Positions 1 to 64,000 of a stretch of DNA of 64,000 nucleotides are shown in pieces. Location: contig WBMV01006289.1 of the NCBI GenBank assembly GCA_013396655.1, forward strand, positions 2,001,160-2,065,159, in the 5' to 3' direction. Under the pieces are notes generated by a model. The model ran no database searches. It worked only from the letters and a program-made list of their open reading frames with translations, and was not told where the DNA came from. Numbering within the stretch: the stretch's first letter is position 1; the number at the start of each line of letters is the position of its first letter. A program made the translations under genes and the position numbers. This stretch comes from Campylorhamphus procurvoides. Taxonomy: Eukaryota > Chordata > Aves > Passeriformes > Dendrocolaptidae.

Positions 1-3000
1 CCTGATTACTGAGGAGCTGAGACAGCTAATCAAGAAAATCCAGCAAACCAGCCAAAATCGAGAGGTGGGATTTATTTTTTGCTTTCATTCATTCTTCTTA
101 TTTATTTATTTATTTTGTTTTGGAAAATATTTCGAAATAAACAGAAAATAAAAGGCAAGTATCACTGTATATTGGCGAGAGGTCAGAGGTTAAAAATTCA
201 CGTCAGTTCCATATCAGAGGCTATGTAGGGGAGGGAAGAGCGAGGGAGAGAGGAGAGGAAAAAAAAATCTTTCCACCAAGCAGCTTGTTTATTTTAATTA
301 ACATAGGGATCCTCTGCTAGGAACAAGGAACAACCTCCATCTACTGGCTAAATCATTGCGTCTCTTCTCCATCCAAAACCCATCCCTCATCACTCATTAA
401 GGAGGGTACATTTTTGGAAGAAGCTTCTAAGGTCTCAAGGTAAGCTCCTGCATGAGTCTTTGCTAGCAATGCAGCTATTTGGACCTCACGGATGTAATTT
501 GCGGAGGGTTTCTTGCACGCGGTGTTGTTTGTTTGTTTAGGTTTTTTTTAACAACACAGAATGGTAGTTTCCCCAGGTGTATTAGCAGATCGCATTTCAT
601 GCATCTATGTTTTAATCGAGAAAAACAGCAGCCTGGGAAGGCTGAGCCATTCAGCTCAATTAAAAAAAAAAAAAAGAGCTCCCGTGGTTTTTTGCCTTTC
701 TTTTCTTTTTTTCTTTTTTTCTTTTTTTTTCTTTTTTTTTTCTTTCTTTTTTTTTAACGGAATGGCTCCTTTCACCTGTCTGTGAATCTAGTCTGTACGG
801 GAGTCCTTTTCAAGGGCAGCAAAATATAATGGTTTCCAACGGCTTAATTACAACTGGAGTACAAATACGATTACGGTTAATATCAGACAACTAAAAAGCT
901 GGCAGTGCTGAGGTCCTGGGCGGCGAACAGTTTCATGTTAGACAATAATCTGCCTCTCTTGCTTTCTTCTGGCTGTGTGATCACTTGTTTGTGGTCAGTC
1001 ACAGCGCTTAACTATGGAGATATGTGTTTGGGATTACCACGCAAAGCATCTAATTGTTTATTATTTAAATATCATCTCCTTAGGCAAGTGAATACGTGGT
1101 TTAATTGACATGTTTTTAGATTACCGGGAGGTACAAGCACATTGGAGCTTTGGGGTTTTTTAATCCGATGCCGTTTATGGTTAAAGATACCCTGCTCTTG
1201 TGTCCTTCGCACCGCCAGCCCCCGCTCAGCCTGACTGGGGAGGAGAGGGGCTGGTGCTCGAGTCTGGGTGCGATGCACCGGCTTTTAACACGTCTCTGAC
1301 ACAGTGATCCGAAAGTTGGTCTATGGTACACTCGAGAGGACTCGAGGGAGGGGAAAGATGGTGGTAAAATATGTTGTATCTGAATCCGAAGTGGATTTGT
1401 AAATAGTGTCGGGCTTAAAAAGAAAAAAAAAAAAAGAAAACAAACCCAAAACAAAACAAAAAACCCCCCAAAACCTCAAACACCTAAAACCAAAGCCAAA
1501 CACAAAAAGAGCAACCCGTTTGAATGCTTAAAACATTAGCTACATTTGATGCCACTGCCGAGAGACGTAACTCTATTCAGATTTTCCTTCTTTGTGTCTG
1601 GATTGCTTGTAGTACCCGCGTACTTCACAAAGAGATGAGGTTGATCATTAATAGCACTGTACTCCACCACAAGCTCGTAGAGCAGAAAATAGCGTTAGGA
1701 CTTAAAAATAGACCTGGCTTTAACCACCCGACTCTCAGGCAACAGGATCGTAATCCTGTTGCCGTTTTTACTACGCGCTTTAAATTTCTGGAAATGATTA
1801 AACTGGAAGTGTCTTGAAAAGTTCAGGTGCTGACGGAGAGGGTGTGAAGCTCTGGTGCCCTACGGGGCGGGAGGCGGCTGGCCCGGGCAGTGCCCTACGC
1901 CTGCAGCCGGGACACGCCACGGCCGCAAATAGGGCAGGCGAAATCCCAACCATTTCTGCTTAAAGAACACCCCCTCCTCCCCACCCCCACTCCCCGCCTG
2001 AGCACCCTCCCCTTTCTCCTAATTATTGTTGGTCAATTATTAATTTGCATGTAGATCTTGCCCTAAATCCTCCGAACTAAACACAAGATCGTTCACGCTG
2101 TGATAGGCTTTAGACGGTAGCCCGTGGCCAGGGAGAACGCGAGCTCCGTGGCAGAGCGGATCTCAGTGACAGCACGCTGAAATCTGCCCGGGGCACACGC
2201 TAATTGCGAAGGTGGAAGCGGCTCCAGGCAGAGCCCGGGAAGCTGCGGGCAGGAGCTACGGGCAGGGACTGCAGCGGGGCGCGACGGGATGTCCGCGGGA
2301 GCTCTCCAGCCCTGCGTGGGCAGGCAAGCGCTGGACTTGTGGAAATCTCCACAGCGATGTACTCCACCCCCCTCTCCCCATCCTCATTAGCTTGGGTAGA
2401 GCCTTACAAAAAGGAAAAAAAACCTGAGAGCTCCTGTCACGTTACTAAAATATTCTGCATATTGCACATCAGATATTCTTCCCCAAATGCTGAGCCGAAA
2501 GGAGATAAAAGCACGCTGCAATGAGAAACTCCTAATGCCGATGGATTCATGAGGTATAGGCTCGTAGATTTGGATTTTAGATTCCCTGTCGTGTTCTTTG
2601 TGAGCTTTTCTCTTCCCTCCCCAAGCAAACCAGCAAAACTGTACAGAGCCTCTCGTGCTATAATGGCAACCTCTCGCTACCAGCCTGCCTTAGAGCAGCG
2701 GAGCATCAGTTCGCAGCGAGCAATAAGATCTCAGGAACATTGAAATAGATTTACCTTGATCTCCTACAGGCCTTTTGGAAACGGAGAAGTCACGTTTGAT
2801 GCTAGCAACAAACTTTTAGTGTCCCTTTAGGTAAGAAGTGGTCTGCCAGCATTAGGATGTTAATCAGAAAATGTCTTGGAAACCCCTGGCCTCCTTTACT
2901 GGAGCAGCAGTAGCTAGTAGCGTATCCTTAACCGTACCTGATCGAGCAGAAAGAAAGGACCCTCTAATTAATTAAGTGTGCCCAACCGGAGGAGGCTCAG

Positions 3001-3180
3001 TCATTTCTGAGTTTTGTTATGAGTCTGCCCAATTACTCCTAACGGCGCCGTCGAGCTAAGGTAGAGATGAGAATTTAACAAACAATATTTTCGGTGTCTC
3101 TGCCTTGGACCAATGCTTTGACAACGCACCTGCAGAGTATTTCGATGAACCCGAGAGAGCCAATGCTAGACAAGAGGAAG
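1..3180. other. Distal 5' flank of LHX9, no coding exon seen
   Basis: Mostly AT-rich single-copy sequence. It contains an A13 run followed by a long T-rich tract (662-756) and an A/C-rich tract (about 1420-1504). An AT-rich block at about 2018-2120 contains an octamer-type ATTTGCAT (2043-2050) beside several TAAT cores. Donor-like sites exist (AAG|GTAAGC near 440; GAGAG|GTGAGT at 3192/3193), but no matching coding frame was recognised. These could belong to noncoding first exons. Confidence 0.5.
662..756. repeat. A-run followed by long T-rich (CTTTTTTT) tract
   Basis: A run of 13 A is followed about 20 bases later by about 60 bases of T broken only by single C residues. This is a low-complexity tract, prone to length change and assembly error. 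The chance frames across it encode only poly-Lys and poly-Phe. Confidence 0.9.
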
Positions 3181-3990
3181 GAGAGGGGAGAGGTGAGTGG
3201 TGCCCTCACCCCGCGCACCAGAGGCGGGGGCACAGCCCGCTCGGGGGCCCCAGTGTCCCCACTTTAGCCCCCCGAGGGAGCTTGGCCCATCGGTCGCTCA
3301 GGGGCTTCCCCCAGACCCCTCCTCTCCCCTCTCCTACGGATGCGATGAGTTTGGCGGTGCTCAGCCCGGCAGGGACACAGTCACAGCGGGAGGGGTGTGC
3401 GGGGCCGGCCCGGGAGGGCGGGGGTCGGCGGGTGCCCCTGCCCGGCACACACCGGGGTATCTTTGGCAACGCGGACGCCTCGGGAAATGCAGACCATTTC
3501 CAGGAGACTAGGCGCAACGTGAAACGGAGTCAGGGTGAGTTACCCCGACAACATAGCTGGACGGGAACACAGGAAAATCTCGTTCGAAGGGGAAAAAAGC
3601 CCAGCAAGCCCTGAACGTGCCTGTAGAGAGGAAAGACGATATTGCAACGATTAGAAATAAACTCGTCTCTAGGTGAGATCTTTTGGCCTCTGTCGAAAGC
3701 AACCGCTGCAATGCCCCAAGCCAGGCGGTACCGCCGGGCTCAGGGGGAACGGGAGCGGAACCCTCCCGCACAGGGGTTCGCCCCCTCTCTCCCTCTCCCC
3801 GGGCCGCTCCACAAAGGCTGCGGGCCCCACAGCCGGGCTGGCCCGGGCCAGGCAACCCTGTCGGGCTGCCGGCCGAGCTCCCGTTCCCCCGCGGGGCTGG
3901 GGGCGAGAGGGAAGCACCTTCGACCCTCTCCCCGAGCAGCCGGGGCGTCGCGGAGGGACCACGGGAAGGAAAGGGTTGGGGGCGAGTTGA
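3180..3990. promoter_or_regulatory. CpG-rich block upstream of LHX9
   Basis: GC-rich sequence with frequent CG dinucleotides (for example 3405-3480 and 3720-3960), sharply different from the AT-rich flanks. A consensus-like donor lies at its left edge (GAGAG|GTGAGT, 3192/3193) and another near 3534 (GTCAGG|GTGAGT). Developmental transcription factor genes commonly carry several CpG islands, so this may be an alternative promoter with a noncoding first exon. That function is inferred. Confidence 0.5.
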
Positions 3991-4859
3991 GGATCCCGAG
4001 CAAACAGCTCCCGTGTCCCGGATTGAATCACCTTGTTTATTTTTTTCTGATGTCTTACTGTGCTAATTGACTTGTTTTCTCCAAGGAAAGCCTATCTTTC
4101 CCTCCTTATTACCCACACATAGGTTTGGGGGTTTTTTTGTTGTTGTTTTTTGGGTTTTTTTCCCCCTAGACCAGGAGAGCTCTGCAGGAGACTACGGCTT
4201 GTGGAGGGATCTGCCCCTTTCAAGGGAGATTCCCTTAGCCCTTTGAGTCTCTTTGGTTTTATAGCTATTACTCTCTTATTAAAACACACACATATATACA
4301 ACACATTGATTTCCATCCAAAAGGGCTAATTACATTACTTACAGTAAATAGCAGCCCTGCTGTCCAGGGTCTAGTGTGCCAACAGAGAAAAAAAATCCCG
4401 GCTTATTTCACTTGATTGACTTCATCTTTGTGTGAAATTGTGTTTTATGAGCTGTATTCTGGCACTCGGAGGAATGTAGCAACATTCAATCTGCAAATAA
4501 CATTAATTTTAGCTACTTAAGGGGAAAGAGAAGGGAGGAAACTGGCTGCCTGAATCTTGGGTTACATGGAAGAGGTGACTCGAGGAGCCCCTGAGGATGT
4601 CTCCGGGATGCTTTGGAAAGGAAGTGGGGGCTGGGGTACTTCTTTCACTAGTCGGGCTCGGGTTTGGTGTGGAGTGTCCCCCAGGGAGCAGGGAGCGCAG
4701 GACTGCCGCCAGGAAGATCCTTCAGTAGGGATCGAGGTGTCAGGAAACAGCCGGCAGCTGTTTCAGGGAAAGGCAAGGAAGAGTGGTGTGAAAAGTAAGT
4801 AGGAAAACGGGAAAAGGAGGGGAGGGGGAGCAGAGAGAGAGATTAGACAGGAAGGAATG

Positions 4860-5390
4860 CATGTCCCGATCCCCTGCACACAATGATCGCTCGCAATGCG
4901 CGGCCGGGGAGCGGGCGAGGGGAAAGAGTCCCGCCAGGGAGTCCCCGGCCCGGCCGGGCTGGCCCCGCAGGCTGCCCGTGGAAGGAGCCGCATCCTGTGC
5001 CGGGTGCAGGCGGAGACTCCGCGGGGCGGCAGAGCGGGCAGCGCCCCGGTAAGCGCTCGATCTGCCGGGGCTCCTTCTGCCTCCGAAGCTCCCTCCCGCC
5101 TCAGCATCCCTCCGTGGCCCCGGGAGCAGTCCGACCGCTCCGTCCCGCCTCTGCTGTCCCGCCACGGCGCTTCTCTTCCTTCTGCCCTTCCCGCGGCGGA
5201 GGCAGGAGCGGCAGTGCCAGCCCGAGCGGCCGCGGAGCGGAGGTTCCCGCGGTGCGGCCCCGGGGGGAGCGGGGCCCCCGTGGGGAGAGCGGGCCCCGTG
5301 GGGGGAGCGGGCCCCGGGCCACCCTGTCCCTCGCCAGGCGCCGTCGCCGCCAACTCCCGGGACTCTGTGTTTGGGGGAGGTAATAAACCC
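4860..5390. promoter_or_regulatory. CpG island, likely main LHX9 promoter region
   Basis: Dense CG dinucleotides and high GC throughout, ending about 560 bases before the LHX9 start codon. No clear TATA box was seen between here and the start, which fits a CpG-island promoter. A short G-rich tandem repeat lies at 5264-5318. Transcription start position is not determinable from the sequence. Confidence 0.6.
5264..5318. repeat. Short GC-rich tandem repeat in the CpG island
   Basis: About three imperfect units of 18-20 bases built on GGGGGGAGCGGGCCCCGT. Each unit carries a run of G and a run of C, so both strands have potential for G-quadruplex or hairpin structure close to the probable promoter. 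Confidence 0.75.
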
Positions 5391-5953
5391 CACCCCACCC
5401 ACAGCCCCGACCGTAATGTTTGTCACTGCTTGCCCATCACTAGGGGTTGAGAGGAGTATGACAGGTCTTTGTTGTCTGAATAAAAATCAGCGGCAGCTCA
5501 AGGGAGAGGACTCCTCCTACTAAATTATCAAAAATGGGCTGGCTTTAGTCTCTTAACAAATTGGACAGAGCTCCGGAAAGCAGCAGTCCCAAATCCAACC
5601 TACAGGCACTGGGAACTTTAAAGCAACCAGGGACTGCTGAAAATAGCACTTCTTTTTGCTTTCTTTGTATTCAAAACTATATCCTTTCCCGACCGATTCT
5701 ACTGCCCCAGGTCCAAGCCTCTCCAGTCAGGAGCCCCAGCTCTGCAGAACAGTAACAGATCCTTTAGCTCGCTTTATTATTTTATTTTTAAAACTAATTA
5801 TTATTACATTTTCTCCCCCTTGTTTGTTTTCTGCACATCTTCAGGAAGCCCTCGGTGCTTGTACAAAGAGAAGCTCCTATTGCAACCTCCCTCTCAGCGC
5901 CGTGCGCCTCGGTGTAAACATTTTGGATGATCTAAAGACTCTGGGGTCTGTAT

Positions 5954-6127
5954 ATGGAAATAGTTGGGTGCAGAGCAGAAGAAAATACTTGTCCTTTCCG
6001 TCCCCCAGCCATGCTTTTCCACGGGATCTCCGGAGGCCACATCCAAGGAATCATGGAGGAGATGGAGAGGCGATCCAAGACCGAGTCCCGCCTGGCCAAA
6101 GGGGGACAGATGAACGGCCGAGAAACG
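5954..6127 (+). CDS. LHX9: LHX9 coding exon 1 (residues 1-58)
   Basis: Encodes the N-terminal segment before the LIM domains: MEIVGCRAEENTCPFRPPA, then MLFHGISGGHIQGIMEEMER and a basic stretch to RET. It ends in phase 0 at the donor ACG|GTAAGA (6128). The second half, from M20, is the part shared with LHX2, which starts at the equivalent Met. An acceptor-like CCGTCCCCCAG (5998-6008) lies just before the CC-ATG of M20. The 5' untranslated part continues upstream, but its start cannot be fixed from sequence alone. Confidence 0.96.
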
Positions 6128-9100
6128 GTAAGAAAGAAGCTGACACTCTTTGCAAGGGAATCCCTGCAAGCATGGACCGGCAGCGGGACAGACCCTGGTT
6201 TTGGGGAAGAGAAAGGCGCTGCTTCCCCCTGCCCCTTCCCTGCCACCCCTTGCTTGTCGAAACCCTTCTGAGGCCCCCTGTAAACCCACCCGTAACTCTG
6301 GGTGCTGTGCTGGCCAGGCTCGGTTGTATCTTTTTCTAATCAATGTCGTTGCGTGTGCTCTCTGGAGCAACGGGGAAACTATTTTAAATCGTATCAGGGA
6401 CGGCTTCGCAGTCCTTGCGGTGGAGCAGCTTTTTGCCCCTGTTCAGCCGGCTGCGGCCGCTCTGCCCCTCCGGGCAGGGCTGCAGCTGAAGCTCCCGAGG
6501 TGTGCTTTGCTTTTTTTTCTGCACTCCTGGCACCTCCTAAATTAAACCGCAAACCGCTACTGCTTACTTTTTGTAACTGTTTCGGGTCTGAAGTGTGTGA
6601 TTGGTACAAAGAGGCACCGCTCTCTCTGAACGTTATGTCGGCCGACTACTTTTCTTAGGAGTAACATCTCCTCTTTCCTTAGTCAAAAGGACCAAAGTCT
6701 TCAGAAATGTACTAAGGGATGGCGGAGAAATCGAGTGTCACGCTGGGCTTTGTGCAAGGCGAGATCTCCCTTTCTCCAACTTGTAGGGCTTCCGCCGATC
6801 GCGCCCAAGGCTCTGCACACAAAGTAACGGCCTGGAAAACTGCTTTAAGGCTTTGGGCCAGAGGGTCCTTTCCCCCTTCTCTTAAATAAACTGATGCTTT
6901 GTTATACGAGGATTTGCAATGTAAATTTAACTCGCCTTTTCAACTGCTAAAAAAAAAATAATAAAAAGGGGGCGAGGAACACAACTTTGATTAGAAATGA
7001 ATGCGGAGTTGCCACTTTAAAACAGTTGTGACTTCAGAACAAGACGTTTGGGATTTTTCCCCCCCTGTTACTTATCAGCAAATGCTGCCCCAAGTTTCAC
7101 GGCTGAGCTTTTGTCTCCGTCATCCCTCCATCTCCCTTTGTCCTGAGCGACACTCCTCGTGGGGAGCAGATCAATGGGAACTTGCAGAAGTTTACTGACA
7201 AAAAAAAAGCTGAAACCAGCCTGTGCCACCTTTCTGCCCATGTCCCTGGCCGGGCTGGTGAGCGTTCAGCCCACTGCTTTTTACATCATCCACCTGTCTC
7301 CTTTCTGTTATTCCTGTATTAAATGGCCTGTGTTTCTTTAGAGAAGTAGTTTTGACTGTTTAAATACGGGTGAAGATTTGCCGTAGAATGGGTGCAAGCC
7401 TGAACTTTGTGTCACAAACTTTTGGAACAGCAAAACGGTATTTTCCTGCTTTAAAATGCTGCTCCTCTGAATTGCTCTGAGGTTAGAACGCTAAAGTAAC
7501 GGGGAAGCCTCAGGGTTTAACTTCAGTACCTCAGAAAAGAACGGGCTCTGCTTTTCTTACTGCGGCCTAATCAGTATTGAAATGACATTAGATTTCTAGC
7601 AGAAGTTTACTGGGATAAACACGAAAGCTGAATAGCGGTAAACACTTTACTGGCGGGGATGGTCCCGGCTCCCCCTTAAACTTCCCGCCGGGAGCAGAGT
7701 TTGGTCCCAGAGAGCAGTCTCTTTGTACGAGCCCCGGGCCCTGCGCAGGACCCGTCCCCAGCCCGGCCTGCCTGCCTGTCTTTCTCTCCCTCTCTCATCC
7801 CTTGTGGTGTGGTTGTTTTGCAGAACATGCCCCCCATGAGCCCCGAGAAGCCTGCTTTGTGTGCTGGTTGTGGAGGGAAGATCTCAGACAGATATTACCT
7901 GCTGGCTGTTGACAAACAATGGCACCTCAGGTGTCTTAAGTGCTGTGAATGTAAACTGGCTCTGGAGTCAGAACTCACCTGCTTTGCCAAGGACGGCAGT
8001 ATTTACTGCAAGGAGGATTACTACAGGTACAGCAATCAGTCACCATGGGTTCAAAAGCACATCCCCTCAAAAGGCATTATGAGCCGAAACACTCTTTTCT
8101 CCTCATGGGTTTTCAAAGGTAGCTTTTCGCAGTCAGCAATTCCTTAATCCTGTAAACGTGCTCCCTCCGAAAAGTCTCGCACGTTTAAAAACTGGACGGA
8201 CCGTCAGGGGACGCGCTGACTGAGCATGTGTGGCGGTACACAAACAGGCGAAGGCTCTTCCGCTGCTCGGCGCTTTCCCTCCTTAAACACCACCGTAAGA
8301 CCCAACACAAATTTCCCTCCTCCCGCTGCTTGCCGGTTCTACCGCGGTCCGGGTCCCGCCGCCCCGCCCGGCCCCGGGAGCGGGCACTGCCGATCTGTTC
8401 CTTACGGCTGTGCCGGGGCTCAGCCCCCCTCGGCACTGCTCGTCCTGACCGCACTGCCAGGAGAGCGGGGACCGATCTGCCCTCCCCGTCCCGCCGGAGT
8501 CCGTGCGCACGGGCAGCGGGAGGGCTTTGCCCGAGTCCTGAGACAGTGGGGCAGCTCGGCGGAAAGGGCGAGTCGCTTACCCCGGGACCCCTGCACCGGC
8601 TCCCGGAGGCTGTCCCGGCACCCGCAGGGCCAGAGGCCACAGCCTCTGTCACAGCCGGTGACACGGGCCGTCCTGGGGCCAGACTCCCTCGCGTGGCCCG
8701 GAGAGAAGGCGAGCGGCACCGAGGCGAGCTCTGCCTTTGCCGTTCTAGTTGATGCCCACTTTTCTGTTTCCTTCAGAAGGTTCTCCGTGCAGAGATGTGC
8801 CCGCTGCCACCTTGGGATCTCAGCATCTGAAATGGTCATGAGAGCCAGGGAGTCGGTTTATCACCTGAGCTGCTTCACCTGCACCACCTGCAACAAGACT
8901 CTGACCACGGGCGATCACTTTGGCATGAAGGACAACCTGGTTTACTGCAGGGCCCATTTCGAGTCCCTTTTGCAAGGAGAATACCCCCCTCAGCTGAGCT
9001 ACACCGAGCTGGCTGCCAAGAGCGGAGGGCTGGCCCTGCCTTACTTCAACGGCACTGGCACGGTCCAGAAGGGGAGGCCCAGGAAAAGAAAGAGCCCTGC

Positions 9101-12100
9101 CCTGGGAGTGGACATCGTCAGCTACAACTCAGGTGGGAAACACAGGCTGAGCCTGCCTCCCGCTCCCCCGAACAGAGCGTTCTCGGGCTTCCTCTCAGCT
9201 AGGCAATGCGTGAGTTAGTCAGCCAGGCCAAATCTTGCTTAACCATTGGAAAATCAAACAAACAGCCCTCTGAGGGTTGGAGCGTTTGCAGGAAAGCTAA
9301 CAGCAGCCCTCCTCAAAAGCTGTCTTTGCCTATTAATGTCAAACACCCAAACTTAGCCACTTCCCAGGGTAAAGACAAAAAAAAAAAAGAAAAAAACCTC
9401 AGCCCCTAAAACGCATAGCTCTTTCTCTATAGGAATCTCAGAGATACTGTTATCATTATTTATATTTGATTGACTAAAAGCGTTTCACCACTTAAACTTC
9501 AAATTAGAAGTAACCAAATGAATCAGAAAAAATAGAATAAAAGTTATAGTATACAGATCTTCCAATGTCAAGGTAGTATGCACGTATCCCGATCTAGATA
9601 TTGAATTTATAGTGTTTAATTCTTCAGGCTGAATAATTCTATTTTACTGGCACATAAATAACCAAACTGTACAAGAGGTCAAGGAATAAATGTTGTTGCA
9701 TGTAACTAAACCCTAACAAATGTAATTAAGGAGAACGGTTTCTGTTCTCTCAACAGTAGAAAAGGAGTAAGTGCTGCCCTGTATTAAATATCTTTCCTAA
9801 CTCCAGTCACTTATGTACCCAAACCATGTATAAACAGACAGTGTTAGTGGCCAGAGACAAAGGAGTTTCAGGTATGATCAGGCAGTTGAGGCAAAGTTTC
9901 ATTATGTGGAAGACGAAAGCAGTAAGGGTAAATACGAACTAGCAAACTCCTGACTCCAAAATAATTTTAGCGAAATTTAAGCTCCCGATGGACGGTAACT
10001 GTGGGAAGCAAGAGTGGTGCAAGGTGCTTCTCCGTGAAGTGGGGAGCCGTCCCGGCTGGGGCAGGGAGCCGGGCGCTCCGGTTCCAGGGCTGCGAGCCGC
10101 TGGCCCCACCGGGGAGCCAGGACAGGGGTCAGGGCCTCCCCTTCGACAACCGCGAGTCGATAGCAATGCACCACTGTCGGCCCGGAGATCTCTCCCCTCC
10201 ACCAAGTTCAACCCCCTGCCACTGAGATCCATAAGGAATCCTCCACTGCCCCCCTGCCCTCCCCATCCCTCCCCCGGCACCTCCTCTGGGGCCGCTGGTG
10301 AAACGGGCTTTAGCTGGGAACCAGGGAGCTGTGCAAGGCGATTTCATCTCCTCTGATGCATAGACCTTGGAGCCAGGGTAATCACTGCGCTAATTGTTCC
10401 TTGTTAATTGAAGATGACATTGGAATCCCTGGCTACGGAGCGGCTTCCAATCAATTCTGAAAGCTGCTAAAGAAAAGGGAACCTGTAGCGCAGCCAGAAT
10501 TCATTCAGTCCCGGCTTCGAATGGTGGATTTCCTGTGCGTTCAGCTCTGTGCTATCCCTGGTCCGCACACCATCATCCGAATCCCCAGATTCCTAAAGGG
10601 AAATTTTACTAGGGACAATTTAGCGATAGAATTAGGATCAGAAATTAGGGAAGGGTGAAGAGCTGTGGATAGGATGAAACACCCCTAAAACTTCAGGTCA
10701 GGACTCAAGAGAGACACTATTTGCAAAGGCTGACATAGTTTTTGTGCGCTAGTCTTAAAACTCCCTTTTTTAACAGCAACGGGTCACGTAAGATATTCCA
10801 CTGACTCCAAATGATATTAAAAAGCACTACCCATTATGAAAATACGTTTCACTGCATTGAGATCTCACAGAATCCTCCGGGCAACGGAGAGAGAGAGAAA
10901 AAACCCACCGCCAATAAATCAATAAACGCCCGAATCTGATGCTTTGGACTAGATGGCTAGATGGCTGAGAAATCTATTCTATTAGGGCCGTGATTTTAGT
11001 TCTTTTTTAAGTGTTATCTAGCAATGCCCAGGGTCTCGGGAAAGTACAGTTCGCACTAAACCCTGCACCCAGTGCAAACGACTTCAGCCCGCTGACCCAC
11101 CGCGCTCCACGTTCGGGGGAGGAAAACGAATCTGTAACAATTCCAAAATGAGTTGCGGTAGATGAAATCTCTTCTTGAGAGAATATCTCTAACTAGTTGG
11201 CAGCCGCTTTCCTACGCCCATTTCTCTTTCCCTGCCCGGTGACTCAGTTACTGCTCTTGCACGTAATCGTTTACAAAGGGCAGGCAGTGCACACAAAATT
11301 CGGTGTCGGGGACACGACTGCCGCCTCCCACGGGCGGAGCGGGGCCCCGCAGCCCGGCCGGAGCCCAGGCGGGCCGTGCCCCCTGTCGGGGCGGGGGTCG
11401 CGGTGCCCCCGGCCGGCCGGGACAGCCGGGGGGCCCCGGGCACAGCCCTGCCCCGCACTCCGGCTGTGCCAGGGAGCGCACCCGAGCCGGGACACCGCAC
11501 CCCGTGCCGGCAGCTCCTCACGGGCAGCCAGAGCTGCCTTCTGGCACTCCGTGTTTGGGGGCACAGCGGGTTTAACCTGCCCGGCGAGCCAAGGCGGTGC
11601 CCACCGAAACAGCCACACCCGCGGGGGTCCGTACCCGTGTTCTGAGCCATTGCGGGAAACGAAGCCCACCTCTGAAAACGAAACTCCGACGAAGCTAACA
11701 ACTTCACCCAGCTGAGCATAAGCATGTGTGTTTTCACAGGCCATCCGGCAGGTCCTGGCTCAGATTTGGGTCCACATTTCGTTTCAGGGGAGCTGAGACC
11801 AGGGCCAGAATGGAAAATCAGACCCTGCTGCTGGATCTACAACAGCTTTTCTATTCTGTATTTTGTTTGGCATTTTAATTTCTGTTTCTCAGCTCCTCAG
11901 TTGTAAAGTGGAAACACAACAATAAATAACTCAAAATATTATGAGGTAAAAGTCAGACATACCTGTGAGCTGTCTGGAATTAATGTGAAAAATGGAAGAA
12001 ACTATTCAAAAGTTCTTAAAACATTCAAAGCTTTCTCTATATTACCTCTTATATCATAGAATTAATGTGTATTTTGTGGGAAAGTGTGTTGACTTGCAAC

Positions 12101-15100
12101 TCACAGGATATAGAAACGAGATGGTGAAGTTTTCCCCAGGAAAATATTTGACACAGCTGCTTCTCAAAGAGCTGTTTACTTTGTTTCATTATATATCTCT
12201 GCGTGTGCCTGTGTGAAAAACTATGAAGAGTCCACTTGAAGAATTTTTGGCAAAAAGAAACAAACTGTTCTAGATCCTTAGAAAGCAAAATTAAAAAACC
12301 CTCCAATCCCACTGCAAAGAAATTAACAATAATGTTTTGCCTGATTTTTTGCTTCCCCTTGGTTCTCCAGGAGATAGTATAAAACTGCTCCATGATGTGG
12401 CCAAACTACATAACACTGTTTTACCCATGTAAAACAGAGAATGAGCTGTAACCATTGTATAAACCAGGATTGTCTGAGGATGTTTGGAGCCCTCTTCCCA
12501 TTTTCTCTTGAAAGTAAAAGCTGAAATAAAGTAGATCACAGACAAGAAAAAAAAAAGCAGGACAGAGGAGCCTGAGGAAGTTTGTGTTGCTGCTGTAAAC
12601 CTGAGCAACCCAGGGAAAGCAATACAAACAAGCAGCTTGCAACTCTGAAGAAAAATCTGAGGATGGAATTCTGGTACTCTGATTTATGTCAGCTCATAAG
12701 TTATGGCCCACGCAGTTTGACTGAAGGCAGTGTGATTGCTTGTGAAAACAAGTAGTAAATACAATCCAAATCTGGCCTGATATAGTTTTTAAGGCAACTT
12801 TCAGCTCCTGATATTTTCAGAAGTGTCAACTTAGTTTGTTTGATAGTGCAGATATACTTCTTATCAAGAGTAGAAGCAAAGCTAGCTATAATTAAATATT
12901 CACCTGATTTTCTGTCAAAGTGTTGTCTTACCAGCATCTGTTCATGTTGACTTCTCTTGTGATTCAAAAGAGAAAACACCTTCAAGAAACTTTTTATTTT
13001 CTCCTGGTTTCAAGTTGCTTTGTCTCTAAGTGCTGCTGACATCAATCTCTCTGTATTGTGTACTTTCCCCTCTTTCTCTTTCTGTCTCTCTCTCCCTCTC
13101 CCTTTTTAAATTAGAAGTGGGAATCAGCTAGGCCTTGTAAATGATCCAGTAACTATTGGAAAGCAGTTCGAAAGTCTAAATAAACAATTAATGAAACTCC
13201 ATTTAATTTACAGACATTCTGAAACATTTTTAATTAGATCTTCTTAAATTAATGTTCCCTGCTATGATGACACCATTAATTTTCTTTTGTATGACTGAGC
13301 TATCTTTATGAAGTGAGATCCTAGAAATTGCTAACCCTTCTGTTTAAACTGAAAAGAAAGATGTAGACGTGTTTCTTCCTTTTTTTTTTTGCCAATACTG
13401 TAATTTCTTTCCCCAATATGAAGTAATGATGCCACTATCCCCTAACAGCTGCAACTCTTATATACAATTCACACCCATAAAAGTGTAATCTTAAACAAAC
13501 ATATCTTTCACAGACACTTTGAAAATCCTGAATCTAGAAAATCAGGGAAGCTCTTTCCAAGTTTTGAGACCCTGGTTGCTTGTAGAAATGACCTGAATCA
13601 GTATCAGCTAAGAGCTACTGCTGATTGGGATTGAGGGACTGAATCAAACCTTGATGCAACTGCTTTCTAGACATGTTTTACAGATGAAGGTCTTTGAGCA
13701 ACCAATATAAACTCCCAGGCAGAGTCCAAAAGCATTTATTTTATCAGCAAAAACCCTCAGATTTTACGCTTTCTTGATGAACTGTCATAACAAACTTTTT
13801 ACATTTCTTTTTATAGGTGTTTGTGATTTGGGGAAAAGCTCAGGAACATTCAGAATGCTGGTTTGACCTTTATTATTCTCTCAAGCTAAGAGTGTTTCAA
13901 TGAGTGAGATTTCAAAATCTGAATGAGATTTCAAACGACTCTTTGAATGCCCAAAGCAAAACCATCACCACAGGGGAAAAGACTTGTTAGAAAATAAATG
14001 CCAAAGGAGACAGAACTTTCTAAATCTGCCCTTAGTAGGTACAGGCCTGAGGGACATAGTGTGTTTTAAGAATGGGAAATGATGATATTCTGGATCTTTT
14101 TTGTTTTAATTATCACATCTGTACTTATCCTTGTATGATCTTAGCCCTTCTTTCCTTTCTTGCTTATTCTCTTCCTTCTAAACAGTATGTGACTTGAGAT
14201 TTTTGCCTTAGTTCATTCCTCCTACTTGATTCATGGCCACTAACCCCTTGTTCCACTTTGTTTATTGAACAGGTTGTAATGAGAATGAGGCAGATCACCT
14301 GGACAGAGACCAGCAGCCTTATCCCCCATCCCAGAAGACAAAGCGCATGCGCACCTCCTTCAAACACCACCAGCTTCGTACCATGAAGTCCTACTTTGCT
14401 ATCAACCACAACCCAGATGCCAAGGACCTCAAGCAGCTTGCCCAGAAAACAGGCCTGACCAAGAGAGTTCTGCAGGTAAGAAGCCACATCATAGGCTTGA
14501 CAGAATTTTCCCCTACCCCTGCTAGTCAATAGCATTTCCCTTAATGTGTAACAACAGCAATGTACATAGAAATACCTTTGCTAGGTGTGTCCCTAGTGGG
14601 CGTGCAGAGGGGTATGGTATTCCATGGCATGAGTGCCGAATTTATGTCTTACTGCCCCAAGGCAGCCAAATACAAAAGTGTGATTTATAATTAGTTGCCT
14701 CCTCAACATGAGGAAACTACCTTCAGAGTCCACCAACCCAGTAGATGTCCTGGGATCCACAGTCTCTCTGTGGTGACCTCACTAAGGGCAGAGGTAGCAA
14801 ATATGCTAGTTTTATGCATGCTGGGTGAAGCCTTTGGGCTCCCCAGAAGTAGTTAATGTGGCCCCTCACTAAGAGACCCCCCGATATGTTTGAAGCAAGG
14901 TTTGACCAACGTGATCCTCCAGGACCAGCTGGCTCCTTCTCTCAATGCTTGTTAGGCAACTGTTATCATTAAGGGCCTACATAATCAAAAGTCACTTCCC
15001 TATGAAGGACAGCCTAGCAAATCACGTTAAATAAAACCCTATACTGTGTGTGCTAGCTCAGTGAAGTTGAAGTGAGGTGTGTGTTATATGCAGAGTGCTA

Positions 15101-15925
15101 AGGAAGGGCAGTGATTGAGGTAGAAGGAGAATCTATTACCGGCAATTCCTTGTCCATGTTATATGTCACCTAAAACATTTTCAGTGAACCTTACAGAGCA
15201 GAAAGGCTAGGTGACCCATATCAATAATCTGTATGATAGAGATGGTGTAATTACCCCTCCCTCCTCTTCAGCCTTTTCAGATATTTAAGGCAAACTTTCA
15301 GCCTTGGCAAAAATCTGCTCATTCACCCTTTGCCTCAATCTTTATCACGTGTCTTTACCCCAGAACTACCAAACCCAAGAAACACTACATGGCCATCAAG
15401 AAAGTTCCTTTCCTTTGGGGATTGAATGAGTAGATTTTTCTTGGGCCTGCTCTGAAAGAGCTTGGGCTGTGACTTTCCAGTGAGCACCCGTAGCACTTGG
15501 CCTGTGAGAGGGGCAGAACCGCCAGTAGCAAGAAGAGCTGTAGAATGACTTAGGTGATGTGCCACACAAAAACAAACATCAAAAATGACTTAAAAGCAAG
15601 AAAAGAGACAAAAATAAGCAAAACAAAACAAGCATCGGTAAAGAAATCAATTGGGATTGGTTTGCAGGTTTGGTTTCAAAACGCAAGAGCCAAATTCAGA
15701 AGGAACCTTTTGCGGCAGGAGAATGGGGGTGTCGATAAAGCTGATGGCACCTCACTACCGGCACCGCCCTCAGCAGACAGCGGCGCTCTCACTCCACCCG
15801 GCACTGCGACCACTTTAACAGACCTGACCAATCCCACTATCACTGTAGTGACATCAGTGACCTCTAACTTGGACAGCCACGAATCCGGGAGCCCCTCACA
15901 AACTACCTTAACGAACCTTTTCTAA
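5954..15925 (+). CDS. LHX9: LHX9, LIM/homeobox protein 9, full-length form (five coding exons, 397 aa)
   Basis: LIM-homeodomain transcription factor acting in the nucleus; the family is known for roles in gonad, limb, forebrain and spinal interneuron development. The spliced frame joins 5954-6127, 7824-8026, 8777-9132, 14273-14475 and 15668-15925 (174+203+356+203+258 nt = 397 codons plus TAA), the usual length of the vertebrate protein. LIM1 has zinc ligands C71, C74, H92, C95, C98, C101, C120, D123. LIM2 has C133, C136, H155, C158, C161, C164, C183, H186. A basic KGRPRKRK stretch sits at about 224-231. The homeodomain spans about 267-326, with W314, F315, Q316, N317 in helix 3. The C-terminus is Ser/Thr/Pro-rich and ends SPSQTTLTNLF. 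LHX2 is the nearest paralogue, but the N-terminus (MEIVGCRAEENTCPFRPPA), the SYTELAAKSGGLALPYFNG segment and the VDKADGTSLPAPPS tail are LHX9-type. All four introns are GT-AG. The start is the first ATG of the open frame; M20 (6011) is a plausible second start. Confidence 0.98.
6128..7823 (+). other. LHX9: LHX9 intron 1
   Basis: GTAAGA at the donor, TTGTTTTGCAG at the acceptor, phase 0. The content is mixed single-copy sequence with no coding frame of note and no recognised repeat. An A-run lies near 6949-6960. Confidence 0.95.
7824..8026 (+). CDS. LHX9: LHX9 coding exon 2 (LIM domain 1)
   Basis: Begins after TTGTTTTGCAG at residue 59 (NMPPMSPEKPALCAGC) and carries the whole first LIM domain, with the CXXC...HXXC/CXXC...CXXD pattern complete (C71 to D123). 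It ends in phase 2 at TACTACAG|GTACAG, so Arg126 is split across the intron. The donor has C at +4 (GTACAG) and is the weakest of the gene. Reading on past it hits a stop at about 8147 after an unrelated tail, so splicing is required. Confidence 0.97.
8027..8776 (+). other. LHX9: LHX9 intron 2, with internal CpG-rich block
   Basis: Donor GTACAG, acceptor TTTCCTTCAG, phase 2. The middle part (about 8220-8720) is GC- and CpG-rich, which leaves long chance open frames on both strands. None resembles a protein. An internal CpG island of this kind could be regulatory. Confidence 0.9.
8777..9132 (+). CDS. LHX9: LHX9 coding exon 3 (LIM domain 2 and linker)
   Basis: Begins after GTTTCCTTCAG with AAGG, completing Arg126 and reading RFSVQRCARCHLGISASEMV. 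It contains all eight zinc ligands of LIM2 (C133 to H186), the linker, the basic GRPRKRK motif (about 225-231) and VDIVSYNS. It ends in phase 1 at CTCAG|GTGGGAAA, splitting Gly245. LIM2 together with LIM1 is the docking surface for LDB-type co-factors in this family. Confidence 0.97.
11290..11640. promoter_or_regulatory. Intronic CpG island in LHX9 intron 3
   Basis: High GC with many CG dinucleotides (for example 11320-11420 and 11455-11520), bounded on both sides by ordinary AT-rich intron. Could be an internal promoter, a Polycomb-type island or an antisense RNA start. The sequence does not decide between these. Confidence 0.45.
13170..13290. promoter_or_regulatory. Candidate homeodomain-site cluster in intron 3
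   Basis: Within about 120 bases there are at least six TAAT/ATTA cores (CAATTAATG, TTTAATTT, TTTAATTAG, AAATTAATG, CCATTAATTTT). LHX, POU and other homeodomain proteins bind such cores. AT-rich background makes some expected by chance, so this is only a candidate enhancer. Confidence 0.25.
14273..14475 (+). CDS. LHX9: LHX9 coding exon 4 (linker and homeodomain helices 1-2)
   Basis: Begins after TTTATTGAACAG, completing Gly245 and reading CNENEADHLDRDQQPYPPSQ. It then enters the homeodomain (KRMRTSFKHHQLRTMKSYFA and onward) and stops after RVLQ, homeodomain position 46. It ends in phase 0 at CTGCAG|GTAAGA. The junction therefore sits exactly before recognition helix 3. Exon 4 can join exon 5 (VWFQN, full homeodomain) or the alternative terminal exon at 18999. 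Read-through without splicing would add 17 residues after LQVR... and end at TAG 14530-14532. Confidence 0.97.
14476..15667 (+). other. LHX9: LHX9 intron 4
   Basis: Donor CTGCAG|GTAAGA, acceptor GGTTTGCAG, phase 0. This intron is removed to make the full-length protein. For the alpha form, the same donor instead joins 18999, skipping exon 5 and its untranslated region. No repeat or other gene is recognised inside. Confidence 0.93.
15668..15925 (+). CDS. LHX9: LHX9 coding exon 5 (homeodomain helix 3 and C-terminus)
   Basis: Begins after GGTTTGCAG at VWFQNARAKFRRNLLRQENG, providing the DNA-recognition helix with W, F and N at homeodomain positions 48, 49 and 51. The C-terminal tail is rich in Ser, Thr and Pro, with repeated TLTDLTN/TVVTSVTSN-like segments, and closes with TLTNLF and TAA (15923-15925). 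The same terminal hexapeptide closes LHX2. Confidence 0.97.
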   Translation, partial: VWFQNARAKFRRNLLRQENGGVDKADGTSLPAPPSADSGALTPPGTATTLTDLTNPTITVVTSVTSNLDSHESGSPSQTTLTNLF

Positions 15926-15933
15926 CATTTTAG

Positions 15934-16062
15934 TTTTTTTTTTTTTTAATTCTTACTCTTCATTATTATTATTATAATTATTATAATTATTATTATTATT
16001 TTCAAGCCTTTTTTAAAAAAACAAAAAACAAACCAACAAACAAACCCACAAAATATTTGGGA
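15934..16062. repeat. T-run, ATT microsatellite and A-rich tract
   Basis: T14 at 15934-15947, then imperfect ATT/ATA repeats at 15962-16001, then an A-rich tract with AAAC units up to about 16052. Low-complexity sequence in the LHX9 3' untranslated region. Confidence 0.9.
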
Positions 16063-16130
16063 AAATAAACAGCTTGATGTGTAGCATCTGCAGCCACTTG
16101 GCAAATGAGTTTGAAGTAATATGTTGCTAT

Positions 16131-16136
16131 AATAAA
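16131..16136 (+). terminator. AATAAA polyadenylation signal, proximal LHX9
   Basis: AATAAA followed within 10-25 bases by a TTATTGTTGTTAAATTGT stretch that fits a GU/U-rich downstream element. It is a reasonable proximal 3' end, 206 bases after the stop. A second AATAAA lies just upstream at 16064-16069. Confidence 0.5.
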
Positions 16137-18459
16137 TGAACATTTATTGTTGTTAAATTGTATTCAAATTTTTTAAATTCATCAAATGACTGAAGAGAAG
16201 GTTATGACTCATTCTCATAAGTGCCTCTTAAAATTGTATGTTACTTATTTCCAGAACCTTGAAAAAAATTGTTATTACAAAAAAAAAAAAAGATTCTTTC
16301 CCTCCTTGATAACCACATAAAAACCAGCACAAAAAGAATGCTGTTTCAGGATTGTATATTCACTTGCAGCATTTAGGAACCCTAAATTTAATTTCAGTTT
16401 TATAATGCATCTAAAAGTTTTGTATGATTTATTTTTTAAATGTCAAATAATAAATACAAAATTAATGCAACTAATAATTGAAAGAGACTGGAAGTGCCAG
16501 TGCTCTTTTCTAATGCTTTAGTCCCAAGCCTGATCCTCCCTGAGCACTGGGGATCTCACTGGGATAGCTAAAGGCTCCTCTGCCAGTTCTTCACCCAGCT
16601 GGGACGTCCTTGGCCACCACTGAAAGCCATGCCTGGATGGAGGGCTTGGAGAGAGAGACCCAGTGATGAGAGTGCATGTGAGTGAGGATGGCAGGATCAG
16701 GCTGTTGGTCTCCAAATTTGTGTCCTGGACACTAAGAAGACAAGATCTGGAAAAAACCCACCAGAATGAGCTCCCTCCTAGAAGGATATTATTAAAGTAA
16801 TAATAGCAGAATAACGATGCAGGTGAGGAGTCCTACTGATCTGAAATATTGCATAGGGAGCTGGTTTCATTTTTGTCTGTCAAGCAGCTCTGATTTGGAA
16901 TTTGAAAAAATAAAAATTGCAGTTTGCTACATGGCTTTGATGCCATACCATCCAAGCACACAGGAGGTTGCCCAGCTACTTTAGTGAACACAAAAGTAAT
17001 TTTCAAGAAGGGATATGCATGTGTACTATTCAACAAATTTTGATAAATCCTACCCTTTTTCTTTTTTTCAGGGAAAATGGAAATAAGCAAAATATAATTT
17101 ATTAAGATGTTTAAGGAAAAAGTTATTTCAGTACAATTTATTCATTAGTATTTTGAATTTATTTTAGATGTTTCCTGAGATTGTATCAGACACTTTGTTT
17201 AACACAGGAACTTAAAATATTTAGTTCATTAATATCTCTAACACTTTCTAAACTTTGTATTAAAGAAAAAACTGTTAACAAAAATCATACAAGACCAGGA
17301 ATTGGCAGTGAATAACTCCAAAGCCGATAAACTCAGAAGCCTTGTGGATGCTGATCTGAATACATTTCTTAGTTTACAATAGCGATCTTTCTTTTTTTTT
17401 TTTTTTTTTTAGTTTTATTTAAGCTAAAAGTCTGAATGGTCTGGGCAGTGGTGAATGTTCATTTGTATCCTTTTATTGTAGTTGAACACCAATTAGATTG
17501 TGGAGAGTCTCAGAAACAAAAACAAACAAAAACCAGTCAAGATCTATGTCTTGCTTTTAGTGGATTGTTAAGAATAACTTTGCACATATACCCCACTTTT
17601 TAGACACCATCAAACCTCTTTTTGGTGGTCAAAGTGGCTATTTAATATATTTTAAAGGTGTCCTTTTTGGCTGTATAAATGTGTGGTTACATATTGACAG
17701 TTCACTGCCCACATTAAAGTGCATTATTGTAATTTTTGCTCAGGGTTTTTAGAAAATTAGCACAGAAAAGTAGCTTATTTTTAAAAAAAGATGACGGAAG
17801 AGATGTTAACACTGTAATAGAAGAAAGGTGTGTTTGCCATTATATATTTAGCAAGTATGGTTATCATCTTCTACGGATATTGAATCTTGACTTTTCCTAT
17901 TTCTATTACCTTATGGGCATTTACCACTAACCAGACCAAACGACCTTGGTAAGGCTGAGATCTTTATTAATACACTTTTACAGGTAAAAATATTGATACT
18001 TATAAATTTTGTTCTTTGACAGAACAATATATGGTACTAGAGATCTACTTTATTAAGTAGACTAATTAAAACTCAGTTCTACTATGTGCCTTATGATATA
18101 CCTTGGGAGTAAGTTTGTGAAAAATCAGGATATATGTGTTGTTTGTTAAATTAACTGTTTTAAGCCCTTTTGACACCTCACTAGTTTTGTACTGTTTTAC
18201 CTCTTATTTCTGAAACTCTTTTTATGGTGTATCCTGTTAGAGGGGACAAACATGTCATAGAAAGCAGTTGTGCACTCTTTCAGATATAGTTGATAAATCC
18301 AATAATCTTATATATTGAGCTTCGTGTTTATAGTACAGTAAGTGGTCTAGCAAAATTGTCCATGTTTCTTTGTTTATTGATAAATGCATTGTATAGAAAC
18401 TATTTCCCCTAAATATTTATGGACCAAACAATTGTGATATATCCTATTAAATTTGTGTG

Positions 18460-18465
18460 AATAAA
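18460..18465 (+). terminator. AATAAA polyadenylation signal, distal LHX9
   Basis: AATAAA followed by a GTTGTTGGGGTTTTTTTCC tract about 45-65 bases on, the best-looking distal cleavage context before the alternative exon. A transcript ending here would exclude the alternative terminal exon at 18999. Confidence 0.5.
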
Positions 18466-18998
18466 CCATTTTGAATCTAAGGAGTTTTATTTCCCATCAG
18501 TTTTTCGTTGTTGGGGTTTTTTTCCTTTTTTTTTCGTTCTCTTTTTTCTTTTCTTTTTTTTCCCCTTTTTAAAAATATTTAAAGTCTACGTGTACCAGTG
18601 CGTCTCTTTACTTTTACAGTACCTATGAACAATTGGTACTAAACACAGAAACACGGCCTTTTAAATATTTTAAAATATGGTTCCTTCTTAGGTTTTCAGT
18701 TTCTTCATATTCAGTGTATATGCTACTGCTGGTGCAATTTAGATTTTAGCTTTTTAGCCTCCCTTTTTGAACATGCAAAGTAATGCCCCACTGATTTGTT
18801 ATTGAAACCCTGTCTTAGACTTCTAAAAAAGCCAGAAAACTTGCAGCTAAAGTAATTGCATGACAAATATAACCTAAATAGTATGATGAAATGAATCAAG
18901 ATTTAATGCTAGGTATATTGAACACAAAATAGAATTGCAGACCCCGAAAAGCCAGGTTGCTCTGTAGTTTAATAAATTGTCACTATGATTTCTTTCAG

Positions 18999-19055
18999 GG
19001 AGAACAAATCATGGGGCATTACAGCCAAACATCCCGACGTTTGAAAATTCCCTAA
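18999..19055 (+). CDS. LHX9: LHX9 alternative terminal coding exon (Lhx9-alpha type, 18 residues)
   Basis: After a good acceptor (TGATTTCTTTCAG, AG at 18997-18998) the sequence reads GEQIMGHYSQTSRRLKIP and TAA (19053-19055). I recognise this as the tail of the truncated-homeodomain isoform of mammalian LHX9, which I recall as identical apart from L in place of M at position 5. Phase 0 joins it directly to exon 4 (Q312), giving a 330-residue protein. That protein keeps both LIM domains and homeodomain helices 1-2 but lacks the WFQN recognition helix, so it should bind LIM partners without normal DNA binding. The exon lies 3.1 kb downstream of the main stop, beyond several polyadenylation signals, so use of this exon also depends on 3' end choice. 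Confidence 0.9.
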   Translation, partial: GEQIMGHYSQTSRRLKIP

Positions 19056-19680
19056 AGTATTAAAAGAAGGGGAAAAGTTTGATCGGAAATCCACTGCAGT
19101 GAAGACAAAGACAATATTAGGTTATGATAATCATACATTTAAAAATCTATTGAGCCAAAAAATAAAAATAAAAGACTTGATGTCATTTCCTGAATGTTAA
19201 GAAAACATATGTTATTTTACCGTGTCTAATTAACAGAACTGAAGGCTTCAACAAATTGTGTGGTATCAAAAAGAAATTTAGAGAAACTATGTATAAAACC
19301 AGAGCAACCTGGCAGCAATCTACCCAGCCCATATTCGACGAAACCTTTTCTTTAAAAGCAAAAATCACATTTGTCAAGCACAAGTACTTGTAAAATAAAA
19401 TCTGAGTGCATTCATTCCACTTGCTTGCTAATGTGTACTAGTCATATCTGTTAAATGGATTTTTGTAAATTCAAAGAGAACTTTTCACTCATCCAAGACC
19501 ATAGGAATCAAAACCCAGTAACTTTAGTACTATTGTTTCCGGATTAATTTTTTTTTAAATGAGACAAATCTGCATGCACTTTGCCATCTGTCACATATAG
19601 TGTACATTTCTGTATGATGAATTTCTCTTTGATGTTTCTTGTATGGTAGCTTTCATTAATAAACATTTTATTTGATGCAA
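19056..19680 (+). other. LHX9: 3' untranslated region of the LHX9 alpha transcript
   Basis: Noncoding AT-rich sequence after the TAA of the alternative exon. It ends near an AATAAA at 19658-19663 that is followed by T-rich sequence (CATTTTATTTG). No other coding potential on the + strand. Confidence 0.55.
19658..19663 (+). terminator. AATAAA polyadenylation signal for the alpha terminal exon
   Basis: Sits about 600 bases after the alternative stop codon in a CATTAATAAACATTTTATTT context. It is a plausible gene end. Its reverse complement neighbourhood (TTTATT at 19668-19673) could serve a convergent minus-strand transcript. Confidence 0.4.
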
Positions 19681-19861
19681 ACATAGTTAACTTTATGTAA
19701 ACACATAGCTAATTGTTCCAACTAATTTAAAATTTTCTTTTGAAAAGAAGCAGTACAGTGCAGTTCTAATATGCTATATATATTTAAAATCAAAAAGAAT
19801 GAGGTAGCAATACTGTTGCACAGCATAAAATTATTTCGTTTGGTATTAACATTTTAATTTT

Positions 19862-20418
19862 TTAACTTCCTATATAAATATGACATTTTACAAAGAAATT
19901 CCCATCAGCATCAACAATAAAACAATCCCCAAATTCTTCATCAATATAAGAAACACGAGCAGTACAGTATGTAAAATCCTCAATGACTTTTAGAGTACAA
20001 GGATATGATTTGTGGATCCCAGAGCTGTTTACAAGGTCACTATGCAATGAACAAGTATGCTACAGAAAGTTGCTCCTGAGATTCCCAGCCCAAATCACAG
20101 ATGATTTTTACAAGCCAACAAGCAAGTGTAACAATAACCAAGTCTTAGTAATGAGGTTTTGTAACTGTTAAGCAACTATTTGCAGAAAGATTTTTTTAAA
20201 ATATATTCCTGTTTAGCTGTATAGCCAAAGCATATGTTAAACAAATTAACATATAAAAGATTTGCCAGAAAATCTTTCATTAAGATGACATTTTTATTAT
20301 ATACTAATGAACCCTATGTAAACAATGTAACTTTTATGAATGATGGACATTAAATATTTCACTTACGTGTATCCTCAGCATTTTGCATGTTTTCTTAAGC
20401 TTTTCCAGTTTCAGAATT
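19862..20418 (-). other. Unidentified possible two-exon minus-strand 3' gene end
   Basis: On the minus strand a strong acceptor (TGATTTTCTTTTTAG) is followed by a 52-base segment (20418-20367) open in one frame (ILKLEKLKKTCKMLRIH) and a strong donor, CAC|GTAAGT. About 300 bases further on, CTTTCTGTAG at 20062-20060 opens a frame in the matching phase that runs 66 codons (65 residues plus stop) to TAA at 19862 and includes YIDEEFGDCFIVDADGNFFV. If real, it would be the 3' end of a gene converging tail-to-tail on LHX9. I do not recognise the protein. Chance frames of this length are common here, an acceptor-like TAG precedes any frame opened by that stop, and no convincing upstream exon with matching phase was found. 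Confidence is therefore low. Confidence 0.15.
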
Positions 20419-20419
20419 C

Positions 20420-23400
20420 TAAAAAGAAAATCATACAATTATTAACAACATAAGAGCAAGTTATGTACAGATTACTGCAGCGATCTCTGGAAAGCGGTAA
20501 CTAAGAGTGTTCTAATGGCAATAAAAAGGTATCATTTATTGGTGGTAATTATGGGAAGCATTGTTTAAACAACACTTTTATAGTATGTTGTAAAGTTCTA
20601 TTGAAAAGGTTAGCACGGTGGACTTAATTCAAATCATCTTGATCAGAAATTTAAGTATATTGTGAAATTCTTAAACTGAGCCTTATGCGTATTTATTACT
20701 GCAGAAAGTAAGTAAATGTAGGAAAGCAATTATTTGTGTCACAGCCACAATGTGGTTTCCCCCTGTTGTCTCCAGGAAAATATTACAAACATTAATTATT
20801 CCAAACAGTAAAGAACTTGGTGGTGATTAGGACCAAGAAAAAAACCTATGTAGTATAACTTTTCTTTTGTAAGTCACTGCATTCTTCTATAAGTTAAATT
20901 TCTTCTCCTTCTGATTTAATACTTAGTAGAGTTATTTCTAGTCTGGATACTTGTCTGTGTGTTGCATTTTTCACCTCATTTAAGTTAGAAAAATAAATTA
21001 ATTAAACAATCTTGGTTAAATACTGGCAAAATCATCACTAAATAAAATAAAACCAGGGCAATTTTATTTTTCCATGTCTGATTAGAGACATTAAAGAGTG
21101 ATTTTTCTTAACAACACTATGCTCTTTGGAGACAGTCCTGCACACAGTGCTCTGATTGAGCTGACCAGTGGCATTAGACAATCCAAATTTTTTCAAAGGT
21201 ACAGAACTGTCTCCTGCACTAAGAAGGCAAACATGTTGAAAGGGCAGCATTATCTGAGAAAGAAAGAAAGGAATAGTTTCAGACAAAACTTGAGAGAATG
21301 CAAGACAAAGGTAGATTTTCAGTGTTGTGAGTGAGACACATGTTAGGGGTCTTTCTAATGGTTACATATTCATGTCTAGACACAACATTTCTTTACTCTC
21401 CGAGTCTTGAAAAAGAAGCCAAATTGTGCAGTTCTAGAACATCTTACTTGGAATTATTGACCAGAGAAATGGCTTGCAGGGCCAGGTCAAATGACAGAAG
21501 GCTGACACCGCAGCCCTCTGAAATTGGTGAAATATTCTCTCTCCGATTCCACGGGCTTTGAGCCAGGGGCTGAATGAACATGGAGATTAAATTACACTCT
21601 TGTCTCTATAGAAAGCATAACCTTCAGAATGAGACAGAATATATAGGACAGAAATGCTGCTCTGTGCTTTGGACTTCATCCTTCAGAGCTGCTAATCCAA
21701 GCACCTGGCACATGCATTAAATTGACTTCAAAATATTTCTTCCTCCTTCAGCCAAATACAGGACACAAATTATACTACAGGAATTTCCAGAAGCTACTGC
21801 AGTGTCAGAGACTTTATTCAGTTATTCTGCAATGTTGAACAATTCTTTTGAGCTTCTCACTTGACACAGACTTAACTTGACACATACCTATATACATATC
21901 TTTGTCTTGCCTTCAGATAACCAGTACTTTCATATTTATTTAAGTCATTCAAACCTACAGAAAGCAACTCTCCATGCTTACACATTCTAGCAAAGGCAGT
22001 TGTCATAATTTTTCTGATAATCCTTTACATTTTTCTGAAGTATTTTTTATAAGTTTGTACTTTTGTATGGTTTTTTTTTAATAGCTCTGGACTTAAAAAA
22101 AGTAGAGCTTAATATATTTAAGTGTACAGATTACTTTGCCAATTTTCCTTGTAATATCTAGAAAAACAACTCTATTGTAATCATGTAACTCCCTGCTTGT
22201 GTGTTACTATAAGGTGTTTCCCTCTGTGACTGATTCTATCATAACAAATTATATCAAACACAGATGATTCTATTTTTAACTAATATGATTAATATTAGAA
22301 ATGATAGGTTTTTTAGCTACACTCACTTCTGGCTCAAGTATGTTTCTGTTTTTGGAAATGGGATTGTTAACACACATCCTTTGAAATTTCTGGTAGTTGC
22401 TACTTCTGGGAGCAGAGGGCTAGACTGAAGGTCAGATCTAACTTGACGAAAATCAGTGTTACTTTCCAGTTTGTTCTCTTTTCATATTGGGCTTTAAGAG
22501 AGGATAAAAATATTGTCAATAATAATTTTACTGAAGATAAGGAAAGTCATATATGTCTCCTGTTTGCACTTCAGTCACACAGTTCAGTATAGGTTTTTGA
22601 GACTGAACAGATACATAGCATTCTGAATCTATGAGACTGCTGCTTATAGCAAATAAATAATAATGGAAAGAACAAGGTAAGAAATGGCCATCAGGTTTCA
22701 AATACAAGCAATCACTGGGAGAGATGTGGTAGTTTTTTATTTAACATCCCATGAATTCTTATTTCACCATTTCCTTTGAGGAATTTGGACTTACCAGAGA
22801 GTAAATGATCAAGTGGCTTGCTTTGCCACATGCACTTTGATCTCAGAACTGAGATGTAATAGAGAGCAATCTGCGACAAGAATTTTTCAGAAATAATTAT
22901 CTAGCAAAATACAAAACTGTTGCCCAATATCCTAAAATCAGTAAAATAAAATGCAAAGTGAGGAAAGCTAAAAGCACTGGTTACTATTTTGTGTTAGACA
23001 TAAAGATATGCACGCTCATGAGTTCTATTTAATTCATAGAGCATAATTAACTTCACCAAAGAAATACGTATCCCACCACAATAGGGAGCCATGCAGGTAG
23101 TGTCAGTAGGGACAATTAAGATCAGTTTAGAAAGTAATGAACTTGGAGGTGAGTATTTTTCACCTGCAAATGTATTTGCATTATTGCTGTTCAGGCCGCA
23201 GCCACAAGTGTTAGACAATGCCTCTCATTTTCTTTTCGTGCTGTGCAGAAGAATATTTTTTACTTTACAAAAAAGAGTGTGCTACAGAAAAGAAAGTTAA
23301 ATGGACACTGAAACGTACATGAATGGGATTGTGTGCCTTTTATTTGTCTGTTAGTACATTTGATATAAAACACTGTTGCACTGAGGCTCTGAATATCAGC

Positions 23401-24470
23401 CTTACAGACATATTACTGTTTTCTTTCTGCTTTATTTGAAGATGCTTTGCTTCTTATATATGAGGTTACATAGACAAGCTGTAATTACACCAGCTGAAGT
23501 AATTTCCTACCGCATTTTGTCAAACATTTCTTAATAATCCAACCCTTGGATAGACATTTTTGTGAATCTGGTTGGAGTAAATTAAGAAGTTAGAGCAGTT
23601 GCTGTTCACTGTGACCTGTTAGAAATAGTTTATCCATCCAGAATTGTTCTACACATACAGTAGTGTTAGAATTGACTGGAATGAATCAATTTCTTCTCTA
23701 TTTAAACTTCAACAGAGCACTACCATGACAGAAACTACATAGTAATCTGTGGTTGAACCACTGATTTTAACCACTTTTGTTGTTGTGGATGAATCAAACT
23801 TGAGAAGTTCTCCAAATCACAATTTACCACTACAACAGTATCATTAAAAGACTACATGACATGTAGTGCTCAGACCATTTCTAACATCCAGATTCTGAGA
23901 TCTTTTTACCCCCTTGTATTATCACACCAACACATTAAAACTGGAGAGCTCAAAAGTGTGTTTGTGTTCCGAACCTATTCAAGCTGTCTAAATTAATGGT
24001 ATTTCCAGAATGGACTGCTGAGTTCTTGTGAAATCTGGAGCTTTTTGATTAAATTCCTTGATTTCCTTACTTGGACCTACTGAAAGAGAAACTTAATCTT
24101 GTAATGACCTACTTAGACTTTCTGGTCTTTAGAAAAACTAAGAAATTGAGTAATATATAACATCAGTGAAAAAACAGTTTTACAGAACTAAGACTCAGTT
24201 CAGAAGTGTTTTAAAATGTGTGGGCTTTTCTTTTCTTTTTTTTTGTTTCCCTTAGAAAAGTAACATAGAAACCTATTTTTTGGAATCAGGCTCTCCAATA
24301 ACTACTTTCCAAAGGCCCCTCTCTTGAGCTTCTGAAGAATTTTGCCATTAAATTTAAGAACATTTCATTATGAAAACCTCTTGCTTTGAGCAAAATGACT
24401 CCTCCAAGTTGTTTTATTGCTTTTTCTAATTTTTTTTTTATTTCCCCAGTGTTTTTGAACACCTGTGTTC
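20420..24470. other. Intergenic, AT-rich, nothing recognised
   Basis: Single-copy-looking AT-rich DNA with only short chance frames. No RNA gene or mobile element was recognised. Splice-like sites occur on the minus strand (for example CTCTG|GTAAGT near 22788), but no consistent exon chain could be built from them. Confidence 0.6.
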
Positions 24471-25063
24471 CCTCTGTCCCATTTTTGCCCATGTGAAGCC
24501 AGTGCTTGTCGGATCATTCTGGCAGCCTTATCAGCACTGCCTCCTCTGGATATGAGATCCTGCTCTGGGTATCAGTCCTAGGGCTGAGCACTCCTGACTG
24601 CTCTTCTCAAACAACTTTTATTCCTTTAGTTAATCCTGGGTCTGCTTGGTGCCCATGGCTGGAGCCCTGCTGATCTGAGGGCACTCAGCCCTGACCAGCC
24701 TCACCTGAGCCCTCACTGCCTATTTGAGTTGTGCCCTGCCTCCCTCCCTCCCCTCCTGCTTCCAGTGGGAACGCTGCCTGGCCTGACTCTATCCCAGACT
24801 GCCTATGGATCTTCAGGCATGATCAGCTTTCTGTAAGAAAAATTATTTGCTCATTTTTGTTGTCCTTCAGGGCTCCGTTTTGCAGCTGGGGCTCCTCCAC
24901 TCCCGGGGCAGAGCCAAGGACACTTGTTACAGCTACTTAGAAAATAGAAGCCATACCAGTTCCTGGCCCTCTGTGCAAGGGGTGGTGGCACCCCCAGGCC
25001 TGCAGGCTCCTTCCCTCATGGATGCACCCAGCCCTCTGACACCAGGGACTGCTTTTGTGTCAT
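24470..25063. repeat. GC-richer block, possible old interspersed repeat
   Basis: About 600 bases of clearly higher GC than the surroundings, with C/T-rich stretches (CCTCCCTCCCTCCCC near 24740), running directly into a CR1 fragment. The abrupt change in composition suggests an insertion such as a worn LTR or LINE part. No terminal repeats, ORF or family signature was recognised, so the identity is open. Confidence 0.25.
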
Positions 25064-25162
25064 GGGATGGTTTGGGTTGGAAGGGGATGAACTTTAAGGT
25101 CCCTTCCAACCCCTCTGCCATAGGCAGGGACATCTTCCACTAGACCAACCTGGCCTTCACAT
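25064..25162 (-). mobile_element. Short CR1 LINE 3'-end fragment with altered hairpin
   Basis: GGTTTGGGTTGGAAGG, then TTCCAACCCCTCTGCCATAG, GGCAGGGACATCTTCCACTA and GACCAACCTGGCCTT, match the well-known reverse-complemented 3' region of avian CR1 elements. The octamer tail is missing, and a stretch normally present between GACCA and ACCTGGCC is deleted. The hairpin arms GGGTTGGAAGGG (25074-25085) and CCCTTCCAACCC (25101-25112) are perfect, and the loop reads in the opposite sense to the usual element. Confidence 0.7.
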
Positions 25163-25164
25163 AA

Positions 25165-28100
25165 CTCACTATAATGCTAATGGGCAGCAGAACCCTGGCA
25201 GGAAAAACTAATTTAAGCTCTTCTTTCTACTTCCAACTTGCATCCATATGCTATGATCCCAGTAGTGAAAATTCTTGTATGTCTTTAACATCCTTGTCCT
25301 GTGTAATACCACTGAAATGTATTTAAACGGGTTTATTTGCAGTTCTGGTCTTGACTAATAAACTAATAAAATCAGAGTTTAGTGTATAATTTACACCAAC
25401 TCTGTTTTATCTAAAGTGTTTGAAAGATTTTCAGGTATGTTAGTAAAATACTAGTGTGATATCCTTATAGCTTCTGAATTTTGCCTTGTTTGTTGTACAG
25501 TGCTTACATTTTCTTAGGAATTAGCATTATGGAAGCAATTGGAATAATGGTCAGGAGTACAAATGGTCAAAGGATGAAACTATAATTTGAGTATTTTGCA
25601 AATATGTCACTGCCATATATGAAATGTGTTCTGCACATATGTTACTAGTTTCCTGGCTGGCATGGAATGAAAAGGCCTACTTTTGGTATTTCAGGTTACA
25701 ACAGATGTTATTTCTTCTATGCTTCCAAATTATGATACTTAATATTCAGCACAACTTTAAAGTAGCTATATGAGAGACAGAGATAGAAATAAAGCATGCC
25801 CAGATTTTGGGTTTTGCTGCCAATGTATAAATACAAAGCACTAGAGTTTTTAGTTTGTGTCTGAACCATGAAGAGGATAAGCAAGAACCAGCCTGGGCAG
25901 CTTTTAGAAGCTGTAGAAAAAAACCTGTTTCAAACTCGAGCCAATATTTCTAGAGTTTTTTGATCCTGATTTCCTTGCTCACAGGTGAAAGTATTTCTTG
26001 CTCCTTCCTTTTATGTAAAATCAATCAGGCACCCCAAAGCCTGAAGAGGGAAAGGGAAGCAGAGTCTAACAGTGCCTTCACAACCATGCTAACTGTTTAA
26101 ACCCCGGTTCCATCCTCTGCACATGGTTCCCCACGGTCACCTCAGTAGGATAATAGTTTGCTTAGAGCGTAAGTCCCACTGTGTGGTGACTGTCAGTTGA
26201 CTGTGGCTGTAAAATGCAGCGAGAGCAAACACGGCGCTGGGAACACATGCTGGTATCCGCATGGCTGCTCCCCTGCTCCGTGCTGATGCTGACATGTGTC
26301 AGAACAGAGGCTGCCAGTCCCTCTCTGGCTAATAGAGGAGTGTGTCCTAGGGTGGTTCTTCACCTGTAGTGCTAATGGCAGTCCTGTTCAGAAAGGTGTC
26401 TCTTCACATCCTCCAGAAAGCTGTTATTCTCCCTCCTGAGTAACACTGTTAGGAGAACTGACTAGTTACTAATGTCAAAAGGCAGAATACTGGCATGGGC
26501 CTATACAGTATCCTTTTGTATTGTTCTGTCTGTACTGTAGTGTGTGCAGATGAAATTCAGAATGTATCATTTGAATCCTCGACAGATTTAGTCCATCCCT
26601 AATCCAAGGTGAACTTTGTTCCCCTGTTATTTAAGATCAACATGGAGAACAGCAGTAGTAGACTGAACAGGTAAGTATATGTCTTCACCAGAAGGAAGTG
26701 CTACATGCTGCACACCTCAATGCAAGCAGTGGCATGTCAGGAACTGAAAGATCCATGGGCTCAGCTCCTTAGGAGGTAGTGCTGTCCAGTGTGTAAATTC
26801 CTTTGTGGTGAGTGTCAGCTGTGACCTTGCATGTACCAGAGCCACTCCTATGTTCAACTAAGGCAGTTATTACACTTGAGCAACTTTGAAGATGAGCAGA
26901 CCTATAGACTCCAAGCCACAGTGTCTGTGATCCTCATTCATGTATCCTGACTTTGCACTTCACCTTGTTTGAAAGGGAAATAGGATCATAGGTGAGTATT
27001 TGCCATTACACACATTGAGGACGTGGTTGGAATCAATCAATATAATTTGCAGCAACCCTCAAGTTCAGCAGCCTGTCAAAGGGAGTAGAGCAGGCACTAA
27101 CCTGGTGTTTGTCTACTGCCCTTAAGAGCAAGGAGTGGTGGCTGGGGGATGTGGGTATTTCTGAGCCACTGCTGCAACACGTGTATTACCATTCGTGCCA
27201 TATTAGTGAAAGTGAAATCCAGTAATGGGAATAGGGATCCAAAGTTTCTTAACAATGCTTAGTATGATGAAAAATCTAACACATGCAAAAAATTATTATT
27301 ACACTACTGTATGGTTTGTTCTCTGTGTACTGATATTGCACTATTATTTTCCAATGGACTTATTTACATGAACAGAATACTCATTATGTGGACTTGACAG
27401 AAAATAAGGGCTGATACACAGGTATGACCTGTGTACTCTGACCACCTATCTGAGAGCATCTTCTTTGCTCAGAGATGTTCTGCTTCAGTTTGGGGTCTTG
27501 AAACACTTTTTCTTATTTTACCTTTGTCTCTAATTGTATCATTTCAGTGAAGTTTTGCCCAAATTCACATTGGAATTGGGAACAGGATCAAAGTCTGCAT
27601 GTAATTAAACCAATCCCACTCACAGGAATTCAATCTCTATTCTGAAAGCTGCTTCTTAAATATACCTAAAAGGAGCTTGTTTGTATGTGCTCACATCATC
27701 TGTTTCCCATTATCTGTGCTTTGAGGCCTATATACGAGGAAACATTAAGTAAAATATTTTTATTAGACACTTTTAAATGACATAAGAAAATGGAGACATT
27801 ATTGAACACGTAGGATAGTAGGTTAAGTGAACTGGCTGTACTCAAGGCAGCATTTGCACCCTGTGTTCTCTGGTGTGACAGTGAGGATGCACAATTTCAG
27901 ATTCATTCAGCTCCAAACAGCTGTGTGGTAATAGGTTAAACTTTGACTTTGTAACCAAAGAAAACAGATTCACCCTGGAGCCTAAACCTTGCACCCAGTG
28001 ACTATCAGCTATTCTCTCTGAAGGTTTGATTTCTCCAGAAGTCTTTCTGAAGACACTGTTGATCACTAAATCTACAAAATGACTGAAAATGCATGCCAGT

Positions 28101-31100
28101 ATCTTTACAATAATGCGACTGCTTGGTATTAAAACAGCAATGTTGACATGCGTGGTGCTTGGACTATTAAACCCATTTTTCATCCTAATTCTACAAATTT
28201 GGCTTTCTGGATATAGTGAGTCAATGTTGCTCATGTTTCTGTGTAGTTTTTTGATGATGGTGGTGTTTGGAGCAATCATAAAGACACTTTGTGCTTCTCA
28301 TGTGTCCTTTACAGTCCTACAAATGTGGTTAAATGCAAATTTTCTGTGCTATATTAGGAGGAGTTATCTTTTACAAGGCCAGTAGGATTTTTGGATGTAG
28401 CACAAATACTGTAGCTTTCTGTCCCCTAATCTTGAGAAATATTTATCTTGTATTGGCATGTGAAAAAAAAAATCCTTTTGACCAAAGTCTGGCCAAGTTT
28501 CAAGAGGTCAGAGTGTAAGAAACATTACACAGAGTGTAAGCAGAGAATGTAGGCAATGAGAATGAAGCACTATAATCTATTCCTACTATTAACTGGAAAA
28601 TCACAGCTTTATGTGACATTTTACAACTTTACCTGATTATCAGCAACAACATATTTACAAGTAAGAATTATGCTTTTAAAACCTTTTAAGGATGGTAAAA
28701 TTGTTTTAACAAATGTGCTGGTGCGCTGACAAGTAAACTACCCCTCCCTGTGGTTTTTTATTTTATACATCCTCCTCTGAAATATGGCCAAAGGCCTTTC
28801 TTAACAGCTGATTAGTATCTCCAAAGTTCTCCATTCCCTTAATTACTACCTCTGAGTAACTAATGGCAATGCCACATATTTTCTTTGCAAACAGCAAAGC
28901 CTTCTCTATACTATTTTGGTTCAAGTGTACATACCAAACAGCAATAACAAAATTCACATTATATAGGTTTGAATTAATTCTGTTGCCAAAGGTCCAATTC
29001 TGTAAAGTACCAAATATCTAATATTTGGTCAGCATCCTGTTTTACAAAAACTTTGCATTATGATTTTGTCTTTCTTGAGGACAGAAATAATCTGGTGCCT
29101 GTCTTCTGCTTTTAAATGAAAATGTAATAGGCACTTCGAATTTAAAGGAAAATAGAGCTCAGTCTTCAGGCAGTAGCATACTACTATTATTAATTGGGGT
29201 GGCACAGGAAAGCTTTAATAGCAATCATTTCACATAACTGAAAGAGTACATCTGATCATACAACTACCCTTCATTAGCACCTTCTTAATTATTTCAGTGC
29301 CTGTAGGTCAGTATATTTTGCATTGCTCCATTAGAAGTGATGGACACATATTGTAGACAGTGATCTGTGGCTTTATAAACAAATATAACAATTTCAGTCC
29401 TTTCCCAACTTGCTGTAAATATGGAACACAGCACGGCTGAGTAGAAGAAAAACTGTCTTCCATTTCTTCATCCCTGAGAACTAAGGCCTCTCTGCCACTA
29501 GAGGGTGAGACAACTACAAACCAAATACTTAAGCCTTAGTCTTTCTTATGGAAGGTACAAATACAAGTTAACATTCAAACAGGACCTTGGTTATTCATAG
29601 TTAGGAGAGAAAGATGCTTATCGTGGGCATGGCACATATTCATATGCCTAAAGCCAGGGCTGTGGAGAAATATGAGAACAGTCTGTGCTAGTTAACAACA
29701 GTGGAACAAACCCCACTGTCTGGACAGCAGATCTTTGGGCCTTGGGAAGACAATTCTGGTCTTTATACAAGTACTGAATCAAACAGTTCTGCTTCAAGAA
29801 ATAACTTCTGGCTTAAAAGGTCTTCTTTTAGTCAAAAATCTCAAAAATGGTCTAGCTTCTTGCTTGCTTTTGATCTATAATATCTCTCCTGCAGACTTTA
29901 TTTGCTTTCTTGTAGTTTTCTGACTTTTCTAGTATTCCTTTTTACTACCAGACAGCCTGATGCAGTTGCCCTAGTGTATCGTTCAAAACTGCAAATTAAT
30001 TGTTTAGAATGGCTCTGCACCTAGTCTTGGCAGAAAGCATTAATGCCTACTAACATATCCAGTGTTTCTTAACTAAATGCTTTACAAATAAGTCCTGTTT
30101 TGATGTTTGCAGAGTCTCTTAGAAGACCATTTTCTCTGAAGGCTTCCCTAACTCACAAAGAAAATAGGCCATTTACATTTCAATTTTTAAAAGCTACTCT
30201 TAAATCAGAGATTTAACAAATCAATATGCTGTTTCTTCAGGAACAATATTTCCTGAATTAAACCAAAAATCAAGTCCCACAGGGTACTGTAACATCAAGT
30301 AATTTTTTTCTTTTTTTGATCTTGCAAACTCTCTGAAGAATTCTGTCATTAACTAGTTTTGACAATGCCTGCTGCCTTGTTACTCTGGCGTTGCTTTGGC
30401 AATCTGAAGGTCCAAATTCAATTTTCCTTTTTTCCTGAAGAAAGACTTTGATATTGAGTTTGTAAAAATACAAAGAGCATGTGTGGGGTCAAAAGAAACA
30501 AAACAATTTGTGACTAAGTGGTAGTAGAAGAGGCAAAAGAGAAGAAAATTATGAAGTATCATAAGCCGTTCTTAAGTATTGCCTGGGAGATTTTAGTAAC
30601 TTATTCAACTTATGTGAAAGTGAGTTGTGGCAAGCATTAAAGTGACATTTTGAGTTTCTAGTTAGTTAGAAAAGGACAGCATTAATCTTTGTTTAGGGAA
30701 TGACATTTTTCTGCTATATAATGATTAGAATTTTGTTGAAAGCTTTTTGTGCTTATCAGCTCTTGAGTTTGAAGTTACATGTAGCATTTTACATTTTCTG
30801 GTCTGATAACTTTTCCTGTCCAGTCTTAGCTGCATGCCCAGATTTTGTTGTCTACATACTTAAAGCACAGAACAAGTCCTTCCTGAACCTTGTGGAAATA
30901 AATAGGGTTTAAGAACAACATCAGTTTCTATTTAACATTAGCTTAACTCTGCTGTTTATGTTGGTTTATTTTTGATTCTTGTATAATATTCATGTAACTT
31001 TAGAGAAGGTGCCGAATGATTTTCCCCTTTTTAAAAAAAGGTGTTATTAGAGCAATGAATACTTGCTATTTTTTTTTTTGGAAGATTTTAACTGAAAGGA

Positions 31101-34100
31101 AACAAATGATGACATTCCCTTGTGCTGACATTAAAAATCTGTGGCCTCTTTCTATGGGCTCTTTTCTTTTAGTGTCCTAAATACCATAGAAGTAATAGAG
31201 CGTTTACAGTTGGAGGCAATGGTTGCTTTCTTCATTTCAGAGGAAGATATTTTGGACTCTATCAAATAATTTTAACCCTCAAGTCTGTCCAAAAGCTTTA
31301 CTGAGAGGCATAAATGAAAATGCACAGAACAATCAGTTAGGATATTGTTTTGCTGTTCTGAATATCACATGGAAAGTATGAAGTGCTGAAAGCAAAATAA
31401 ACATTTTTATTACAAGACTAGCATATTTAGCACAGTTCCTTATTCGGCATTGTCTTTAGCATCTTTCTGCTTGATGATTTCTATCTGATTTGCAGCTACT
31501 CCAACACAGCAAGAGTTCAGCACAAACCATTTTTCCCTGAACAGAGCTGTTATGATTGAGAAAACTGGAAATCTGTCCAGCTTTTATCTCCTTCCATTAC
31601 CCAAGCACCAATAGATGTTAGCAGTCTACTAGTTTCTAAGGCTTTGAGCCAGACCCAATGCCAAATTAAATTATTACATTTCCTATTAAGTTCAATCACA
31701 CTCACTATCAGTCTCAAATTGCAGTTAGCAGAAAGGCCCTTTCACTTGCGCCATGATTTGATTTTAAGAAATAAACCTGAGGTAAAGTTTGGTCCTTGTT
31801 TCAGTTTCTAAGGCATTATTGCTGTCTTTCCCTGGCATCAAAATGCCAGAGGCTGAGAAAACCACATCTGTATCACCCCTGAAAGTAGTGTTAGCGGAGG
31901 GTTGGTACTGCTTAACTTGATTAATCGATGAACAATAGTAAAACTACTAGAAATGTCCCTGTTAGCAGAAGGACCTCTGCAAGAGAGAATTTAGGCATGG
32001 CTTGTTTCCTTCCCAGTCTGGGTATTTGTGCCCCTGTCCCACTGCTCATATGTGCCCACTCGTACCCAAACAGACCTGCTGTGTTGCTGTATCACAACTG
32101 TGCTCATCTCAGGCAGGGGTGGAGGGGCTTTGAGGCCATGGCAGAGGGAATAAGCTCCCCAAGCCCCAGCCTGGCTGTGAACATTCACTTTTTCACTGTG
32201 GTGTGGTTGGTGGAAACCATAAATTTCTGCATTTTTGCAGCTTCTTTCAGAGCAGTGACTAAATTAAAGCAGTGTATATGTTTTCTTGTAGCACTTTTGC
32301 TGGCTAGCTAAGACAGAAAACAACCATTTAAGCACCATTTTCCCTTTCACTCCATGTGCTCCACTGTGCAGAGCAGTTCCTCAGGCTCTCTTGCAACAGA
32401 AGCCCTTGTTTTGGTGCCACTTCACTGCCCTGGGATTTGGGGAACTTTGCTTACCCTGTCTGAGTTCCTTCCCTTCTCTCTGTCTGGCTTGGCCTCCAGC
32501 TGTAGCTGAGCTGACGTTCTTCCCCACAGAAACGTGAGTGGGAATGGCAGGTAGCAGCACAGTGCTTATCTGCTAATTTCAAACGTGGCTGTCAGATAAA
32601 AGCTGAAAATGCTATTTTGCAAGCAGCACCTCCAGACAGGCTGCACAGCACTGAGCAAAAAGCCAGAACACCCCCCCCACCATCCACCTTCTGAGACCTT
32701 GAAAAGAAGGGTAATTTTCTTATACTTGTTTGGTTTGGAGTTTGACAATATTTTTAGGCCTGAAGAACTCAGTAATAAGTACTCAAATTCATCATTCTAA
32801 CCATTTTCAACTTTCACAGTAAATTATTTGTTTTAAAGGTTGAACATGTCACATGGTAATAGCATCTAACCAGAAGCTATGAAATGTCTAAGGAATCAGA
32901 GGAGACAGAGAAATCTCACTAAGCTAAAGATAATGACTGGGACAGCAGTACACAAACTGTAGAAACAGACAAGATGGGGAGAAACTCCAAAACCTTAGCT
33001 TTCACTTTATATTTTTGGATCATGTTGTAACATCACAAAGATCATGCCTGTCAAACAAACTTAATCTGAAAATTTTAGTCAGGCTTTGTCCTATGGAAGT
33101 GCCAGAAGGAAATAGATGTTAAGACAACGGATCAAATTCTGACCATGGCTGTACATGATGAACTGGAAGTTTAAAATATATTTTTACTTGTTTCTTTTGT
33201 GGTATGACACTAAAGCCCAACACAATTTTTTTTGTTGTTCTTGTTCTATTTTCTTTTTCTCTTCCCAGCCAGATCCAGCTCCAGGCCAAAGGAAGGTTTA
33301 AATAAGATAGTTTAGTAGAAGGAAAGCTTCTTGGAGGGAAACCTTTCTACTATGAATCTGGCACATTATCTGCTTTTGTGGGAAAGGCATTATTTTAAAA
33401 TAATAATAATAATAAAAAATAAGATATTGATTGAAGTTTCTAGAAAAACTACACTTAATGCTCAAAATGCACTCCCTTTATATTGTACATTAAGACACAA
33501 TGTCTTAGTAACTTTTTTTAAAATACCCATGCTTTTGAGCTTGGGTATTTAAAAAATTTAATTTAAAAGATGACCTTTTTCTAAGGTTTTATACCTTAGA
33601 AAACCATCCAGTGTGGAAGCGGAACTCGAAATATGTTACCATTGCAGGCTGTCAAGTTTTATTTCCTTATTTTCCCTCACTTTGAGTGGGGAAAAAAAAA
33701 CCCTAAAATTCTTCATTATGTTGTAAGACATTGCAGTGTGAGTAGGAAGAGTATTTATACAATACAGGATAAATCATACTAGAATTGACACACGATGTGT
33801 GTTAGTGTATGAGGCTCATTGTTACAGAATATATGGAATACTAAGGTATCTGCACTGGGGTTACTGAAGTTCATAATCACATGCAGCATGGCAATGTTAG
33901 TACAACTAATTGAAATTAAATATTGTATACCCTGTTACGTTATTTGGAATGGAAAGGGTTTTATAAAGTATAACCACACCATTTGAGTGTTTCCAAGATG
34001 TTGCTGGAAACAGACTTTGCCTCATTAGGACACTATGGCTGAAATATTGTTTGCTAATGACACCTTGCTGGTGCATTTGCAGAGGTCTTGTACTCTTACT

Positions 34101-37100
34101 GTACATGAATAAAGATAGGATAAAAAAAAATTAGCAATATAGATAACCAGGCTGTGAATACCAGACACCCAGAAATAGTAGAAATGCTTAGGATGCACAG
34201 ATGTTAGAATTAACTCCCATCTACAGGTAGAGCATTGTTGATTAGCAGAAACAGTTTTTGTGCATATATTGTGATGATTCTGTGAAAGTTTCCATATATG
34301 CACTATCTATGGGTGAAATTAGGCTCAGATATTGCAAAGAAAAAATTGATATGGATATTGGTTATTTGCTTCTAAATACCTTCATTTTCACTTTAAAGTC
34401 ACTTACTAATAAAAGGGAGAAACATAAATCCAGTATCCCGTGGCAGTGCTAGGGGCAGGCAAAGTAAGAACCAACCCAAAGGTGCTCACTGAGGCCAGTT
34501 ACTGGGAGCTGACTATTCCCATTTAGACAGTCAGTGTGTATTTCTTCTATGCATTTAATTACAGATGTTTTAATATCAATTATACCATAATTCTAAAGAA
34601 ATACAAAATGTTAATATTACTTGCACTGTGTGATTTTTACTGTATTGGTAAAAAAAAAAAGTGATAATAGCTAAAAGTAGTGCGTCACTTCCATACTCTA
34701 ATCTCTCTAAAGGCACACTAGCAAGTAGCTTGAACTTTAAGTTATTTTAACAAGGAGCAGAACTAGTGAATCTTGGTTTCCAATGAATTTGTCTTGTGAC
34801 ATGTAATGAAGTATAAACTGGAGGGTTTTTGCTGGGTGGATTGCACAGCTTTCTAATCACAGTTGAGGTGCTGTGGCTGCCTTTTCGACCAAAGGGGCAT
34901 CTACTCCTCAAACTAATTTTACTATGTTTATACAGCATTAACGAGATTAAGGACTCTACTTCTCTGCTGGATAATGAATGCAAAAGTTACTAGGATGGGG
35001 CAGGCAGATGACATAAATCTTTCTTAGGGAACTTATCCGGAACATTAAAATTCCATGAATCTTCCTTTGTGATTCCTAATGGGGTTTGTAACAGCAAGAG
35101 ATGGTACTGGGTTTTTTTAAGCAGTTTAGCCTTGGCATTTCCAAACAGCTAAGGGTAACTCTTGCCTTTATATGATGATAGCATGATCTATTTTTCCATG
35201 AAATGCAAAGATCTCTGTATGTCTTGTGCAGGGAAGGTAGCAAGGCCTGTGATAAGGGGTGAGAGGGAGGGAAGGAAAAGGAATGAAGGGTTGCAGAACA
35301 TTGCTGTCTGTGGCATAACAAACAGGGAAAGGAGCAAGGGCAGCTAAGCCTGTCACTGGAGAAGCAAGTGATGTTGTGTAACCAGGGTAATGCCAGAAAG
35401 CACCTCGGAAGAGAATGGGGTTTTTGATACTCTAATGTGTAACCACATTGACCATTTAAATGAGATGTCTGTTGCACTGTATTGAGAAGGAAATGTCGTT
35501 CTGTGCAAATTTTGGCAAAAGCTTCATCTATGTAAAAGTATTATACACGTGCCTTCTTATAGTTTAGAAAAACTTCCAGGTAAAGGCACTGAAGCTTCTT
35601 GATATTTGCACAAACACTGATTCAGTGCACAGAACTATCTATGTGCAGATGAGCTAAAAAATACACTCTTGCTTTATGCTGCACAGAGACTGAGAATTAT
35701 AAATACAAACTGTTGGCAGATCATGAGAGCTGGGATCAGTATATTCTTTTCCATGAGTACTAACAACTGATGGAAACCTAAACATAATAAGAATAAAATA
35801 GTAACTCAATTAGTTGACTTCATTTGCATCTATGATTTATTCAATTTGGTAACACTCTTCTACCAAATATGGGCATATCTGAGTTCTGTCTTTTGGAGGA
35901 AATGTGCACTGAGACAAATTTGTCATTTAAGTAAAACTGAATTATTTGAAGCAGTCAACATTTGGCAAATAAAGGTGGAAAAAAATAAAGTTCTTCTTTA
36001 GAGAATAGTTTCATAGTAATGAAGATTAGATGATTTTTTTTTTTAAATTTTAGCAGAGAAGTGAATTACAGGACTCTGGTTAGAGGAAGAAAAGTATCAT
36101 GGTATCATGGAGATGGTGGTAGACTTTCCTTGCATCAAACCTTAATGAAGAAGCACAAAAGATTTATTTTAGAATATAAGAAGAGAAACACTTCATAATA
36201 GGAGAGTATTACTGGCAGCTTTCTGCTGTGGGCTGCTGATGCCACAGTGAATGACTGAGGTATCATGGCAGGTTTTAGAAATGAATGAAGCATATAACAG
36301 ACAAATGGCAGTTAGGAATTGTTAATTTAGGGGGGAGAAGTAAGAAGGAACAAACTGATATAGCATAACAAGGTATGAAAAATAAGAAAAAAAATCTTAA
36401 AGTAGTTTTAGTGGCTGTGCTAATTAATAATTGTATATAATGAGTTTGGTTAGGACTGTTTTTCAGTGCTAGGTGTCCTGGAATTCTTTTTTGGAAGGTG
36501 TAGACAGAGGTCACAGAAGTCATAACTGAATAGAACAAAATGGGAAGGAATAGTAGTAGAGCAATCACCACTTTTAACTGCTGCAAAGTGTGCCCTGAAT
36601 CTGTCAGCAGGATTTCTGGTTTTGTTTTTCAGAAGAAAAAGTATAGCAAAACAGATCAAACCTAACATTTTTTGTCTGAGTCCCCATCACTCACTAAAGG
36701 AAATGACAAACTCATTTTATGTGATTTTTATGGTTATCCCTTCCCCCTTCCCCTCAATCCTGTTTTATTCATTAATTGCAATTCCCAGTTTTTGTTCCAA
36801 GCCTTTAAACTGGATTATCACCTTTTCATTCCAATATTCTCTCCTAGTTGCCTATAGTTATCACTGCCTTTTTATAAGGGTTGATTTCATAACTTTTTGA
36901 TCTGCTTTAGTACTTTACTATATAACATAACCATAATTATTTTTCCTTTTGAAGAAATTGACTTTTGTTTTCAAGCTCCTGAAAATTTTTTATTTAAACG
37001 GCATAAACATTCACTAAATTCTATTTGTGGCCCATGTTAAAAATACTCAGTTACCTGTAGGTAAATACAAGGTATTTTCATGTTTAAAACTTATATTTAT

Positions 37101-38150
37101 AAAAGTTTGTGCAGGGGCAATGACTCATAAAAGTTGGCAAATAGAAATTTCAAAGACAGGGAATATTTAAATGAAGAATCTCAGTTAAAAAAACCCAAAC
37201 ACTAAACAATTTTGTAATTTAGAGCAGTAAGGAGAAAAAAGAAGAATTTAAAGATACTAGGGCAATAGGAGCAAGGCTGAAATGTTTGAGAGAAAAAGCC
37301 CCGTCCTGTTGTGGGCCCAAATGGCTGACACGTGCCCAGACATGGCCAGCATGGCTCTGGCACTGGCTCCCTGGCCACACCATGGTGCAGAAGTATAACT
37401 GAGAGGCAGTGGGAACTCATTAAACCACACTACATAATTATTTTAATTGTAAAGGTAAATATCTGTTTTAATGTATATGATTCAGGCATGTGGTTGTTTT
37501 ATGTTTTGCTTTTCCATTCGGTTTTAGGCCTTAGTAATGTTTTTGGCTAAATGCTCCTAACATTTGGGAGTAAGCCTTCTCTTTTCTCCTTGCCCCTTTC
37601 CTTCATTTTCACCTCGCTGCAGATGGCTTCTGATGTGGCTTGAGACTGAAAAGGAGACATTTTACAGTGGTACTGAATACATTTGAGATCTTCAATAGAT
37701 CACGTGGATATGATTGCTATACCGCTGTTGTTCCTATGATATTAGCATAGGTTTAACAGTGAACTGTAGAAGAACTAGTGATTATAAACTATTTCTAAGT
37801 TTTTACTATTTAGAATGAATGATGTTTAGCCTTTGGACTAAAATTTGCTTTAGAAGATTGGTGTTCACGTTTCGATATAATACTGTCATGGTTAAGCCTT
37901 ATCTACTTGATAGCTAAACTTTGGACTTGACATAGCACAACCACATCCTCACATCAACACCTGCCAATCAAGAAAAATATCAGTAATCCATCGAAGACAG
38001 AGAAACATTTATCCACACAGAACCTATACCAACAACTCCAGGCTTTTGAAAGTGGCTTTCAGTGGCTTTTGAAATATAATTACACAAAAGGGAATAGACG
38101 CATTCCTTGGTGCCTTATACTTTACAAAGCCACGGCTTGTTGTTAAATTA
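25165..38150. other. Intergenic gene desert, first part
   Basis: Thirteen kilobases of AT-rich DNA with no recognised gene, RNA or young repeat. Overlapping chance frames on both strands at 27842-28385 (145 and 98 codons) are the longest here. An AAT microsatellite lies at about 33399-33420. The segment at 31645-31700 vaguely resembles an old palindromic amniote repeat, but is too worn to call. Confidence 0.6.
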
Positions 38151-38152
38151 TT

Positions 38153-38765
38153 ATCATAGAATCACACAAGACCCAGTTGGAAGGTACCTGAAGGATTGTC
38201 TGATCCAAACCTTTTTGCAAAAGCCTGGCTCAGACAAGGTGACCCAGCACAATGTCTTCCTGAATCCCCAGTGTTGGGGAATCCACCATATTCTGGGGGA
38301 GATTATTCTAATGACTGATTGTTCTCACTGTGAAAAATTTTCCTCTCATGCCCAATTGGAATTGACCCAGGAGTAATGTGTACCCATTACCTTGCCTTTT
38401 TTCCATGTGAATCCTTGTTAAAAGGGAGTCTCCATCTTCTTGTAGCCACTCTTTAAGCACTTGAACATGGTGACAAGGTCTCCCCTAAACCTCTTGTCAA
38501 TCCGAACAAATCCTGGTGTCTCAGCCTTTCCTCATATGGCACGGTGCCCAGTCCTTGGATCATCTTTGTGGCTCTTTTCAGGACCCTCTCCAGCCTGCTC
38601 CCATCCTTTTTTATAGTGTGGACCAAAACTGAGCACAGTATTCCAGCTGCGGCCTGACAAGCACTGAGTGGAGTGGGATAATGCCTTCTTTACCTCGGCT
38701 GGTGCCTTTGTTGATGCAAGCCAGCATCCTGTTGTGTTTCCATGCTGCAGCAGCACATCGTGTGT
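38153..38765 (-). mobile_element. CR1 LINE, 5'-truncated, minus orientation
   Basis: Read on the minus strand it encodes remnants of the CR1 ORF2 C-terminus, including VLVRPQLEYCAQFW (about 38614-38664). It then continues through the typical CR1 3' region (GGGGACCTTGTCACCATG-like and TTCAGGTACCTTCCAACTGG) and ends in TGTGATTCTATGAT, the avian octamer-type tail (plus-strand ATCATAGAATCACA at 38153-38166). Frameshifts and stops break the reverse transcriptase frame, so it is dead. Almost the whole 5' part is missing, as usual for CR1. It is the clearest indicator that the window is avian. Confidence 0.9.
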
Positions 38766-38769
38766 TGTC

Positions 38770-41700
38770 ATTCAGATTGTGAATGAAAAGGTAGGCAACC
38801 TGTTTCCTGGATTTATTTTCTGTACAAAATAATAAAATAAAGGCAAACCAAAAAAAGGAGAGGCAAATTGTCATGAAAGAAACAACACCTGAATCCTAAT
38901 TTTTCAGAATGCTGGTACTAACAGCAAGAATAGAAAAGAAAAATGAGTACTTTCTGAAGTCTTTTTAAAAGAGTTTGCTGGAAGATTTTTGGAAATTAAA
39001 ACTAAATTTGTCAGATGATATGTAAGCCTCAGCTACCTGCTAAAACTTGTCAACTCCTAATTTTACATCACACTGTTGATCACACTGTAGGACTTGATAA
39101 TATGTTTATGATCATGTCACTGAAATGGAAGAGGCAAAGTTAAATTGTCATGTCTAATCCAGTAGGGGTCTTGGTCTTTCATGTATATTTGATGATAAAC
39201 AATCCCACTGAAGCCTGGCTGGTGTATTGCAGCAGTACCCTAACAGGAAGGACTTGTGTTTAGGTTTGTTATTCTTTGCTGCCTCAGGCATAAGCATCTA
39301 TATATCTCTAGATATTTTAAACCAAGTAGAATTAAAATTATACAGACTTTTAACAAAAGAGTAGTGTCATCTGTAATCCTGGTTTTGTCTTTAGGGTTAT
39401 CATTTTGCATTTTATTTAGCAACTGAATAAGAGAAGCCCTGCCAATTACTGTCAGGTACTGGTAGACAGTTATTGGGTGTTCAAGTTAAGATTCTGTGCA
39501 TTATAAAATTATTTAGCAATTAGATTTCAAAGTAGCATATGATCTATGGTGCTGATCTCAGGTTCCGTCCTTCCTCTTGCATAATAAAACCTAGTAAATG
39601 TAATTTAAAATATACATTTATGTTCTCTTTGTAACTATTAGCCCCGTTGCCATTAGTATATGAGATGCTACTATACGTAATGGTAGCAAGTAGTGGAACT
39701 TGACAAGATTCCTCAAATCTAAATATATTAAATCATTAAATTCAAGATGGAACCTACTTTAAAGGGCTGTAAATGTTAATTTGCTAAATTGTTTTGCACC
39801 TTGCAGAAAGAACAAACATATACATGCATTTTACCTGCATACAATAGGCCCCTGTTTGTAATTTGCCCTTACTGAGCTATGCATATTTATGCTCCAGCAG
39901 TTCAATACATGCTCCTGCCACTGGCTCCCCAGACATCTGCCTTGATTCCAGCTCGAGTATCACTCCAAGCAGCTAGAACACTTTATACTATTTGGATCAA
40001 CTTTATTCTGCTGTATATATTACAGTTGTAAATATACCTTTAAACTCTTTTTGAATGTGAGGAGATATTTATCATATCTGTAGCTGATTTGTGATAAACT
40101 ATTTCTGGCATATTTTCTATCATTTAATGAAGCAGCTTTTATCCATTTGAAACCAAGAACCGCCTGATTAGGAAAATATATAGCTGAACTGCTGAGCAGG
40201 TGAATTAACACAGTTAAGTATTCCTTCGGAGAGTCAACAGAAATGCTTCAGTGTCTTCCAAGATTTTGATTCTTAGCTTACCAGCAAATTTTCAATCTCA
40301 AGAAGGCATGTGTAGTTGTCATTAACTTTTACTGTGAAAATATTTGTGCATAAATCACTTTCATAAAGTGAGAACTGCACAAAGAGAGGTAGTAGCTCCC
40401 TTTGGCTCCATGTGATGACAAGTCTTAAGCAGAGTTGCAGCTTTACTCAAATATTTGAATGATAAATGTCCTGGATTCAGTGTCACAGGAATAGCTTGTA
40501 AGTGCAAGTAAGGAAAAGTACACCTTTGCAAACCACTCAGCACTGACAACACAGTTAAGAAAAGCCTGAGTGCCATCTGGATATTCCTTGTGGCTGTTTT
40601 CTTCTCCAGAGGAGCTTCCAGGAAAAGACAGCCAAGTATTAATGTAGAAGTGCAGTAAGATACAGAACTTACCTTTCTGACAATGCCATTTATGCAGACT
40701 TTTATCCTGTCTGCATCCTACTCCTGTCCCAGGGCTCCAAGGAAGTGCCTCAGGTTTTCTGTCCATTGTCACTTGCTTTTGGAAAAAGGGTACTTTGTGC
40801 TGGTGGGTCTGTGTTCATCTTGAAGCTAAATGCAGTCTTCCTCTCCATTTATCTTCCCATCCTTTGTCTTGGATTCTCTGACATCTAACCTGATAGCTCT
40901 GATTTACCAGTCTCCTGGGAAAGCCCTTCCCTTTCTTTCCTTTGTGGAAAAGTGACCCAACAGCTGTGTTGGAAAGATTTGAGGGTTTGCTCTGGAAGAC
41001 CTTGGTTTCCTCTCAGGACATTTCCCACACAAGGTGTGAGCAGCTAATTAGCCAGCTCTGCTTTTCTGCCCCAGTCTTGAAAGCCTCGAGATGCTCTGAC
41101 TTCCCACGGGCCTGTTTTGTGGGGAAGGAAAATGTATTTCATGTGGAGCAGGCCAGGCTGAGCCAATTGCTGGAGTCTTGAGAGCATGTGTGTTTAAAAG
41201 TGAGTGTGAATATTTCACAGTAAAATATGAAAGGTCTACTTTGTGGTCTTTTAAAAATATTTCTGGCACAGCCAAACAAGTAAGATGGGAGACAGGCTTT
41301 TTGTATGGGATTACTTGGTGCCAGTGCAGCATTTTCTCCTTGCCAAGTTTTTGGTTAACTTGGAAAGTATATTTCCTTGATTATGATGAGGCGAGACGCT
41401 CTTTAAATAGAAAATAAATTTTATCGCCATCTGCAGAGCAATCTGATGAATTAAATGAGGAGTTACAAAACTCTTCTGTTGGCCCTTTTTTAATAAGCTG
41501 GTTCATATGGATTTTATAAACCCAGAACCGGATTTTAAATATGCATCCCTCAAAATTTTTCATGAAATAGTTTGTTACATAGTGACAATCTTGATCAGAT
41601 TATATTCCTTTTAGATGTTTTGTCCCAATTTGAGATAAAATTATTCTTCTGTGTTGCTATAAGATTTAAACTCCATGTATCTGTACTAGTAATTTATTTT

Positions 41701-43135
41701 GAACAGTTTGAGATGCTTCAAGTGTTGGCATTCATATACCGTCAGTCAAATACAGCAAAAATAACACTTTATCACCAGAAACCTTGTGTCATATTCAGGT
41801 TTACCAAGTAACCTCACGAATTAAAGCAAGAGCTTAGGTACACCAGCAGCTATAAACATCTGTTTAAACATGTTAGGGATTATTAGGGTAGTACCACAGC
41901 CTTGTTAACATGAAGTGTGAGCCAGGTCTGCAGTCCAAAGCAAGCATAAGAACTGTGATGTAGCAAAAAGAAGGGAAAAACCTCATTTTTGCAGAGTGAA
42001 GATTAATTGGACATATACAATAAGTACACACAAGATTTTAAACTTTCATTCAAATCTGTTCCAGCCATAAAAACACAGCTGTTCAAGCTAACAAAGCATT
42101 ATAGGTCTAGACCTGCAAATGAGCACATGAATGGTATTAGAAATTAAAATCTGCAGTAAAAGTTTAGGGCTCAGTTTGTCACATATATACACAGTCAGAT
42201 CCCATTGAAAATAATGCCAAGTTCAGATTCAGACTTTGGTGTTCATTATAAATGCACTCTAAAATCTTGTGATTGAACAAAAATTGCTCTTGGGTCCTCA
42301 ATCTTCCAATATAATGCTGTGGGATTAGGGAAACTGAGAGACAGACAGTGAGAATGATTACTTTTTTGTGCAGAAGAATACCAAGAAGTGTTTGTTTGGG
42401 GTTGCTTTTAGAAAAGATGACACCACATCTATTTCGCCCTATTTCTTCTCCAGTATGCTTTAAGCCTTAACCATAATTGAGAAAACTTTTGCCAAAGCCT
42501 TTACTTCATCCGAGCAAAACCTCATGACTGGGGGTATTACCCTTCTGAAAGTGGCAGCTGTCCTTCCTTTAAATCTTATTCTGTCTGGCCTCCTTGATTT
42601 TGTGCCTTCTAAGCCCTTTTCATAAACAAGCAAATCTGTCTTTCAGGAATTGTTTCTGGGCAGAGGACGTGCAGAACCATCTTCTCACTCTTTCATTTTC
42701 ACACCTCTTTCCCTCCATGCAAACTACAGCTTTAGCTATTCTGATATGACCTCACGGTTGCTTGGATTTTAGTTCATATGTAAGATGGCTAAAACCCTTA
42801 GTGTTTTCATCATGTTGTTCCTTTCCTCCTTTTTAATAACTTCCAACAAAATTAAACTTTACCTGTCATTTATGCAGTAATTGTTTTATCATCACTTCTT
42901 TGTGATCTGCACATCTAGGTGATAGTCAAATCTTGCATAATTTCCATAAGTAATCGAGGTGTCTCCTTTTCTATTCATTCACATAACCAGAACGTATAAC
43001 TAAAATAGACAATTGTGTCAATGTCCCTTTCAGTTCTGCCTTGTTTATGTCCCTCAATGTACTCTAGAGTGTTTTTCACTCCCAAGTTCACAGGACTCAG
43101 TTTTTTAAATTAATCTAATTTCTCTTTCCCCCCCC
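38770..43135. other. Intergenic gene desert, second part
   Basis: AT-rich single-copy sequence, no gene recognised. A block at about 41170-41560, with TTTATCGCCATCTGCAG and long mixed-complexity sequence, looks more constrained than its surroundings, but this is only an impression. Confidence 0.55.
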
Positions 43136-43157
43136 NNNNNNNNNNNNNNNCCCCCCC
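43129..43157. repeat. Poly-C run interrupted by a 15-base assembly gap
   Basis: C residues flank 15 unknown bases (43136-43150) on both sides. The gap sits inside a C homopolymer, so it probably reflects sequencing failure in the run. The true length is unknown. Confidence 0.9.
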
Positions 43158-46100
43158 TTATGCTATATGCAGCCTACTTCCATAAATTTTGTGTTCTTTC
43201 ACTGGTAAAGTTATGGGTAGTTCTCAGTTTCAAAAGAGATCATGAAATCAATTTCTATGAAGAACCAGCCTGTCAATTACAGCCTAATATTGTTTATAAT
43301 TCTATTTTTATTAATTGTTATTCAGAGTCATAGGTTAGGAAACCTTGGTGTTTTGCTGCACTGTAGGACTTCAAACAGGATAGGAGAATAATGTATAGAA
43401 TAGATGAGACAATCAAAAAATAGGTGTGAGAACAGATTATTAGAATATCTTGCAATGGAGTGATGTTTGAATTTAAGAAACTGAAGCATAATAGTACAAG
43501 CAAGCATTTCCCACTTCTTTGTGTGTGTGCTGTGATAATAAAGGAGCACAACAACCAGACACTAGAAATGCTAGAAATGGACCATTCACGTCTTGGAGTG
43601 CCAGCGGAAACAAAAAAGACAAATCACTGTCGTAGAAATATGCTTAAGCAGTTTGCCAAGAAGCAAATTTTGCTGCAGAGTTCTTAAATGATTCAGTGTA
43701 TCCTCTGGTTTGAGAGAATTACTTTTTATCTTATTCCTGTGTCAGGTTTTCTACTCAGTTTTTAAAAAGAAATCCTTTTCCTTATTAGGAAAAAAACACC
43801 CTTCCTTAAGTTCTGGAAGAATGAATAGCTTATAGAATTGTCTGTTTTCTATATACATTGGTTGGGAGGATGAGTGTTTGAAAGGACCAATATTGGAAAG
43901 ACTCAGCAGTGTTTGCTACTTAAAAAAAAAAAAAATCATGATTAGAAACTGTCCTGGACTGTAGTTCTTCATTATAGATGTCTTTTTGTGCCTTTCTGCT
44001 AGCTAGTGTTTTGAAAGAATGCAAGCTAGTTTGTGAAAACTGTATCTATTCACAATGACTTGGTGGAAGGTGTGTGGAAGCTGATGAAGGAGCAAAATCC
44101 CATATGATCTACTTTGTGACTCAAGTCTGTGTGTTCCTTGCTGCACTCATGAATGGGCTAACTCTCAACAGAAGACTTCTTTACCTTTCTCTTTCCTCTT
44201 GAAGTATTAATATTCACATTTGAGAACAATACCAGACATTCTGATGGAAATGGCACTGCTACAAAGAATGGTCACAGCCCCTAAAGGAGTGGTTTCAACT
44301 TGACAATCTTTCTAGCTGGAGTCGGTAGGACAAATTCATGAGAACTGCGGGAGAGTGTGGCCAGTTTTCCTCTGAAAACCTGACTGGCACATCTGAAGAG
44401 TTGCTCAAATATGACAACAATCAAAATCTAGATACAATTTTAATACTTTCAATTGTTGAAATCTGCATATTTGGAAAAAACCCCACACAACTGAACAACT
44501 TAAAATCTCTCCGCATTCTGCATGTAACCAATGAGTTTGCAAATCAAAATTAATCACCTGAAGGGGGTGATGAGCTTCCCTAATCTTCACAACAAAAAAT
44601 TAAAACAGTCAGCCTCATCAGAAGCTAGAGCATTTCAAGAACCTTATTTGAAAACACATCTGATCTCCAGTGCAAATCTCATTTACCTTCAAGAACTCAA
44701 ATACTGAAGACAGCATTGACTTTCACAAAATGTTAAAGTGGCTATTCTAATACAACCTTCAGAAAACTAAAAGTGTGGTCACCTTCTATATTTTAGTAGA
44801 ATTGGATCAGAAAATAGAGAAACAAATACATGAATTGTATTTCAACATGAGAAAAGTGATGTATTGTCATTTGCTGAATTTAGCTCTGGGATGCTGAGAA
44901 CCCCTCCCTGCCTATACCAGGCCTGAATAATGAGATTTGTTTGATTTGTGCCCATAAATTCAAGATAAAAGATGAGTTTGACTCGCTTAGAAAAACAAAG
45001 CAAAAAAATGTAGATGAACATTATTCAAAGAAGGTATTAAAGGCAAACAGGAAAATGGCAAACCACTGCTGCTTAGAGTGATGCATTTGACAATTCCGAA
45101 CTGACAGATTGAGTTAATGCTTGGGGTTTTTTTTCTAGCACTTAATTCACTTCTTGTTTTGTTTTGAAATTTAATAATCTAAGCATGTTTAAAAATTTAA
45201 TGACAGATTTTTTACAGTCAAATTTAAATTCAGGAAAGCAATGACAAGTGCTCTAGTACAAAAATAACACACCTAATTTCAACACCTAAAGTCAATGTAA
45301 TGTCTAACGTACAAATTATAGGGTGTATGGTAGAATAATTCTTTGATACTCTTTTTGGTCACAGTGATACAAAGTTTTGTAAAATTGGAAAAAACCCCTC
45401 AACTGTTATAAATTTTAACAGGAATAACACAAAATTTTTCAGTATTAGCCAGCAATTTTAGAACGTGTTGAATCCTATCAATCCAGCTCATTACTAGAAG
45501 TGGCAACTCCTGCCTTCTGAGAAGCTGACATGCATGTCCAGATACCAGCTGGAACATTCAAACAATCATTCTTGTGCCCTTAGGCTCCATCCTTCCCAAA
45601 CTTCTCCTTTAGCAGGATATCTGCAATAAATATGCCAGTTTTGAGACCGCTGATACAATGATATCACAAACTACCTTGTGTATCAAAGATCTGTACTTTC
45701 TCTTCCAAGCATCTATATGGCCTCTCTTAGAACTTTTCTGAATTTACAGCGAGGAGCATTTCTGTTCTGTACAGACCCTTGCACAGTGGGCCAGAGCAAG
45801 TACTTGTGGTTTCTATGGTAACATAATAGCTATTGAAGAATATTGCAGCCTAAAAGCATGATTTAGAAAACACGGCATAACAACATGATGTAGGTTTCCT
45901 TTCCCAGGGACCACTCTTCTGCTTTTTGCTTCTGGTAGCCACTGCGTAGTAACCATGAATTTGTCTTTGGGTTTCAAATAGGATGGCACAGGTTGGTGCT
46001 GACTGTGTGAATTAAGAGTGAATTCATGAAGAATAAGAATGGCAAGACTTTCCTGGAAGAACTTGTCATGATACTGAACATGTTGAAATTGGGAGTGGAG

Positions 46101-49100
46101 TGAAATGGAGCAATATGATGTTAATGGAATCCTGACTTTCTTAATTCTCATGTTAAGTAAAGGGGGAAGAGGAGAGATTTGCATGGAAGGACCCAGAATC
46201 AGGGTGAAGAAAGGCTTTGTACTGATGAAATTACTGGATTTTTTAATTTGCCTTTATTATGCATGGGAATTCTTACCCTCTGCTTCCCCCACTGCCTCCC
46301 AGCTCGTTTGCTCATTCCACACTTTGCTATGGCCAGCTCAGGAAGTTGTCTTAGATGTTTGCTAATGAATTTCATATGCTGCTGCCTACCAGCACAATTT
46401 CTGCCCTTGTATACGTAACTACCAAGAATATTTTCACTGTCAGACTCAGAATAGAGAAAATATATTCCTGTATGCTGTGGTGCTGGGATGAAGATATTTC
46501 AGAGAGAAGACTTTCAAATGAATATAATGAGGAGTATGCAGACGAAAATACAGTGCATATTTACATTGCAAGTCCAACAACAAAGAAAAATTGAAAACAA
46601 AACAGAAAGCGTGTTTGCAATATGTCATCCTAAAGGATATCTTTAAGTTGAAATGTTAAAAGCATTCTCAGTAACAGCAGACTACACCAATTTAAAACAA
46701 AGCCTAAATTTGTCATAACTCAACAGCTCAGAGTGCTGTATTCAAAGCAATTCCAAACTATTCAGATTTTGTCCAAACTTGCAAACTCCTTTTCTTTCTT
46801 TTTCCAAACCTCTCTCCTCCCTCTTTCAAACACCTCACATTGTCTGAGTTCCAATATATGCTGTTGATCTACCTGAAGTGTGCCTAGCCAGGGGATAAGG
46901 AAAAAATGTGATACCTATTTTTCACGTACTTTTTTATGATTAAAAAATTACTTTCCTCTCCATGGAAAGCTTGGGATTTAATCAAATATATGGATAAATA
47001 AACATACCCTCCTAGCTATGAAAGATTCCATTGCTTTGCTTTAAAACCGTAATTTAACATATGATTTATAGCTATAATTTGTTTGCATTATCTCATCTAG
47101 AAGCTGAAGTAGGGACCTTACTGTGCTAAACAGTCTATGAATGCATAGAATTAAAACTTGGAATGCTTAGAGCTTGGAGTTTTACTGTTGACTGCAACAC
47201 ATCAAGGATTTCACCTGTGACGAAAAACATGCCCTGCCACAGCAAACCTCATGCTCCTAATGAGCAAGATGGATTCACAAGGGGAGGAGAGGCAGGCAAA
47301 GTGGCTCGTGGTTATGAAGCAGATCAGCTTCAGAGCACAGAACGGGTCCTTCTGTCTCCTGTCACAGCGCAGTGCCCTGGGCGTGCTGCCTCGACACATA
47401 ATTAACTACTAAATCTTTCCAGCGCCCTTCGAGAAAGAGGGTAAATGAGCCTGCATTAAAGACTTTGCTGATGCCAGGGCTGATCCAGCCTGCTTAAACC
47501 TTGCTTTAATATCTCTGCACTACATTCAAGCCTGCCTGTATTCTTTCTTCTGGGACTCTCCAGGGAGTTGCCTCTGTTTTGAGAAATGATTTCTGGGGGA
47601 AGGCTTGCTCTGGACCCATGGGGGTGTAAAGTTCCCTTCCCAAAGAATGGAATAGGACAAGAGAAAGATGTCTGCTCACTGAACTTGTGGTGAAGGGTGT
47701 GGACAGTGCTGATGACCACAAAGAATTGTAGGGATTTCAGGGGACAGAATTTCGCCCCCCACCTTTACTGTAGGGGAACTCTCATGGGCAGAGAGAGCCA
47801 TTACAGATTTCTACTGGACCATCCATCCAGGCTTCCCAAAGCAGGACAAATGCCCTGGAAGAAAAAAATGCAGCACATAACCAAAAGATGGATCTTAAGT
47901 TCTTCCAAACTTGTTTTTACCACACTGAAACGTATGGAAGTTGCCATAGGAAACTGCTTCTGGAATGTATACCGTTTTCCTTACAGAATTCTCGTAATTA
48001 CGGTCCTGGCAACCAACAGCTATATTATAGAGGATTTTCCCCTTGGAGTTATTTTCAGGTTAAAAATGCAAATACAAGAGAACACAAATGAAAGTGGGAA
48101 AAACTGAGGGGTCATGGTGCTAGCTTCAGTCTGGGCTTAGGCTACATTTTAGCCTCTTCAATCACTTTGGAAATACCCAGTGCTGATGTGAAGTGACTGT
48201 TATGGTTGGGCTGTTACAACAAGGTTTTTCAGGTAGATTGGAGTGCTGACAGATACGTAAGAGTGGATTTTACAGGCAGTAGAAATCAATATTACATGAA
48301 GTTTTGAAAGGTCTTTTAGGTATAACATCCTAAATGACAGTTTCGAGGAAAGTAAACTTGGGCCACAGATTTCAGGATTTTTTTTTCTGACCTTGAGAGT
48401 TTAAAACTCACAAACCAGTATTAAGAAAGTTGGTTCCATTTGTTCCTCTTCATGGTACCATGAAGCTCTTTCAATCGCCCTCAGTTTTTGCCTTATTGTG
48501 CATTTTCCCCCTGTTATTTAGATTATATAATTATTTTTAATTTTAGAAATATTTGAACAATGTACTCGTGATGTACTCTGGTTACTCCTACTTCTGATTC
48601 CTCCTGTCTGGGAGATGACCTATCTGCATGTTTCTGCCAGTGGTAGCTTGAGGGCTGATGCATGGGATATTTCTTCTTGGGAAGGTCAATTGTTGAAGTC
48701 CAAATAAAAATGTATGTTCAGATCCATTTCTATGTGATATATATGCAATGTTTTAAACAAGGAAAATCCTAAACAATTTCCTAGCACAGAATAATGTAGG
48801 AAGATATCACTTGTGTTCCACCTGTCTCCTGCAAAAATCCTCAAAAAGTGATAAACTGAATTGTCAGATATAATTACACTTTTCTATAAACTTTCATGCA
48901 AGACTTAATTACCATATTTTGTGCATGCTCATGTACTGTCCTGGAAATTCATAGGCTATTTTATCTGCTGGCTTGATCTAGATGAATAATATAAACAGGC
49001 AACTTTATTTTTTGAAAAGCCTTACTGGTAGTGTTACAATTTGTTTCATATTTCTTAACTCTTCTACATGCCCAAAAAGAAAAAAAATCCCCTTTGATTT

Positions 49101-50733
49101 AACAATGACATATTAGAAACTGAAGCATGTGAAACATACTGGTGTTTTGCAAAAATAATTCTCCAGAAAGTTACTCTGTGCTTATGCTGTCGTCAGTGCT
49201 AGGAAATTACACTTTCGTCTTTGTCTATGCAAATTCTACAGTGAGGTTTTATTTTCTTTCTTCTGCGCATTTTGCACTCATTTTCATATATCTGTCATCA
49301 GAGCATTAAAAAATCATAAAAAAGCTTGGTGTTATAAAAGTCCTGACAGCACATTTTCAGCTTGCTTTATTTTTTTTCTTGTTCAATTCACAATCACTGT
49401 TTGGAAACATCAAAGCCTGTAGAAGAAGATTTTTTATTTTATTTTTTTAATCTACACCTTTTATATAGTATGTTTCTAACAACTATTTGATAGCGACCTC
49501 CCTTCCCCCTTCTTCTACAACTGCAAACCCAAAAAATATGTCAAGTTCCTTCTAAGAGTTTGTAAAGAGCAGTAAAGAACTGGGTTCTTGTCTCCAAGGC
49601 TCCTCCCGCCCATACAAATTCCAGGTTTAGAAGGCAGCTCCCAGGTCATTGTTAAGGCCCTACAATGTCTAATGATGTTCATGCAAAGATTGAGCACCAC
49701 ACTAAAAGAAATTAGGCTTTTTCCCTTTCTGTTTCACTGGGAACTCGTTGCAGACCATCATGTCTCCAGTTTGGCAAAGAGGCCACCTGACTGAAATGTT
49801 TGTATGTGGTAGGTGCAGTCCTTCTGAAAACATCTGTGCATAGATTAGTCTCTGTTCTAGTAAGTGAGTGAGAAGCTTATTTAGAGGATGAATAGAATGT
49901 GCATCAAGTATCTGATTTAGTAAGGATACAAGGACATTAAGAATTTGAACTCCTTTGTTGTCTTGCCTAATCTTAGGCTACTTGGGCAACCTACCCCATT
50001 AATCAAGTGGGTAAAGACATGAACCTTGCTCCTGCTATTTCATATGTATTACCAGGTGCAGCAACGTGTCTGCTGTATGGCAAATCAATTACTGCTCTCA
50101 TTGGGAAAATGTACAGAAAGGAAATGCATCCCTGCAAGTCCTGTGTTCATGTGTGCAACCCTTTCCTATCAGCAATGGCAGAGCACAGTGAGGACTTGCG
50201 GGGCTGAGAGAAGCAATGGAGCACAGCCTTACATGCATTAGCAGGGCTCACTCAACACCTGGCCAAGATGTTTTTCAGGATGCTATTCACTAGCCCCATA
50301 AGTCTTTCTAATTTGATGTTATTTGAAGTGAATTGTGTGTACGTAATGTTAATTATGCAATAGGTTTTGAAGAATATGTTTTGATTGTACAGTGGAAATG
50401 TCAGTCCCATTAACAATCATTATTACCTGTCAAAAAGTAGAGGGAGCTTTGGATGAATGCTAATTTTTAATTCTTGTATCTGTGCAGATGCATACCAATG
50501 TTTCATATATGTTTTGTTTATTTCTACCCTGATCACTAAACCAACCTTCTTCTCTCTCCAAGTTTTCTCTCCTTGGAGTGAGTCCAGAAAATGGAGGAGG
50601 CTCTAACTTCAGATCTCATGTGAGTCAGCTTGTATTGAATGTGTTTTGAAACAAAGGTTTCAGTTCTCAGAAAGCAGTTCATCTGCTGAAGTGTTTCCAA
50701 ACCTTGCTTCCAGTGGTCTCTGGAATTTATTAA

Positions 50734-50783
50734 GGTTGTGGCAAGGGTTCAAGATTGGAGGGGGTTGTGGCAAGGGTTCAAGA
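50734..50783 (+). repeat. Tandem duplication, 29-base period
   Basis: GGTTGTGGCAAGGGTTCAAG followed by A occurs at 50734-50754 and again exactly at 50763-50783, separated by TTGGAGGG. A recent local duplication of a 29-base unit. Confidence 0.9.
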
Positions 50784-51672
50784 GGATTGGAGTAGGATTT
50801 TGGAAGCAGCAGTCCAAAAAGAAGAAACGTGTTCTGTTTTGCTTTGTCATATAGGTTAAGGTAGTTGATTTAATAAGTACTTCTGACTGTAGACACTCTC
50901 AATACCTTTTTGTCTTTCATATCATACTTTCAATTCCATGTATTTCATGTGAATTCTGTGAATTCTGTCCTATATTGCAAGGAAAGCCTCTACCTAGCTT
51001 TCATTGACTCTAAGGTATAAGGTGCAAATAGACAGCTTTTCATTCCAGTTCTGTTGCTGGTGTGACACTGGAGGAGTTTGTCCCCATTTTCCCTGCCTTT
51101 TTTTAAAAAAAATATTTTTTAACTTAATTCAAAACCAGTGCACTCTGATTAAAGAATACTCATCTAATAATGTCAGTATCTTGTCTCTTAATCTAGTTCA
51201 ATATGAATGAACCTTTCTTGAAAAGGAATGAGAAGATATTGCTTGAAATATTCCCCTTGAGATTGTAACAATAACATTTTACAAAGCTAATGCAATCCCT
51301 AAATATATAGCTCCCAATGTATTCTACCATTGCCTTAAATGTCTTTGCACTACATCACATTTTCTTGGGTCACTGTCATTCTGTACTCAAGAAGCAGATG
51401 GATGTCCTTCCTCTTCTAAGGTTTTTCCAAGACCAAAGTTCCAGCTCCTACCAAAAGACTTTGTTATTCCTGAGGTTTATCACCTTCCTTTAAACACTGC
51501 TGAGGTTTCTCCCTGTTTTATTAAGCATGTATAAAATTTCAACAGAACAACAAGTTGTAACACATGTTCTTTTGAGAAGTCTGTATGAAAAGGAAACCTA
51601 GAAGATCGTTAAAGGGAAAAAACAATATTTTCTCTATCCCACACTTCTATAAAACTGTTATTTTATTAAAGG

Positions 51673-51705
51673 CTTTATACACAGTCCTTTATACACAGTC
51701 CTTTA
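51673..51705 (+). repeat. Tandem repeat, 14-base unit
   Basis: CTTTATACACAGTC is present twice exactly in tandem, followed by a partial third copy (CTTTA). Confidence 0.9.
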
Positions 51706-52859
51706 CACTGACAATCAGCACCTATGATAATCAGATTTTCAGTCCAAAATCATGTCTTCCTTTGATGCTATTCTTGAAGAAGACCTAAAAGCTGAACATA
51801 AGGATGGCTTCTCCACCGTTTTAATGTTGCTATCTCATTACCTGAAGAGCTTAACTTTTGCAAAATGTACTACTGGGAAACTGAGGGTCTTACATGCAAT
51901 TTTTTTCCCCCTGATTTTATGACTTCTTGTTCTCACTTGTGTGAAATATTGACAATAGGAAAGTCTTTTTTCTGAGCAAATTAATGTACCCTGTTTGATT
52001 TCTTTGGAATTCTGTTCTTTGATGTTTGTTTAATTAAGGATTGGTCCATAGATTTAAAGTCATATTGTAGTATTTTAATAGGCTACAATAATTACTGGTG
52101 ATCTAAATTTTTTTTATCTTTAATTGCCAATCTTTAGGAAATCAGATGGACTAAAGAGTTAAAGAACAACAACATGCTTTGAACACAAGTGAACAGCAGG
52201 GGATAGTCAGTGTACCTGTACAGATTTTATTCAGCAGCCTGTGTGTAATTGAAATGACTCTTCTATTAGGAAAAAAGGTGGAAAGTGAGCAACAACAGCA
52301 GTAGGAAAATCATTGTTGGTTTGCTCTGATTTAAAACGAATTGGATATTCTGGAACAAAGTTTCCATTCAAACATATTTTCTTATAGTTTTTTTGGGGAA
52401 AGCAGTCCACGAAGCCTCCAAATTCAATTTCAGCTGTAATGCCATGCGAGATGAAGCAGTAGCTCGGGGAGTTTTTGGAACAAAACTCTATATTCCATTT
52501 TTCACTTCTAAAGAAAACACCACCACAGATCTCCATTTTTCATTGCATAAGGTAGTATTAAAAGAACAGATCAAAGGAGGGGGGGGAGATTGTTTAGATA
52601 AAAGAAACATAAGGCACTAGGAATGGGTCTTAAGTGTGTTTGTCCATTGTCAGGGTGAAGTTTATAGAATAAAAGAGATACATTTCTGGATATTTAATTA
52701 TAATCCTGAATAAGTACATATGTTCATACTTCTGCATGCATGTTGTAGAATAAGTATTTGACTTCTCATAAGTTTGTATGGGTAGGTTTATATAAGTACT
52801 GTAGATGTAGGAATATTATTTCTTTCTAGTTTGTTAATTTCTATTAGAAGTATAATATT

Positions 52860-52940
52860 TTATACAAATATATACCTATAGATATGTACACATATATATG
52901 ACACACACACACAAATATACACATATATATACACAGATGC
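52860..52940. repeat. TA/CA dinucleotide microsatellite
   Basis: Interrupted TATATA and ACACAC runs with a core ACACACACACAC near 52900-52911. Likely polymorphic in length. Confidence 0.85.
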
Positions 52941-55900
52941 ATACAGATAATAAACCAGAAACCTGCATTGTTTTGGAAGGTACAAAAATCATGTGCCCAA
53001 ATTAAACATGTGAATAGTGTAGTCCCATATAAATAGGGTCTTTGACACTAGGTATGGGCATATGTGCCCATATATGGGAGCTCTCTATGGACAAAATCAG
53101 GTGCATGAGGTCAATATTGCTCTCTTTAAAGTAAATCTGGATTTGTAACAACAGTGATTCTGTAGTGGAGACCCAGAACATCACTGTAATTTTAAGAACC
53201 CTGTGCTTTTCTCTATGTTCATTCATGAATGTAAGCATGTCTGCCAGAAAGGTCAAGAAAAGGTTTACTGCTGAAGCTGAGTCTGTCACGCTTACCAAAA
53301 AGTTATCCAAAGCAAAACTGTGCAGCTTGCCTTCTGAAGCTTTGTCTGATAAAAGCTGTTGTGAACACATCTTGAAAGAGAATGCAATGTCCTTACATTG
53401 GCCTTTTAATTAACTATTAATAATAAGGCTGTAGAGTTTTACAGTTCAAATAACAGTTTCTCAGTGGATGGTGTGCTAGGCTGATTGCCAGCTATGACGG
53501 TGTACTCAGAGGAGCATTGTCCACCCAAAAGCTTGGTGAAGAGAAGGAGAGAAATACCTTAAAGTTCCAATTTAATAGTATGTGCACTATGAGAAAAAAA
53601 ATTAAAAAGTAGGCAGAGAAAGAAGATATGCAAATTTTCTGGCAGGCACTGCTCTTAAACACAAATTACTATTTTTGAAAAAAAAATGGCCATTCTGTGA
53701 CAAATCGAAACCTGTTGAATACAAGCACTTCAATTTCCTTAATGCTATACCTTTGTATAAGATGTGGCATTCCCTTAATCAGAATGACTGAGAAAAGGCA
53801 ATATTTTTGCTGGAGCTACCCTGTGGGCATGGTACAGTGGGGTTGAATTATTTATTTATATTTCACATAATAAAAGGAGTTTTGATAATCGCAGAAACGG
53901 ACAGGGAAGTTTCTGGCTTGTCCGTGTCTGGTGGCTGCTCAGCCCCCTCCTTCACACCCTGCTTTATACTGGCAGTCAAGCAAGCAGCCACAAGCAACCA
54001 GATAAAAAAATGTATTTCCTTTTTTCCTTAGGAAAGGAAGGGTTAAGTAGTTTCCCCGTGCTGTAAGAACGGGAAGACTGCAAAAGAGAGGGGCGATTCC
54101 ATGCCCTGACACTGGTGGTAATACAGACCTTTTCAAGAAGTTACATAAGTTGGAGCACTGCAATACAAAAGTTAGTATCAGATTAGTTGCAAATGAATCG
54201 CTTGAATTATTTCCTTGCCTTCTCTGGAGTGCTTGAATATTCCCAAATAAATAATGAGCTTTGAAAGATATTCATCTCCTCAGGAGAAACAAAAGTTTCT
54301 GTAAACTTGACTTTAAGAAGTATTGCTGCAGGCAATGAAATCTATACAAGCAAACAAAGCCCAGGAGAGAGGTTGCCTTCTGGCAGACTATTAGAAAACA
54401 TTTCTTTAGCAACTTGCTACATCCTTCAAAATAATAACTATTATTTTTAAATGGAAATATTTTCTCTTTGAAGTAGTATTTTCAAAAGCCTTGGGATCAG
54501 AGCACACCAGAGTAAATCTTATCGCTAGTCCTATTGAGTGTGACTGCAATAGGGCTCATAGAACACAACCAGCCATAGCTCAGGTTTACACTGTCTGAGC
54601 TGGAAAGTGTGGGCTGGTTTTGTTTTGTTTGGGTTTTTTTGGGAAAGGGGGAAGGATGAGGCGTGGATAGATTCCATGAACCCTGACCGATCTTGGCTCT
54701 GAAGGTCTGGGAGACTGCAGAGCTTTTCTCTGCTTCAGGCCAGTTCACTTGATGGTCCTTTTTTATTAAAGATCCTGCAAATAGACGGGGAGACAAATTC
54801 TCCAGAGTCTGTGGAAGGAAAGTAATGCTTTATTGCAGCATTTTCCTACTGTGTTAATTTGAAAAGACAACTGAATGCAACTTTTCTTCTATGAGAATCC
54901 AATAAGTGTGGTACAATATCTACCTCTAAGAAGAGGAGTTCTAAATATGTTGTATAAGAACTCCTGTCTTATGAGTGGAACTACCTAATTCCACTGTACA
55001 ATGGAGAGAAAATCTGGACATCAGAAAAGGGCAGGCTGTGGTGAAGCAAGAGGTGTTATGCATGCTCTCCTGTTAGCTGACAGTCCACTGACAACTTGCA
55101 GTGGTCTGACTTGTAGATTTAAAACAGTTTATTATCCTAAGAAGCTCTCTAAATCTATGAACTGGACATCTGAGCTCTAAAAATACATTTCTCCCCACTT
55201 ATGCACTTGCCACTAAACAGCTGCCTACTTGCAACATTCAACAGAGTACAACACGAGCAATGTGCATCTGACACGCAGCTTAGAAGATCTATGGGCAAAA
55301 TGAAGGTTTCTTCATGTCAAATTTAAAAATAGAGCATGGCAGAAAATGTTACAGTACCCACCTACAATCGCATTAAGAAATTACTTGACAGACTGTTAAC
55401 TTCTGCCATTAAAATCATTATTCAAAGTGAGAGAAATATGTAACAATTATATTTAACACTGGTTTGTCAGAAGTTTCTAATTTATTAATTTCAGTGACAA
55501 TGCCTTTAAAAATAATATCACAGAGGAGTATTTTACCATGAAATACAGCAAGTGACAGCTTTACTTTAACCAGAGATTTCTGTTTACTTTCCATGAGCTA
55601 CTTGAAAAGTCTTTGCTTTGCTTGTTATTAATTGCCATGATTTAAAAAGCCTTACACTTTGATCCTGCTCTCTTGGGATGGGGAGTGCAGTAACTTCAGG
55701 GCTGAGTTCTAGACAACTCATTTTGTAAATCTATTTAAATGAGTTATATGGGGAAACATTCAGAAATGCCATAAAGTTTTTGATGTGAAGTCCTGAAAAT
55801 TTGTTTGGGGAAGTTTCTATTGTAGTGCCAATACAAGGACAGAGCTCAGCTACAGAGATTTAAGAACTTGTCCCGCTCATTAGACATCCCTACAAAGTAA

Positions 55901-56159
55901 TAGCAAAAGAATGTGCTGCAATTATAAATAACATCTTAGACATGACACAAGAGCCATGGATTTGTTTTAGATCCAGCAAAGAATACAAATGAATTTCTGC
56001 TAACAACTGATATTCTAAAGTATTAAGTTTTCTTCTTAGATGAAGTTTTCTCATCATGTCTCATTATTTCAGTCAGCATTTATGATTTTATGCCTTTTTC
56101 TTTTTTGAGGAGATATTCTACCAAAAATAAATAATTAAACCACAGACGAACTGTCAAAA

Positions 56160-56290
56160 GGGAACATTCATATTTTAACGCAACATTAACATTTTGGTAA
56201 TTAACATGGCAGTTAATGCTTTTAGCAGATGTAACAACATTAGACTTGTAAATTTTAATTAAAGTTAATGGTTCACGATAGCTGTAGGGA
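56160..56290. promoter_or_regulatory. Candidate homeodomain-site cluster, intergenic
   Basis: About 130 bases with repeated ATTAAC/GTTAAT and TAATTA-type cores (CATTAACATTTTGGTAATTA, GCAGTTAATGC, TTTTAATTAAAGTTAATGG). It is candidate regulatory DNA on motif density alone. Conservation was not testable. Confidence 0.2.
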
Positions 56291-57169
56291 TCAGGCATCC
56301 TCTCTGGATACTGAAAACATGTCTAATGTGATTAGAAGTACTAATTGAAGAAAAAAGGACTGCAATAGTAATGATTGCACTTCTTTATCCTACTAAATTA
56401 TTACAAACCTGCAGCAACTTTTAAAAATATATTTGCAGGACGAAGCTTGAAGAGTCAAATGCTCCCCTTGATGAAATTAAAAGAGGTCAAAAGAACATTG
56501 CAGACATTTTCTGTGTGTTAGAGGAGGGAAAATCATTAATTGAAAGCCACTGATCCTTCTTTATCCTCCTGAGACCATATTCCCAAGAAATACTATAAAG
56601 TTATTTGGTTACATTTAATATCCCTTTTGGATTTAATTAGGAACTAATGTGTTAGTTTTAATTCCCTCAGAGGCTTTGAATTCCAATAGCAGGCAGAGAA
56701 ACAGGCCTGGCCCTGGGAACTATGACTCAAGTGGACATTTCTTGGTTTTAGTGCAAGTTGAGAGATTGGTAGTGAGTCGTTTTCACGGCTTGCTGATACA
56801 TGAAACATTTTAATAAGCACAGGGAAAGGATTAGTTTTACTAAGGGTAATTACAAGCTGCTAGCCACCTATAAAATGCACCCCCATTTTATTGTAAAATG
56901 CCAACAATATTTATTTCACTTGTTCTGTGGATTTTTCTTCTCTCAAGCTGGCTCTGAAGTCTGCTGAAGTCGGTAGAAAAACTCTGTAGTCCTTATCCTA
57001 GCACAATTGCCACTGAAGATCATATTCTTTCTACTGGGAGTTTCAGCTAATAAAGATTAAACACTGGAAATTGAGTTTGCTTTTTTGACTGACAATAGTT
57101 ATTTTTAGTATAAAGGTAGTTATTCCCCACTAATGCTGTTAGCTCTGTTTCTGTCAACACCCTCCCAAC

Positions 57170-57245
57170 ATCATCATCAGTTATTATTCATTTGCATTGC
57201 AGCAAAGGCACAGGCTCCATTCTACCAAGCAAAGTGCAAAGACAT
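57170..57245. promoter_or_regulatory. Candidate enhancer block with octamer motif
   Basis: Contains ATTTGCAT (57190-57197), the inverse octamer bound by POU factors, next to TTATTATTC and GCAGCAAAGGCA. The complexity is higher than in neighbouring AT-rich sequence. Regulatory role inferred only from motif and texture. Confidence 0.2.
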
Positions 57246-58254
57246 CGTGAGAGACAATTCTTGTTTGGAAGAATTGCACTCTAACCAGTCATGACACAGG
57301 TTAAGAGAAAGGACACCAGCTGAACAAATGTGGTTTATCTTCATTTTGTTTCTGTCTGAAAGGCTGGAACAAGAGCTTAGGAGATTCAGTCAGGCTTATA
57401 AGGAAAGACTGAATAAAGCTATTTAAATTGAATTTATCAACTAACACTGAAATTGAGAACATGTTAGTCAAAGATACCTTGGTCTCAGGGCAAAGCGACT
57501 ACATGCAATGTATATACCATTTTGTCTTGTGTCAGGACTAAATGTAAACACTCGACAGTGTTTAATCATAAACCTTGGGCTGTCTTTCTACAGAGGTGGA
57601 AATGTTATTGAGTTCAGGTAAGAAGGGCTGAATTCTGCATTTAGAATAGCTGTCTAGCTGTATCATCTGGAATAGTACAGTACAGTGGAATAGTACCATA
57701 ACACATTTGAATATGCACCTCCATGAGGTCTGTGGCTTCATTGGCTTCTGTGCTAAATAGACAAGAAATGCATTTATCTCAGCTATCACTTTCCATTGCA
57801 AAATCCCAATATAGTTTACAGACTTCTAAATTTTACCTGTGTTACTATGTAAAATAAGTTGCTTCTACGTATTCCCCAGAAGTTCAACACTGTGAGTACA
57901 ATGGTGTGGATGTCTGATCCACCCAAGGATTTAGTCAGGAGGAAGAGGGAAATTAAAGTTATGGCTAAGGTTTCAGTAATTTTTTTTTATACACTACTTC
58001 CCCATTTCTCATAAGTGTAGCCAATGGGATTCTCCATATGGATCCATGAACATGGATATTTATTTTATTTGACTTAAAATATAACAGCCATGAGTTTTTG
58101 TTAATAATTTACTGCAGTTTTGTTTTGTAGTTTTACAGTAATAATGACTCAAGCATAACATAATTTCTGGCAGCTATGACTGACTGAAGGAAAGGATGAA
58201 CTTGATTAATTTTTTGTTTTGTTTTGTTAACATTCCAAGATCCAATAGCTAAGG

Positions 58255-58338
58255 CCCAAGTCTTCAGCTGTGTAAATCAGCACGACTCCACTGAAGTCAG
58301 AGCAGCTACACCAACTTACACAAGGTAAGAATCTGGAC
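58255..58338. repeat. Ancient palindromic amniote interspersed repeat
   Basis: The pattern CAGCTGTGTAAATCAGCACG, ACTCCACTGAAGTCAGAGCA and GCTACACCAACTTACAC is roughly self-complementary (GTGTAA ... TTACAC; AGC ... GCT). It resembles the old palindromic element common in sauropsid genomes in which GTGTAAATC and GATTTACAC flank a CATTGAAGTCAATGG core. It is heavily diverged, so an old insertion. Confidence 0.5.
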
Positions 58339-60329
58339 TTCAGTGACACCAGATATACAGTTTGTAGGTTTTATTGGCAAGTACATGTTTATAGACTTGA
58401 AGGCAGTTTCTAATCCTGTGGCATATCGTAAACACTACTGCCTTGGACAAACAGACAGAACAATTATTTGGAAGCTAAAAGGCTTACTCACTTCGGTAAG
58501 AGTTTCTTTCACATGAATGTTTCTGTTCTTCTTTGAAAGTACCTCATGCATGAAAGACCACTGCCAGACAGAAGTCAGATAGTTTCTACCATTAGAAAAA
58601 TTACTGGTAGCCAGATTCTGGCTTTCAGAGCAGGGTAATCAATTAACTTACAAGGTGGAAAATTAATAAAAATATATAAAGGGAACACTTCCCAACCACT
58701 GATTAGAGGTTAATTGTCACATACTTACTGAGACCATTACATTTCTAATATTCAAAATGGGTTGGACGTTTAGACAGGTAGAAAGGATGTCCTAGTCAAA
58801 AAAACCCAAACAACCCAACAACCAGAAAAACAAAAGCAAAACCAACCAAACAAAAACAAAACAAAGAAAACTTGAGAGGAAAGGTTTTGGGTTTGTGATA
58901 AATATTTGTTAAATAGGAACAACTGAGGTAAGATATAATACAGACAAGTATGTCTGTTTCTGGTTTTTGAACAGTCATTGCCATCATGCATGAACAACAG
59001 AGCTATCTCTAAACTGTGTTTGAATTTGCTGGCTGGGTCGGCTATTAATGAGGTTGCTAAAATGAGGGAGTAGCCCAGGCCTTGAGGAACATAGGGAGTG
59101 CTAGGACATGCTGAGGGAAGATGCAGATGGACTGGGTCATAAAAAACCTGAAACCTGCTCATCTAGCTGCAGTGGTGTGGGAGTCTGGATGGAGAGAACA
59201 GCCTGTACTATACTGAGATCAGTAGGTGGTCAATTAATCTGGCTGAAATGCTACTTTATTACCAGTAGCAAGCTAGGAACTGTAATCTGTGTATTATGAT
59301 AATATATGGAAATAACAGTGTGATAGAGCAAAGAAAAGATTTGCAAAAAAGAACCATATTTTGCTGTGATCATGTATATAGCACCAAATTTCAGGAAAAG
59401 GTATTGCATGGAGGACTTTTTTTAATCGCTATTTTTAAGAACAAAATTAAGAGGCTGGTTGTACCACCAGGCATTGCCTTGCCAACGAAAACATTAAGGG
59501 TTAGGAAGAGATCCGTGGTTTCAGGCTGCTCATCACACCACCCAAGTGTGTGCGCTGTGACAGGAGTGTGCACTGCCCATGCTGCTGCTGCAGCAACAGT
59601 GGCAGCTGATGCATAAAGCAAAACTGGCCTTGGCTCCTTGGGAAGGACACTGCTGCTCACAGGCTCATGGTCAGAGGCCATCAAAGACTGGCAAGTTCTG
59701 CTGGGAAGGGCAGAGCCTGGGAATACACACTGCCTTCTCCCTGGCAGAGCACTCTCCTCCTGTGGGTATTTGTAACAGAAACCACCAAATGCTCTGAGGT
59801 GCCACTTCCATTCCCCTCGTGCCAAATCCTGAATGCAGATCCACAAATGGCAACGGTTCTAAGTCAGAATCATTATTACTATAGTAATTACTATGTAGTA
59901 ATAGTATATGATTACTGTATTATATCATTTCTGTCTGAAAGCACCTTTCAGGCACCCTGCCAGGCCTAGATCTACCTGCTAATTTAATTTTATGGCACTT
60001 AGCTCTTTCACTATGGCAGATAAGGAACAACTATACTTTTATCAGTATTAACCAATAAAACCATAACAATCACAATGATGCCCTTTATGCCTTTCAGAAA
60101 TTGCCACACCCATTTTCTGTCTCCCTTCAGTCAACTCAGTCATTTATGTTTAAGCTGATCTTTCCTCTTATATAAGTTTTTGCTTACTTTTAATTTTCGT
60201 TTCCATTCCTCCTGTGTTCCAGGTCTAGTTTTTGGTTGGTTGGTTGTGTTTTTTTTAAATTATTGTCCTCCATAATTCTGTACCACTGGAAAACGGTCAT
60301 CTTAATATCTCTTTTCTTTATTATTTTAA
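58339..60329. other. Intergenic, A-rich tract and palindromic AT motif
   Basis: An A/C-rich low-complexity tract spans about 58796-58866. Nested inverted repeats built on ATTACTA/TAGTAAT lie at 59875-59902. A slightly GC-richer patch is at 59500-59830. No gene recognised. Confidence 0.6.
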
Positions 60330-61020
60330 AAGAGTATGCAAACAGCAATGGGCCCAGCACACATCCCTGTGAGATTGTAGTCGAGACCTCCCTCCACCGA
60401 GCAAGTGGATTATTTATTTATTACCCTTTTTCCCTATCTGACATCAGTTATTAACTCAGTACTAATCCTTTCCTTTTATTTCAATGCAGCTTAATTTCTT
60501 TAAGAAATTTTAGTGAAGATTCATCGAGAAGTTTTTACTGAAATACAGGAATGTCCTATCATTCAAGCTCACTGTTTCCACATACCTTTCCAAAAACTCT
60601 CATAGCTTCCTTCGGTATAAAGGGGTTCCCTGTAGGAACTTCTCATAATATCCACATAAGCAAACAATTTTTCTATCCTGCAGGCTTCCTGCTTCTGATG
60701 TGTTTGGAAGAGGTTTTACAACAAAGTTTTATACCATTACCAACATTTTCCTTCAAATGCTTTTGGCCTGCCTTTCACAGTTTTACATTTAGCTTGCCAG
60801 AGGTTTTGCTATTTTCTGTTTTTCTCATCTTGCCACACTTATTTTTAGGAGTTCCTTTTCAGTATTATTCTTTATTTTCATGTAGAACTCTGTCATTTGG
60901 AGATCCTCTAGCTGGCTTTGATAGATGATAGAGACTTATTCAGAAACCCTAATACCAGTAATTTCCTTCTAATTTACTTTTAACAGCCTTCATTGTTTTT
61001 ATGTAGTCCTCTTTTCAACA
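60330..61020 (-). mobile_element. Ancient CR1/L3-type LINE relic
   Basis: Plus-strand landmarks, in order, match the reverse complement of the old amniote CR1/L3-like ORF2: GGGCCCAGCACACATCCCTG (60350s), an AACTCAGTACTAATCCTTTC-like stretch, ATGCAGCTTAATTTCTTTAA, AAAACTCTCATAGCTTCCTT, TTTTGGCCTGCCTTTCACAG and TTTACATTTAGCTTGCCAGA, then a TTTTTCTCAT...GGAGTTCCTTT stretch. It is much more diverged than the CR1 at 38153 and has no intact frame. Similarity may continue to about 61260 (TTTTTATGTAGTCCTC onward), but less clearly. Confidence 0.55.
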
Positions 61021-62959
61021 TTCACTGTTGCCATGGTAAATTTATTTGGCCTTCTTACTTCTACAAGGGTTTTGAGTTTGAATATATTTTGATCAAAATT
61101 CTGAAACAGTTCTTTGATACAGAAATTCTGAAGAATGTCTGGCACTCTGCTTCGTCCAAGTCAGTTATCCAAGCTCTGCTGGATTGCTCCATTTAATGAT
61201 TTATGTTGTCTAAAAGCTTTAATTCTGCATAAGGCCCTATCATAATATTTATCCAGTGCAGATATAATGCATCTCTCTTTACTCCTGCATTCACAGCCTT
61301 TCTCATTTCCCCATGCATGTCACAGGCAGCTACCTTTCTACTGTTAGTAACAAAGAACGAGGAGAGAGGGAGACTTGAAGCCTGAATTTTCAGGCTTCAA
61401 GGACTTAAAGCAGAGCAGTTTCTCCTTTTGATTAATATCCTGTAGTTTATTGATTTGAAGAACCTGAAGAATTGTTAACCAGTGAGCTGTTATGTTATGC
61501 TTCTATCTCTGTGACCTCAGAGACATCTATTCCCATCCTCCACTGTCCTAGTGAGCTCTTCTGCCTCAAAGTTTTCATTTTCAAATCTATATTTTTCCTG
61601 AGTCCTAAGCTTATCCTGTTAATGAACATTTCAAGAGTCAAGCTGTACAGAGCCCTGGATAATAGCAGAAGTAAGTTGGGAATCATCTGGTGAGTAGGGC
61701 TAAATGTTTGAGTTCCTGGCTTACTTTTATGTTGTTACCTAACATCTCTAGATGCTTTAAAGTTTAGTAGCTTAGTCCTGACAGAGGATACTGTTTTTAA
61801 TTACAAGCTAAGCATAATATTGCTCGTCTAAATAATAACCTTTGCCATCATTTGATATTTTTGATATCCTTGAACCCTGATTTCAATTATACAAATTTCA
61901 ATGATCAGAAAAAGACTGGTGGAGCTTTCTTAAATCAATGTTGATGTGTAAATAGACATAATAGCAAGGCTAGTGAAGTGGAACATCAACTGACAAATAG
62001 CCCTTGTTCCTTCTTTCTCTGGCCCGTTTGATTCCAGGTGTAAAGCATTTGCTGGCAACACCTTCAGGAGTTGGTAAGACTTAGGGAACAAGACATGTTT
62101 TCCCTCCCAGATCCCTAATTCCAGCATGTCTTTGTCCATTTTCTCTGATCCTTTGCTAGCTGGTTAGGCAGTGTCCCCTCTGGCCTCTGAGAGAAGCATT
62201 TGCCAGAGATAAGCCTGCTCCTTAACAATCCCTAAGGCTACTGCATCTTCTGGAGCCTCTTCTGCCTTTCTGATTCTGTCTGGTACAAAGTCTCCGTTAC
62301 AGGAAATATTAGATGAATTTAGTTAACTGTAAATGTGCATTGAAAAGTAAAGGAAAGCATTCTTCTATAAATAAACATTTGTACAGCACAGGTCTGAAGC
62401 CAGTCTTCTGTGGTACGTGGAAGATCTGTCACTGCAAACTCAAAACCATTAGGCACAGTGTAGCTACATTTAAATGAAAGGCTTTTTGCCTGGTTGTGAT
62501 GATGAACTAATTAACTAAAGCAGCCTCTTTATTTTTAGGGTCTCTGAGTCTCAAGCACCAAGAGGAAAATGGAAACAATCATCTTCTAATAAGGGTAATG
62601 TTGGAATACAGTAAAGAGAAGATGCTGTGGCAACTGCTAATGTCAGGCCAAAGTTGCTATTGGATTCAGGTGAGTAAACAAAGAAGTCAAAATATTATGG
62701 AAATGTACAGTGAAATAACAGCATGGAGAAAATCAAGGAAAAAGAATGAAGTGAAAACAGTGAGTATACAACTAGGATGAAAAATGTCCAATACGGTCAA
62801 TTTTCTTTTAATGCATGAATGTAGACAACACTTCAAATGCCACCTCGGTCTGGGTTGTGAACATTTTTCATCTGAGAGTCCAGAAAAGAGCCGTAACTGG
62901 GTATTACCGCACTCATTGCCTTTACCTGTAGGAAAAAACCCCAACCAAACAAATAAGAC
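61021..62959. other. Intergenic, nothing firm
   Basis: AT-rich DNA, possibly with further worn LINE sequence up to about 61260. A donor-like GATTCAG|GTGAGT occurs at 62668/62669 after a purine-rich stretch, which could mark a noncoding exon, but no coding frame supports it. Confidence 0.5.
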
Positions 62960-63940
62960 TGGGTATTTTGATACGCCTTGTGCCCAGACCTGGGCGGGCC
63001 CCAGGCTTAGCCCGGCGCTGCCCGCGGCACTGCGGGGCGGTCCAGGCCCCGGGGCGGGCGGTTCTGCCCCGNCCCCCGCCGTTCTCACGGAGCCCGGCTC
63101 GGGAAGGCCCCGCCGTGCTCGGTGCTGGGACCCCCAAAGGATCGGGCTCCCTGATCCCGGGCACAGCGCTGGCCTCCTCCCCCGGAGCCGCCGGCTGCCC
63201 GCACAGGGCTGCGGGACGGCCNNNNNNNNNNNNNNNNNNNNNNNNNNNNNNNNNNNNNNNNNNNNNNNNNNNNNNNNNNNNNNNNNNNNNNNNNNNNNNN
63301 NNNNNNNNNNNNNNNNNNNNNNNNNNNNNNNNNNNNNNNNNNNNNNNNNNNNNNNNNNNNNNNNNNNNNNNNNNNNNNNNNNNNNNNNNNNNNNNNNNNN
63401 NNNNNNNNNNNNNNNNNNNNNNNNNNNNNNNNNNNNNNNNNNNNNNNNNNNNNNNNNNNNNNNNNNNNNNNNNNNNNNNNNNNNNNNNNNNNNNNNNNNN
63501 NNNNNNNNNNNNNNNNNNNNNNNNNNNNNNNNNNNNNNNNNNNNNNNNNNNNNNNNNNNNNNNNNNNNNNNNNNNNNNNNNNNNNNNNNNNNNNNNNNNN
63601 NNNNNNNNNNNNNNNNNNNNNNNNNNNNNNNNCCGCCCGGGGTGCGTGTCCGGCGGGCGCTGCCGGGAGCGGCCCGGGGCTGTCTCGGGCACGGCTGGAA
63701 ACAGCGCCGACCCCGGGAGCCCCGGCCCGGCGGGGACAGCGCGGGGAGGGCTGGAAGGGTGTCCCGTCCAGCCCGGGATGGGTGTCCCGTGCTCCGTGTG
63801 TCGGGGTGTCCCCGCTCCGGGCCCTGGCCCAGCACCCCGTCCCGGTGCTGTGTCGGTGCGGGCAGTGCCTGCCCGGCCTTGGCGTTCTCAGCGCTGCCCT
63901 GTCCGTGGGACGCGCTTCCTGCGGCTCTGCTCATCACTTC
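62960..63940. promoter_or_regulatory. CpG island with assembly gap, probable promoter of the next gene
   Basis: Very high GC with dense CG dinucleotides on both sides of a 411-base gap (63222-63632), plus a single unknown base at 63072. The change from AT-rich desert is abrupt. In other amniotes NEK7 follows LHX9 and has a noncoding first exon, so a NEK7 promoter is the leading guess. No kinase coding sequence or other gene-specific signal is visible. The long frames on both strands cross the gap and have island-type composition (Pro, Arg, Gly, Ala), so they are not genes. Confidence 0.55.
63222..63632. other. Assembly gap, 411 unknown bases
   Basis: A run of N inside the CpG island. Such gaps in bird assemblies usually reflect extreme GC content. 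Part of a first exon could be hidden here. Confidence 0.99.
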
Positions 63941-64000
63941 GGGTAAAACTTGGGGCATTCATCCTAAGTCAGGGTATTCACTTCTGATAAAGGACGATGG

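Follow-up and report, generated by a model that had tools for sequence, protein, structure and literature searches.

An alternative last exon of LHX9 in Campylorhamphus procurvoides and the truncated form it would encode

Positions 18999-19055 on the + strand of the window (the whole 64,000-nucleotide stretch of Campylorhamphus procurvoides DNA analysed here) most probably represent the coding part of an alternative last exon of LHX9, making the form known as Lhx9alpha or Lhx9a, a reading to which we assign a probability of about 0.93. The identity of the exon is close to certain, while the way in which the alpha form acts is unsettled. The exon is also useful as a reagent check: a published result credited to a DNA-binding factor probably came from a form that cannot read DNA normally.

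The alternative exon was already known, including in chicken. The portions of PMC9310833 (Dev Dyn 2022) consulted here print GEQIMGHYSQTSRRLKIP as the chicken tail, taken from a cDNA clone of limb, give the mouse tail with an L, and place the alternative end in mammals, birds, fish and reptiles, with the transcript confirmed by RT-PCR in mouse and chicken. An antibody against the tail was applied there to chick and mouse embryos and stains the chick spinal cord, limb and urogenital ridge; its specificity was checked, and the signal is lost in Lhx9 mutant mice.

Position of the exon in the gene

The window carries the LHX9 gene on its + strand. The coding part of exon 1 (5954..6127) starts with MEIVGCRAEEN and ends at a GTAAGA donor; exon 2 (7824..8026) and exon 3 (8777..9132) hold the first and second LIM domains, respectively. 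Exon 4 (14273..14475) encodes the first part of the homeodomain, terminates in ...TKRVLQ and has the donor CAG/GTAAGA, and canonical exon 5 (15668..15925) supplies the remainder, from VWFQNARAKFRR to TLTNLF and the stop. The canonical join amounts to 1,194 nt, for a protein that ends in TLTNLF. Published mouse primers agree with this layout: the Lhx9alpha start primer matches exon 1 at 5954 (3/24 mismatches), another matches exon 2 at 7890 (5/24, all five altered codons being synonymous), and two match exon 5, at 15682 (1/22) and 15786 (0/21).

Directly downstream of the acceptor TTTCTTTCAG, 18999-19055 translates as GEQIMGHYSQTSRRLKIP followed by a stop. Joined to exon 4, it continues in phase 0 and gives a coding sequence of 993 nt, that is, 330 residues plus the stop. 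The first-pass annotation had proposed these limits and this phase, both of which the translation and the joined sequence bear out, and had placed the exon about 3.1 kb past the main stop; the latter ends at 15925, some 3.07 kb away. Its description of the acceptor as good needs qualifying. Scored with an approximate position matrix, the acceptor at 18999 ranks 89th among the 4,301 AG sites of the window and 7th among the 261 lying in 15926-20400; it exceeds the acceptors of exons 2, 4 and 5 and falls below that of exon 3. It is therefore fair, not outstanding, since six of the 261 nearby AG sites outscore it, and for the same reason we dropped acceptor strength as evidence for the exon.

The 3′ end can be placed with the help of the mouse primers. 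The primer for the far end of the mouse alpha/beta 3′ UTR matches 19664-19685 with 1/22 mismatches, directly after an AATAAA at 19658..19663 that is probably the poly(A) signal of the alternative exon; we therefore infer an exon of about 687 nt, whose untranslated part would run over 19056..19685, with its 3′ end near 19685. Several other UTR primers (1146F and ab R1 of the mouse alpha/beta 3′ UTR, and those of the canonical 3′ UTR) have no convincing match in the window, and UTR conservation thus appears to be patchy. The best match in the window for the primer of the mouse beta first exon has 9/25 mismatches, and no Rfam family matches within the window. The chicken Lhx9ab primers listed in PMC9310833 match exactly at 19002-19025 and 19584-19610. 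Because both primers lie within one exon, the chicken RT-PCR, as described in the portions consulted, shows the exon in cDNA, not the splice junction, and does not separate cDNA from genomic DNA by size.

In the proposed alternative mRNA, exon 4 would join 18999 rather than 15668, leaving out exon 5, and the transcript would stop at the 19658 poly(A) signal. The predicted protein would retain its two LIM domains and the beginning of the homeodomain, with 18 residues in place of the recognition helix and C-terminal region. Domain matches agree with this prediction. Indeed, residues 147-269 of Corvus P0001, which carries PF00412 in its precomputed annotation, match solved LIM pairs of LIM-HD proteins with LDB1, and the window protein equals Corvus P0001 over 311 residues, so both LIM domains are retained. 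Residues 344-390 of P0001 match the LHX9 homeodomain 2dmq only up to residue 52 of the 80 in the chain, which is the end of exon 4; the homeodomain is cut there, and the rest of it, including VWFQNARAKFRR, is encoded in exon 5. PMC9310833, in the part consulted, names helix 3 as the portion lost. The earlier proposal that helix 3 is lost and the LIM domains kept is thereby upheld. An AlphaFold2 model of Corvus P0001, built on a 19-row alignment, is too poor to inform on the tail (mean pLDDT 39.2, tail below 50).

Other features of the window may be recorded here. At 5514-5537, some 420 nt upstream of the start codon, the window contains, with 0/24 mismatches, the stretch that surrounds the GATA site in the mouse Lhx9alpha promoter, taken with the wild-type letters that PMC2447832 describes in the part consulted; that paper reports the site as one of GATA4/FOG2 repression. 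At 4566-4793 lies an open frame, MEEVTRGAPEDVSGMLWKGSGG..., similar to the N-termini in the gene models of Corvus, Columba and Pezoporus; it may be an alternative 5′ exon. When it is joined on trial to 5845-5911 and 6009, the reading frame stays open into MLFHG, but the middle part of the join mismatches the Corvus model. Positions 327-440 encode GTTSIYWLNHCVSSPSKTHPSS..., similar to the N-terminal end of P0010, the alligator LHX9 model, but run into a stop; a conserved 5′ UTR exon is a likelier reading here than a coding one. From 19700 to 64000 there are 23 mechanically called ORFs of at least 90 codons, the longest of which spans an assembly gap (N run) at 63222-63632; smaller N runs lie at 43136-43150 and 63072.

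Conservation of the tail

Residues 291-330 of the spliced protein, used as the query of a homologue search, retrieved 34 clusters among 618 candidates, and all 34 sequences were examined. The full 18-residue tail is found in 21 of them, from birds to a chimaera; one more (P0021) has 14 tail residues and then ends, and 12 lack the tail. The tail-bearing clusters sum to 603 member sequences, of which the representatives were compared, and many of the entries are gene predictions. From MLFHG on, the window protein is identical to Corvus at 311 of 311 positions, to Columba at 310, to alligator at 306 and to the elephant-named cluster at 297. No LHX2-type cluster among the 34 hits of this single search bears the tail, and we rejected its presence in the LHX2 paralogue; PMC9310833, in the part consulted, likewise reports the alternative tail in Lhx9 only.

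The tail pattern of Lhx9alpha, GEQI(L/M)GHYSQTSRRLKIP, is present in the window exon. The exact bird tail (18/18) occurs in clusters P0001-P0003, named for Corvus, Columba and Pezoporus, which are the only three of the 21 with M at position 5. Fifteen clusters, including alligator, mammals, ray-finned fishes and Callorhinchus, have L there, and three frog clusters have S. Since alligator has L, the M probably arose on the bird line, as judged from a sample in which ostrich-like birds are not included by name; the change is a single transversion, TTG in mouse and ATG in the window. Position 10 is H in 6 of the 21 clusters (five ray-finned fish and Callorhinchus), and position 7 is Y in two bat clusters. 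The frog tail, GEQCSGFNSHTTRRLKIP, shares 12/18 residues with the bird tail, and frogs keep its frame, length, ends and stop despite the 6/18 changes. The exon had been identified by its likeness to the mammalian alpha tail, as a version with M for L at position 5 conserved in birds; the protein clusters and the chicken tail printed in PMC9310833 agree with that identification, and the mammalian L is found both in that paper, in the part consulted, and in the mammalian clusters.

Could the frame nevertheless be a chance one, or a dead relic? Open frames of such length are indeed common: 86 of the 261 AG sites in 15926-20400, that at 18999 included, are followed by at least 18 open codons. The survival of an intact 19-codon frame, which the first-pass annotation took as a sign of function, therefore carries no weight by itself, and we rejected it as evidence. 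The match to bird proteins, and to the chicken tail in print, is another matter. It is 18/18 at 18999, against at most 7/18 elsewhere in the six frames of the window and at most 8/18 in 20 mononucleotide shuffles; it is far beyond chance, and homology effectively rules out a chance frame or relic. A different reading, in which conservation is mainly that of the nucleic acid (a splicing enhancer, a UTR or an enhancer element) and the peptide is incidental, starts from the scarcity of silent changes. Sixteen codons of the alternative exon, counting the stop, fall under published mouse primers, and over these bird and mouse show 0 synonymous differences and one changed codon (TTG to ATG, L to M). 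In the primers of exons 1 and 2, 8/16 codons changed synonymously (Fisher p 0.002 against the alternative exon; p 0.022 for the stop-codon primer alone, whose position is fixed by the stop), and the 3′ end of the UTR is near-identical too (21/22). However, the exon 5 primers are about equally conserved, with 1/13 codons changed, and the alternative exon is indistinguishable from exon 5 in this respect; against all three exons p is 0.017, in a small sample, where conserved sequence may have guided the placing of one primer or primer pair. The counts hint that the nucleic acid is constrained in addition to the peptide. That the peptide itself matters is argued by the frog tails, which alter 6/18 residues and yet retain frame, length and stop, and by the tail-specific antibody signal reported in chick and mouse embryos and lost in Lhx9 mutant mice. 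We consider conservation of the nucleic acid with an incidental peptide improbable. The synonymous-bias test that had been proposed for this exon may fail for lack of synonymous changes.

A published 'Lhx9' plasmid and the action of the alpha form

PMC9561852 describes, in the parts consulted, the forced expression of 'Lhx9' in chick spinal cord, mouse retina and mouse cortex. Once its cloning tail is set aside, the Lhx9 reverse primer given there reads as the reverse complement of 19032-19055 (0/24 mismatches), a segment that encodes the final seven residues of the alternative exon and its stop; within the canonical coding sequence of the window, the primer matches nothing more closely than with 11/24 mismatches. 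A primer of the same core is labelled Lhx9alpha in the part of PMC2447832 consulted. A reverse primer ending at the stop of the alternative exon argues that the construct is most likely the truncated alpha form, as read from a mouse primer compared with a bird window rather than with mouse genomic sequence, and allowing that the primer list could be miscopied or that a product of more than 4 kb might in theory come from a canonical transcript whose 3′ UTR is very long. In a term search, the words isoform, truncat, homeodomain and Lhx9a were absent from PMC9561852. PMC2704203, an earlier study in chick, worked with a chick Lhx9 clone and, in the part consulted, leaves its form unstated; the word isoform is absent there. 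Our searches of open-licence PMC papers turned up no discussion of the isoform question for the plasmids of either study.

In chick spinal cord the construct increased ipsilateral and decreased commissural axons (3 embryos versus 5 controls), and ipsilateral axons also rose in mouse retina (11 versus 6) and cortex (5 versus 4), where Lhx2 acted in the same direction as 'Lhx9' and more strongly. PMC9561852, as far as consulted, explains midline avoidance by Lhx2/9 binding DNA. We propose instead that midline avoidance after forced 'Lhx9' was produced by the truncated alpha form, devoid of the recognition helix, a proposal whose chances we put at about even. If it is true, the alpha form would itself be an active switch of axon laterality, with no DNA contact of its own. 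The reagent point also means that the action of Lhx9alpha could be addressed directly in chick embryos, by comparing constructs side by side.

The mechanism that we favour would operate through the LIM domains. The alpha form would join LIM-HD/LDB complexes while contributing no DNA contact, and as it enters them it would shift which of these complexes reach DNA. According to the part of PMC2447832 consulted, LHX9alpha co-precipitates with ISL1 in HEK293 cells, and not with CITED2, and the LIM residues of Corvus P0001 match LIM pairs solved with LDB1. This account could about equally well be right or wrong, and a function independent of competition ranks close behind it. Competition for LIM co-factors is itself an old hypothesis for which the evidence is mixed, and it is disputed in the parts of PMC9310833 and PMC2447832 consulted.

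Its strictest version makes the alpha form a plain, LMO-like dominant negative, taking the LDB co-factor and lowering LHX2/LHX9 output. The loss of helix 3 with retention of the LIM domains speaks for this version, and the alpha form does not bind DNA in vitro, as reviewed in the part of PMC9310833 consulted. Double loss of LHX2 and LHX9 in mouse disturbs midline crossing (PMC9310833, PMC9561852, as consulted), and if the plasmid is alpha, the axon shift in chick spinal cord goes in the direction expected from LHX2/LHX9 loss and fits lowered LHX2/9 function. The agreement between Lhx2 and the 'Lhx9' construct in retina and cortex, with Lhx2 the stronger, does not fit a simple dominant negative, however, unless excess Lhx2 also ties up LDB. 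Moreover, earlier culture work cited in PMC9310833 is described there as showing no such effect: Lhx9a did not lower neural differentiation but itself promoted it, and was not dominant negative. PMC2447832, in the part consulted, also cites the LHX9 isoforms as not directly competing. We find the plain dominant negative rather doubtful. The same culture data speak for a positive function of the alpha form, exerted through the LIM domains or the new tail and apart from competition. In the embryonic mouse heart the alpha/beta forms stand 30 to 50 times above the canonical form, so that there would be little to compete with (PMC2447832, as consulted), and even the frog tails, with 6/18 differences from the bird tail, preserve its length and ends. 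On the other side, no partner of the tail is reported in the literature consulted, and the tail is of low confidence in a structure model that is itself poor. Such a function seems to us a serious possibility, if less than an even one, and the change in LIM-HD/LDB complexes brought about through the LIM domains is the reading that we retain.

Comparison with known LIM proteins

Three known systems resemble the one described here. The closest is Lhx9alpha/Lhx9a, or Lhx9ab, of mouse and chicken, as described in the parts of PMC9310833 and PMC2447832 consulted. The window exon shares its position and phase, and its tail agrees with the printed chicken tail at 18/18 residues and with the mouse tail at 17/18. 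The coding length of 993 nt is also common to the window form and mouse Lhx9alpha, for which PMC2447832 gives 330 residues and a cDNA of 993 bp, along with a description of Lhx9beta. We found no difference from known Lhx9alpha, the M for L at position 5 being common to chicken and the other bird clusters.

LHX2, the paralogue, has the same domain plan and the same exon boundary in the homeodomain, at ...RVLQ, and differs in that the tail is absent from the LHX2-type clusters among the 34 hits. The LMO family, like the alpha form, has LIM domains and no working DNA-binding homeodomain, and competition for LDB has been proposed. An LMO protein has no homeodomain sequence, whereas the alpha form retains the first part of the homeodomain and adds a tail of its own; it arises by splicing from a LIM-HD gene and is not the product of an LMO gene.
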